IMG/VR virus record: IMGVR_UViG_3300025112_000039 | Span: 1-43,427 of that record | Source of the DNA: a virus | Reading direction: 5' to 3' (one strand) | Length of the DNA: 43,427 nt | Shown: in pieces, positions 1 to 43,427 of the stretch | Position numbering within the stretch: position 1 is the stretch's first letter | Layout: each line of letters begins with the position of its first letter | The notes under the pieces: generated by a model | The model's database searches: none | Told to the model about the DNA's origin: nothing | Seen by the model: the letters and a program-made list of their open reading frames with translations, nothing else | Position numbers and translations under genes: made by a program

Positions 1-1
1 C

Positions 2-3000
2 ACAGCAGTTGGTCAGTTTGGGCAAATTGGTCAGGGATCAAGTCAACAGGCAGCGATGCTTGGACAGCAACTTAGCGAACGAGGAACTGGCCAACGACAG
101 CTTACGGGAATCGAAGGTCAACTTGCCGGACAAGGTTTTGGTGGTGCAATCGGTAACCTCGCCCAACAACAGGCTGCTCAGACGGCAGTTGGTCAACAAC
201 AGATTGGTTCCGCTGAAGCTGCTGGATTGGGTCTTAGTCAGACTGCTCAGAATCGCATGGACTTCAAGGAGCGAAGAACCGACGATATTCCATCTTGGGA
301 ATCCTATGCTGAGATGGTAAAGGCAGCGGGTGCTGCGGGTCACGGCGTGGGTTCTGTGGGCAGTGTTGCTCCGACTGGTCCCAGCGAACCGACCTTCGCT
401 CAACAACAGATGGCTGCCCAGAATGAATGGATGCGTAAGCAAGCGGTAGCGGGACAGCAGGCGAGAGCAGAACGTGAAGCTGCTGAGAGGGAAGCTCGCA
501 AACAACAGTTCAGAGATAGGGCGCAAGAACGTCAGGACGTTCGTGACGCTGAAGCCCAACGGCGTATTGATGCTCGTGAGCAAGAAGAAGACCGCGCCGG
601 TGAAAGAGGACGTGAGGCTGCCCGACTAGAGCGACAGAACATGACAGCCGCCGAGCGACGAACGGCAGACTTTGATAAACATTCAGATGCAATAGCTGAT
701 GCTAATAGTAAGAAGGCAAAAGAAATTGACGACTTAAATGTTAAGATACAGGAGGAAATGAAATACGGCCATGAGGCTACGACTGCGGCTGCCAAGGAAC
801 AAGCGGCTAGGAATATTAGGTCTTTAGAGGCGCGTGTTGCGGATGCAAAGGCGTATCAAGCAAAGTTGCAGGCTGGGAATGACAAGCTGCTGGAGGCTGC
901 CATTAGAGCAGAGGAGACGGGTGGCCGTATAAGTGGTGATGTTACCGTCAATGTCCAGACCGGTGCAGTGAATGTTGGGCAAAATGAAGTAATGGGTGGG
1001 GATGGTAAGTGGAAGTATGAGACGGAAGGTCCAGACGGACAATACTATGCTGATGAACCGACCTTCCCCGGCGACCCTTGGAAAGATATTCGGGAATCTA
1101 CACCTATTCGTGATGGCGATCCTCCTCCGGTTACTGGTGACGGCTTTGGGAAACCGCAACAACCTACTCCGCAACAACCGCAAGGGCCTACTCCCCAACA
1201 ACCGCAAAGGCCACAGCCCGACCCAACTAGGCCTATGGGGCCAGATGGTTTGCCGTTACCTGAAAGCGGTATTCCTAAATCTGAAACCGATAAGCCAACT
1301 CCCGGTATGCCTCGTCCTGCCGAGGATAAGCCAACCGATCAGGGCGAGCAAGGCCCCACAGGCGACAAAGGCGGTAAGGGCCGTATACCCGGTACGGCAA
1401 CAGACAACCGTCCCGCTGTAGACCCTAACACTGGTATGCCGCATGGAGGCCCACCGACAGAAATGGGTGTTCCACGTGACGCTTGGTACGACCAAGAAAC
1501 TGGGCAGTGGCATCATTCCAGCGGTAATTACTGGTCATGGACTGGAAGGCATATGGGTGAGGATGGTCCAAAAAGGAACCCAAGTGGACAGGGTGGAACA
1601 CCCCGACCTGCCAATCCTCCTGAAGGTGTGCCACCGGGTGCTACTTGGAACCCCAGTGGCGGAGGAAGCTGGGAGAGTGGAGGCAATGTTTGGCTACCGT
1701 CAGGTAAGCCGCTTCCCTATCAAACGGGTAGTAGTGTTCCCGGAATTGGCTATCCCGGCGAACAACCTAAATTTGGTCGGTATAAAATACCTCCACAATC
1801 ACCGAATGCACCAACTGCGAACCAAACAGAACAACCGCTTGAGATGCCTACCGGTGACTTCGGTGGCCTTGGAGACGGCTTCGCACCGGGAGCTATGACA
1901 CTTGGGGAGGGTGTAGACTTCTCCGAACATCCCGGCTACCAAGCGTGGATGGAAAATTTGACTCACGGTGCAGATGACCCATCCGTTGAAGGCATGAAGC
2001 CACCAATGCAACAGCGTGGTGCGATGGCCGAGCTTGCTGCTGGACGACCACAGGCTGAAGTCTTTCCGGGCAACCCCGTTCTCGGTAATATTCCGGCAGG
2101 TGGTGCTAATGCCCAAGGTGGTGGAGCTGCTGGGCCAGCTGGTGGTATGCCGGGTCTTGGTGGCGGTGGATTTGCCGGTGGACAACCGATAGCTGGTGCA
2201 GCCAACTTAGCTCCACAGCAGGAAGAAGCTCAGATGCGGGCATGGAGTCCCGATGCTCGTAGCCTCATGGATACGCAGGGCATGCAGATGCAGCAGTATG
2301 CTCATAACACCGGCGTTGACTGGTTAAAGAACCGTGTGGATGACCTCAACCAAGGTGGAGGCGGTGGAGGTGGTGGTTTAGTTGGCGGTGGTGGTCAAGG
2401 AGGCGGTAGCGGTCAAGGCGGTGGAGACGACCGTGGTCAACGTCAACCTCAACGTCCTTGGGGCCAAGACGTAATAACCCCTGAACATAATCCCAATGAC
2501 ATTGCTGGAACCCAAGGTGGCAGACAACCTGTGATGAAACAGGGAATACCGGGCGGCGGTGGCATTGGTACAGGTACGGGTGAAGCAGAGATACTGAATA
2601 ACCGACCTAGCATGTTTCCCCAAGGAACGGGACAACGCGGTGGCAGCCCTCCACCACAAGTGAACCAGCAAGGCGGTGGCGATCAGATGGCCAGTCCTCT
2701 ACAGAGACTTAGAGATTCTCTGGGTATGAGTGACATGGAACTTAATCGACCAGAGAATCGAGCAGTTCGTGAACAGTTTGAGGCTGACAAGCAACGTCTT
2801 GCGGGCGGTTGGGAGCAGACTTACACTAAAAACCCCGGTGGTTACGATACTGGATACACATCGGGATGGAAGGCTCCACCACAAGTGAGCCAGCAAAGCG
2901 GTGGCCAGCAATTTGATGATAGGGGCTTCCCCATGCATGGTATGCCTGCATCCCAACAACAAGCACCACCACCTGCTAACCTTAAGGACGGTAAACACGA

Positions 3001-3682
3001 CCCGGATTTTGACTGGTGGGGAGACCGTGGAGAATTGGCGCATTTTAACATGACCCGTGATGACAATGCGCGCATGGCAGGCATGACGGAACAAGAGATA
3101 AAATTATTCGACCATAACAATCCGAATTCTTGGGGCGCGCAGCTAAGGCAACAGGCGGCTAGGGGCGAGTCGAACTTCGAATTGATGAGGCGGCTGAGGA
3201 GTCCGTGGGGGGAACAACGTCATGCCGATGGTGGTTATAACAGAGATTATCGACCACCTCCTGCACAGGCAAGCGGCCTAGCTGGATTAAGCAACCAAGC
3301 CAGTGGGGGTCAAGGTATGCCTGCATCGCAACAGCAAGGCCCTCCACCTCAAGACAGTCCTCGAAAGCAGCTGACGAATTGGAAAATCGCTGGCGGTCAA
3401 CAAAGAATTGAAGATATGTCGCCGGAGCAATACGCTCATGCCACGGAATACAAAAGCTTTCCCGGACAAACGGAGTACAAGCCAATCGGAGGGCTTGGTG
3501 CGTTAGCAAAGCGATCCAACCACCCCCAAAATTATATGGGCGGTTCAGGTACAACATTCAGGTCCACACCGGGTCAAGGTACGCAGGTTGTGGCTGGGCC
3601 GGGAATGGCTGGACTCAACTCGTTAGCTGCCAAAGCGAAGAAGCCACGAAATATAACACTCAATCAAATGTACCGTAAGTAG
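2..3682 (+). CDS. Gln/Gly/Pro-rich virion-associated protein, 5' partial
   Basis: The frame is open to the left edge, so the true start lies outside the window; at least 1227 codons are present. No enzymatic domain is recognised. The visible N-terminal part is rich in Gln and Gly. A highly charged Arg/Glu/Ala stretch (roughly residues 150-310, probable coiled coil) follows. Then come long Pro/Gln/Gly low-complexity regions, including an eight-glycine run. The short motif GMPASQQQ followed by A or G and PPP occurs twice in the C-terminal third. Such disordered repeat proteins beside a giant internal protein are typical of podovirus internal or tail-lumen proteins, but that role is inferred from context. 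It is followed 9 bp later by the next plus-strand gene. It may be the continuation of the ORF cut at the right edge, though a direct join is out of frame. Confidence 0.75.
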   Translation, partial: TAVGQFGQIGQGSSQQAAMLGQQLSERGTGQRQLTGIEGQLAGQGFGGAIGNLAQQQAAQTAVGQQQIGSAEAAGLGLSQTAQNRMDFKERRTDDIPSWESYAEMVKAAGAAGHGVGSVGSVAPTGPSEPTFAQQQMAAQNEWMRKQAVAGQQARAEREAAEREARKQQFRDRAQERQDVRDAEAQRRIDAREQEEDRAGERGREAARLERQNMTAAERRTADFDKHSDAIADANSKKAKEIDDLNVKIQEEMKYGHEATTAAAKEQAARNIRSLEARVADAKAYQAKLQAGNDKLLEAAIRAEETGGRISGDVTVNVQTGAVNVGQNEVMGGDGKWKYETEGPDGQYYADEPTFPGDPWKDIRESTPIRDGDPPPVTGDGFGKPQQPTPQQPQGPTPQQPQRPQPDPTRPMGPDGLPLPESGIPKSETDKPTPGMPRPAEDKPTDQGEQGPTGDKGGKGRIPGTATDNRPAVDPNTGMPHGGPPTEMGVPRDAWYDQETGQWHHSSGNYWSWTGRHMGEDGPKRNPSGQGGTPRPANPPEGVPPGATWNPSGGGSWESGGNVWLPSGKPLPYQTGSSVPGIGYPGEQPKFGRYKIPPQSPNAPTANQTEQPLEMPTGDFGGLGDGFAPGAMTLGEGVDFSEHPGYQAWMENLTHGADDPSVEGMKPPMQQRGAMAELAAGRPQAEVFPGNPVLGNIPAGGANAQGGGAAGPAGGMPGLGGGGFAGGQPIAGAANLAPQQEEAQMRAWSPDARSLMDTQGMQMQQYAHNTGVDWLKNRVDDLNQGGGGGGGGLVGGGGQGGGSGQGGGDDRGQRQPQRPWGQDVITPEHNPNDIAGTQGGRQPVMKQGIPGGGGIGTGTGEAEILNNRPSMFPQGTGQRGGSPPPQVNQQGGGDQMASPLQRLRDSLGMSDMELNRPENRAVREQFEADKQRLAGGWEQTYTKNPGGYDTGYTSGWKAPPQVSQQSGGQQFDDRGFPMHGMPASQQQAPPPANLKDGKHDPDFDWWGDRGELAHFNMTRDDNARMAGMTEQEIKLFDHNNPNSWGAQLRQQAARGESNFELMRRLRSPWGEQRHADGGYNRDYRPPPAQASGLAGLSNQASGGQGMPASQQQGPPPQDSPRKQLTNWKIAGGQQRIEDMSPEQYAHATEYKSFPGQTEYKPIGGLGALAKRSNHPQNYMGGSGTTFRSTPGQGTQVVAGPGMAGLNSLAAKAKKPRNITLNQMYRK

Positions 3683-3691
3683 GAACACCTT

Positions 3692-5602
3692 ATGCCAATC
3701 AGAGTCGAACACGGACCAAACCTAGCACCGATTGGGAAGCTTGCTTACCAGACAGGGCAGCTTGAGTACCGTAACAAACGGCGTACAGAACTCGAACGTA
3801 TTGCCATGCAGCAGGCTGAGATGCGTCAGCGGGCACAGCAGCAACAGCAGGAGATCGCAGCTAGATTACAGGGTCAACAGATGTCGCACATGGGTGCGAT
3901 GCAGCAACTGCAATTAAGGCAGCATTTTGGTCAGATCAACGCTGAACAAGCCAACCAGCAGGCTGCAAAGGTGGCTATACAGGACCAAGAGAACAAGATG
4001 ATTTGGGGGAAACAGTTGGGTCAGAACCAACTAGACCTTGCCAATCTGAATGCTGGACTAGCGGATCAGAAGGCTATTCAGAAACTACAGTGGGATCAGG
4101 AGTGGGCTGGATACAAGATAACACTTAATCCAGCGGGTCAGGCGGCAGTCCTTGAATTAAAGAGACAAGAACGGGCGGCATTAACTGATAAGAAAGTAGA
4201 CCCAAGAGAACATCCGAATATACGTGCGGATTTTGCTGCTAAGTTGGAAGCATTGAAAGCGGATGTAAACAATACAGTTGATAGGGAAAATCAACAAGGC
4301 TGGTCAGAGCCAGTTAGGAGAAATGCCGCTGGGGAAGTAGAAATAAACCAAATTAACATGGGTCGTGATCCTGATACGGGTCAACAAATTTATGAATACA
4401 GAATCCAGACATATAGGAACGTAGAGGTATGGCCTGGGGAATTCGAACGGGTAGACAGAACACCAGAAGAGATAAATGAGATTAGGTATAAGACTATTAC
4501 CCTTGGTGACAAAGTTTACGTAGGGACACATAACTCTCAGACTAATGGATATGACATTGACCTGAATAGGGGCGAAGACACTCCTAAAGTTAAAGCACAA
4601 CAACTCTATGCTGACAAATTGGAACGGTTTGATGACGACATGAAGGACTGGAGATCAGATCAAATAAGACACCGAGCTAATTATATCGCTGAGGAAAGAG
4701 CGCACCGTGATGAATTTGGACGTGACGAATTCAAGCCGTTTGAGCAGTGGTTGCTTGATATTGGTGCACCGACAGCACCCGTTGCACCAGTAGAACCTGA
4801 TTGGACACAATTCGACGGTGCACCGGGACCTGCTGGACCAGTCGGACCAGCGGGTATGGGTGGTCAACAAAACATCGAAGATGAGCTTTCCCTAGGAGAC
4901 AAAGGGCGACCAATGGCTCAGGGCACTCAAGGTGTAACAGGTGCTCCAGGTGCTCAGGGTATGGCTGGTGATCCAAATGCCCCACGTTCTTTCGTGGAAC
5001 CAGAGTTTAGTTTACAGCAAGAGAGTGACTTTGCTGATCTACAACCAGAAATTCCACAGGCACCACAGGCACCACCTAGTGAAGAGTTCAAGACAGTTCC
5101 TCCTAAGTACCATCCAAAGAAACAATACTCAAGAACGTACAAGTACGATGCTCCTGAGAAGTATGACATGATGAACATGCCTATCAATGCTATTGACCCA
5201 GTGGATCGACAAGCAGTGTACGAGCAACGACAGCGAATATCTAAGGTTCTTCCTTGGGATAGTGCAACGAATGGCCCTGTTGGTTTCAATTCTCTCATCA
5301 ATATTGTGAAACAACCTGATTCATACGGATTAAAGATTGACTTATCCAGGGACACCTCGGAGGCAGGTAAACTCATGGCTGATGCTTGGCAGGAGGAAAC
5401 GGGTTCTACTACAATAAATGTTACTGAAGACCTGATGTGGAAACTCCTTAGTCCTGGACTATCTAAGGAGGAGAGCGATCAATTACTGGACAGAATCTAC
5501 ACTGAAAAGAAGAAACACTTTGAGTTCTATGGTGAAGCAGAACATTTCCAAAACAATAGGATGAACTCTTTCATGCAGCGTGTTACTGAGGAGCTTCGCT
5601 AG
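3692..5602 (+). CDS. Internal/virion structural protein with collagen-like stretches
   Basis: 636 residues. The first 150 residues are Gln-rich and strongly helical (runs such as QQQQQEIAARLQ), a likely coiled coil. The middle is mixed alpha/beta. Near residues 370-430 there are short collagen-like GXX runs (GAPGPAGPVGPAGMGG, GTQGVTGAPGAQGMAG), followed by a Pro-rich linker. The C-terminal 170 residues look globular. No family is recognised. It starts 9 bp after the upstream gene, and its TAG stop shares one base with the GTG start of the giant gene behind it, so the three are probably co-translated. By position it is one of a set of internal or ejected virion proteins. Collagen-like repeats also occur in phage fibres, so a fibre role is the main alternative. 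Confidence 0.75.
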   Translation: MPIRVEHGPNLAPIGKLAYQTGQLEYRNKRRTELERIAMQQAEMRQRAQQQQQEIAARLQGQQMSHMGAMQQLQLRQHFGQINAEQANQQAAKVAIQDQENKMIWGKQLGQNQLDLANLNAGLADQKAIQKLQWDQEWAGYKITLNPAGQAAVLELKRQERAALTDKKVDPREHPNIRADFAAKLEALKADVNNTVDRENQQGWSEPVRRNAAGEVEINQINMGRDPDTGQQIYEYRIQTYRNVEVWPGEFERVDRTPEEINEIRYKTITLGDKVYVGTHNSQTNGYDIDLNRGEDTPKVKAQQLYADKLERFDDDMKDWRSDQIRHRANYIAEERAHRDEFGRDEFKPFEQWLLDIGAPTAPVAPVEPDWTQFDGAPGPAGPVGPAGMGGQQNIEDELSLGDKGRPMAQGTQGVTGAPGAQGMAGDPNAPRSFVEPEFSLQQESDFADLQPEIPQAPQAPPSEEFKTVPPKYHPKKQYSRTYKYDAPEKYDMMNMPINAIDPVDRQAVYEQRQRISKVLPWDSATNGPVGFNSLINIVKQPDSYGLKIDLSRDTSEAGKLMADAWQEETGSTTINVTEDLMWKLLSPGLSKEESDQLLDRIYTEKKKHFEFYGEAEHFQNNRMNSFMQRVTEELR

Positions 5603-8600
5603 TGCCAGACCCACGTATCTATCAACCGACACCACTGGGGGATGCCCCTGCCCCTGTCCCTAGTTGGGTTCAGTACGAAGAGGAAGAGAAGCAACGTCGC
5701 AGGGACGAGGAGGCTGCTGTACTCGCTGATGCCATTAGGACTCGTGAAGACGCTAGAAAGACTGCACGTGACCTCTTAAACTTAGGTGCCACTGGTGATT
5801 TCCCAGGTCTGGGTAGACAGCCGAGCACAGCAGACATCCAGCAAACGTGGTCAGAGAACGTCGATCCTACAAGGGTTGCTGAGCACCCTGACCGCCGAGA
5901 AGACTATAATCTTGATATTGTTGGTAGTGTCCTGGGTGCTGGTCAACGTGTCCCTAGACTTAATCCAGAAACAGGGGAGTATGAAAGTGGGGAGTTTCAA
6001 CCCCATATCCCTGAGCCTCCATTCCGAAAATATAAAGACCTAAACATCCAAGAGCGAATGGAGCACATCTTCCACGGCGTGGGTGTAGCCATGGAGGAGG
6101 ACCCAGACTTTGCAGACGATGTTAATCTAGACATCAATAGGGCTTTATATCGGAAGATACCAATACTTGGTAGTTATCAAGAAGCTGGTGAGTCCATAAC
6201 TCTTGCCCAACGTAGCCAGAATATAGTTGATGGCAAGGGAACTAAGCGTGATTACTTTGAAATAGCGAAGAAAATGCACAACTCTAGATTTTGGGAAGAA
6301 CAGGCTACTACAGGTCAGCGTGCTGCTGGTAACATAGCCAATGTAGGCAAATATGGTGTCGAGTTTTCCATGACTGCTGGCACTAATGTACTAGCCAAGG
6401 AGGTTGGTCAAGAGCTTGCTGAAGCTGTGGTCAAGAAGACTGGTATTATGAACATCCTGAAAGACATGACCAAGAAGACGGTCAAGGGACTCACTGGCGG
6501 TCAAACTGGTCTCAAGCGTGCTGCAATCATGGGCACACCTGCTGGTATTAATACCTATGCCCAGCAACGATTTGGTCCTGGTAACCTAGAGGCCACACAG
6601 GACGGTGGCTACAAGATGAGGGAGCAGGAGGATAGTGCCTTTCTTGATGCTTTAGAAGCGGCAGCAATGGCTCAAACTGAACTGCTTATTGAGACACTTC
6701 CCATTGGCAAAATGGCTGCTGGTGTAAAGAACAAATTTCTAAAGTCGATGGGTAGGGAAATAGCCCCAGAAGTTGCCCCAGCAGTACGTGGTGGCGTTAA
6801 ACAGAGCATGGCAATAAACTCTTTCCTTGCCGAGTTTGGGGAAGAGAGATTGACTGAAGTTGCTAATGCGTTTATTACACGTGATACAGCCCACCTAGGT
6901 GTAACTGGTATGGGTGAGGGATCGGGTCGTGACCTCTTGGATGAATCCATTGCCTTGGGTGCAATGCAACTTCCATTTGTACCTGGAAGGTTGGCACGAC
7001 GTGCCAGTAGAGGCAAGATTGGTGCCCCAATACCGACTGAACCACCGACGATTGAGAGAAAGGGTCCTGAGTCTTATGAGCGATACCAGATAGTCCCAGT
7101 AGACGAACTTGATGCTGATCCGCTTCCTTTAACACAGGCTGAAGTCGAATCCAAGATAGACTCTCTCGCTACGGACAACCTTAGTTCCCGTCGTGACTTT
7201 GAACTTGTCGAGTTACCTGACGGTGGCACATTGCTAGATAGCTACCCAAATAAGGCATCTAGGGAAGAGTTTCTGGAGAAGCGTCGTGCGGAGATGGCGG
7301 CTGTAGAGGCACCTGAAGAAGACACTCCCTTGGCTGAACTAAGGGAGGCAGAATCGCTGACTGAGGAGGACTACCAAGCGCGTCTCGATGCAAATACTCA
7401 AGCTGAACTGGACCGACAAAGTGCTGCTAAGGCTCCACCTGTAGCCCCTCCTGTGATCGAGGAAGAAGCCCCTGCTGAAGAAGAATCCACCCCTGAAGAG
7501 AATGCAGTTGCTGTTGAGAGAATAGAGAAAATAGACGTGATGCGAGTCTTCCCTGGTCGTAAGGTGACTGAGGCAAGCGACGGTAACTTCGACGTACACT
7601 TTGAGGGTGGTCGTTGGCGTGTACTCCGAAGAGACAGGATAAACCTAACCGATAAACAGAAGGTTAGCATATACAATGATCGTGTTAATAGTAGTGAAAT
7701 AATTCGTACTGACCAGTCAGGTAAGGAATATACATTCCAAGAGGTGTATCCTACTGTAGAGGACTTTCTGAAGGGTGATGTTCTTGTGAGTGGGTCTATA
7801 CGTACCAGCAATGAGGCTGAGAGAGCCGCAGATGCGACTTGGGATGTACTTGGCACCATAGAGGTTGCTGGAGGTAGGGGTACTGACCAGCAGATAGAGA
7901 CACTGGCTCACGAGGCTGTACATGCGGCTCATTTATCAGGGCTGTGGACAGACAAAGAGTGGGCAGCACTGGTCAAAGCGTACAGTCCAGATAGCACTAC
8001 AGTACGGCAGCAGAGCGAGGATATTGCGTCCAAGATTGGTGCTTTCGAAGACCCTGGTTTCATGGACAGAATGGTTGACTGGATGAACCGAATGCTTTCC
8101 AAGCTAGGGTTGAAAGAGTTAAGCCCACAGGCCGCCCGTAACATGTTTCATCGCAGTGCCCTATTCAACCGACGAGCAGATACAAGTCGTCGAGTGGAAC
8201 AGGTGCCTGGTGACCAAGCACCGATGGCTGATATAGAGGGAGATAAACCCACCACTGAAAAATATCCAATGGCTGATCGTGGTGAGTGGTATAGCGATTC
8301 AGACTACAAGAAACGTGGCGGTGTCATTATTCAAATGACTCCAGATGAGTTTCTTTCACGTTCCTCACCGTTGGAAATGGATGAAGCAGCGAGAGATAAT
8401 ATAGATGACCTTAAAAGTGTAATGCAAAGTGGTCGGGGTATTGATCCACTGTCAATCTATGAAGATGACCCAACAAAGGTTCGGTCTACGGATGGAAGAC
8501 ATCGCGCTATAGCAGCTAAGGAGCTTGGGATAAAACAAGTGCCGGTTATTGATTTCACCACCGACGCACCGATGGCTCATCTAGACCCTGATGCCACAGA

Positions 8601-11600
8601 CCCTGGCGACCCTAATCCATTCCCTAAAGCAATAGAAGCTGGTGAGAAGCAATTATCCATCATGGAGGGGATATTAAAGGGGATGGGTGACAATGCTAAA
8701 CCACACCATAAGGGTAACGTAACAAGGGCTAAGAACAGGCTGGCTCAACTACAGATAGAGACTAGGGTTGAAGAGGAGTTTAACCGTAATGGAAAGACTG
8801 CTGGGTACAAATGGGTAGAAGACCCTAGTAAATATAATCAGGTATCTGTTGAGGAAAGGGAGTCTGCCGAGGAACGGGTAGAGGATGAGATTACACCGAA
8901 GATACCAGATGAACCAATTAAATACCTAGATGCTGAACTAGATTGGCGGGGTCAGCCAACAGAAGACCCTGTGACTAGGATAAAACAAGCTGTTCCTATT
9001 AAAGAGGGGGAGCCTTACTTAATTGCCGACAGAAAGCCACAGGATGTAGTCCATCACAAGGACGTAGTTGCTACGATCAAAAAGTACAGATCGGGTACAG
9101 AAGCGGAGAGAAAGGCAAAGGATGATGCGTTTATAGATGAATTTCTAAACACCGATAATGCCACTGATATACACTCGGTTGAGTATGCGATTCAGTTGAC
9201 ACGAGAATTACAACTCACTAGAAAAGCAGAAGACTTCGAGATGGCACAGACAATTGCTCAACGCTATCGAGACATCAATGCTGAGAGTGCAAGAATAGTT
9301 GCATACGGAAAGCATGTCGGATCACCGTTACAAAAGAGATTGTCTCGGTTGGAGGAGGCTATATTTGAGCGTGACAAAATGACCCTAGCGTTAATCAAAA
9401 AGCGAAAGAGCAAAGACCCTGTAGAGGCGGCTGCTGGGAAAAAGGCATGGGAGAAAGAACTTGAACGCCTTGATTATGTACGCAAAGTTGCAGAGGATAT
9501 GGGGTATGAGTGGACACAGGAAGGAATGCGGGAGATCACAAAGAACAGGGCTGACCAGCAACGCCTTGTACAAGCAGCACTGTACTCTAAGAAGGGTAAC
9601 TTTGTACGTCTCCTTGAAATAAACTCTGAGTACACCATTGGGGCAATGCTTAGTGGTTTGAATACGCTGTACACTAACCTTGTAAGTGGTCCAGCTAATG
9701 CTGTATTTTTGGCATCGGAACGACGTTCAGCAGCAGTGGCTAATGAGATTTTTAACCCAACGGATATTACACTCACTGACTACAAACTTGCAAAGGAGTT
9801 AAAGCAACTGGGCATAACGGAACTTGATCTATCTCAGATCATTCAGGATTCATTCAATAATGGTTTAACCCGTTTGCTACATGAGTATGGTCCACTTGAG
9901 GATTCGTTGGGTGTAAATGAAGTTCAGCAGTTTGAGATAGCCCCAGCTATACCGGAGATTTCCATTGGTGGGAAGCGTATTCGGGCAGGTCGTGCTGTAC
10001 GTGGCGTACTTGGCTTAGGCCCTATGGCTGCTTCTGACCAGTTTATGAAGACGTTTTATACTACCCTTAACGTCAGGCTTCACGCAGCCCATATCGCCCG
10101 TACAGAAGCATTAACATACAACAAGCGTAATCCAGATAAGGAGAAACTTACCGATAAGGACATAAAGGCTAGGGCGGTTGAATTGCTTACTGACAGGGAA
10201 TCCTCTGCATGGAAGGCAGCATATCAAGATGCTTTAGAGATAACATTCCAAGATGAAGGTGGTCCAATATCAAGTGCGGTTATCAAGAAGGTGATGGACC
10301 TGAAACGTGGTGACCCAGTAGGCGATTCGGTAAATGCCGGAGCCGCTATTGGTAAACTTGCAGAACAATCTATGTTCCTATTTGTTAGAACACCAATTCG
10401 TATGTTTTCACAAGTTGCCGTTAGAACACCTGGACTCGGTACAGGATTGTCATACTTAAAATATCGTAATAATATAAAGAATGGTAGGCCGGCACTTGAG
10501 GGTGTTCCTCCCCATTTCATTAGCCAGCTTGGCGTGTCTCTTATGGTGTCACTTCTATTCATGGATGACGAAGACCCCTTAGAGGGATTCTTCGGTTTAT
10601 CGGGTTCTCTTGGGTCATTAGGTGAGGAGCAGCGTAAGTTTGGTTACGAATCTGTACCCAAGAACGCTGTTCGCTTTGGTGATACATGGATTAAGACGGA
10701 TCGGCTTGACCCGTTTGACATTCTATTTGCTACATTGATAGATGGTGTTAAATCAGTACAGAAGGGTCGTGGTGCTAAACAGTTGGCATGGGACATAGCT
10801 GAAAGTGCTGTTGCTACCGCCAAGGAAAAGTCTGTTTTAAGGAGTTTCAAGGATGTTACTGAAGCATTTTCTGGTGCAAGGAAGGGTGGTCTAAAGGAGA
10901 GTGGAACAAATTGGATGGAAAGTGCCCTCACTCGTTACATTCCGGGTCTAGTCTCCCAGACGGCTCGATTCCTTGACGAAGACGTTTACTCATCGCAAAC
11001 AGATTCAATGGGCAAGAATATCCTCATTAAAGCTGGGGTAAAAGCAGGCGATCCTGTAATCAATCTCTGGGGTGACCCTGCTAAACGTGAGAAACATTGG
11101 GTTACCCCTGACACTCAAGAGGCAGATATATTCAAGGGGAGTTTAGCGTTCCAGAAGTGGAATGTCGAACACACAGACGACAAGTATCAACCTATGGAAT
11201 TTGAAGGCGAGTACACTGACGAGGATGGCAGTAAGGTTAAGTTTGATGGGGCTGATAAATCCATATATCAGGTGAAAACAGGTCTACTTGCTAAAAGGTT
11301 AGTGGATGCACTCGTACCTAGGATTCATACCGAAGAGCCGGACAGAATGACTTTGGAGGTTATAAATTTACTGAGGAAAAAATCCAAGGAAATAGTAATA
11401 GCGCACTATGAGAAGCATGGTGATTTTAACATTAGTCAGAGAGATCCGGCGATACTGAAAATGCCTATTACGATAAGGGACCACTCACTAATAAAAGACA
11501 AGAGTTACTGGGCTAAGGAGAAACCTAAGCAACAGGGTGGTAAGTACGAAGACCAACCGGCTGACATAGCGAAATTCAATGAGATGAAGGCTGGGCAGCA

Positions 11601-11661
11601 GCGGTACAGGGAGTGGTTGATGGAAAACTGGGTATTGACGAGAGGAAAGATCAGACAATGA
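5602..11661 (+). CDS. Giant polyvalent / internal virion (ejection) protein with metallopeptidase and ParB-like motifs
   Basis: 2019 residues from a GTG that overlaps the preceding stop by one base. At residues 770-774 there is HEAVH in the context LAHEAVHAAHL, the HExxH zinc-metallopeptidase signature. At about residues 961-975 the stretch RSTDGRHRAIAAKEL followed by GIKQVPVI matches the ParB/sulfiredoxin-type nucleotide-binding signature. The region around residues 560-650 is acidic and Pro/Glu-rich. Residues about 1330-2019 form a long helical region with hydrophobic segments (for example around TIGAMLSGLNTLYT and SQLGVSLMVSLLF). Known polyvalent proteins of phages combine exactly such modules and are injected with DNA. 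T7-like internal proteins are similarly large. The injection role here is inferred from size, modules and position. No lysozyme or transglycosylase motif was recognised. Confidence 0.8.
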   Translation: MPDPRIYQPTPLGDAPAPVPSWVQYEEEEKQRRRDEEAAVLADAIRTREDARKTARDLLNLGATGDFPGLGRQPSTADIQQTWSENVDPTRVAEHPDRREDYNLDIVGSVLGAGQRVPRLNPETGEYESGEFQPHIPEPPFRKYKDLNIQERMEHIFHGVGVAMEEDPDFADDVNLDINRALYRKIPILGSYQEAGESITLAQRSQNIVDGKGTKRDYFEIAKKMHNSRFWEEQATTGQRAAGNIANVGKYGVEFSMTAGTNVLAKEVGQELAEAVVKKTGIMNILKDMTKKTVKGLTGGQTGLKRAAIMGTPAGINTYAQQRFGPGNLEATQDGGYKMREQEDSAFLDALEAAAMAQTELLIETLPIGKMAAGVKNKFLKSMGREIAPEVAPAVRGGVKQSMAINSFLAEFGEERLTEVANAFITRDTAHLGVTGMGEGSGRDLLDESIALGAMQLPFVPGRLARRASRGKIGAPIPTEPPTIERKGPESYERYQIVPVDELDADPLPLTQAEVESKIDSLATDNLSSRRDFELVELPDGGTLLDSYPNKASREEFLEKRRAEMAAVEAPEEDTPLAELREAESLTEEDYQARLDANTQAELDRQSAAKAPPVAPPVIEEEAPAEEESTPEENAVAVERIEKIDVMRVFPGRKVTEASDGNFDVHFEGGRWRVLRRDRINLTDKQKVSIYNDRVNSSEIIRTDQSGKEYTFQEVYPTVEDFLKGDVLVSGSIRTSNEAERAADATWDVLGTIEVAGGRGTDQQIETLAHEAVHAAHLSGLWTDKEWAALVKAYSPDSTTVRQQSEDIASKIGAFEDPGFMDRMVDWMNRMLSKLGLKELSPQAARNMFHRSALFNRRADTSRRVEQVPGDQAPMADIEGDKPTTEKYPMADRGEWYSDSDYKKRGGVIIQMTPDEFLSRSSPLEMDEAARDNIDDLKSVMQSGRGIDPLSIYEDDPTKVRSTDGRHRAIAAKELGIKQVPVIDFTTDAPMAHLDPDATDPGDPNPFPKAIEAGEKQLSIMEGILKGMGDNAKPHHKGNVTRAKNRLAQLQIETRVEEEFNRNGKTAGYKWVEDPSKYNQVSVEERESAEERVEDEITPKIPDEPIKYLDAELDWRGQPTEDPVTRIKQAVPIKEGEPYLIADRKPQDVVHHKDVVATIKKYRSGTEAERKAKDDAFIDEFLNTDNATDIHSVEYAIQLTRELQLTRKAEDFEMAQTIAQRYRDINAESARIVAYGKHVGSPLQKRLSRLEEAIFERDKMTLALIKKRKSKDPVEAAAGKKAWEKELERLDYVRKVAEDMGYEWTQEGMREITKNRADQQRLVQAALYSKKGNFVRLLEINSEYTIGAMLSGLNTLYTNLVSGPANAVFLASERRSAAVANEIFNPTDITLTDYKLAKELKQLGITELDLSQIIQDSFNNGLTRLLHEYGPLEDSLGVNEVQQFEIAPAIPEISIGGKRIRAGRAVRGVLGLGPMAASDQFMKTFYTTLNVRLHAAHIARTEALTYNKRNPDKEKLTDKDIKARAVELLTDRESSAWKAAYQDALEITFQDEGGPISSAVIKKVMDLKRGDPVGDSVNAGAAIGKLAEQSMFLFVRTPIRMFSQVAVRTPGLGTGLSYLKYRNNIKNGRPALEGVPPHFISQLGVSLMVSLLFMDDEDPLEGFFGLSGSLGSLGEEQRKFGYESVPKNAVRFGDTWIKTDRLDPFDILFATLIDGVKSVQKGRGAKQLAWDIAESAVATAKEKSVLRSFKDVTEAFSGARKGGLKESGTNWMESALTRYIPGLVSQTARFLDEDVYSSQTDSMGKNILIKAGVKAGDPVINLWGDPAKREKHWVTPDTQEADIFKGSLAFQKWNVEHTDDKYQPMEFEGEYTDEDGSKVKFDGADKSIYQVKTGLLAKRLVDALVPRIHTEEPDRMTLEVINLLRKKSKEIVIAHYEKHGDFNISQRDPAILKMPITIRDHSLIKDKSYWAKEKPKQQGGKYEDQPADIAKFNEMKAGQQRYREWLMENWVLTRGKIRQ

Positions 11662-11921
11662 GAAGACGTAGAGACGCATCGGTTGACCCAGACATGGCAC
11701 CTAAGCGAGAGGTTAGGGCAGAGGCTAAGGTTACCAAGAAGGCAGGTAAGGTAGACCTCATCCTGGCTAAGGCACAGTTAGCTACGGCTAAGGCGAGTAA
11801 GCGTAAGGCACTTGTAGCCCTGATTGTGGTAGGGATAATTGCTTACTATCTACTGTCATCTGGTGGTGGTCTAGGTATAATGGAAAAAGCCAAGAGTTTC
11901 ATCCCATTTTTAGGAGAATAG
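11658..11921 (+). CDS. Small membrane protein, possible lysis/holin-related
   Basis: 87 residues. I chose the ATG at 11658 because it forms a four-base ATGA overlap with the stop of the giant gene; a longer reading from 11613 would lie inside that gene. The N-terminal half is very basic (MRRRRDAS, then Lys/Arg/Ala-rich helix). One strong transmembrane segment follows (ALVALIVVGIIAYYLL), then a short Gly-rich tail. It is first of three small membrane-protein genes between the virion genes and the convergent early genes, a location where lysis genes are common. Function is not established; a virion membrane-contact protein is an alternative. Confidence 0.65.
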   Translation: MRRRRDASVDPDMAPKREVRAEAKVTKKAGKVDLILAKAQLATAKASKRKALVALIVVGIIAYYLLSSGGGLGIMEKAKSFIPFLGE

Positions 11922-11922
11922 C

Positions 11923-12150
11923 ATGAACAAAATAAAAGAGATTTTCACAGCCATTAAGACGAAGGATACACTAACAGCGTGTATCGTAGCTGTACTCACT
12001 GTACTCGCCACTGTCATCAACGACACGGTGGGTGGAGAGAACCCGCTAATTGGTAACGAGTTTATTATTACCGTTGGTGGTGGCATCAGTGCCTTCTTAA
12101 TGGGATCACACCGTAAGACCCAGACACCCATAGGAAAAGACAGTGACTGA
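11923..12150 (+). CDS. Holin-like protein, two membrane segments
   Basis: 75 residues. The ATG follows an AGGAG site seven bases upstream, inside the end of the preceding gene. Two hydrophobic segments are visible: TACIVAVLTVLATVI and, after a polar turn with GGENPLIGN, EFIITVGGGISAFLMG. The protein ends in a short basic/polar tail. Size and topology fit class II holins. No sequence family is recognised with certainty, and no endolysin is seen next to it, so the call rests on topology and position. It overlaps the next gene by eight bases. Confidence 0.6.
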   Translation: MNKIKEIFTAIKTKDTLTACIVAVLTVLATVINDTVGGENPLIGNEFIITVGGGISAFLMGSHRKTQTPIGKDSD

Positions 12151-12394
12151 AATAGAAGACCTACGTAAAGACATGTCCCGTATTGAGATAAAAGTAGAGC
12201 AAGTGCTCACTAAGATAGAGCCTATCTCTAGACTCTACAGGGGCAACGGTAAGCCGTCCTTAGACGTAAGGGTGTCAGTAGTGGAAAATGACATTGAAGA
12301 CGTTAAGGGAACGTCTCAGTGGGCTTCTCGCACTGCTGTAGGTGCGTTAATCACGACTGCTGGTACTGCTCTCTGGTATATCCTTACCAATTAG
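12143..12394 (+). CDS. XhlA/holin-like membrane protein with N-terminal coiled coil
   Basis: 83 residues from a GTG start inside the end of the upstream gene. The first 50 residues have heptad-like spacing (EIEDLRKDMSRIEIKVEQVL and later VSVVENDIEDVKG), suggesting a coiled coil. The C-terminus is one hydrophobic helix (RTAVGALITTAGTALWYIL). This order, cytoplasmic coiled coil then a single C-terminal membrane anchor, is that of XhlA-type accessory lysis proteins. The assignment is from architecture only. Its last 48 bases overlap the end of the convergent minus-strand nuclease gene. Confidence 0.6.
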   Translation: MTEIEDLRKDMSRIEIKVEQVLTKIEPISRLYRGNGKPSLDVRVSVVENDIEDVKGTSQWASRTAVGALITTAGTALWYILTN

Positions 12395-12724
12395 TGTATC
12401 CACCTCTATTACGAGTTCTTTAAGTCTGTCCAGTGGTACGATGACCAGCCAAGGTTGCAGACTAGCCCTGTGCATGACGATTGGTATCTGTCCATTTTCA
12501 GCATCACGTTCTGCCTGATCTATCCATTTGTACAGTGTCTTGGTTCCTGACTCCACACGTTTACATTCTATGTGCAGTGAGTGTACCCCGACTACATCTG
12601 GTTCCCCATCATCCATACCGCAGTACTGTTGTGATCGTCTCCAGTTAGGTCCTGGAAACAGTTTCTTGAGCATTTTTACTAGTTCCAATTCGCCACGCTT
12701 CCCTTTCTGTTTGCTATTCGTCAT
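12347..12724 (-). CDS. Small PD-(D/E)XK-type nuclease, possible Holliday-junction resolvase
   Basis: 125 residues from the ATG at 12724, which lies within the last codons of the upstream Lar-like gene; the longer reading adds 36 residues with no SD. The fold signature is visible: an N-terminal basic helix with a conserved Glu (KGKRGELELVKMLKKLF), then GEPDVVGVHSLHIECKR with Asp followed by ExK. Downstream lie WIDQAERDA and IPIVMHRAS, as in small phage and archaeal Hjc/VRR-NUC-like endonucleases. It would cut branched replication or recombination intermediates before packaging. It is the last gene of the minus-strand region and overlaps the convergent membrane-protein gene by 48 bases. Which subfamily it belongs to cannot be settled by eye. 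Confidence 0.7.
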   Translation of the reverse strand: MTNSKQKGKRGELELVKMLKKLFPGPNWRRSQQYCGMDDGEPDVVGVHSLHIECKRVESGTKTLYKWIDQAERDAENGQIPIVMHRASLQPWLVIVPLDRLKELVIEVDTLIGKDIPESSTSSRD

Positions 12725-13037
12725 AACCAAACCCTTCAGGTATTCTAATAGACCCTTTAGGTGGCTTGGTTTCAACGTCACATCCAATGACAATAGAACA
12801 TTTATCATGTGCCCTTTTATTCCAGATGTCAATTACCATTGATTCAACAACATGGGTTATAAAATCAAGTTGCTCTTCAGGAAGTGACCCACACCCAGGA
12901 GGATAATCCACCGTTGGACCACAGCCACCACACCCACCGCAACGCACCCAGAGCATGCCAGGAACATCGCCATTAAAACTCAAATCGTTAGACCCACAGA
13001 ATGGGCATGGTTCCAGTGTTCGTTCTTCAGCAGTCAT
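12714..13037 (-). CDS. Lar-like restriction-alleviation family protein
   Basis: 107 residues. The start EPCPFCGSNDLSF, followed by a second Cys cluster (VRCGGCGGCGP), then an acidic stretch and IDIWNKRA, matches the Lar/DUF-type zinc-ribbon layout (CPFCG, C..CG..GP, WN.R). Lar of the Rac prophage modulates type I restriction, but most phage members of this family are untested. The C-terminal 30 residues (basic and Pro-rich) extend beyond the usual domain. It follows the 50-residue zinc-ribbon gene with an 11-base overlap, and its end overlaps the nuclease start. Family call good, function uncertain. Confidence 0.7.
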   Translation of the reverse strand: MTAEERTLEPCPFCGSNDLSFNGDVPGMLWVRCGGCGGCGPTVDYPPGCGSLPEEQLDFITHVVESMVIDIWNKRAHDKCSIVIGCDVETKPPKGSIRIPEGFGYDE

Positions 13038-13179
13038 CGTCTATCTCCTCCTCGTCGAAGTGTTCTTCATCATAGTGATGACCAATGTCCCTGTCATTAC
13101 CACACTTAGGACAATCGCCACCACCTTTATTGTCAAACCAATCATGCCCACAGGGGCAGCTATGCGTCATGCACGCCAT
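13027..13179 (-). CDS. 50-residue zinc-ribbon protein
   Basis: A short ORF with an AGGAG seven bases before its ATG at 13179. It encodes two knuckles, CPCGHDW and CPKCGND, spaced by a Gly-rich turn. A very acidic C-terminus follows (EEHFDEEEIDDDC). It overlaps the neighbouring genes on both sides, as others in this region do. Small zinc ribbons like this are common among phage early proteins and can bind host nucleic-acid machinery, but nothing specific can be said. Confidence is from the SD, the two Cys pairs and the tight packing. Confidence 0.65.
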   Translation of the reverse strand: MACMTHSCPCGHDWFDNKGGGDCPKCGNDRDIGHHYDEEHFDEEEIDDDC

Positions 13180-13363
13180 CTTTTTTCTCCTGTTCCCCGT
13201 ACCCTCTACGCCCAGCGGTTGCTAGGTGTATCAGGAATCGGACTAATCCTACCTGTCTAAAACCTTCTGTTACTAGCTTACGATGGATATGCAGCAGTTG
13301 CTCCACGTCATTCGTCAGCACTCGTACCCGTCGTCTGTCCGTTGATATGTATCTGATTCTCAT
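13160..13363 (-). CDS. Small basic protein of unknown function
   Basis: 67 residues with AAGGA seven bases before the ATG. It begins MRIRYISTDRRRVRVLTNDV and is rich in Arg and Lys; the middle is probably helical (VEQLLHIHRKLVTEGF). Not recognised. Its first 56 bases overlap the 3' end of the upstream acidic-protein gene in another frame, and its end overlaps the zinc-ribbon gene. The overlap makes one of the two slightly doubtful, but both have plausible ribosome sites. Confidence 0.5.
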   Translation of the reverse strand: MRIRYISTDRRRVRVLTNDVEQLLHIHRKLVTEGFRQVGLVRFLIHLATAGRRGYGEQEKKDGVHDA

Positions 13364-13622
13364 AATGGTTCCTTACTTTATTGAAATAGTAAACATCTAT
13401 ATATAGGGGAGTTTTTTCACCTATGTAAGCACCCCAGGTATTAAATTCTAGGTACTCATATGCCTCATCCCTGTCCATATCGTCTTTGGTACATAGTATG
13501 TGTACCATCATTTCCTTGTCGTAGCAGACCCGACCATCAGAGACACCGATGATAGCATCATCAAATTCATCTGCAAATAGCAGGTCATCATCACCGTAGA
13601 AATCTACCAGGTCCTGTCTCAT
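13308..13622 (-). CDS. Acidic hypothetical protein
   Basis: 104 residues. I chose the ATG at 13622 because it forms an ATGA overlap with the stop of the upstream 39-residue membrane protein; a start at 13634 is possible. The N-terminal half is rich in Asp and Glu (YGDDDLLFADEFDDAI); the rest contains an aromatic cluster (YIDVYYFNKVRNHYENQ). Not recognised. The acidic composition is reminiscent of DNA-mimic or anti-restriction proteins, and a Lar-like gene sits downstream, but that is only a suggestion. Confidence 0.55.
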   Translation of the reverse strand: MRQDLVDFYGDDDLLFADEFDDAIIGVSDGRVCYDKEMMVHILCTKDDMDRDEAYEYLEFNTWGAYIGEKTPLYIDVYYFNKVRNHYENQIHINGQTTGTSADE

Positions 13623-13738
13623 CCCATCCCCCATCCTGAAGAGAAGATTCTACTGAACCAAATGCCCAGTGCTGCCGTAGCAAAGAACCATAGGATCGCC
13701 TTGGCTATTTTAACGTGCGTTTCATCTCTATCTTTCAT
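13619..13738 (-). CDS. 39-residue single-span membrane protein
   Basis: A short ORF with a strong start: AAGGAGACTACG directly precedes the ATG at 13738. It encodes a charged N-terminus (MKDRDETHVK) then one hydrophobic helix (IAKAILWFFATAALGIWF) and a short polar tail. It shares its leader sequence with the methyltransferase and nuclease genes (ATGs at 14357 and 22194). It ends in an ATGA overlap with the next gene. Function unknown; an inner-membrane microprotein is likely. Confidence 0.6.
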   Translation of the reverse strand: MKDRDETHVKIAKAILWFFATAALGIWFSRIFSSGWGMG

Positions 13739-13751
13739 CGTAGTCTCCTTG

Positions 13752-14357
13752 TTATCTGTTACGAACACCCGTGTATTCTGTTGCTTTAACCAACTTTACC
13801 CTGAACACAAATCGCCACACACTCTTCAAATCTATCGAATCTATTAGAGTTACTTTTCTCCAATGACAAATTCCCCATGTAGCAATCTGTTCAATAATGA
13901 CTTCTTTACTTGGATTCTGTTCACCAAAATAGGCAGTCAAAAAAGTTTGCGTAATACCATTTAGGATATTAACGTAAGGCTTGGGCATTGTTATCACCAA
14001 TAGCCCATCCTTAATCAATAAGAAAATATCTGGAAAAAACCTATTGGGAAAACCATAAGGATCAAGGTCGATGACATCATATGTTTTCTTTTCTCCTATA
14101 AGACGATGAAACACAACAAAACTATCACCTGTTTTCAAATACTTTCGGTCATAGCAATCCACTTCTCCATATTCGTTGTATTTATTTGTTAAATTCCCTT
14201 GCCCGGAAAAAAGTTCCAAAATTTTCTTCCCTTCTCCATCAAGCACCCGGTCTAATTGCATGATCTTCTCGTCGGGATGATGAACAGAATCATCATTACT
14301 AGCTTGCAATGCCCGGACTACATCATGCCTAATAGCCCTATACGTCTTATCCTTCAT
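13752..14357 (-). CDS. Trm1-like SAM-dependent methyltransferase
   Basis: 201 residues from the ATG at 14357, which has AAGGAGACTACG in front; an upstream ATG at 14396 lies in a hairpin and lacks an SD. Motif I is KILELFSGQGNLT (about residues 45-57), and the catalytic motif IV is DLDPYGFP (about residues 97-104). DLDPfG is characteristic of Trm1, the tRNA guanine-26 dimethyltransferase, and differs from the usual NPPY or DPPY of DNA adenine/cytosine methylases. The protein is about half the length of cellular Trm1 and lacks its C-terminal domain, so only the catalytic fold is present. The substrate (tRNA, other RNA or DNA) is open. Confidence 0.65.
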   Translation of the reverse strand: MKDKTYRAIRHDVVRALQASNDDSVHHPDEKIMQLDRVLDGEGKKILELFSGQGNLTNKYNEYGEVDCYDRKYLKTGDSFVVFHRLIGEKKTYDVIDLDPYGFPNRFFPDIFLLIKDGLLVITMPKPYVNILNGITQTFLTAYFGEQNPSKEVIIEQIATWGICHWRKVTLIDSIDLKSVWRFVFRVKLVKATEYTGVRNR

Positions 14358-14375
14358 CGTAGTCTCCTTGTTATA

Positions 14376-14407
14376 AAAGCCCCTGCCAGCATACAACTGG
14401 TCAGGGG
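14376..14407 (-). terminator. Hairpin with short U-run, attenuator/terminator-like
   Basis: On the minus strand CCCCTGACCAG pairs with CTGGCAGGGG (10 bp, one bulged A, loop TTGTATG), followed by CTTTTATAA. It lies between the PAPS-reductase-like gene and the methyltransferase gene, about 20 bases before the latter's start. The U-run is short, so partial termination or a leader structure are both possible. Confidence 0.5.
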
Positions 14408-14474
14408 TTCCCCAAAAGGCTAGGCAATCGAGAGATTATACCCAACCTACATGGCTACCGAATAGCAGCCTTGT

Positions 14475-15323
14475 TCATAGTCCACACCCACCCTCACACT
14501 CCATGTCGAATAGGTCTGGTTGGTCTTCGTTTAAGTGACAGTCCTTGAGAGGCGTGTGTGATCGGTGTAGATACAGTTCATCATTAACCCGACCACTGAA
14601 ATCATTACGTATGGCTTCATCAATCTCCACTGCCCGATCCCATCCCTTCGGATCGTTCTTCTTGAGACTTAGCCATTCACGGTTAGACTTATATGGGCAG
14701 AACACACAGGCACTTCTTGGTACAACGTGTGGCACTCGCTTCTCAAGATACTGGATACACATATGTCTCGTCATGTAGTCGTCTATCAATGGGAATCCCA
14801 CCTTTGACCAACCACGTTGTTCAAACCTACCCCTTGCCCTAGCTGCCCTTCCTGGTTCGTCATACGAGAACCCCATGTACTGCCACAGTTCTACGTCTTT
14901 AGGGACACGCTTACGTGGTGCTAGACCTAGTATGTCCCTGCGTATGGTACGTTCCACTACTTTGATTTTGTATTCATCTGTACACTGACGTATCAACATA
15001 CCACCTTGTTGAGTCTCAGAATTAAAGGTGAAAGCAGGAATAGAAGCACAACGATTACCGCCTTCTTTCTTGGAGGCAATAGTACCATCCCCCAAGCCAC
15101 CCTTTGGATCAGAGCGTACAAGTATCTCAGCACCACCGTCTAGACCCTGCATCCACTTGAGGTGCTCATACACAGCATCAGGCTCGTCACCTGTATCCGC
15201 AAAGATAGCGTAGTCAAAGGTCATCTCAAGATCACCATCCATACTCATCAGGTACAGTGCCGTACTCTGGACACCAGCACCTAGATTAAGGATATGTATC
15301 TTACGCTTTTCCATGTGCCTCAT
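14475..15323 (-). CDS. PAPS-reductase-like PP-loop (adenine nucleotide alpha-hydrolase) protein
   Basis: 282 residues from the ATG at 15323, which has AAGGAG four bases upstream and overlaps the end of csrA; a start at 15314 is equally possible. The PP-loop is IHILNLGAGVQSTALYL near the N-terminus, followed by YAIFADTGDEP. The middle has RQCTDEYKI, and the C-terminal part has ACVFCPYKSNREW with a Cys pair. This is the phage PAPS-reductase/DndC-like group. Members bind ATP or PAPS, and some relatives thiolate nucleic acids. Whether this one modifies DNA or RNA, or serves in nucleotide metabolism, cannot be told from sequence. Confidence 0.75.
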   Translation of the reverse strand: MRHMEKRKIHILNLGAGVQSTALYLMSMDGDLEMTFDYAIFADTGDEPDAVYEHLKWMQGLDGGAEILVRSDPKGGLGDGTIASKKEGGNRCASIPAFTFNSETQQGGMLIRQCTDEYKIKVVERTIRRDILGLAPRKRVPKDVELWQYMGFSYDEPGRAARARGRFEQRGWSKVGFPLIDDYMTRHMCIQYLEKRVPHVVPRSACVFCPYKSNREWLSLKKNDPKGWDRAVEIDEAIRNDFSGRVNDELYLHRSHTPLKDCHLNEDQPDLFDMECEGGCGL

Positions 15324-15477
15324 CCCTCTCCTTGACCTCACCACGTAGGATACGTGTATCCTCTGGTGCTTCAATACAGATGATAACCTTACCACCCTTC
15401 ACTGTTATAATCTCTAGTTCTATGTCGGTTCCAATGTGTATCTTGTCCCCAACTCTTCTCGTCAGTGATAACCCCAT
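15301..15477 (-). CDS. csrA: CsrA/RsmA-family translational regulator
   Basis: 58 residues, with AAGGAG nine bases before the ATG. The sequence starts MGLSLTRRVGDKIHIG and continues through VKGGKVIICIEAPED to ILRGEVKERD. It aligns over its whole length with CsrA: LTRRVG in strand 1, the VKG turn, the IEAP stretch, and R-x-E-V at the RNA-binding position (Arg45 here matches Arg44 of E. coli CsrA; Leu5 and Arg7 match Leu4 and Arg6). CsrA dimers bind GGA-containing RNA hairpins, often over SD sites. The gene sits between an unknown gene and the PAPS-reductase-like gene, overlapping the latter by 23 bases. Likely targets are host mRNAs, sRNAs or the phage's own leaders; the target is inference. 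Confidence 0.9.
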   Translation of the reverse strand: MGLSLTRRVGDKIHIGTDIELEIITVKGGKVIICIEAPEDTRILRGEVKERDEAHGKA

Positions 15478-15479
15478 TA

Positions 15480-16073
15480 CTACTTCTCCTTAAAAAGACC
15501 CCCGAACACGTCCTGTTTCTCCTCTGTCTTACGACAAGCCTCAGTGAACAGCCTCATAGTACCTGACATATGGTCAGCAGGCATATCGTACACCAATGGA
15601 CGTAAGTCCCAGACATACTGATTATTCTGTATAGACTCCTTCTCGGCAATGCCATAGAAGGTCACTGTCCTGCTATCAAAAGAAGCAGATAGGTAGAAGT
15701 CTACGTCCTCGTTTTCTAGCCGCCAGTTAGTGATCCGAACACCCTCATGGGCAGGGTCGATACCACCACCAGCGAATCGAGAAGATATAACGAACGAACT
15801 AAGACCCAGTGTTGTATCCTCAACAATGACATCAGCATCATTAGCATCTGAGTAATTACACTCATGCCATATATTATTCTGCGTACACCACTTAGAGAAT
15901 GCCCAACCGCATACGCAGTCAAGCAATAGGTCAGTGAACATTCGGTTACGACCGGCAAAGCTACTACTAGATTCGCAGTGCTTCTGAGCATATTCCTTAG
16001 CTTCTAATCGCACCTGCTCTGGTACGAATACGTAAACCCAATCAGGGTTACGATTTGTAAATGAAAACATCAT
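15480..16073 (-). CDS. Hypothetical protein, 197 residues
   Basis: The ATG at 16073 is preceded by AGGAGGAAAC; the extra 12 residues of the longest reading have no such site. The protein has a long N-terminal helix (EQVRLEAKEYAQKHCES), a Cys- and Trp-containing helix (LLLDCVCGWAFSKWC) and then beta-rich sequence (DADVIVEDTTLGLSSFVISSR). The layout of helix, D-x-n and strand recalls degenerate PD-(D/E)XK folds, but no complete catalytic triad is visible, so I do not assign one. The SD of csrA lies inside its last codons, so the two are probably translated together. Confidence 0.65.
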   Translation of the reverse strand: MMFSFTNRNPDWVYVFVPEQVRLEAKEYAQKHCESSSSFAGRNRMFTDLLLDCVCGWAFSKWCTQNNIWHECNYSDANDADVIVEDTTLGLSSFVISSRFAGGGIDPAHEGVRITNWRLENEDVDFYLSASFDSRTVTFYGIAEKESIQNNQYVWDLRPLVYDMPADHMSGTMRLFTEACRKTEEKQDVFGGLFKEK

Positions 16074-16147
16074 GTTTCCTCCTCGTTTAACTTTCCTTGT
16101 AAACATCAATCCTAATGTACCTTATCGGTACGTGACAATACCAACTC

Positions 16148-17005
16148 CTATGTTTCATAGATTTTTCTATTAATAGTTGAGTCTCTGTTCACACTCATCT
16201 CCATCCAGTAACCGCCCATAGGTCGTGGACCCATACCCTTCTCGACTGCCCACCCCTCTGCACCATCACCAAACTCATCCTTATATGTACCACAGCGGAT
16301 CATATCTATCTTCTGAGTCTTGATCTTCATGCTCTGGTTCAATGTAGATCGGACAATGGGGAATGTACCCTTCTTATGAATGTGTCCCGCTATGTATACG
16401 TCAGCATCACATTGAAGGAAGTACTTCTGGAAGGCTGTAATCTGCTGGGAGAATGCTCCACCACTACCATAGCCATGATGGGAATAGATAGTGAATGAGT
16501 TACGAGCACTATGCAACTTGCAGAAGACCCGCATCCAGTTACCATACCCACCAGCACTGACATGACAATCAGGCTCAACCATCCTGAGTAGCGTTGTAAA
16601 GCGATCAATCAGGTCTATCTCCTGACGCTTCATAATGGCTGTCTCATGGTTACCAGGACACACGAGGATTAGGTTATTGGCATAGGGTCGCCACCACTCT
16701 ACAGCTTCCTCAACAACGAGGTCGAAGTAGTTAGGGCCATCATGCTGGGGAAGCAGTGAACCTTTAGCTTTCCTAGGGTCATAAGCACCTTGCATACAGC
16801 AAAATAGGTCACCGAAAATACAGATTCCAGCGTCGTCTTCTAATGCTTTATCAAGGTCTTTCTTTAGCAGTTCCCTATCGCAGTGGGGGTTATCGAAATG
16901 TACATCGGATAAGAGTAATAGTTTTCTGACATCCTTTTGACTGTTGAATTGGAGATGTATCTCCTGAATGTTACGGCTATTTCGTTTGACTTCAAACATA
17001 TTCAC
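16148..17005 (-). CDS. Calcineurin-like metallophosphoesterase
   Basis: 285 residues with the canonical metal-site motifs in order: LLLSDVHFDNP (D-x-H), IFGDLFC (GD), VCPGNHETA (GNHE), then YSHHGYGSG and YIAGHIHKKG (H and GHxH). It is a full-length single-domain enzyme of this superfamily, which hydrolyses phosphodi- or monoesters with two metal ions. Phage relatives are often placed in replication modules beside DnaB- or Sak4-type genes, as here, and may act like the SbcD/Mre11 nuclease subunit. No SbcC partner is seen. The start overlaps the end of the DUF3310 gene by four bases. Confidence 0.85.
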   Translation of the reverse strand: MNMFEVKRNSRNIQEIHLQFNSQKDVRKLLLLSDVHFDNPHCDRELLKKDLDKALEDDAGICIFGDLFCCMQGAYDPRKAKGSLLPQHDGPNYFDLVVEEAVEWWRPYANNLILVCPGNHETAIMKRQEIDLIDRFTTLLRMVEPDCHVSAGGYGNWMRVFCKLHSARNSFTIYSHHGYGSGGAFSQQITAFQKYFLQCDADVYIAGHIHKKGTFPIVRSTLNQSMKIKTQKIDMIRCGTYKDEFGDGAEGWAVEKGMGPRPMGGYWMEMSVNRDSTINRKIYET

Positions 17006-17229
17006 TCAACTTTCTTTGTAGACTCTATTTCAATTAAACGCTTTAGGTAAAATAGTGCCTTCTCTAAATCTTGTATGCGAAGTTCCTGTGTATCGTGCTT
17101 GTGTTTATAGCGTACAACATATTTCATAATGTTGCCCTGATAAAATCCTAACTGTAGTCCATCGACAGCATCTAAGTACTCTAAGCTACCTTGAGTATAG
17201 TGTTTGGGATGATTAACCGGATCACTCAT
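17002..17229 (-). CDS. DUF3310 (SaV-like) family protein
   Basis: 75 residues. The opening DPVNHPKHYTQGSLEYLDAV, the central YQGNIMKYVVRYKHK and the final YLKRLIEIE match DUF3310, a short helical family found widely in phages next to nucleotide or replication genes. Biochemical role is unknown. The ATG follows GAGGAG by nine bases and abuts the upstream stop. The stop overlaps the phosphoesterase start by four bases. Confidence 0.85.
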   Translation of the reverse strand: MSDPVNHPKHYTQGSLEYLDAVDGLQLGFYQGNIMKYVVRYKHKHDTQELRIQDLEKALFYLKRLIEIESTKKVE

Positions 17230-17592
17230 CTACAGTGTCCTCCTCAAATAAACGTAATTCTGGCTCCGAAAAGAAGTGTATTTGTGGAGGCTGTACGTAA
17301 CTTTTTTTTTGAACACGGCTCGTCGCTGTTCTTGTTCTGGTGTCCATTGTGCTTGAATAAGTGCCTTCATGCGTTGGATTCTCTTACGCATAGTCTCTTG
17401 GGCAAACTGACACGTCTCCATGTGTATCAATGCCCTGTACTCCTCGTCACTGGGGTCATCTTTGTGCAGGTAACCACGCTCTGGGTCTTTGAAGTTCTTC
17501 TTCACCCAGTACCGTTTGTCACAGAACCCGCACAAGTCGTCTCGGTTCTTCACTTCTACGATGTCCCTAGAACACCAACTGCAATACTCCAT
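17230..17592 (-). CDS. Zinc-finger protein with an A9 slip-prone run near its C-terminus
   Basis: 120 residues as read. CSWC and CGFCDKRYW near the N-terminus form a zinc knuckle. The centre is a charged helix (RKRIQRMKALIQAQW). Near the C-terminus a run of nine A (forward T at 17302-17310) encodes KKK. In the annotated frame the tail is VTYSLHKYTSFRSQNYVYLR and ends just before the next ATG. With one extra A the tail would be SYVQPPQIHFFSEPELRLFE plus EDTVDE, ending eight bases inside the next gene, which looks more protein-like. Either a base was lost in the homopolymer or slippage makes two products. It is closely coupled to the primase-helicase gene (GGAGGAATA before the ATG). Confidence 0.65.
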   Translation of the reverse strand: MEYCSWCSRDIVEVKNRDDLCGFCDKRYWVKKNFKDPERGYLHKDDPSDEEYRALIHMETCQFAQETMRKRIQRMKALIQAQWTPEQEQRRAVFKKKVTYSLHKYTSFRSQNYVYLRRTL

Positions 17593-19355
17593 TATTCCTC
17601 CGAGAATAACTGCTTCTCTGCTTCAAACTTGACACGAACCACGTGCTTACGGATAGGACCATTACGCCTTTTAACGAAATGGAAGTCTGTTTTATCTGTC
17701 TCTGCTCTTGGGTCAGAACTACGTCCCCACCAGTACAAACCAGCTACGAGGTCAGCGTCTTGTTCTAGTTGACCTGATTCCTTGAGGTCACTTGCCATGA
17801 ACTCGATCTTCCCACGCTTCTCTATCTCTCGTGATGCTTGACATAATGCAATCATAGCAATGTCTTCCTCACGGGCAATAGACTTTAATCTCAGGCTAAT
17901 GTCAGATACTTGCTCATAACGTGTAGCCTTATTGGATCGTAGTAATTGTACATAATCTATGACAACTGCATCAATGTTATATCCGTTCTTAAAGGCTCGC
18001 ACTTCACGCTCAACATCGTCAATGCTAGATACGTTACGGAAGTGTGGTGGTGTCCAGCCATCGTAGTAAGCCTCAACCATAGCCACGTATTCTTCTCTGT
18101 TGTCTATCCAATCCTGTTCATCTGTGACCCCTGTTATCTTCATCAGGCTACGCTTACCTACCTCAGTGGGACTCATTTCAGCATTGAGCATTAGTGCAGG
18201 ACGACCACATCGTGCAGCATGTTCAATCCATTGAGCACCAATAGCTGACTTACCATGTCCTGGTCGTGCCATAATCAGTGCCATCTCACCTTTGGAGATA
18301 CCGTCGATGGAGGCATCAATAGATGGGACACCAAAGGGTATGTAGTTACCCTCCTTTATAGAGAGCAGGGATGCTAGAGCACATTCCCTGAAGTCACCAG
18401 TTGGTTTTGAGGATACATGCTTGGGTGTCTGCTTTAGTTCATAGGCTCGTGTGATACAGCCCTGACGGAAGTCTTCACGATTAGCCTTATCGTATCCATG
18501 TTTATCTCCCCATAGCACCAATGCTTGGTCTATATCATCTGGGTGCATGTACTCATCGAGCATTGCGACAGTTAAAGAGAGGGCACATGCACTCTTAGAG
18601 CGATCCTTTAGCCCCTCAAGGTCACCTTCCCATCGTCGTGATAGCAATCCAGTGGGTCGATTAGACATCTGCTTCTTAATGGCAGGGTGTACATCATCCT
18701 TGTCTCGCTTCACCGTCAGAGGCTTTAGCCTAATGCCTAGTCGTGATGTAATCACCTTCAACTCAGCGACATCGGTGACCTTGAAATCAGGGTACATTGG
18801 CTCCCAGTTCTCAAGAACATCTACGAAGTGGGAGTTATTGTAGTAGGGTAATCTGACTAGGTTCCCTAGTCCCTTACCTGTTAGCCTATCCTGTCGTGGA
18901 TATATCTCAGGCATAGGTATGTCTAGATGATTGGATACAGCCGTAAAGAATGCTCGTGGTATCCATGCTTCTACTGGTGGTTCAAAGAGTAGCCATACGT
19001 GTGAGCCTATCCCTGATGCAGATACCTCCACAAAAGGTTCTAGCCCCTGTTGGTCTAAGAAGGTGAATAGCTGTTCTGTCTTCTCGACCCAAGCCGGATC
19101 GGGGTTATCAGGGTGTGAGTCAAAGTCCACACATGCCATGTGAACATTGCTATCCCCGTTAAGAACGTAGATGCCAATGCAATTATCGCCACCTAGGTGT
19201 TGTGTCTTGAAGTCTTCAATACTGAGAGGCTCGTGTAGTGCTCGTGGTGCAAAGCTATGGCCACGTGGCTGGACGGCAAATGTCTCAGTGTTCCCTTTGA
19301 AGTGTGTTAATATGCTTTCAATGTACTCATCCGTTAGTCCACTGTCGGTTCCCAT
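17592..19355 (-). CDS. Primase-helicase: AEP-type primase fused to DnaB-like helicase
   Basis: 587 residues; GGAGG lies seven bases before the ATG. Residues about 1-215 look like an archaeo-eukaryotic (AEP/TOTE-type) primase: DFD at 77-79, SGIGSH at 114-119 and NLVRLPYYNN at about 165-174. A linker of about 100 residues follows. From about residue 335 there is a RecA-like DnaB helicase domain with ARPGHGKS (Walker A, 363-370), LMLNAEMSP, DAVVIDYVQLL (Walker B) and LCQASREIEKRG, then a Gln/Arg-finger region (KESGQLEQDADLVAGLYW). It would prime and unwind phage DNA at the fork. The fusion joins an AEP primase, not a TOPRIM or DnaG domain, to the helicase. Its start overlaps the helicase-loader-like gene by 22 bases. 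Confidence 0.85.
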   Translation of the reverse strand: MGTDSGLTDEYIESILTHFKGNTETFAVQPRGHSFAPRALHEPLSIEDFKTQHLGGDNCIGIYVLNGDSNVHMACVDFDSHPDNPDPAWVEKTEQLFTFLDQQGLEPFVEVSASGIGSHVWLLFEPPVEAWIPRAFFTAVSNHLDIPMPEIYPRQDRLTGKGLGNLVRLPYYNNSHFVDVLENWEPMYPDFKVTDVAELKVITSRLGIRLKPLTVKRDKDDVHPAIKKQMSNRPTGLLSRRWEGDLEGLKDRSKSACALSLTVAMLDEYMHPDDIDQALVLWGDKHGYDKANREDFRQGCITRAYELKQTPKHVSSKPTGDFRECALASLLSIKEGNYIPFGVPSIDASIDGISKGEMALIMARPGHGKSAIGAQWIEHAARCGRPALMLNAEMSPTEVGKRSLMKITGVTDEQDWIDNREEYVAMVEAYYDGWTPPHFRNVSSIDDVEREVRAFKNGYNIDAVVIDYVQLLRSNKATRYEQVSDISLRLKSIAREEDIAMIALCQASREIEKRGKIEFMASDLKESGQLEQDADLVAGLYWWGRSSDPRAETDKTDFHFVKRRNGPIRKHVVRVKFEAEKQLFSEE

Positions 19356-19765
19356 TTAGGACCTCCAATCCCCCCGTTGGACTCCTCTTTACCCCATGCA
19401 GCAGGATCATCATCAAACCTATCCTGGTTTAAGAACGTAGCCATGTGCAAACAATACTTAGCTTCTTCTAATATCCTTGATTCAGGCCATACCTTAGCGT
19501 AGGCAAAGATGCCTCTGAGTATAACGCTCTCCGGCATAGGCAATTCAGGACGTGTTGTTTTGATGCGGAGCAGGGCATTGCGATAAGCCTTCGCAGCCAT
19601 CTTCTTACCAATCTTGCGAGGGTAGCCTGACCATGCTGCCTCAAACTCTGGTGTGTACAGGTCATCGGCATCTGCCTTACTCTTACGCTTCTTAGATTCC
19701 TTTTGCTTTATCATCTCAGTAAGCAAATCTCGTATCTCCACGAGCAATGATTCAATGTTGTTCAT
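19334..19765 (-). CDS. Helicase-loader / replisome-organiser-like protein
   Basis: 143 residues with AGGGAG before the ATG. A charged coiled-coil N-terminus (residues 1-35, Lys-rich at 22-30) precedes FEAAWSGYPRKIGKKMAAKA, and later YCLHMATFLNQDRFDDDPA. The pattern W-x-x-YP-K-x-GK-x-x-A followed by ATFLNQ.R is the conserved C-terminal region of phage replication-initiation and helicase-loading proteins. No AAA+ loader domain and no DNA-binding winged helix are present, so it is a short form carrying mainly the helicase-contact part. Its position directly before the DnaB-like gene supports the role. Confidence 0.6.
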   Translation of the reverse strand: MNNIESLLVEIRDLLTEMIKQKESKKRKSKADADDLYTPEFEAAWSGYPRKIGKKMAAKAYRNALLRIKTTRPELPMPESVILRGIFAYAKVWPESRILEEAKYCLHMATFLNQDRFDDDPAAWGKEESNGGIGGPKWEPTVD

Positions 19766-19783
19766 ACCTATCTCCCTATAGAT

Positions 19784-19835
19784 AAAAAAAGCTGACTGCC
19801 AATCCCCCCGATGAAAAAGAGATATGACAGCCAGC
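19784..19835 (-). terminator. Rho-independent terminator
   Basis: On the minus strand GCTGGCTGTC (19835-19826) pairs with GGCAGTCAGC (19800-19791) over ten positions (two G-U), with a 25-nt loop, followed by seven T residues (19790-19784). It lies between the SSB-like gene and the helicase-loader-like gene. Full termination would starve the primase-helicase of transcripts, so partial read-through or regulated antitermination is likely. Confidence 0.7.
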
Positions 19836-19857
19836 CCAACGAGGAGGTTGTCTCCCC

Positions 19858-20343
19858 TTAGAACGTGCTTTCCCGTTCAGGTGGCGTAGTCGTAGTCGGT
19901 GCTGGTGTTGGAACACCCTTCACCATCTTATGTGACCACTTCGCTGCCTCCTGTTTAGCAGTCATGGTATCCATTGTGGTGGACGAAGAACTACTCCCGC
20001 TGGAGATGTCCCAGTCCTCACCATGTGTACCTTCTTTCATGTACAACGCAACCTTGTTCCCTATGATACTGATAGCATCGGTATCGTCAAGGCTAAATTG
20101 ATCCAATGACCCAACAAACCCTGCTGTTGCCAGCTTCTTGATTGTAAATTCAGAAGACTTCTCTGTTAGGTACAGTCGTACCGTCCTTCGAGTCTCTGGA
20201 TTAACAGGCCCACTTGTCGTATGAACCAAGCTACCAAACTTGATTTCAAACGTAGGGTGTCCGTTTTTAGAAAGGGTTAGTTCCTGCGAGATGACCTCGC
20301 CCTCGTAATTGCCAGTAGGTAACTGGCTTTCAAAATTTGACAT
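19858..20343 (-). CDS. Putative single-stranded DNA-binding protein (phage SSB-like)
   Basis: 161 residues; AGGAG lies eight bases before the ATG. The first 115 residues are beta-rich (NYEGEVISQELTLSKNGHPT, then FEIKFGSL, VRLYLTEKSSEF, IGNKVALYMKEG), fitting an OB-like single domain. A Ser/Thr-rich linker and a Pro/Thr-rich tail ending ERESTF follow. The order core, disordered linker and terminal Phe recalls SSB proteins, though the typical acidic tip is reduced. Its place between a Sak4-like ATPase and replication genes is a common site for phage SSB or DUF669-type proteins. Homology is not certain by eye. Confidence 0.55.
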   Translation of the reverse strand: MSNFESQLPTGNYEGEVISQELTLSKNGHPTFEIKFGSLVHTTSGPVNPETRRTVRLYLTEKSSEFTIKKLATAGFVGSLDQFSLDDTDAISIIGNKVALYMKEGTHGEDWDISSGSSSSSTTMDTMTAKQEAAKWSHKMVKGVPTPAPTTTTPPERESTF

Positions 20344-20381
20344 ATCTATATCTCCTATATGATGTCAACAACCTAGAAATA

Positions 20382-21152
20382 TTACAGATTTAACGTACCT
20401 GTAATAACTTTTGCAGCAGCTTCTGCACTACTGCCGAGTAAGTATTGTTCTTCCATGCCATGGCGGTTCTTACAAACCCGCGCCGGATTAATGCTTGTAT
20501 ACATGATGCGATCACTCGTACCATGAGCCTTAGCCTTACCATTTGTCTCTTCGATATTCTGGACACAGCCTAGCTGTAAGATATTGTCAGACCAACGAGC
20601 CGTCAATGCCCAAATATATCTATTCGCAGCAGGCTGCCATCGGTCGTAGTCAATGGTGTCAGGTGATTTCATCTTCTTGACCTCAATATGTGCCAAGATG
20701 ATTACATTGGTTCCCTTGTCAGCAATCATGTTAAGCACATGTAGGAACGACCTCCAACTATCTGCTGTTTCTGTCCAACCATTAAAAAATTGCTCAAATT
20801 TCTGACGATTACCACCGTACTTGGTATCCTTAATATGTTCAGAAGCCAATGCCTCAAACCCATCAAGGGCATCGAGCACAAGGGTTCCTGGAACCTTATC
20901 AGACTCCAGTAATTCATCGAGTGCTCGACATGTATCCAACCAATTATCCATTGGTGGAAATGCTGGTGTCGCTGGAATCTGACCAGCTTCATGCAATATA
21001 CCTAATGAATCCTCGCCAGCAGCTACTAAAAATACAGGGTCAGGGAAATGTGCTGCTGTACTTGTCTTCCCTACACCCTCACCGCCTGAGATGACTGTCT
21101 TTTCACCTCTGGTCGTTGTTGCGGTCGTGATTCTCTCTAAAAAACTACTCAT
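20382..21152 (-). CDS. Sak4-like RecA-fold ATPase (AAA_24)
   Basis: 256 residues from the ATG at 21152, which has AGGAG nine bases upstream; six extra codons in the longest reading have no SD. Walker A is GEGVGKTS (24-31), followed by AAHFPDPVFLVAAGEDS. Walker B-like GTLVLDALDGFEAL and the later NVIILAHIEVK fit the P-loop/RecA core. The C-terminal part has the RYIWALTARWSDNIL stretch typical of the phage AAA_24/Sak4 group. Sak4 proteins promote single-strand annealing and recombination with phage SSB. Here the SSB-like gene is directly downstream and a RecB/Cas4-like nuclease directly upstream, a recombination set. The start overlaps the nuclease stop by eight bases. Confidence 0.85.
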   Translation of the reverse strand: MSSFLERITTATTTRGEKTVISGGEGVGKTSTAAHFPDPVFLVAAGEDSLGILHEAGQIPATPAFPPMDNWLDTCRALDELLESDKVPGTLVLDALDGFEALASEHIKDTKYGGNRQKFEQFFNGWTETADSWRSFLHVLNMIADKGTNVIILAHIEVKKMKSPDTIDYDRWQPAANRYIWALTARWSDNILQLGCVQNIEETNGKAKAHGTSDRIMYTSINPARVCKNRHGMEEQYLLGSSAEAAAKVITGTLNL

Positions 21153-22194
21153 TGCTACTCTCCTGTGCAATTAAACTTCTAAAATAAAACTCTACTCCTA
21201 AATGAAATAACGATCCTATACGAAGGGATTGAGTATCGTAACCCACCTTCTGTATGGATTCTTCGTATCTGTAATAGAACTTCCTACGACATGACTTGAA
21301 ACATGTAGCCTTTGAGAACGAAATCTTATTGCTACCTTTCTTGTTTCCACCTTGTCGTGGTTCCCAGTCCCCATTGTCTTCGGTGCTCGTGCCATCACAT
21401 AGGCTCATGTACTCACACTTAGACCCGTATGCTAGGCACTGACTAGTGTTCTTGTAGAAATGGTCAATCCCAGTGTTCTGACATTCCTCAATGTCGTCCA
21501 GGACCAACTCCATTGCGTACAGTTCATTCACCATGTCAACATTGTTACGATGAATCGGTGCGCTGCGAGCAAAGTACTTCTCAGGGTTCTGCTCAATGTG
21601 CTGATTGATACGGATCAAGTAACACTCGGCATTTTCCTTAGCCTTGGGGTCTGATTCGTACAATTCTTGTGTAGTTTTGCATACTTCTACGCCTAAGTAC
21701 GTTCCATCTTCAATGATTTCACGTCTAGTGCCCCCAGCTTCGCTTGTATCGCCTTTGGGTATGCTTTTCGGTCTTAGGGTCGGGACTTTGATATAGTCGA
21801 TTAGCGTGTGCGTGAGAGGCTCTCCTGATGCTGCCATTAACATGGAGTATAGGGTCACTTGTTCACTAACATTCGCTGTTAGGAACGGATACACCCCATC
21901 GGAGTCGGCATCTCGCTGCCCAGTCTTATGTTCTAGCTGGACTAGCTTGCTGCCATCACGCACAATCGTATCGAGTTTACCGTAGATTTTGTACTCGGTA
22001 TTGTTCACGTTGGAGTTGACGCTAAACTCTCGTTCAGCTTCGGCCTCGACGATCTTATATGTATCGTCCTTGTAATGCTTGGTGTAGCCCATGAATATGG
22101 CTGTAGCTTTAGCGAAGTCTATGGGAGTTGTCTTGGCTTTCTCCAGATACATAGCTTCGAGTCCCGCACGCATGGCGGTGGGATGATCCTTCAT
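21145..22194 (-). CDS. RecB/Cas4-like PD-(D/E)XK nuclease with its N-terminal module moved to the C-terminus
   Basis: 349 residues from the ATG at 22194, preceded by AGGAGACTACG; the longer reading through 22305 crosses a structured leader and is not used. Catalytic residues are E56 (AEREF), D75 (GKLDTIV) and E88/K90 (LVQLEHKTG). A Cys cluster CLAYGSKCEYMSLC follows near residues 250-265. The segment ISFSKATCFKSCRRKFYYRY ... LRIGSLFHLGVEFYF then appears at residues about 291-340. In the RecB/Cas4 family that segment, with the first Fe-S Cys and the motif I His, normally opens the protein. The gene therefore looks circularly permuted, or is a remnant of a tandem duplication. It is probably an exonuclease working with the adjacent Sak4-like ATPase. 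Confidence 0.8.
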   Translation of the reverse strand: MKDHPTAMRAGLEAMYLEKAKTTPIDFAKATAIFMGYTKHYKDDTYKIVEAEAEREFSVNSNVNNTEYKIYGKLDTIVRDGSKLVQLEHKTGQRDADSDGVYPFLTANVSEQVTLYSMLMAASGEPLTHTLIDYIKVPTLRPKSIPKGDTSEAGGTRREIIEDGTYLGVEVCKTTQELYESDPKAKENAECYLIRINQHIEQNPEKYFARSAPIHRNNVDMVNELYAMELVLDDIEECQNTGIDHFYKNTSQCLAYGSKCEYMSLCDGTSTEDNGDWEPRQGGNKKGSNKISFSKATCFKSCRRKFYYRYEESIQKVGYDTQSLRIGSLFHLGVEFYFRSLIAQESSNE

Positions 22195-22212
22195 CGTAGT
22201 CTCCTGTGTCAA

Positions 22213-22230
22213 TACCCCTGCAAAGGGGTA
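22213..22230 (-). promoter_or_regulatory. Leader hairpin before the nuclease start
   Basis: TACCCCT and AGGGGTA form a seven-base-pair stem with a four-base loop, ending 18 bases before the ATG at 22194 and just ahead of ACAGGAGACTACG. A similar CCCCT...AGGGG hairpin stands before the methyltransferase gene with the same AGGAGACTACGATG. Confidence 0.5.
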
Positions 22231-22284
22231 AGGGTTTTCCTGTGTTATAGTACGCTCGTAATGCTCGGCACGCCTCGCATCACT

Positions 22285-22327
22285 CGCTCGTCCCGCACCC
22301 CACAAAAGGGTGCAAGGGACAAGAGCG
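22285..22327 (-). ncRNA. Strong structured leader hairpin with two paired bulges
   Basis: Read on the minus strand, CGCTC, GTCCC and GCACCC, separated by two TT bulges, pair exactly with GGGTGC, GGGAC and GAGCG around a TTTTGTG loop: 16 base pairs in three blocks. It lies in a 185-nt leader between a promoter and the nuclease gene. No U-run follows in either direction, so it is not a simple terminator. It could be a regulatory leader or an independent small RNA. Confidence 0.55.
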
Positions 22328-22352
22328 ACAGTGACATACTGTTTCCTGAAAT

Positions 22353-22383
22353 ATTATACTAATCATTTTCCAAGCTGTGTCAA
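22353..22383 (-). promoter_or_regulatory. Internal minus-strand promoter for the nuclease/replication genes
   Basis: TTGACA (22383-22378, overlapping the stop of the upstream gene) and a perfect TATAAT (22358-22353) are separated by 19 bases. The spacing is longer than the ideal 17, but both hexamers are exact sigma-70-type. It would feed the structured leader and the nuclease. Confidence 0.6.
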
Positions 22384-22679
22384 TCACAATTCTCAGTATT
22401 TTTTTCAGGATCGTCCTCATCTGTATCCTTATCGGCAGCAATGCCGCTATTCATTAGCCCAATTCCACAGTCTATATCGGTCTTAGCGAATAAGAAAATT
22501 AATTTGGCAAATTTCAAGTCCCTATCCCACAAACCAGTGGTTAATTCATCGTTGTAATGAATGAGGTCAAAGCATTTGGTGATGCAGTTGTAGTCACTCG
22601 GTACACCTGTACGGATATAGAAGCGCATCTCGCTGACCAATTCACGGATCATGCCCCGATACTTCCTAGTCCTGACCAT
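22380..22679 (-). CDS. Hypothetical protein, 99 residues
   Basis: I chose the ATG at 22679, which has GGGAGAGG upstream and overlaps the end of the HTH gene by 14 bases; a start at 22706 is possible. The first half is basic and helical (RTRKYRGMIRELVSEMRFYI). The second contains a hydrophobic helix (FAKLIFLFAKTDIDCGIGL), and the C-terminus is very acidic (DKDTDEDDPEKNTEN). Not recognised. Tight coupling to the HTH protein suggests a shared role. Confidence 0.6.
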   Translation of the reverse strand: MVRTRKYRGMIRELVSEMRFYIRTGVPSDYNCITKCFDLIHYNDELTTGLWDRDLKFAKLIFLFAKTDIDCGIGLMNSGIAADKDTDEDDPEKNTENCD

Positions 22680-22896
22680 CTGTATCCTCTCCCTGTACGT
22701 ATACATGGATTCCTACCACACCGGCAGCACTGAACAGTGTATCCCACATTAGTTTGCGCTCGCCCTTCTTATAGTAATGCCATGCTACTGGACTAAAACC
22801 GCCGGTCTTGCATAACTCAACCTTCGTCATGCCGATCTTGGTACGTTTCTTTTCAATCAAATTAAACAGTTGTCGTTCAGATTCTATATTAATCAT
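22666..22896 (-). CDS. Small HTH (Xre/Cro-like) DNA-binding protein
   Basis: 76 residues. The ATG at 22896 overlaps the stop of the recombinase gene, so translation is probably coupled; the longer reading lies inside that gene. The core LFNLIEKKRTKIGMTKVELC, then GFSPVAWHYYKKGERKLMWD and LFSAAGVVGIHV, has the helix-turn-helix pattern of Cro/CI-type regulators (T-x-x-E-L, W-x-x-x-x-G). It lacks a dimerisation or cleavage domain, so Cro-like control is more likely than a lysogeny repressor. The palindromes at 27.7 kb are candidate operators. Confidence 0.7.
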   Translation of the reverse strand: MINIESERQLFNLIEKKRTKIGMTKVELCKTGGFSPVAWHYYKKGERKLMWDTLFSAAGVVGIHVYVQGEDTDGQD

Positions 22897-23575
22897 TTGG
22901 TACTCGTTTCTTGCTAATGTAAATTTTACGGATTGATTCTTTTCCAAACTTGTTACCCAGTCGATTCGTGTGTCCATAGTCCTCTAGGACATCAGAGATT
23001 TCACGGTATGATAGACCTGCATCACGTAGCTTGTATACCTTGCGACATATATCTGCCTCAGCAGGACACAATCTGACGTACTTAGGTCGGTCAGGGTCTT
23101 TCTCCCAACCAAAGGGTGCTTTGAGGCCACACAGACGGTCCTGGCTACGCATGTGGTCAAATGCTGCCATAGTACGCTCAACAATAATCTCACGTTCCCA
23201 TTGGGCAATTACGCTAAACATATTAGCCACCATGCGACCACCTGCTGTACTCGTATCAATGCTATCCATAATCGCAATGAGATTCTTATCGCACTTGGCG
23301 AATGTATCCATGAGATTAGCCCAGTCTTTTATGGATCGGGACAATCGGTCTAGCTTAGTGATTACCATGCCATCAATGTTGTCACCCGTAAGGTCAAACA
23401 TCGCATCACGGATACCACGTCTGCGCAGGTCACGACCGGATTCACCCTTGTCCTGATAGATACGAATCAAATCGTACTCCATCAACTCACAGTGAACACG
23501 TATCTTAGTGCATTGGTCACTCAGGCTTAGACCCTGATCGCCAGTTGATACACGAGCATATCCTATGACTCGCAT
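22889..23575 (-). CDS. Serine recombinase (resolvase/invertase family)
   Basis: 228 residues. The start MRVIGYARVSTGDQGLS contains the catalytic Ser10 and Arg8 of the resolvase domain. YQDKGESGRDLRRRG, MVITKLDRLSRS and the VIAQWEREIIVERT helix follow in the usual order. The C-terminal part (KVYKLRDAGLSYREISDVLE) is a compact DNA-binding domain. The length is that of Tn3/Hin-like resolvases, not of large serine integrases. It may resolve genome multimers, invert DNA or help the element move. No attachment sites were seen. It overlaps the T5orf172 gene upstream and the HTH gene downstream. Confidence 0.85.
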   Translation of the reverse strand: MRVIGYARVSTGDQGLSLSDQCTKIRVHCELMEYDLIRIYQDKGESGRDLRRRGIRDAMFDLTGDNIDGMVITKLDRLSRSIKDWANLMDTFAKCDKNLIAIMDSIDTSTAGGRMVANMFSVIAQWEREIIVERTMAAFDHMRSQDRLCGLKAPFGWEKDPDRPKYVRLCPAEADICRKVYKLRDAGLSYREISDVLEDYGHTNRLGNKFGKESIRKIYISKKRVPND

Positions 23576-24462
23576 TGTGTATCCTCCTTGTCAGCAAAGT
23601 AAGACTTTACCTCGCTGAGATCATCAGCATCGAGTTTGAACCACTCACCACGTACTCGCTTGTCTGCAAATTTCCTGTGGAGTGCAGTCTCATCAAAATG
23701 AAAACCCGAATTATGAAACAGCAACTCAATGGTTGGTTTCTCGCTCTGGAGGGTTTTCTCACGACGAGTAGGGTTAGTGGATCGACCAATCTTGTAAAGC
23801 CCAGTGTTCTTGTCAATCATCACGTAGACATTGGTTGGTTTTATATTAGAACTTTTCTCTTTGGTAACTCGCTCACCAATATGGGAGATGCAAATTCGTT
23901 CGTCATAGCTCTTCCCCAAACTCCACGATTCAAAGTTTCTATCGAGCAGTAACCCTTTAATTTGCGGGTAGTTGTGGTTTCCTCTACCATAACCACTAGG
24001 AACATGTAGCGTATTATAGAGTTTGCTGTCGGAGATTTTCACATAACACGGCAAGATCGGTTCGCTGTCGTTATCAAAATGTGTGATTACTCTTTCTCCG
24101 TTGTAATCGTAACCGCGCGTACTGCAATCGAAACCCGAAAGCTCACATTCGGGACAGTCTTCAAATGAAAAGTTCTTTACCTCTCCATCAATGTAAGTGC
24201 CGTCCGTACTAGACCACGCAGTTCGATCTTCTTGTGAATATATTGATAACCGTCTTGGTGAAATCCATTGCTTTACAGGTGACGGTAGTATGAGTTTATA
24301 AAAACAGTTCGTTCTAGGCATTAGGTTAGCCTTTATCTTTTTCCTGTTTTTATCAATCCACTCCTTTCGGTCTTGTTTAATTTCTTTCACCTGAGACTGC
24401 AAGGCATCTATCTGTTCCTGGTATGAACCAAATTGGTCACAAAGTATTTGTTTATCGTTCAT
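23563..24462 (-). CDS. T5orf172 (GIY-YIG-like) domain protein
   Basis: 299 residues. An N-terminal coiled coil (YQEQIDALQSQVKEIKQDRK) is followed by a middle region with Cys pairs (CPECELSGFDC). At about residues 210-290 lies the T5orf172 domain: NVYVMIDKNTGLYKIGRSTN, then PTRREKTLQ, a histidine region and RGEWFKL. T5orf172 is a branch of the GIY-YIG nuclease superfamily; many members are phage early proteins and some are mobile. The start motif ACCGATGAA overlaps the end of the preceding gene. A nuclease or regulator role is likely but unproved. Confidence 0.75.
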   Translation of the reverse strand: MNDKQILCDQFGSYQEQIDALQSQVKEIKQDRKEWIDKNRKKIKANLMPRTNCFYKLILPSPVKQWISPRRLSIYSQEDRTAWSSTDGTYIDGEVKNFSFEDCPECELSGFDCSTRGYDYNGERVITHFDNDSEPILPCYVKISDSKLYNTLHVPSGYGRGNHNYPQIKGLLLDRNFESWSLGKSYDERICISHIGERVTKEKSSNIKPTNVYVMIDKNTGLYKIGRSTNPTRREKTLQSEKPTIELLFHNSGFHFDETALHRKFADKRVRGEWFKLDADDLSEVKSYFADKEDTQCES

Positions 24463-24712
24463 CGGTATTCTCCTGTAGTTGGTCTATTTCATCTAAACAT
24501 GGATTACAAAACGTAACCCAACCTTCCACTAACAACTCGTCTACGTCACCCTCAGCGGTCTTACAGACGCAACAGATGTTAGGATCGGTAGTAGGCTTTC
24601 GCCACTTCACCATGATCTGCTCGCCTGTGGTGTCGTCAATGTAGTAAACCCAATCGTTGAGTTCGATATACACCGCAGCATCGGTTAGCTTTATAGTCTT
24701 ACATTCTTTCAT
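24452..24712 (-). CDS. Small zinc-binding protein
   Basis: 86 residues. Beta-rich N-terminus (AAVYIELNDWVYYIDDTTGE), then CCVCKTAEG and CNPCLDE, a likely two-pair zinc site, and an acidic tail. Not recognised further. It starts at ACCGATGAA four bases after the upstream stop, and its own last codons (TDER) contain the start motif of the next gene. Confidence 0.65.
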   Translation of the reverse strand: MKECKTIKLTDAAVYIELNDWVYYIDDTTGEQIMVKWRKPTTDPNICCVCKTAEGDVDELLVEGWVTFCNPCLDEIDQLQENTDER

Positions 24713-24716
24713 CGGT

Positions 24717-25022
24717 CTAACTCCAAAGTAAAATTTTACAAGTCTTAAATAACAATCGGTCAGGAATGTCTACGATAGAATCGTATCCTGATTCATTCTC
24801 TATTGCCTCTATTATCTGATCTTTGGATAAACCAAACCAAATCCGGTCGGCACTCTCCCGAAAATCATGTTCCCATTTTTCAGATAGTTCACAACAGTGA
24901 GAATCCAATTCGCCCTTTAGGAAATCGCAACAGCGTTTGTATTGCGCGTCACGTTCCCTATCTAGTGCGATAATCTCCAAACCTAGTGGATCGTTCTCAC
25001 AGTAATTAATTACTATTTTCAT
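24717..25022 (-). CDS. Hypothetical early protein, 101 residues
   Basis: The ATG at 25022 follows GGAGAATACCG, the start context shared with its neighbours; the longer reading lies in the upstream gene. The sequence begins MKIVINYCENDPLGLEIIAL and is acidic and helical, with several Cys. Not recognised. It ends in a stop four bases before the next ATG. Part of the cassette-like series of small genes. Confidence 0.6.
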   Translation of the reverse strand: MKIVINYCENDPLGLEIIALDRERDAQYKRCCDFLKGELDSHCCELSEKWEHDFRESADRIWFGLSKDQIIEAIENESGYDSIVDIPDRLLFKTCKILLWS

Positions 25023-25338
25023 CGGTATTCTCCTGTTCTTTATCGTATTCAAACTGTTCTATCAAACCATGAAACGTATCATCGTTTGAAACAGCATTGA
25101 TAAATCGTAAACCACATGACACATTCCACCATTGCAACAGTAGGTCTATTGCATCGGTCTTGTCCTCGACGGGTATCATGTCGTAGTCGTATCGCACAAA
25201 ACCATCGTGAGTCTTTGCGTCCAGTGCAATGTAGATCTTGTGACAACCATCAAAGGTAATACTGACGGCATCGTTAAGAGCAGCATCAATCTTGTCTAGG
25301 AACGGTTGTTTAAAGGTTAATTCATCGGTCATTTTCAT
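25006..25338 (-). CDS. Hypothetical early protein, 110 residues
   Basis: The ATG at 25338 follows AGGAGACTAAGACCG. The protein is mixed alpha/beta (ITFDGCHKIYIALDAKTHDG) with an acidic C-terminus ending TDENSN, whose codons contain the start motif of the next gene. The first codons themselves carry ACCGATGAA a second time, out of frame. No family is recognised. Confidence 0.6.
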   Translation of the reverse strand: MKMTDELTFKQPFLDKIDAALNDAVSITFDGCHKIYIALDAKTHDGFVRYDYDMIPVEDKTDAIDLLLQWWNVSCGLRFINAVSNDDTFHGLIEQFEYDKEQENTDENSN

Positions 25339-25343
25339 CGGTC

Positions 25344-25361
25344 TTAGTCTCCTATTTTCAT
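25344..25361 (-). CDS. Five-codon leader ORF (MKIGD)
   Basis: The start motif ACCGATGAAA occurs here without a long gene: ATG AAA ATA GGA GAC TAA, ending five bases before the next ATG. Its GGAGAC forms the SD of that gene, so translating it would cover or clear the site. It may be a coupling leader or only a copied start cassette. Confidence 0.35.
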   Translation of the reverse strand: MKIGD

Positions 25362-25395
25362 CGGTATTGCTAACCAGTACGTACTGATTAGTCAG

Positions 25396-25444
25396 GTCAC
25401 AGGATCGGAATTGAACCGATCTGCATCTACGCCCATTCGGTGAC
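25396..25444 (-). repeat. tRNA-like T-arm element 1 (acceptor-like stem plus T-arm)
   Basis: Minus strand: GTCAC (25444-25440) pairs with GTGAC (25400-25396). Inside is a T-arm-like hairpin, ATCGG and CCGAT around the loop TTCAATT (25420-25404), preceded by 19 unpaired bases. The T-arm is canonical, but there is no room for D- and anticodon arms. It lies in a 113-nt gap between two small genes, followed by the 12-bp palindrome CAGTACGTACTG (25375-25386). Confidence 0.5.
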
Positions 25445-25451
25445 AGGGGTG

Positions 25452-25871
25452 CTAGTCGGTCGATTCCCCCTTCAATTTATCCCATGCCCAGACAATCACC
25501 TTGTCTAGGATAGCTTCGAGGGGTTGCTGTATTTCTTCGTAGGATTGGTCGTAATCAGCGTATTCCTCTGCAAACCTAAATGTAAGCCAACGGATCTCAT
25601 AGTATTCTCCGTCATCTATTGCATACTTTAATATTCCGAGTGATTGACCCGCAATGGTAAAATCCTCGTCCTCTTGTCGTTCGATATTGCACCCTCCACC
25701 ATTGTAAATATCGTAGTACAATCTTGCTGCCATACGGAAAACCTCGGCAGCGAGTTCTTTGCATTCACCGCAAGGTGGTATAAATTCCTTTTCTAGTTGA
25801 CGTGATTTCTTTTGGTGTTTACCGTTTCCGCTCCAGTAGGTTTTCATCGGTCTTTTAGTTTTAGTTTTCAT
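25452..25871 (-). CDS. Hypothetical early protein, 139 residues
   Basis: Two in-frame start motifs occur, at 25871 and 25847, both ACCGATGAAAAC; the second may be the true start. The N-terminus is basic (KHQKKSRQLEKEF). A CGECKEL site follows, then mainly acidic helix with many Tyr and Trp (RFAEEYADYDQSYEEIQQPL). Not recognised. Its stop is seven bases before tRNA-like element 1. Confidence 0.6.
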   Translation of the reverse strand: MKTKTKRPMKTYWSGNGKHQKKSRQLEKEFIPPCGECKELAAEVFRMAARLYYDIYNGGGCNIERQEDEDFTIAGQSLGILKYAIDDGEYYEIRWLTFRFAEEYADYDQSYEEIQQPLEAILDKVIVWAWDKLKGESTD

Positions 25872-25890
25872 CGGTCTTATCTCCCAGTCG

Positions 25891-25983
25891 TTAAAGTTTA
25901 AAATTAAAAATCATACAGCCTAATACAAACGCTATAACGCATAGCATCGCAGCGCGTAATTGTTTGTGGTGTTCTATTTTCAT
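25891..25983 (-). CDS. 30-residue membrane microprotein
   Basis: ATG in the shared ACCGATGAAAA context, with GGAGA upstream. A charged N-terminus (MKIEHHKQLR) precedes one hydrophobic segment (AAMLCVIAFVLGCMIF). VLGC resembles a lipobox, though only eight residues follow the Cys. It fills the gap between two small early genes. Function unknown. Confidence 0.5.
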   Translation of the reverse strand: MKIEHHKQLRAAMLCVIAFVLGCMIFNFKL

Positions 25984-26017
25984 CGGTATTGTCTCCAAAT
26001 AGGGTAAAAATCAGTCT

Positions 26018-26275
26018 CTACAAGTGTTCTAATCGGTTATTTGTGTCCGATAGTGGGGGGTAAGTGGTTATGGGTTTAGTCCAAAAACCAGTGTCTTGAT
26101 CCCAATATCCTAAATGGCTATTGCAGGTTTTACACTTTTCTTGGTGGTGTAATTCGTGACAACCAGACCAACCAGCATAATCTTCTGATTCTCTTGCGCA
26201 GTAATCACTACAAAAATATTCAACATCGACAACATCGACGTTTTCACTATCAAATATTAGTATTTGGTGAACCAT
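26018..26275 (-). CDS. Small Cys-rich protein
   Basis: 85 residues; AGAGGA lies eight bases before the ATG at 26275. FCSDYCARE and EKCKTCNSH supply a probable zinc site; the N-terminus is beta (HQILIFDSENVDVVDVEY). Unlike its neighbours it does not itself start at the ACCGATGAA motif: that motif lies 27 bases upstream and opens only a four-codon ORF. No family recognised. Confidence 0.6.
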   Translation of the reverse strand: MVHQILIFDSENVDVVDVEYFCSDYCARESEDYAGWSGCHELHHQEKCKTCNSHLGYWDQDTGFWTKPITTYPPLSDTNNRLEHL

Positions 26276-26287
26276 TGGTTTTTCCTC

Positions 26288-26302
26288 TTATCTAGGTTTC
26301 AT
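26288..26302 (-). CDS. Four-codon leader ORF (MKPR)
   Basis: ACCG ATG AAA CCT AGA TAA, ending 12 bases before the next ATG and overlapping the start of its AGAGGA site. This is the second place where the shared start motif is kept without a long ORF, which suggests that the motif itself matters. Confidence 0.35.
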   Translation of the reverse strand: MKPR

Positions 26303-26338
26303 CGGTAATTGCATTGGTAACGGTTACCAGTAGCAAAA

Positions 26339-26381
26339 TAGCCCCGTTGGAATTTAACCAACGATTAACGACAGTAGGCTA
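26339..26381 (-). repeat. tRNA-like T-arm element 2
   Basis: Minus strand: TAGCCT (26381-26376) pairs with GGGCTA (26344-26339), six pairs with one G-U. They enclose a 12-nt spacer and a six-pair T-arm CGTTGG/CCAACG with loop TTAAATT. TTTT follows the closing stem. Sequence before (CACCCC) and after (TACTGG, then a start motif) matches elements 1 and 3. A further palindrome TGGTAAC-C-GTTACCA lies at 26315-26329. Confidence 0.55.
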
Positions 26382-26387
26382 GGGGTG

Positions 26388-26786
26388 TTAGTCTGCTATT
26401 GCTGCATTGAATACAGATTCAACGGTTCCACAATCTGAGAAAAACTCGAATATTTCTAATAGTAGTTCTTCATTGTTTCCTATTAAGTTTCGTCTAGCAC
26501 TATCAAACCAATCCAAAAACCAATATTCAACTTTATACGGTTTTAATTCGCTATCGGCATAAAACCGATATTCTGACGCAGGACCCCCCCAACTAATCTG
26601 ATAACGGAAGTAATTATCGCTATCGTCACTCTCGACGTAATCGAAACATAAACCGTATTCATTGAACGAACCTAGTTCTTCAACTTCTTCTTCACCCCGT
26701 TTATCTGCTTCCCACAATATACGTAAATCATGTACGCAGCTTTCTAGGCTTTCTTCTATTCGTTCTTCGCAAGTTTTATCTTTCAT
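26388..26786 (-). CDS. Acidic hypothetical early protein, 132 residues
   Basis: Starts in the TAATACCGATGAAAG context. It is strongly acidic with many aromatic residues (YGLCFDYVESDDSDNYFRYQ) and a C-terminal helix (LLLEIFEFFSDCGTVESVF). Not recognised; acidic small phage proteins sometimes mimic DNA, but there is no direct evidence here. The stop is followed after six bases by tRNA-like element 2. Confidence 0.6.
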   Translation of the reverse strand: MKDKTCEERIEESLESCVHDLRILWEADKRGEEEVEELGSFNEYGLCFDYVESDDSDNYFRYQISWGGPASEYRFYADSELKPYKVEYWFLDWFDSARRNLIGNNEELLLEIFEFFSDCGTVESVFNAAIAD

Positions 26787-26847
26787 CGGTATTACTTTCT
26801 AAATGGGATCGTCGAAAATTTGAACCGGAACGATTCCAGTACAAAAA

Positions 26848-26887
26848 TAGCCCTTGCGGAATTGAACCGCTAGCGTCCATTGGGCTA
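26848..26887 (-). repeat. tRNA-like T-arm element 3
   Basis: Minus strand: TAGCCC (26887-26882) pairs with GGGCTA (26853-26848) by six Watson-Crick pairs. They enclose an 11-nt spacer, the T-arm GCGG/CCGC with loop TTCAATT, and AA. TTTTT follows. Directly downstream a second, weaker acceptor-like inverted repeat GGAATCG...CGATCCC (26837-26805) surrounds GGTTCAAAT. Confidence 0.55.
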
Positions 26888-26895
26888 GTGGTGGG

Positions 26896-27153
26896 TTAGT
26901 TGCCTAATTCAATACCGCAACACTCGCAAAAATGCCAATTGTCAATATCTTCATCCCATAGGATCATAGGAATTGGGTAGTCATAATCACGTACACGGGA
27001 TTCAGGTAATAGGTAAATGTCAGACTCGATAACGTCGGGAATACAATTGCCACAATAACATTCTCCATCGGTTGTAACGTATGCAATTGTGTAGCCCCCT
27101 ACAGTTGAATGTGTCGGGTATTCTGTTTTGATATTTGGTTTAGGTGTTTTCAT
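26896..27153 (-). CDS. Small Cys-rich protein, probable zinc binder
   Basis: 85 residues, starting in the TTATACCGATGAAAA context. Cys pairs CYCGNC and CECCG with an HxC between (WHFCECC) could form one zinc site; the centre is acidic (PDVIESDIYLLPES). No family recognised. It ends nine bases before tRNA-like element 3. Confidence 0.6.
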   Translation of the reverse strand: MKTPKPNIKTEYPTHSTVGGYTIAYVTTDGECYCGNCIPDVIESDIYLLPESRVRDYDYPIPMILWDEDIDNWHFCECCGIELGN

Positions 27154-27188
27154 CGGTATAACTTTCTATAAAGGTAGTGGTAATAAAT

Positions 27189-27563
27189 CTAGTGTTCGAT
27201 TCCGTAACATTCACCATTGGATAGGCAATAGACGGTTTTAAGATTGTCAACGCGCTTGCCGTTGATATGGAAGAACATATCTCCATTTTTTGGATTGAAG
27301 CGTATGCGACGGAATTCATTAGTCGCCGAATTGATTAGAACTTTATTATCAATGTCGGCGGTTATGTCGGTAGTCTTGAACCATGCGAATACGCTACGGT
27401 TACCACCTTTGATACAATTCTCGAATGATTTGCCCGATGGTTGTTTGATTGTCACGTTATGGGCTACTAGTGTAGTAGCTTGAACAGCGTAGCCATTAGG
27501 CTTGTATGTCCATGACCGGCCGTGTGTTGCGTTTAAGTTTCGATGAAACGTTATAGTTCGCAT
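27189..27563 (-). CDS. First gene of the minus-strand region, hypothetical
   Basis: 124 residues; GGAAAG lies before the ATG at 27563. It is beta-rich (TTLVAHNVTIKQPSGKSFEN, then NRSVFAWFKT, FRRIRFNPKNGDMFFHINGK) and basic. Not recognised. It is the first gene after the predicted promoter at 27610-27638, so it is likely the earliest product. It lacks the ACCGATGAA motif of the following genes. Confidence 0.6.
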   Translation of the reverse strand: MRTITFHRNLNATHGRSWTYKPNGYAVQATTLVAHNVTIKQPSGKSFENCIKGGNRSVFAWFKTTDITADIDNKVLINSATNEFRRIRFNPKNGDMFFHINGKRVDNLKTVYCLSNGECYGIEH

Positions 27564-27609
27564 AGGAATTCTTTCCGTTTGTTAGAGTGTTAATTCATTA
27601 ACTACAGGT

Positions 27610-27638
27610 AAGGTACTAAAATAATCGGCATGTGTCAA
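27610..27638 (-). promoter_or_regulatory. Minus-strand early promoter
   Basis: TTGACA (27638-27633), 17 bases, then TACCTT (27615-27610). The -35 is exact and the spacing ideal; the -10 keeps the key T, A and final T. It is about 47 bases upstream of the first minus-strand gene. Confidence 0.55.
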
Positions 27639-27726
27639 ACGCAATAACAGTTTATTTTGTATTTTCTTTTTAGTGGCTAGTCTTACTAAGCGACAAGCGA
27701 CAACAGCGATAATCAATAGCATATCG

Positions 27727-27766
27727 ATTCTATAGAATAGTAGCCGATAATTTAGCCTGCTATCGG
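27727..27766. promoter_or_regulatory. Candidate operator palindromes in the divergent control region
   Basis: ATTCTATAGAAT (27727-27738) is a perfect 12-bp palindrome. CCGATA (27744-27749) and TATCGG (27761-27766) form an inverted repeat 11 bases apart. Both lie in the 434-base gap 27564-27997 between the diverging gene sets. The rest of the gap holds AT-rich DNA, a G-run near 27820 and a C-run near 27857, but no gene. The small HTH protein is a possible binder. Confidence 0.4.
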
Positions 27767-27970
27767 TTCGGTTATTGACGGCAATTTGTCCTATCTATGG
27801 TAGGGATTTTTTAGGGTAGGGGGGGTCAAATGGAAAACGGAAAACCGAACCCGACCCCCCATCCCATCGGTGGAGTCCCACGTATATAGCCCCTAAGACC
27901 GACGAGACACTTTTTCGACTTTCCACCCTGATCCTCCCAAAAAGTCTCACACACAGCCTCTCAGACCCCT

Positions 27971-27976
27971 TATAAT
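27971..27976 (+). promoter_or_regulatory. Candidate plus-strand promoter -10 for the structural genes
   Basis: A perfect TATAAT lies 21 bases before the first structural-side ATG, but no good -35 stands at 16-18 bases upstream. Another weak candidate is TTGACG (27775-27780) with TATGGT 15 bases downstream. Activation by a phage factor is possible. Confidence 0.4.
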
Positions 27977-27997
27977 GGACGCATAGGACACATCAAC

Positions 27998-28225
27998 ATG
28001 CCAGCTTCCGAAACCGTAGAATTACATGCAGCTTGGCGATGGGACTGTCCTGAATGCGGAATAGAGGGCTGGATACGGGGTTTACACCTTGAAAGCGTGC
28101 ATTTGACCGAGAAGCAGCGGGCTGTGCTCAGGGAAGAGGAGTGGTGGGTCCTGTATCCAGAACTCGTTCGCTGTGAGCATTGCGGTAGTGGTTATCGGGT
28201 GCATATGGGTAAAATGGACACATAA
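27998..28225 (+). CDS. Zinc-ribbon protein
   Basis: 75 residues. WDCPECGIEGW and VRCEHCGSGY form two CxxC knuckles about 40 residues apart, as in a zinc ribbon, with a charged helix between (LTEKQRAVLREEEWW). AGGA lies eight bases before the ATG. As first gene of the rightward set it could be a regulator, but nothing confirms this. Confidence 0.65.
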   Translation: MPASETVELHAAWRWDCPECGIEGWIRGLHLESVHLTEKQRAVLREEEWWVLYPELVRCEHCGSGYRVHMGKMDT

Positions 28226-28237
28226 AGGAGAAGGATC

Positions 28238-28348
28238 ATGCCTAAAGTAGGAAAGAAGAAGTTCGCATATACGGCTAAGGGCAAGACTGCTGCAAAGCGT
28301 TACGCCAAGAAGAGTGGTAAGAAGGTCAAGACTCGAAGGAAGTACTAG
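28238..28348 (+). CDS. Small very basic protein, 36 residues
   Basis: AAGGAGAAGGATC precedes the ATG. The product starts MPKVGKKKFAYTAKGKTAAK and is nearly half Lys/Arg. Its TAG stop is directly followed by the ATG of the next gene. Small basic proteins of this type are common beside phage head genes and may bind DNA or RNA; the role is unknown. Confidence 0.65.
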   Translation: MPKVGKKKFAYTAKGKTAAKRYAKKSGKKVKTRRKY

Positions 28349-28909
28349 ATGGTTCAAATAGCACGACCTGATGCTGACGATACTGACGGTAGCTGGACTG
28401 ACAAGGACGGTGGCAGTACGCTGTACACGAGCATAGACGACACTAGTGCTGACGATGCCACGACGTTCATCCAGTGTGAGGACACAGGTGGTGACGACGC
28501 ATGTATTGTTCAGTTAGCCACCATATCGGCTCCGGGTTCTGGCAACGTAAATATAAAGTACACGGCCATGTCCGTAGACGATTCAGGCTCAGGGGACACG
28601 CCGGGTATCAAGTTTGAGTTACTTGAGGAAGTTGATTCCAGCAATGTTGTCCGTGGTTCAGCACAGACGAACAACAGCGTACATGGGTCAAGCTGGACAG
28701 CTTACAGCTATCCGACATCGGGTTCACTAGACGTGAGTTCAGTTAGTAACTGGGGCAACTTGAAGTTGCGAATTACGATGCTAACTGGTGCGGGCTTCAG
28801 TGACATATTGAAGGTCACACAAGCGTACCTAGAAACTCCTGATGCATCTGGTGGTTCCACACCAATCGCAGCAATAGCAATGAACACTTACAGACAGATG
28901 AGGAATTAA
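28349..28909 (+). CDS. Putative virion decoration/fibre-associated protein
   Basis: 186 residues, rich in Asp, Ser, Thr and Gly with alternating beta pattern (VNIKYTAMSVDDSGSGDTPG, LKLRITMLTGAGFSDILKV). The N-terminus WTDKDGGSTLYTSIDD and the C-terminal AYLETPDASGG suggest a jelly-roll-like surface protein. No motif is diagnostic. It begins right after the basic protein and is two bases before the next beta-rich gene, so a set of capsid or tail surface proteins is likely. Confidence 0.6.
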   Translation: MVQIARPDADDTDGSWTDKDGGSTLYTSIDDTSADDATTFIQCEDTGGDDACIVQLATISAPGSGNVNIKYTAMSVDDSGSGDTPGIKFELLEEVDSSNVVRGSAQTNNSVHGSSWTAYSYPTSGSLDVSSVSNWGNLKLRITMLTGAGFSDILKVTQAYLETPDASGGSTPIAAIAMNTYRQMRN

Positions 28910-28910
28910 G

Positions 28911-30098
28911 ATGTTTCTGAAACAATCAACGGCTTACACGTTTCGCATGGGTCCATTCTTAGATGAAGACGATGGAAAATCTGTTGAAGGCTCGCTCAGT
29001 ATTACCCGCGCCGACATTCGTCTAAGTAAGGCAGGTGGTGATTTCGCTCAAAGAAACGCAGTGTCTCCGACCAACTTGACGCACGATGAGAATGGATATT
29101 ACATCCTCGCATTAGACGGCACGGACACAGGCACAGTGGGCGAGTTACTTGTGGCCATACATGATGCAGGTAATGCTCTACCTGTATTCAAAACCTTTCA
29201 GGTTGTTGAGACGGACATATATGCCGCTATATTCGCTGACAGTGCGACTCTAGCAGCTAGTGTAGCCTCGATATTGGAGGATACAGCGACGACTATACCA
29301 GCAACGATAGCTACGGTCGATACTGTGGTTGATGCAGTCAAGGTTGTCACTGACGCTATTAGCAGTAACGGCTCAGGGCTTTCAGCAGTACCGTGGAACA
29401 GTTCATGGGATGCAGAGGTGCAATCTGAGGTAGCTGATGCTTTAGTTGCTATTGGTCTTGACCATCTTGTATCCGCTTCAGTAGCAGGTTCGGACATTGT
29501 AGACAACTCCATCATAGCCAAGCTAGTTAGCAAGGAATCCACTGCTGACTGGGATGACTTCGTAAATACGACTGACAGTTTACAGGCACTCAGGGACAGG
29601 GGTGATGCTTCTTGGACAACAGGAGGAGGAGGCTCTGCTCCATCTGCTGCTGCTATTGCAGATGCTGTATGGGATGAGGCTACCTCTGGACATACATCCT
29701 CTGGAACATTTGGTGAGCAGGTCAAGACAGACATTGATGCTATACTTGTGGACACGGCAGAGATCGGTTCAGCAGGTGCAGGTCTTACAGCAGTGCCCTG
29801 GAACGCTTCATGGGACGCTGAGGTACAGAGCGAGGTAGCTGATGCACTAGCGGCATATGACCCACCAACTAAGGCCGAGATGGATGCCATGTGGACAACA
29901 GCCATGACGGAATCCTACGCATCGGATGGCGCGACCATGACACCAGCCCAATCCTTGTACATGATCCTGTGTGCAGTCAGCGAGTTTGCTATCAGTAGTA
30001 CGACTATTACGGGCAAGAAGGTAGATGGTAGCACGACTGCTATGACATGGACGATTAATGATGCAACAAATCCGACTAGCAGAACGAGGGCTAGTTAA
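28911..30098 (+). CDS. Putative fibre/decoration protein with Ig-like N-terminal domain and internal repeats
   Basis: 395 residues. The first 100 residues (DIRLSKAGGDFAQRN ... ENGYYILALDGTDTGTVGEL ... PVFKTFQVV) resemble the Ig/BppU-like domains of the products at 30098 and 38349. A helical, Ala-rich middle holds two near-identical 19-residue repeats beginning AVPWN (29385-29441 and 29790-29846). VWDEATSGHTSSGTFGEQ is also typical of phage fibre-linked proteins. The C-terminus is short and beta-like. The assignment as a surface or fibre-network protein is from composition and context. The stop overlaps the next ATG (TAATG). Confidence 0.6.
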   Translation: MFLKQSTAYTFRMGPFLDEDDGKSVEGSLSITRADIRLSKAGGDFAQRNAVSPTNLTHDENGYYILALDGTDTGTVGELLVAIHDAGNALPVFKTFQVVETDIYAAIFADSATLAASVASILEDTATTIPATIATVDTVVDAVKVVTDAISSNGSGLSAVPWNSSWDAEVQSEVADALVAIGLDHLVSASVAGSDIVDNSIIAKLVSKESTADWDDFVNTTDSLQALRDRGDASWTTGGGGSAPSAAAIADAVWDEATSGHTSSGTFGEQVKTDIDAILVDTAEIGSAGAGLTAVPWNASWDAEVQSEVADALAAYDPPTKAEMDAMWTTAMTESYASDGATMTPAQSLYMILCAVSEFAISSTTITGKKVDGSTTAMTWTINDATNPTSRTRAS

Positions 30099-30508
30099 TG
30101 GCAGTTAAAGACCTAATTGGACCGGCGTTTGTTGGTTCAACTACCGTAAAGTACATTGTTACTCGTGGTCTATCAATAACGGCAGATTATGTGATACCCA
30201 TCGTAGAGGTCAATACACTAATGGGTGATGTGACCGATGAGGTGTACAGGCAAGGTGTAGCCATTACTGGTTTCACCTTTGTGCTAATAGACAAGTTTAC
30301 TGGTGCGGCTATTACCAGTGGCACTGTGACCTGTAAGGTTATCAAGGACGGTGGATCACAATCTACGAGCACTAACAGTGCGGCTCACGAGGGTAATGGT
30401 CAATGGTCAATAACACTAACGGCAACGGAGATGGATGCAGAGCAGGTCGGGTTAGCGATTACCCACTCCACTGCATTGCCGTTATACAAGACGTTTAGGA
30501 CGGTGTGA
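30098..30508 (+). CDS. Ig/BppU-like single-domain virion protein
   Basis: 136 residues. From about residue 50 the sequence ITGFTFVLIDKFTGAAITSG ... KDGGSQSTSTNSAAHEGNGQ ... LTATEMDAEQVGLAITHS ... FRTV matches position by position the N-terminal domain of the adaptor-like protein at 38349. These are therefore paralogous modules. Such domains serve as baseplate, fibre-base or head-surface adaptors in phages. The stop overlaps the start of the next gene. Confidence 0.65.
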   Translation: MAVKDLIGPAFVGSTTVKYIVTRGLSITADYVIPIVEVNTLMGDVTDEVYRQGVAITGFTFVLIDKFTGAAITSGTVTCKVIKDGGSQSTSTNSAAHEGNGQWSITLTATEMDAEQVGLAITHSTALPLYKTFRTV

Positions 30509-31155
30509 TGTTCCCAATAAAGCCTAAGAAATCAAGACCACGTAAACCATCGGCACGAGAGTTGTTTATAGAGCGTGCCAAGCGTGAGGGGCGTATAGAG
30601 GAGTATACCCGTAGATACAAGGAGAATAAGGCTGATCCTCGTTACACGTGGCGTGAGGCGGCTCAGAAGGCTATGGACGACATGGGGTTTATCTCCATTG
30701 AGCTAGAGCGAGAGATGCACGAACGGTTCATGCGGTTTGGTAATGCGGGGATACCGGAGCAGTTAGTTGCTGCTCAGGAACAGATACAACAGGGGGAACT
30801 GATAAACACGCTAGGTGAGTTTGACATTAACGAGTCGGAGTTACCAGTGGATATTGCCTTTGTGTTCCATAACTTACATAAGGCTATAGGAGAGCAGTCA
30901 CAGTGGAAGGTTACACCGGGTGAGGCTCCCTCTCCTGGTGCATGGAACATGCTTATATGGGCATCGGAGAACCAGACTAAGTTCTTTGACAAGGTGCTTG
31001 GTGACAAGCTAAAGCAGGGAACTAAGGGGGAAGAGCAGGGGATGCGCGACACAGGAGAAAGTATTGAACAGATAGAGCAAATGCTCGGACAACTTTCGGA
31101 GGTGTCAAATGAAAAAGATGTATTACAAAATGGGGACGTTATTCTTCACAGTTAG
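30508..31155 (+). CDS. Possible terminase small subunit
   Basis: 215 residues from the ATG at 30508 (TGATG overlap with the previous stop). The basic N-terminus (KPKKSRPRKPSARELFIERA) and the mostly helical remainder, with a glutamine/glutamate-rich coiled coil at the end (IEQIEQMLGQLSE), fit a small terminase or packaging accessory protein. It lies 100 bases before the large terminase with only a small membrane protein between. No HTH was clearly visible, so the assignment is mainly positional. Confidence 0.45.
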   Translation: MFPIKPKKSRPRKPSARELFIERAKREGRIEEYTRRYKENKADPRYTWREAAQKAMDDMGFISIELEREMHERFMRFGNAGIPEQLVAAQEQIQQGELINTLGEFDINESELPVDIAFVFHNLHKAIGEQSQWKVTPGEAPSPGAWNMLIWASENQTKFFDKVLGDKLKQGTKGEEQGMRDTGESIEQIEQMLGQLSEVSNEKDVLQNGDVILHS

Positions 31156-31261
31156 CACAGTTTATGTCTGTGTTCTTATTTGGAAAAGTTATGTTTGGTG
31201 GCAGTGGTTACAGTCATTGCAGGGGATACTAGACATAGATAACAAGGGAATCATGCTTTGA
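31109..31261 (+). CDS. 50-residue membrane protein nested before the terminase
   Basis: GGAGGTGTCAA precedes the ATG. MKKMYYKMG is followed by one membrane segment (TLFFTVSTVYVCVLIW), an aromatic cluster (YVWWQW) and a short polar tail. It overlaps the end of the upstream gene by 47 bases and the TTG start of the terminase by four. An inner-membrane protein expressed with packaging genes is unusual; holin or antiholin activity is possible but unsupported. Confidence 0.55.
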   Translation: MKKMYYKMGTLFFTVSTVYVCVLIWKSYVWWQWLQSLQGILDIDNKGIML

Positions 31262-33090
31262 GTCTATATGACCAAGTGCCAAAGACGCTTAAGGAGAACC
31301 TTGAGTATCGTATGGAATTGTTGAAATGGGCTGATACCCCAGAGCGACAACGTACTCTTTGGACTGCTTGTAAGCATGACATATTGTTTTTTATCAATGC
31401 GTTTTGCTGGTTATATGAACCTAGAAACAACCGACTGCGTGGCACATCTAGCAATGTGATCCCGTTTATAACCTATGGCTTTCAGGACGAGGCGTTCCTG
31501 ACTATGCACGAGGGTTTAGGGGATGACGATATAGGGCTAGAGAAGTCTCGTGACCTTGGTGCTACGTGGATGTTTCTGACCTTGTTCTTTCATCACTGGA
31601 TGTTTGACGACTTCTCTAGTTTCGGGATTATGTCCCGTACTGCTGATCTTGTGGATAAGCCGGGGAAGAAGGATACATTGATGTGGAAGCTGGACTTCTT
31701 GCTAAATGGTGACGGTGGTAAGGGTGGATTACCTAAGTGGATGCGTCCTAAGAACGTGTACCGCAGTAATATGCTGATGGAGAATCGGGATAATGGTGCT
31801 ACGTTTGAGGGTGCCTCTACGACGGAAGATGCTTTCCGTGGTGGTCGTAAGAAGGCTATAGCGATAGATGAATACGCTGCTTTCCCTAATGGTGATGACT
31901 ATAGAGCACTAGCGGCTACACAGCACGCTACAGACTGTAGGCTCTTTGTATCCACGCCTAAAGGTGCCTCTGGTGCTTACTACGACGTGATGCACACACC
32001 GAGTAACATGAAGAAGATTATCTTGGACTGGAAAGACCATCCTGACAGGGGTGTGGGCTTATATACCAGTAAAGACGGGGTACTGAAGATACTTGATGAG
32101 AAGTACCGTTTTCCTGCTTCATATAAGCATGTACTCGATGGGATAGTACGTAGCCCGTACTACGATCAGGAGTGTTCACGACCTGGTGCAACGCCACAGA
32201 CTATCGCTCAGGAATTAGATAGGGACTACGGTGGATCGGAATATCAGATATTTGGGAAAGAGTTATACGAGTCTGGTAAGGAAAATATTCTTAATCCTTA
32301 CCAAAAAGGTATACTTTTTTATGATGAAGAAACCCTAGAACCTGACTATAATGAAACAGAAGATGGGCCATTTGAAATCTGGTGCCATCGGGACTCTAGA
32401 GGGATTCCTGTTAATTCAGGGCAATACGTCATAGGCTGTGACATTAGTGCAGGTCTTGGTGGTGACTACACGAGTAACTCCGTAATGTTTGTTATGGATA
32501 CAGTTACTGGGCAGCAGGTTGGCGAGTTTGCGACGAACACGGTGCGACCGGAAGCGTTTGCAGACATGTCTATTGCTGCGAGTAAATGGTTCAATAACGC
32601 CTATCTAATCTGGGAAATGAATGGACCACCAGGTGGTGCTTTCACGAAACAGATACTCGAACGTAAATATCCCTATATCTACTATCGAGAAATTGAGAAC
32701 AAGTCATACCGCAAGAAGACTCGGAACCCTGGATGGTTCAGTACAGACAAGAACAAACTTGCTGTGCTCAGTCAGATGGCGGCGGCAATCAAGTCAGGTG
32801 AATACTGTGTACGCAGTAGTAAGCTGTTGAATGAGTGTCGTCAGTATGTTTACCGTAATGGTAAAGTTGTTCACTCCCGATCCGTTAGGACAATGGATGA
32901 CAGTGCTAAGGGACAGGCACATGGTGACCGTGTAATAGCAGCAGCTATTGCGTGGCACGCTGGTAAGGATCGTCCGGCAGTAAGCATAGAGGATAGGGAA
33001 GACTATGAGGAAAACATTCCTTATGGTTGCATGGCGTGGAGATTCAAGGAACACGAGAGACGTAAAGCAGCCCTGAAAGATGGATGGTAA
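31258..33090 (+). CDS. terL: Terminase large subunit (TerL)
   Basis: 610 residues from a TTG start with AAGGGA upstream; the next in-frame ATG is 18 codons in. The ATPase part has the deviant Walker A GLEKSRDLGATWM, Walker B KAIAIDEYAAF and the coupling motif LFVSTPKG. The RNase H-like nuclease part has YVIGCDISAGLGGDYTSNSV (first catalytic Asp), ayliWEMNGPPGG (second acidic) and HGDRVIAAAIAWHA (third Asp). It cuts and pumps DNA into the head through the portal encoded next. Full length for the family. Confidence 0.93.
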   Translation: MSLYDQVPKTLKENLEYRMELLKWADTPERQRTLWTACKHDILFFINAFCWLYEPRNNRLRGTSSNVIPFITYGFQDEAFLTMHEGLGDDDIGLEKSRDLGATWMFLTLFFHHWMFDDFSSFGIMSRTADLVDKPGKKDTLMWKLDFLLNGDGGKGGLPKWMRPKNVYRSNMLMENRDNGATFEGASTTEDAFRGGRKKAIAIDEYAAFPNGDDYRALAATQHATDCRLFVSTPKGASGAYYDVMHTPSNMKKIILDWKDHPDRGVGLYTSKDGVLKILDEKYRFPASYKHVLDGIVRSPYYDQECSRPGATPQTIAQELDRDYGGSEYQIFGKELYESGKENILNPYQKGILFYDEETLEPDYNETEDGPFEIWCHRDSRGIPVNSGQYVIGCDISAGLGGDYTSNSVMFVMDTVTGQQVGEFATNTVRPEAFADMSIAASKWFNNAYLIWEMNGPPGGAFTKQILERKYPYIYYREIENKSYRKKTRNPGWFSTDKNKLAVLSQMAAAIKSGEYCVRSSKLLNECRQYVYRNGKVVHSRSVRTMDDSAKGQAHGDRVIAAAIAWHAGKDRPAVSIEDREDYEENIPYGCMAWRFKEHERRKAALKDGW

Positions 33091-34878
33091 ATGAACCCTA
33101 ACAGCCAACTAGATCGTTCTCGTCTTCTCAAAGCAATAGAGAACTCCACACGAGTTCTTCGACCGTTTCGGGAAGTGCGTAAGAAATTAGTCAAGGACTT
33201 TGTGGGTTCTATGTATGGTGCTTCAGGTGATTCAGGTCGTCAAGACATCATCATGAACTTGATGTACCAGACGGCTGAAACGTATACGATGTCCTTAGCA
33301 GCAAACCGACCTCGTGTGTTAGTGACAGCCCAGCACACAGATGTAACATGGTTTGCTCATTCATTCCAATTGGGGATTAATAACTTAATCAAAGAGATTC
33401 GGCTAGAGGACACATTGCGTAAGGCAGTAATGGATTCATTCTTCTCGATGGGTATCGTGAAGGTATATACGGCTGACGCTGGCTTGGTTGAGCTTGAGGG
33501 TGAAGACGCATGGGTTGATCCAGGTAAACCATTTGCTGAAAACATTTCTCTTGATGACTTTGTGTACGACACAACTGCTTCTGAGTGGCGTAAGTCGTCG
33601 TTTGCATTAAACAAGTACCGTATCAGTAGAGAAAAAGTTCTCAATGATAGTGCTTACAACAAAAAGGTTGCAGAAGAATTAGAGATTGTAAGTCAGTATC
33701 CCGGTTGGAACTCTGACACAGGTGAAGTTCCGATTCGTGAGATGCTCAAGAGTGAGACTCAAGAAGCTGGCATTGAACCCATGATTGACTTAATGGATGT
33801 GTGGCTTCCTAAAGATAAGCTAGTGGTGACGTTACCAGTTGGTAAGAATACAGAGCCATTGCGTGTGGTCGAATGGGAAGGGCCGGAGAACGGACCATTC
33901 CATACACTGAGCCTTACGTGTGAAGTGCCTGATAACATCATGCCTGTGTCTCCTGCAATGAACTTAAAGCCATTGCATGATCTTATTAACGGTTTAATGC
34001 GTAAACAACGACGACAGGCACAGAGACAAAAAGACATTCCGTTTTACCAAGCTGGTCATCAAGACGATGCACGTCGTATTGAAAAGGCTAGTGATGGTGA
34101 ATGGACACGTGTTGATAATCCTGACAGTGTGAACGTGATGAAGATGGGAGGCGTTGATCCTCAGAATCAAGCCTTTTCTCATTCCATGAAAGACACCTAC
34201 GACCGCATGGCTGGCAACCTGCAAATGATGGCAGGACTTGGACCACAGGCAGACACACTAGGTCAGGACAAACTAATCCACGGTGCTGTATCCAAACGTG
34301 AAGCGAACATGCAATATCGTGTGGTCGATTTCACTAGCCGAATTTGCAGGGATTTGGGTTCATTATTGTGGCATGACCAAGTACTTGAAATACCTCAAGA
34401 CTTTGAAACGTCTGGCATCAAGGTGCGGGCTGACTGGACTCCTGAAGTCCGAGAAGGTGATTTCATTGATTACAACTTCACGATTGAACCATTCTCGATG
34501 ATGTACAAATCTCCCTCGGAGCGAATGCAAGGAATCTCAAACTTTGTCACACAGATTGCATTACCGATGGAAGGTATGATGCAGCAATATGGTGGGACGA
34601 TTGATATACAAGAACTTGTGGAAATGTACTCTGAGTTGATGGATATGCCACGATTGAAACAGATCGTGAAGTTTGAAGAACCAAGGGATGACCGACCAGG
34701 ACCTACGCCACAGCAGCCCGCTAAAGCAAGTCACACTGTACGGGAATCAATTCGTAGAAGTGTACCCACAGGTGGTACTGCTGAATCACGCAGTAATGTG
34801 ATGCAACAGGTTCTGCAAGGTGGGCAACCAAATCAACAGCAGATGAACCAGATGGGTCGGGAGAAAGCAGTTGGGTAA
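33091..34878 (+). CDS. Portal protein
   Basis: 595 residues, starting immediately after the terminase stop. The N-terminal helical region (VRKKLVKDFVGSMYG, MYQTAETYTMSLAANRP) precedes a mixed core and the stem-like helices (LHDLINGLMRKQRRQAQRQK). A middle KEANMQYR-like helix and a Gln/Pro-rich C-terminus follow. The position after TerL and before scaffold and coat genes, plus the length, identify it as the dodecameric DNA-entry portal. The exact family was not established by alignment. Confidence 0.85.
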   Translation: MNPNSQLDRSRLLKAIENSTRVLRPFREVRKKLVKDFVGSMYGASGDSGRQDIIMNLMYQTAETYTMSLAANRPRVLVTAQHTDVTWFAHSFQLGINNLIKEIRLEDTLRKAVMDSFFSMGIVKVYTADAGLVELEGEDAWVDPGKPFAENISLDDFVYDTTASEWRKSSFALNKYRISREKVLNDSAYNKKVAEELEIVSQYPGWNSDTGEVPIREMLKSETQEAGIEPMIDLMDVWLPKDKLVVTLPVGKNTEPLRVVEWEGPENGPFHTLSLTCEVPDNIMPVSPAMNLKPLHDLINGLMRKQRRQAQRQKDIPFYQAGHQDDARRIEKASDGEWTRVDNPDSVNVMKMGGVDPQNQAFSHSMKDTYDRMAGNLQMMAGLGPQADTLGQDKLIHGAVSKREANMQYRVVDFTSRICRDLGSLLWHDQVLEIPQDFETSGIKVRADWTPEVREGDFIDYNFTIEPFSMMYKSPSERMQGISNFVTQIALPMEGMMQQYGGTIDIQELVEMYSELMDMPRLKQIVKFEEPRDDRPGPTPQQPAKASHTVRESIRRSVPTGGTAESRSNVMQQVLQGGQPNQQQMNQMGREKAVG

Positions 34879-35191
34879 TCAATTTTTATGGAAAGATTCT
34901 GACGGTGTAAACCGTTGGCACGATCACAAACAACCTGCCAAGGAGTATCCGGCTGGTGTGGAAAAAGACAAGAGATGTGGCTCTAACGGCTGGGCTACAG
35001 GCCTTAAAAGCCTAGGTGCTGGAGTTCACTTCTCACAAGTTAAAGAGTTTCGTAAGGATGCGAAACAGCATGGGTTCACAGGAGTAGAGTTCTCTAATGA
35101 TGGTGAATGCGTATTCACTAGTCGAGGGGAACGAGCACGTTACCTGAAACATCGAGGATTAGTCGATAGGGACGGGGGATATGGAGACTAG
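34871..35191 (+). CDS. Hypothetical protein between portal and scaffold
   Basis: 106 residues, TTG start with GGGAG nine bases upstream, overlapping the portal stop by eight bases. It reads NQFLWKDSDGVNRWHDHKQP and later FRKDAKQHGFTGVEFSNDGE and is basic, with a GERARYLKHRG helix. Not recognised. Close packing between portal and scaffold suggests a head-assembly or virion role. Confidence 0.6.
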   Translation: MGNQFLWKDSDGVNRWHDHKQPAKEYPAGVEKDKRCGSNGWATGLKSLGAGVHFSQVKEFRKDAKQHGFTGVEFSNDGECVFTSRGERARYLKHRGLVDRDGGYGD

Positions 35192-35193
35192 GC

Positions 35194-36177
35194 ATGGCTG
35201 AAGAAATAAAAGAAATAGAACCGGATGAGGAGGTGACTTTATCTGAAGGGGACTTAGAGGTTATTGATTCCTTGGAGAATGACACAGAGTCGGAACCAGG
35301 GGTCAGTATTGAAGAATCAACTGATACTGCCGAAGTTGAAGCAGTGTCAGAAAAAGACAATAGTGTTGAAGATTCCACTGTTGATGACGGTCAGACGTTT
35401 AATCCTGACCTAACGTCTCGTGCCCAACAATATGGACTTAACCCGTCCGATTTTGGAACCGAGGAGTCACTGTCGTATGTAGTCAACCAATTTGACCAAG
35501 GGAATGCACAACTCTCCCAATGGAACAATTGGTATCAAGGCCAACAGCAACAGGGTGGCACCGAGGAACAACTACCTCAACAACCTCAGTTCTCCGTAGA
35601 ACTGGGTGAGGATTATGATGACGGCTTAAAGGCTGCGATCAACGCAATGGCTGCAAACATGCAGGCGCATTACGATGGTCAATTAAATGTAGTCGCTCAA
35701 AGTATTCTCGACCAGCAACAATTTGTGAACTATGCCCAACAGCAACAGTCACAAGAATACGCTGCTGGTGAATTGGAGCAGTTCAACACTGCTATTACTA
35801 ACTTATCGAATGAAGACTTGTTTGGTTCAAGTGCTTATCAGGACATGAAACCTGGATCACCTGAAGCTAAGAACATGGAATCTGTTTATGAGCAGATGAC
35901 TGTTTTGGCTAATGGATACCGGAGTTCAGGTCGAGGAATGCCAGCAATGGATGACCTTGTTAAGCAGGCGTATCACTCAGTTTTTGCTGATGAAATTGGA
36001 AACCAAGACCGACAAAGCCGAAATGATCGACTGCGTTCTAACAGTAAACGTCGTTTAGGTGGGGGAGTCTCTCCTTCATCTGATGCACGACCTATCGACG
36101 ACATCAATGATGCCGTTAATAGCAATGTGCTCAAAGACTTTTATGATAGTGCGATGCTCGAAAATGGAAGTAAGTAG
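35194..36177 (+). CDS. Scaffolding-like protein
   Basis: 327 residues. The N-terminal 75 residues are extremely acidic (IKEIEPDEEVTLSEGDLEVI), then a Gln-rich helical middle (WYQGQQQQGG, YAQQQQSQEYAAGELEQF) and a basic C-terminus (NDRLRSNSKRRLGGG). An acidic, helical, glutamine-rich protein with a basic C-terminal end directly before the coat gene is the usual profile of podovirus scaffolding proteins. There is no sequence motif beyond that. Confidence 0.75.
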   Translation: MAEEIKEIEPDEEVTLSEGDLEVIDSLENDTESEPGVSIEESTDTAEVEAVSEKDNSVEDSTVDDGQTFNPDLTSRAQQYGLNPSDFGTEESLSYVVNQFDQGNAQLSQWNNWYQGQQQQGGTEEQLPQQPQFSVELGEDYDDGLKAAINAMAANMQAHYDGQLNVVAQSILDQQQFVNYAQQQQSQEYAAGELEQFNTAITNLSNEDLFGSSAYQDMKPGSPEAKNMESVYEQMTVLANGYRSSGRGMPAMDDLVKQAYHSVFADEIGNQDRQSRNDRLRSNSKRRLGGGVSPSSDARPIDDINDAVNSNVLKDFYDSAMLENGSK

Positions 36178-36201
36178 GTCTGCTAAATAGGAGGGCATAA
36201 A

Positions 36202-37257
36202 ATGCCTTTGTTACCAGATCAGCTAGACGATTTCACTACCTTGACACTTGATAACTTCAAGAAAAAGTCATGGGTGGATTTAAGTCTAGATAATCAACAC
36301 CATTGCTTTGCATCTAAGTTTCTTAGCGGCAAGGCACGTACTCCCTACCAAGGTGGTGGCCACCTCAATTGGAAAGTGCAAACGACTAACACCGGAACTG
36401 CAAAGTTCTCGGAGTTATACAGCGTTGACGCTACAGCAGTCAAAGATTTAATGACGACTGCTAAAGTGCCATTTACCAAAGCGACCGTTAACTTCAGTTA
36501 TGACGTGGACGAGCAGAGCTTCCAATCTGACCGTGAAACGATCATCCGAGAAATCGACATCCGTCGTCACTCGGCGTTCAACGATTACTTTGAATTGATG
36601 GAATCGGCTTTATGGTCGTCTCCTTCAAGTGACAGCGAAAGCCCACGTACTCCATTAGGTATTCCCTTCTGGATTCAGAAGTCAACAACGACTCCTGGTG
36701 GTGGCTTCACTGGCGGCGATCCTTCTGGACATTCTAGTGGTGCAGCTAACATTGCTGTCGCTGATGTCCCTAACTGGAAAAACTGGAGTGGTAATTACAC
36801 ATCTGTTTCTCGTGATGATCTCATTGCGAAGATGCGTAAAGCTATCGCTCATACTTACTTCCAAGCACCGAAGCAATTCGCTGAACTTGGTGGTGGTAAA
36901 GGTGACTCCGATTGGGCTTTCTACACCACTTATAGTGTCGTAGAAGACATGGAAAAATTGCTTGAATCTCGTAACGACAACCTTGGTGTTGATCTTGCGA
37001 AGTATGCAGGTAGTGTAGTCGTAAAGGGTAATCCAGTTATCTGGGTTCCTTATCTTGACAGTAATGACAGTTCTAACCCAATTTATGGTGTGAATCACAA
37101 AGTGCTTCAATATCACTATAAGAAGGGCAAGGACATGATGTGGCACCCACCGCAAAAAGCGGCTCGCCAACATACCACAAGAGAAGTCCATATGGATTCT
37201 TGGGGTCAGTTCATCTGTCTAAACCGCCGTCGTTTATTCGTACTTTACGTGGCCTAA
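36202..37257 (+). CDS. Major capsid protein
   Basis: 351 residues, preceded by a strong SD (GGAGGGCATAAA). Position after the scaffold, size and composition fit an HK97-fold coat protein. The N-arm (TLDNFKKKSWVDLSLDNQHH) is followed by an extended segment, a long mixed core with the helix DYFELMESALWS, and a C-terminal beta stretch (MDSWGQFICLNRRRLFVLYV). No other gene in the module suits this role better. Family membership was not checked by alignment. Confidence 0.85.
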   Translation: MPLLPDQLDDFTTLTLDNFKKKSWVDLSLDNQHHCFASKFLSGKARTPYQGGGHLNWKVQTTNTGTAKFSELYSVDATAVKDLMTTAKVPFTKATVNFSYDVDEQSFQSDRETIIREIDIRRHSAFNDYFELMESALWSSPSSDSESPRTPLGIPFWIQKSTTTPGGGFTGGDPSGHSSGAANIAVADVPNWKNWSGNYTSVSRDDLIAKMRKAIAHTYFQAPKQFAELGGGKGDSDWAFYTTYSVVEDMEKLLESRNDNLGVDLAKYAGSVVVKGNPVIWVPYLDSNDSSNPIYGVNHKVLQYHYKKGKDMMWHPPQKAARQHTTREVHMDSWGQFICLNRRRLFVLYVA

Positions 37258-37276
37258 TTAGAAAGGATTTAGTATT

Positions 37277-38035
37277 ATGAGTGATCTATTTACTAGACCG
37301 CAACTTAAAGCTGCGTCCCTTCGTCGGGGCCTCAGTCCGACTCTTTGGAACCAAGCACCACTGGCACAAATTGCCGTTGGTGGACTGGATCAAGGATTCG
37401 GTTTTATTGACGACTTTCTTTCGTTAAATGACGAAGGACCTTGGATTGTTAGCAATGCCACTTCCGGTACTGCCGTTTTAGCTGATGCTAAAGGTGGTGT
37501 ACTTACTATGGATAGTGGTGCTGCGGCGGATAACCAAGGTGTGCAAATTCAGTATGGTGGTGCGACTGCCGCTGATTCGTTCCTTCCGAATGCCAACAGC
37601 AAAATCTATTTTGAAGCTCGCTTAAAGCTGACTACAATCGGCTCCGGCACTTTTGATTTCTTTGTTGGTCTTTCTGAAACAGACGTTTCTATTATTACTG
37701 GAAGTGCAAATACTTCTTCTGACTACATTGGTATTCAGTCCATCACTGCTGACATGTTAGCAATTGGTGTTACTGAAGACGATGGCTCCGCAACTGCTGG
37801 AGGCACTGTTCATACCTTTGTTGATGGGGATTATGTAAAGCTAGGTTTTCTTGTAGATGGTATTAGCTCCATCACTCCATTTGTGAATGGTGTGGCTCAA
37901 ACCGCAATTACAACAAACATAGCTGTCACCAAACCTATGACACCATCGGTTGTTTGCCAGTCTGCTGGTACAACTCAAAGCGTTGGTTCAGTGGATTGGA
38001 TTGCATGTTTCCAAGCAGAGAACATTGCCAACTAG
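37277..38035 (+). CDS. Lectin-like (concanavalin A-fold) capsid-associated protein
   Basis: 252 residues, beginning 19 bp after the coat gene; AAAGGA precedes the ATG. From about residue 35 the pattern FGFIDDFLSLNDEGPW ... SKIYFEARLKLT ... FDFFVGLSETD ... DYVKLGFLVDG ... ITPFVNGV is that of a single laminin/concanavalin A-like jelly roll. Such domains in phage head modules are found on decoration proteins or head fibres that bind glycans. The binding target is unknown. It is followed by a structured intergenic element. Confidence 0.65.
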   Translation: MSDLFTRPQLKAASLRRGLSPTLWNQAPLAQIAVGGLDQGFGFIDDFLSLNDEGPWIVSNATSGTAVLADAKGGVLTMDSGAAADNQGVQIQYGGATAADSFLPNANSKIYFEARLKLTTIGSGTFDFFVGLSETDVSIITGSANTSSDYIGIQSITADMLAIGVTEDDGSATAGGTVHTFVDGDYVKLGFLVDGISSITPFVNGVAQTAITTNIAVTKPMTPSVVCQSAGTTQSVGSVDWIACFQAENIAN

Positions 38036-38041
38036 GATTAG

Positions 38042-38113
38042 TCTCCTGTGCGAGGTCCCGGTGGGTCGGATTCGTCTGATCTGCCGGGGCTGACCACGGG
38101 TTTTCACAGGAGA
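38042..38113 (+). promoter_or_regulatory. Inverted repeat that can sequester the SD of the next gene
   Basis: TCTCCTGTG (38042-38050) is the exact complement of CACAGGAGA (38105-38113), which includes the SD six bases before the ATG at 38119. The 54 bases between are GC-rich and themselves structured (GGTC/GACC and CCGG pairings). The fold could hide the ribosome site or stall transcription. There is no strong U-run. Confidence 0.55.
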
Positions 38114-38118
38114 GAGAC

Positions 38119-38352
38119 ATGGACGGGTTGACTAAAGAAATTGAAGAAGTAACGAAGAACAAACTAACGAAAGCACAGATTGAAAACCTAGAGAAAGCAC
38201 ATAGGTTATATCATGGAAGATTGACAGGACCACTACCATTTGCGGTACAAGTAGCCATCGCTGTACTCACACAAGAGGAACCGAAGGTCAAATCATTAAA
38301 GCCTGTAGTTTCAAGTCAGGCTAAACCAATTAACAATAAGAAATCTAAATGA
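38119..38352 (+). CDS. Small hypothetical protein in head-tail module
   Basis: 77 residues starting from a CACAGGAGAGAGAC leader that can pair with upstream sequence. The first half is charged helix (GLTKEIEEVTKNKLTKAQIE), the second hydrophobic (LPFAVQVAIAVLTQEEP) with a basic tail. Not recognised. The stop overlaps the next ATG (ATGA). A tail or connector accessory is possible. Confidence 0.6.
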   Translation: MDGLTKEIEEVTKNKLTKAQIENLEKAHRLYHGRLTGPLPFAVQVAIAVLTQEEPKVKSLKPVVSSQAKPINNKKSK

Positions 38353-39452
38353 GTTTTATAAGAGCCGAAGCCGTTACGGGGTTTACATTTGGACTTGTGA
38401 ATAAGACCACGGGTGCTGCGCTAACTGGTGCAGCTTCTGGTATTGGTAAGTATATCACTAAGGACGGTGGCACTCAGGCTTCGATAGCGGGTTCTATCGC
38501 AGAGGAGGGTAATGGGCAGTATTCTGTCAACCTAACTGCTGCGGAGATGACAGCGGCTATTGTGGGTCTTTTGTTCACCCACTCAAGTGCAGTACCCGTA
38601 CAGTTTACCATTCGCACTGTAGGTTCCCCAGCAGATACATCCACTGAGAGCACGTTAAGTGTGGATCGGGATGACTTACGTAAAGAAGTGGGTTGGTTTT
38701 GGTTAGGTGAGCGAACATCGGCTAATTGGTCAGCAGACGAGGGAACTCAACTAGATGATATTATCGCTTCAGGATTGAGGTCTTTTTATCATCCACCCCC
38801 TACACAGAACACACCACGTGGTCATAAGTGGTCATTTATGGAACCTACGACGACCAAGGTGTTAGTAGCAGGAACAGCCGATTATACCTTGTCGGCAAAC
38901 TTTGGAGGTCTTATTGGGACGATGACGTATTCAGTGGATGATAACCGCTGGTTCCCAATTGAGATTACAGGCGAGCATCGTATCCGAACTTTGCGGCAAA
39001 GGGATTACTCTAGTCTTAGAAGTGATCCCAAACTAGCGGCTGTCAGGCCTATTAGCAGTAGCGGGTCCAATGGACAGCGATTTCAATTAATGTTGTACCC
39101 CTCTCCCGACAAGGCGTACACATTATCATATCGCTATCACGCGCTGCCTCAAAACCTGACAGCCGTAAATCCATATCCTCTTGGTGGTGAGGCACATGCG
39201 GAGACGATTCTCGAATCGTGTTTAGCTGTAGCCGAAGCTAGGATGGACGATAACGCAGGGATACATGCCGCTGCTTATCAACAGCGTTTAGCTGCTTCGA
39301 TTGCTTACGATACTATTATGAACACACCAGAACATATGGGGTATAATGGTGATAGTTCAGATGGTAGCAGTTGGTCGGAGCAGACTAATAGGTATCTCAA
39401 TGGTGATGTCGTTACGTATAACGGCGCATCTTTCACGGACACTAACCCGTAA
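38349..39452 (+). CDS. Head-tail adaptor-like protein with an N-terminal Ig/BppU-like domain
   Basis: 367 residues. Residues 1-95 (VTGFTFGLVNKTTGAALTGA ... EEGNGQYSVNLTAAEM ... IRTV) match the whole-domain product at 30098. From about residue 105 to the end the sequence DDLRKEVGWFWLG, LDDIIASGLRSFYHPP and the long C-terminal helices (HAETILESCLAVAEARMD, YQQRLAASIAYD) resemble gp4/gp11-type adaptors that join portal and tail. It is a fusion of a surface-type domain with a connector. Placement between head and tail genes agrees. The adaptor call is by pattern, not alignment. Confidence 0.6.
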   Translation: MSFIRAEAVTGFTFGLVNKTTGAALTGAASGIGKYITKDGGTQASIAGSIAEEGNGQYSVNLTAAEMTAAIVGLLFTHSSAVPVQFTIRTVGSPADTSTESTLSVDRDDLRKEVGWFWLGERTSANWSADEGTQLDDIIASGLRSFYHPPPTQNTPRGHKWSFMEPTTTKVLVAGTADYTLSANFGGLIGTMTYSVDDNRWFPIEITGEHRIRTLRQRDYSSLRSDPKLAAVRPISSSGSNGQRFQLMLYPSPDKAYTLSYRYHALPQNLTAVNPYPLGGEAHAETILESCLAVAEARMDDNAGIHAAAYQQRLAASIAYDTIMNTPEHMGYNGDSSDGSSWSEQTNRYLNGDVVTYNGASFTDTNP

Positions 39453-39464
39453 ATAGGAAAAACA

Positions 39465-39788
39465 ATGCACACTACACCGCAAAATGCAATTGTGTCGAGT
39501 CTCACAGTCAGTGATGCCCATGCGACTTCGGACGCAATTGTGTTCAAAGGATTTACCAAGGGGGTCGTATTGGTTCCCAGTGGGTCTTCGATCACATCAA
39601 TTAAATACTTTATTTCTAGCAGCGAGAATGGCACATACACGCAGCTTTATAACGCTGGTTCTGAAATATCAACAACCGTCGCAGCCTCACGAGTCTTTGC
39701 ACTAGACAGTGCAATCGAGGGTGCTGCTTACTTAAAACTACAGGCCAACGCAGCCGGTACTGTAGATTTACACCTCATCTCTTCTTAA
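39465..39788 (+). CDS. Small beta-rich virion protein
   Basis: 107 residues; AGGAAAAAC precedes the ATG. Alternating beta strands (AIVFKGFTKGVVLVPSGSS, SIKYFISSSENGTYTQLY) and an Ala/Thr-rich end suggest a small tail or decoration jelly-roll. It is 12 bases after the adaptor-like gene and before two further tail genes. Not recognised. Confidence 0.6.
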   Translation: MHTTPQNAIVSSLTVSDAHATSDAIVFKGFTKGVVLVPSGSSITSIKYFISSSENGTYTQLYNAGSEISTTVAASRVFALDSAIEGAAYLKLQANAAGTVDLHLISS

Positions 39789-39801
39789 AAGGAATAGACA
39801 T

Positions 39802-40221
39802 ATGTCCGGACACAACGTCCTACAGGAAATCGCCAAAACAACCGAACTGGAAATTTTAGATCCAGGTGTAAGTGGCACAATTGCAGTTGACCGTAGCTTT
39901 GGTATTTGTAATGTAAATTCAACAAGCGTGACTGGTGGAGGAAGCCGAATCTTGGCAAGTCCAGTACGAACGGGTATTGTCATTACCGTAAACTTTCAAT
40001 CCAAAGACACAAACAACCTTGAGATTACAGGTGCTAACAGTGACACCGCTGTGGATGGCAGTGGTGACCCTATTGCTACAAAGATTGGTTCAATAGATGG
40101 AACGCAAACGGTAAAGATGACTTGCGCACATGCAGGTGATACTGTTAGTTTTATCAGTACCAAACTTGGCGATGATCTGATTTGGAATGTACTTGCAAAC
40201 AACGGTGGTGCTTTGAGCTAA
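39802..40221 (+). CDS. Small beta-rich virion protein
   Basis: 139 residues; AAAGGAATAGACAT precedes the ATG. Beta pattern (SGTIAVDRSFGICNVNSTSV, TGIVITVNFQSKDTNNLEI, DTVSFISTKLGDDLIW). No recognised family. The last base of its stop is the first base of the next gene's ATG. Probably a virion structural protein by context. Confidence 0.6.
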   Translation: MSGHNVLQEIAKTTELEILDPGVSGTIAVDRSFGICNVNSTSVTGGGSRILASPVRTGIVITVNFQSKDTNNLEITGANSDTAVDGSGDPIATKIGSIDGTQTVKMTCAHAGDTVSFISTKLGDDLIWNVLANNGGALS

Positions 40222-41798
40222 TGTCGAGATTACGGACAAGGTTTGATATGCCTTGGCCAAATCTTGGGCTTGTTGAAGCAACTGGGTTTGAAACTCAGCC
40301 AAAGGGGTCAACGGTGGAATGCCAGAATGTGCGGGCTTGGGAGCCTAGCACAGGGCGTTCTCGTGGTGGTCAGAGGGCTGGGTTGGCAAAGTATGTAAAT
40401 GCACGTACAGCCGATGGTAAAGTTCAAGACATGGGCCAAGTAGTGGCGAGAGCAGTTCCTGCTGACCAAGATGAGGTCGGTGCAAGGACTGTAGTCTCGT
40501 ATGCTGTAACCAATGGAACTGTGGCTAAATTCACGACAAGTGGGTTTACTACGGCGACCAACGGTAGCGGTGCGCTTTCGTCTAGTGTGCCCACTATCTT
40601 CTCTGCTGAACTCTTTGGTGTGATCTATTTTGCTGATGGTGCATCTGTTAAGCAATACACTGCTTCGACTAATACAGTTGCAAATTGGACAGCTAGTTCA
40701 GGTTCACTTCCAGTTGATTCAGGCAATGAGCCTCGGTTGATTGAGACATGGCGTGGTCGTATTGTTCAAAGCGGTATCAGTAGCGATCCTCACAACTGGT
40801 ACATGAGTGCCGTTGGTGATGCTCGTAATTGGAACTACTCACCGACGACTTCAACATCTACGCAAGCTGTTGCTGGTAATAATGCGGATTGTGGCAAGAG
40901 TCCTGATATTGTGAATTGCATGGTTCCCTACTCTGATGACTTGCTTCTGATTTTTGGTGACCATTCAATTTGGCAACTCACGGGTGACCCGATGGAAGGC
41001 GGTCGCTTCGACCTCATCTCCGATACAATTGGCGCACCGTTTGGAAGACCGTTCTGTAAGAGTCCAGAGGGTATGATCTACTTCTTTGGTTCCCGTGGTG
41101 GAGTCTATCAACTTGTTCCGGGTCAGAAGCCTGTGAACATCTCTGAGAAGCAAATACCTGAACGGCTTAACGCTTACAATGCTGACACTACTTCTGTACG
41201 CATGGTATGGAGCGATGTCGAGCGTGGATTTTATGTGTTTTTAACCCCATTGGCTGGCGGTGCAACCACTAACTATTTCTACGATGTTCGTAATCAGAGT
41301 TGGTGGCCAGATAAGTTTGCTACTGCTGCTCACAACCCTGTGTCCGTTCACTTGTTTGATGGTGACCTAGCAGCGGATCGAACAGTGCTGCTCGGCGGGC
41401 AAGACGGTTATGTGAGGAAATTTGATTACACGACACCTGGCGTAAGTGATGATTCTGTAGCCATTGATTCATTTGTGTTCTTAGGTCCTATCCAGTTAAA
41501 GAACCGTCCTAAGCTAATGCTTACCGACATGAAGGCAGCAATGGCCACAGGGAGTAGTGACGTGGACTTCACAGTGTATTCGGCTGAGACAGCGGAACTA
41601 GCCGAAGGTGCGACATCGGCGGTTACAAAGTTCACGGGAGTGTGGTCAGCGGGAAGAAACAAGGCAGAACGGAGGCGTGCCGTAGGGCATGATATTTACG
41701 TAAAGATTAGAAACGATGATGCCTCTGAAGGTTGGGCTTACGAGTTTCTTGGCATCGAAGTAAACAGCTTCGATGGCCCCAGAGCAAGGCAATGGTGA
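40221..41798 (+). CDS. Tail hub/nozzle-like beta-propeller protein
   Basis: 525 residues from the ATG at 40221, which shares a base with the upstream stop; the longer reading lies inside that gene. The sequence consists of repeated beta blades with Trp and Gly-Asp turns: SDDLLLIFGDHSIWQLTGDP, MIYFFGSRGGVYQLVPG, RGFYVFLTPLAGG, VLLGGQDGYVRKFDYT. This pattern is that of podovirus tail nozzle or hub proteins (P22 gp10 / T7 gp12-like), which close the connector and form the short tail tube. It is the largest protein of the tail part and supports a podovirus-like virion. Confidence 0.7.
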   Translation: MSRLRTRFDMPWPNLGLVEATGFETQPKGSTVECQNVRAWEPSTGRSRGGQRAGLAKYVNARTADGKVQDMGQVVARAVPADQDEVGARTVVSYAVTNGTVAKFTTSGFTTATNGSGALSSSVPTIFSAELFGVIYFADGASVKQYTASTNTVANWTASSGSLPVDSGNEPRLIETWRGRIVQSGISSDPHNWYMSAVGDARNWNYSPTTSTSTQAVAGNNADCGKSPDIVNCMVPYSDDLLLIFGDHSIWQLTGDPMEGGRFDLISDTIGAPFGRPFCKSPEGMIYFFGSRGGVYQLVPGQKPVNISEKQIPERLNAYNADTTSVRMVWSDVERGFYVFLTPLAGGATTNYFYDVRNQSWWPDKFATAAHNPVSVHLFDGDLAADRTVLLGGQDGYVRKFDYTTPGVSDDSVAIDSFVFLGPIQLKNRPKLMLTDMKAAMATGSSDVDFTVYSAETAELAEGATSAVTKFTGVWSAGRNKAERRRAVGHDIYVKIRNDDASEGWAYEFLGIEVNSFDGPRARQW

Positions 41799-41801
41799 CT
41801 T

Positions 41802-42083
41802 ATGGCAGGTGTAATTAAAGGAATGAATCGAGGCCCAAAGTTCCCGCCGAGGGCGAGAAGGGCTGGAGCAAAACTTGCTCTGACTGATCCCGATCAGATT
41901 CAGATCACGGGAAATATACAACTACAAATAGTCGTTAGCGACTACACAGATACAACAGATTTACCGGCCAGTCCAGTGAATGGGCAAATGGTTCTGCTCG
42001 TCGAAGGGGCTGAAGTTTCATATCGATTGTGCATTTTCCATGAAGGCGAATGGTACGAAGAAGTTTTAACACAGATGACGTAA
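41802..42083 (+). CDS. Small tail-associated protein
   Basis: 93 residues. A basic N-terminus (GMNRGPKFPPRARRAGAKLA) precedes a compact domain (IQLQIVVSDYTDTTDLPA ... GQMVLLVEGAEVSYRL ... EGEWYEEV). The latter resembles short phage-tail domains that read GDLALVTGNRLY-WDGSEW in other phages. Weak similarity only. It is three bases after the hub-like gene. Confidence 0.55.
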   Translation: MAGVIKGMNRGPKFPPRARRAGAKLALTDPDQIQITGNIQLQIVVSDYTDTTDLPASPVNGQMVLLVEGAEVSYRLCIFHEGEWYEEVLTQMT

Positions 42084-42093
42084 GGAAAATATC

Positions 42094-42840
42094 ATGGTGA
42101 GAATGGGTGAATGGGATTGGATGCGAGACCGCGGTTTGATGGGCGGCGGCGGTATGGGGAACGCTGGCTCTTGGAATTCCCCCGGAACTAAGCAGGGTCC
42201 TCAGACAATTCCACCTAAACCGGGAACGCCTCCGGGAACGCCTCCAACTGACCCTCCGGGAACGCCTCCGGGAACGCCTCCGGGAACACCACCAACAACT
42301 GGACCAACTGGGCAACCTCCTACTATAGGTGACCCGTTTCCCCCGACAGGTGGACCAACAGGAATGCCACCGACTACAGGCAATCCAAGAATGCCAACTA
42401 CCGGAACACCATCGACACCACCAACCACGAGTGGAGGATTTGGTGTGCAACCGATTAATCCCGGCGGCATGGGTGCTATGCCCATGGGTGGATTCGGTGT
42501 TCAACCAATTTCTCAAGGATCGATGGGATCGATGGGAGCCATGGGCGGTATGGGTGGCGATGGCGGTATGGGCGGTACTGGTGGTACTGGCGGTACAGGT
42601 TTCGTTGGAGGAGGTGGCGGTCAGCGAACATTTGGCACAGGCCCAACGAGTAACACATGGAACATTGGTGGCAGCACTAGTACCAACGTCACCAAGGGCG
42701 ATGAACTCGCACAAAAGATGCCCAAGAAGACTTTCAAGCCACCGAAAGTGGCAATGGGTCAGAAGATGATTGGTGACCCAAAGGCGGCAATGCAACAACT
42801 CTCAGCAATGAATCTAAATCCTTACATAAGGCGAGCCTAA
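42094..42840 (+). CDS. Pro/Thr/Gly repeat protein
   Basis: 248 residues with AAGGAAAATATC before the ATG. After a short N-terminus (MVRMGEWDWMRDRGL) the protein is almost entirely low complexity: PGTP repeats at residues 40-75, TG-P-T stretches, then glycine-methionine runs (SMGSMGAMGGMGG) and a basic C-terminal end. No fold is expected for most of it. It is likely a flexible virion protein akin to the internal proteins at the left of the window. Confidence 0.65.
   Translation: MVRMGEWDWMRDRGLMGGGGMGNAGSWNSPGTKQGPQTIPPKPGTPPGTPPTDPPGTPPGTPPGTPPTTGPTGQPPTIGDPFPPTGGPTGMPPTTGNPRMPTTGTPSTPPTTSGGFGVQPINPGGMGAMPMGGFGVQPISQGSMGSMGAMGGMGGDGGMGGTGGTGGTGFVGGGGGQRTFGTGPTSNTWNIGGSTSTNVTKGDELAQKMPKKTFKPPKVAMGQKMIGDPKAAMQQLSAMNLNPYIRRA
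42219..42294 (+). repeat. Tandem 12-base repeat coding PGTP
   Basis: Copies of the unit ccgggaacgcct repeat about five times with one interruption (aactgaccct). They encode PGTP units in the Pro/Thr/Gly-rich protein. Such arrays can change copy number by slippage. Confidence 0.7.
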
Positions 42841-42841
42841 G

Positions 42842-43427
42842 ATGGCACTATCAGAAACCGGTAACAAGGCTGAACGACCCGCACCTGAACCGGGACCAAC
42901 CAAATACCAGAAATCCCTCATTGAATGGTTGCGGGATACGTTTGCCGCTGCGCGAAAGTCAGGTAACGAAGCCAATGAAAAGCGTTATCAGAAGATTCTT
43001 AAACGCTACGACCGTTTGGAGAAAGATCAAAAGGATCGATGGGGTGGCATTGATAAACGTTTCGATAAATTGGTCAAGAACCTCGATACACGTTCTGACA
43101 AGATTAACGACCAGATCGCAGACATTGCTGACACCGCAATCGACGAAGTAACAGGTCGTGGTACAGAACGCATCGAGGATACGGCTAGTAAGTTCACCAC
43201 TGGACGAAAAGGACTTCAAGCTCTTTCCGATAAAGCCACTCGCGATATTGAAGGCGTTGGTGAGGAAGCCCGTAAAGGTGTACGCGCTAGAGGCAAAGCC
43301 GATCTAGCCGACTTACGCAAGCAAGCTGAGGGTGTGGAAAAGCGTACCCGTGAAGATTACAAGGGTATTGAGAAGCGTGCTGGTGAGGGATACAAGGGTG
43401 TCGAAGATCGTGCTGGTAAACGATATG
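42842..43427 (+). CDS. Charged coiled-coil protein, 3' partial
   Basis: 195 codons are visible; the frame is open at the right edge. It begins MALSETGNKAERPAPEPG and soon becomes a long charged helix (KRYQKILKRYDRLEKDQKDR). From residue 135 units of about 11 residues repeat: EGVEKRTREDYKG, IEKRAGEGYKG, VEDRAGKRY. This predicts an extended coiled coil. It may be the N-terminal part of the large Gln-rich protein at the left edge, with sequence missing between. An internal or tail-associated role is inferred. Confidence 0.7.
   Translation, partial: MALSETGNKAERPAPEPGPTKYQKSLIEWLRDTFAAARKSGNEANEKRYQKILKRYDRLEKDQKDRWGGIDKRFDKLVKNLDTRSDKINDQIADIADTAIDEVTGRGTERIEDTASKFTTGRKGLQALSDKATRDIEGVGEEARKGVRARGKADLADLRKQAEGVEKRTREDYKGIEKRAGEGYKGVEDRAGKRY

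Follow-up and report, generated by a model that had tools for sequence, protein, structure and literature searches.

Putative tRNA-like punctuation marks between the early genes of an uncultured tailed phage, and their exchange with type II hammerhead ribozymes

Three gaps between early genes of an uncultured tailed phage each carry a small tRNA-like element consisting of an acceptor-like stem and a T-arm, and we consider these elements to be, probably, punctuation marks in the early polycistronic transcript that are cut by host tRNA-processing enzymes. What was established computationally, in this phage and its relatives, is the structure of the elements, the covariation of its pairs, their position behind stop codons and an exchange with hammerhead ribozymes that is seen both slot by slot and within single operons.

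The window, by which we mean the whole stretch of DNA analysed, is a complete IMG/VR virus record of 43,427 bases and encodes a terminase, a DnaB-like helicase-primase, an exonuclease, a Sak4-like annealing protein and a serine recombinase. No terminase of a cultured phage is above ~23% identity to that of the window, and DNA comparison with cultured phages yielded nothing useful. Relatives were drawn from IMG/VR contigs and the tRNA-like family was traced through terminase and ardA neighbours, the close relatives found through the helicase being short contigs that end before the element region. Contig L104 is a near twin of the window phage, L140 is the same phage as L082, and L159 is also present as L144 and L091, record G014. 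The nearest terminases in genome assemblies come mostly from Planctomycetota, Verrucomicrobiota and allied groups, no more than a pointer towards a possible host, and a marine origin is our own reading from the company of related records. Three other features of the window may be recorded here. The sequence TACCGATGAAA occurs in six exact copies on the minus strand (25017, 25356, 25978, 26297, 26781 and 27148), at or near early-gene start codons, with no copy on the other strand or in a reversed control, and apparently serves this phage as a standard leader. A GIY-YIG-like protein (Pfam MUG113, T5orf172) encoded at 23563-24462 on the minus strand has no counterpart in L104, where the homology is interrupted, and its gene looks like a recent homing-type insertion. 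Finally, a long near-perfect inverted repeat (~26 bp arms) at 28055-28175 separates the divergent early and late gene blocks; its weak score against a microRNA precursor family reflects shape alone.

All three gaps lie between consecutive minus-strand early ORFs and share one order, namely a stop codon, an acceptor-like stem of 6-7 pairs, a linker of 9-16 nt, a T-arm of 6 pairs with a 7-nt loop, and the returning acceptor strand (Table 1). A preliminary description of this DNA had recognised these cassettes, and the gaps, the loops (TTCAATT in W1 and W3, TTAAATT in W2), the closing strands (ending GTGAC in W1 and GGGCTA in W2 and W3) and the U-runs in two of the three (TTTT after W2, TTTTT after W3) are as it gave them. 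It was also correct that there is no space for a D or anticodon arm, but the linkers, which it put at 11-19 bases, measure 16, 12 and 9 nt, and the T-arm features that it called canonical do not hold throughout, as the T-stem of W3 contains one A.A mismatch and W2 has A rather than C at position 56. The acceptor stem of W1 has one C.U mismatch, which is paired in the near-identical copy at 5465-5513 of L104. Copies in related phages are better preserved, and the window copies are less canonical because W1 and W3 have one mismatch each and W2 has A at position 56. The tRNA-like structure is the minimum free-energy fold of the W2 core itself; the calculated best folds of W1 and W3 keep most of the helix with small pairs added or shifted, and W3, when set in the full length of its gap, favours a different fold. 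A second hairpin, overlooked in the preliminary description, lies directly downstream in each gap.

Table 1. The three tRNA-like elements of the window, their parts and the hairpins behind them.
Feature	Position in window	Strand	Parts	Score (out-of-sample covariance model with E-values that are rough, the models being short-calibrated; or fold z)
W1 tRNA-like element, whole core	25396-25444	-		32.2 bits, E 9e-6
W1 acceptor stem	25444-25438 with 25402-25396	-	GTCACCG pairs with CTGTGAC	
W1 linker		-	AATGGGCGTAGATGCA, 16 nt, carries the elbow GG	
W1 T-arm	25421-25403	-	GATCGG-TTCAATT-CCGATC	
Hairpin right behind W1	25368-25394	-	CTAATCAGTACGTACTGGTTAG; identical in L104	z -3.5 versus shuffles
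W2 tRNA-like element	26338-26382	-		18.6 bits, E 0.026
W2 parts		-	acceptor TAGCCT/GGGCTA; linker ACTGTCGTTAAT (12 nt); T-arm CGTTGG-TTAAATT-CCAACG	
Hairpin right behind W2	26309-26336	-	outer TTGC/GCAA, inner TGGTAA/TTACCA	z -2.1
W3 tRNA-like element	26847-26888	-		21.1 bits, E 0.006
W3 parts		-	acceptor TAGCCC/GGGCTA; linker AATGGACGC (9 nt) with the elbow GG; T-arm TAGCGG-TTCAATT-CCGCAA	
Hairpin right behind W3	26819-26845	-	outer TTTG/CAAA, inner ACTGGAA/TTCCGGT	z -2.9

The elements exceed chance. A descriptor comprising a T-loop with two stacked stems, and placing no requirement on the linker, found three places in the 43 kb of the window at a score of at least 12, compared with one in 597 kb of Markov-simulated sequence. 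A covariance model was constructed out of sample from seven elements of L072, L080, L082 and L057, with the window and its near twin L104 excluded; across the 43-kb window its matches up to E = 1 were W1, W3 and W2 only, and the same model recovered two elements from outside its training set, the one at 5465-5513 in L104 and the second of the pair in L072. ARAGORN reports no tRNA at W1-W3 or elsewhere in the window, Rfam tRNA likewise reports none, and given the linkers of 9-16 nt and the lack of an anticodon arm with a 7-nt loop, a full tRNA was rejected; no intact tRNA was found in the relatives searched. At the gathering threshold of Rfam 15 the window has no match, and L104, L057, L072, L080 and L082 give at most hammerheads and never the tRNA-like elements, so membership in an Rfam 15 family was rejected as well. 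The hammerhead catalytic core CUGANGA...GAAA was not found in the window. Pattern searches of viral contigs returned mostly chance matches and real tRNA clusters, plus carriers already known, and were dropped as evidence. Model R1 had no match in the bacterial genomes searched through loci, a result of little weight, as the model also misses two divergent members.

The family amounts to 16 elements in 8 phage records, window included. The descriptor found copies in L104 (two), L072 (two), L080 (three), L082 (two), L057 (two) and the GC-rich L162 (one), and a scan admitting any 7-nt loop added a variant element in L159. In a structural alignment of 15 elements, standard pairs fill 95% of the paired cells versus 57% when shuffled, and two-sided changes, a count that relatedness inflates, number 69 versus 18.8 +/- 3.5 in shuffles (maximum 30 in 1000). 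The tool's own count over ten sequences is 33 versus 7.9 +/- 2.3, and slid registers, a control that retains relatedness, are far lower. The covariation is two-sided in both stems. A covariance search was among the checks that the preliminary description had set for itself, and it came out in its favour in this covariation and in the recovery of the window elements by a model from other phages. With any loop allowed, a scan just behind stop codons found a T-loop in 12 of 20 two-stem structures (11 of TTC type and the TTAAATT of W2), compared with none of the seven two-stem structures at control positions inside ORFs.

The linkers preserve a further tRNA feature. A GG lies 2-4 bases past the acceptor strand in 14 of 15 linkers, at the place where G18/G19 would dock on the T-loop, as is expected of RNase P and RNase Z substrates and as is predicted here. 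The sole exception is W2, which has GT at this place and TTAAATT for TTCAATT, converting the tertiary pair 19-56 from G-C to a compensated U-A. Canonical T-loop and linker GG are found together in 14 of the 16 elements, and the L159 loop, ATCATAC, has positions 54 and 58 swapped. As far as sequence comparison goes, the changes in W2 and L159, one event each, point to a rebuilt tRNA elbow. The rest of the tRNA is present to different degrees: L057a forms a mini-cloverleaf in which a 3-pair D-arm is joined by a 5-pair arm with a closing loop of just four bases, L104a has a third arm and no D-stem, L159 has a D-arm (GCT-AGTTGG-AGC) and no anticodon arm, and the remaining elements, those of the window among them, have neither arm. 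The constant part across this series of predicted folds is the acceptor/T-arm half with its elbow. It was also observed that the acceptor strand GTCACCG, or a version one change away, recurs in L080, L082, L104, L159 and W1 as the rest of the sequence diverges, perhaps because it descends from a single ancestral tRNA or because it is recognised by its sequence.

All 15 elements tested start 9-23 nt on, counted from the first base of the upstream gene's stop codon. In L142 (terminase 82% identical) the equivalent post-stop slots hold type II hammerhead ribozymes at the Rfam gathering threshold, and Rfam hammerhead_II is found in equivalent slots of L159, L160, L178, L060 and L070 as well. Three phages contain both types of element within one operon. 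The successive gaps of L080 hold two hammerheads (one of them just below threshold, at 36.5 versus 37 bits), then none, then two tRNA-like elements, with a third tRNA-like element after ardA; L082/L140 has one hammerhead above threshold and others below beside tRNA-like elements; and in L159 ardA is surrounded by hammerheads, with a tRNA-like element later in the same row of genes. Pfam confirms the ardA gene in L080, L142 and L057. A tRNA-like element stands on either side of ardA in L080 and one comes after it in L057; in L142, L159 and L160 both of its flanks hold hammerheads. The short leader before the next start codon in L140 is similar whether it follows a tRNA-like element, a hammerhead or nothing. 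Many related phages in which the early region is covered have neither element. Rows of type II hammerheads directly behind stop codons were seen in L060, L070, L080, L140, L142, L159, L160, L168, L178 and L232, several of those in L178 and L160 flanking ardA.

Type II hammerheads (Rfam RF02276) flanking ardA and other prophage genes, in the same post-stop slots and with the same neighbours, were described by Perreault et al. 2011 (PMC3088659). For those around ardA of an Agrobacterium prophage, cleavage was seen both in vitro and in E. coli, and clusters of them were suggested to divide phage transcripts into mRNAs of gene length (PMC3088659). The purpose of such rows between phage genes was left open at their discovery (PMC3088659). 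Because an unrelated element occupies the same slots, the tRNA-like element most likely shares the job of the hammerhead, and the presumed outcome, a polycistronic phage transcript divided into gene-length pieces, is the same. The two differ in that hammerheads cut themselves, whereas the tRNA-like elements, which have no catalytic core, must recruit an enzyme.

From these comparisons we infer cleavage, the enzyme, the cut sites and an effect on mRNA stability or translation, in the following way. In the RNA, the acceptor-like stem would stack on the T-arm in a helix of 12-13 bp, which compares with the ~12 stacked pairs and canonical 7-nt T-loop of an acceptor/T-arm substrate, the window copies having one mismatch (W1, W3) or A56 (W2). 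The linker GG would dock on the T-loop and so restore the elbow, belonging to that half of a tRNA which RNase P and RNase Z gauge. Shortly past the stop codon, host RNase P would cleave the 5' flank of the acceptor stem, and RNase Z or another host RNase may cut at the 3' side, releasing a mini-tRNA; the long early transcript would be divided into gene-length mRNAs, of which some would begin with a hairpin, and the type II hammerheads in equivalent slots of sister phages would serve the same job. RNase P binds the stack of T-arm and acceptor and the D-loop appears dispensable (PMC4919913), RNase Z clamps the acceptor/T-arm half with its elbow, as shown for human ELAC2 (PMC11996679), and some phage RNAs and mRNAs are processed by RNase P (PMC11143913). 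The shape of a minimal tRNA-processing substrate would make host RNase P the natural cutter at the 5' side; in this model RNase P is the most likely enzyme, and RNase Z perhaps another.

The preliminary description had listed processing sites that cut the early transcript among several possible functions, and this one appears well supported by covariation, post-stop position and the exchange with hammerheads in the same slots. Its choice of RNase P would fit the anatomy, but a 3' CCA beside the discriminator base is encoded in none of the elements. Many RNase P substrates use CCA, though not all substrates encode it; its absence speaks against efficient cleavage by RNase P in some hosts, and would be consistent with RNase Z. 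Also weighing against punctuation are the mismatches of W1 and W3 with their differing best folds, the terminator-like U-runs of W2 and W3, and the relatives that have neither element.

It is conceivable, though unlikely, that the two hairpins of each gap are uncut structured spacers, serving as 3'- or 5'-end protectors, translational insulators or weak terminators, and that the tRNA likeness is merely that of a compact stable fold. Strong hairpins follow 9 of 15 elements, and W2 and W3 have their U-runs, W2 being listed as terminator-like; hairpins upstream, around the stop codon, are striking in L080 and overall without significance (mean z -1.0). A plain protector, however, needs neither the T-loop, nor the linker GG, nor the compensated elbow pair, and self-cleaving ribozymes occupy the same slots. 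The U-run is found in just two of 16 elements, for which reason an intrinsic terminator, a G+C-rich hairpin with a U-run behind it, was rejected as a family trait.

The preliminary description had also considered translation-machinery decoys and tRNA-derived mobile spacers, for which we found no positive evidence, although genes have been exchanged at one element boundary. A trans-acting decoy, in which the mini-tRNA, either released or still embedded, ties up a host factor that binds tRNA or an antiviral nuclease that attacks it, would suit the proximity of the anti-restriction gene ardA in some phages and the fact that acceptor and elbow are the part read by many tRNA enzymes. We regard it as quite improbable, as the lack of an anticodon excludes anticodon nucleases and every copy is fixed behind a stop codon, where it can be replaced by a hammerhead, which decoys nothing. 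About as little credence is given to recombination joints, repeated elements at gene borders providing homology for the swapping of early gene cassettes. DNA homology between the window and L104 does break at the start of W3 (window 26882-26063 versus L104 3651-4673), beyond which the gene in L104 is another one (Pfam GP88), accompanied by a tRNA-like element of the third-arm type, but the elements within one genome are too dissimilar in DNA sequence for recombination, and what selection preserved is the RNA pairing and not the sequence. The slot of W3 in L104 (3646-3678) contains a hairpin of 13 uninterrupted pairs, CTAGCCCCCAATG-AATCGAA-CATTGGGGGCTAG, with a loop that in reverse complement reads as a T-loop (TTCGATT), and then a terminator-like hairpin. 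Attachment sites are improbable, since a genome has more than one copy and every copy follows a stop codon and has its 5' acceptor strand intact. That the elements are functionless relics of decayed tRNA genes, as the graded loss of arms from the L057 mini-cloverleaf through L104 and L159 to the armless remainder might suggest, is hardly tenable in view of the compensatory changes in both stems and the elbow pair, a covariation that argues strongly against it, of the multiple copies in a genome, which occupy separate gaps, and of relatives with no intact tRNA among those searched.

The components of the punctuation reading are already known separately, as tRNA punctuation, RNase P cuts in phage RNA and hammerheads between phage genes. 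Mitochondrial transcripts are punctuated by tRNAs that RNase P and RNase Z process, so that tRNA-shaped units between genes mark the cuts, and reduced tRNAs are tolerated there. Those units are working tRNAs, whereas the phage elements have no anticodon and reside in a phage genome. Phage RNAs cut by RNase P include the phi80-induced M3 RNA, the C4 RNA of P1/P7 and the T4 gene 32 mRNA (reviewed in PMC11143913); these are likewise phage transcripts and host RNase P, but they are single cases, and the review presents none of them as an intergenic family that recurs and shares a conserved T-loop. Minimal RNase P substrates made synthetically, model hairpins of acceptor stem and T-arm, have nearly the same secondary structure, but are designed and usually end in CCA, whereas the phage elements are natural, have no CCA and retain the linker GG for the elbow. 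The tRNA-like structures of plant RNA viruses are also viral mimicry of the acceptor/T-arm half, although they lie at the genome 3' end with a pseudoknot and a CCA end, and the phage elements are internal with a normal stem and no CCA. Anticodon-less tRNA-like intergenic marks, or their exchange with hammerheads, were not found described in the open-access literature searched. The elements are best classed, on the comparisons made here, as a family absent from Rfam 15 and putatively of the kind of intergenic RNA punctuation.

We see about an even chance that this is an undescribed natural RNA module, in which anticodon-less mini-tRNAs after stop codons serve as cut marks for host enzymes and have been exchanged in evolution with hammerheads, such that an operon is segmented partly by self-acting ribozymes and partly by a recruited host ribozyme, RNase P. 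An unrelated element in the hammerhead slots, whose sole evident skill is to mimic the tRNA half gauged by processing enzymes, would make cutting between genes the selected function, and one that is directly testable. If this is true, the family would provide natural minimal RNase P substrates, useful for probing the real needs of the enzyme, and a new sign by which early operons may be located in uncultured phages.
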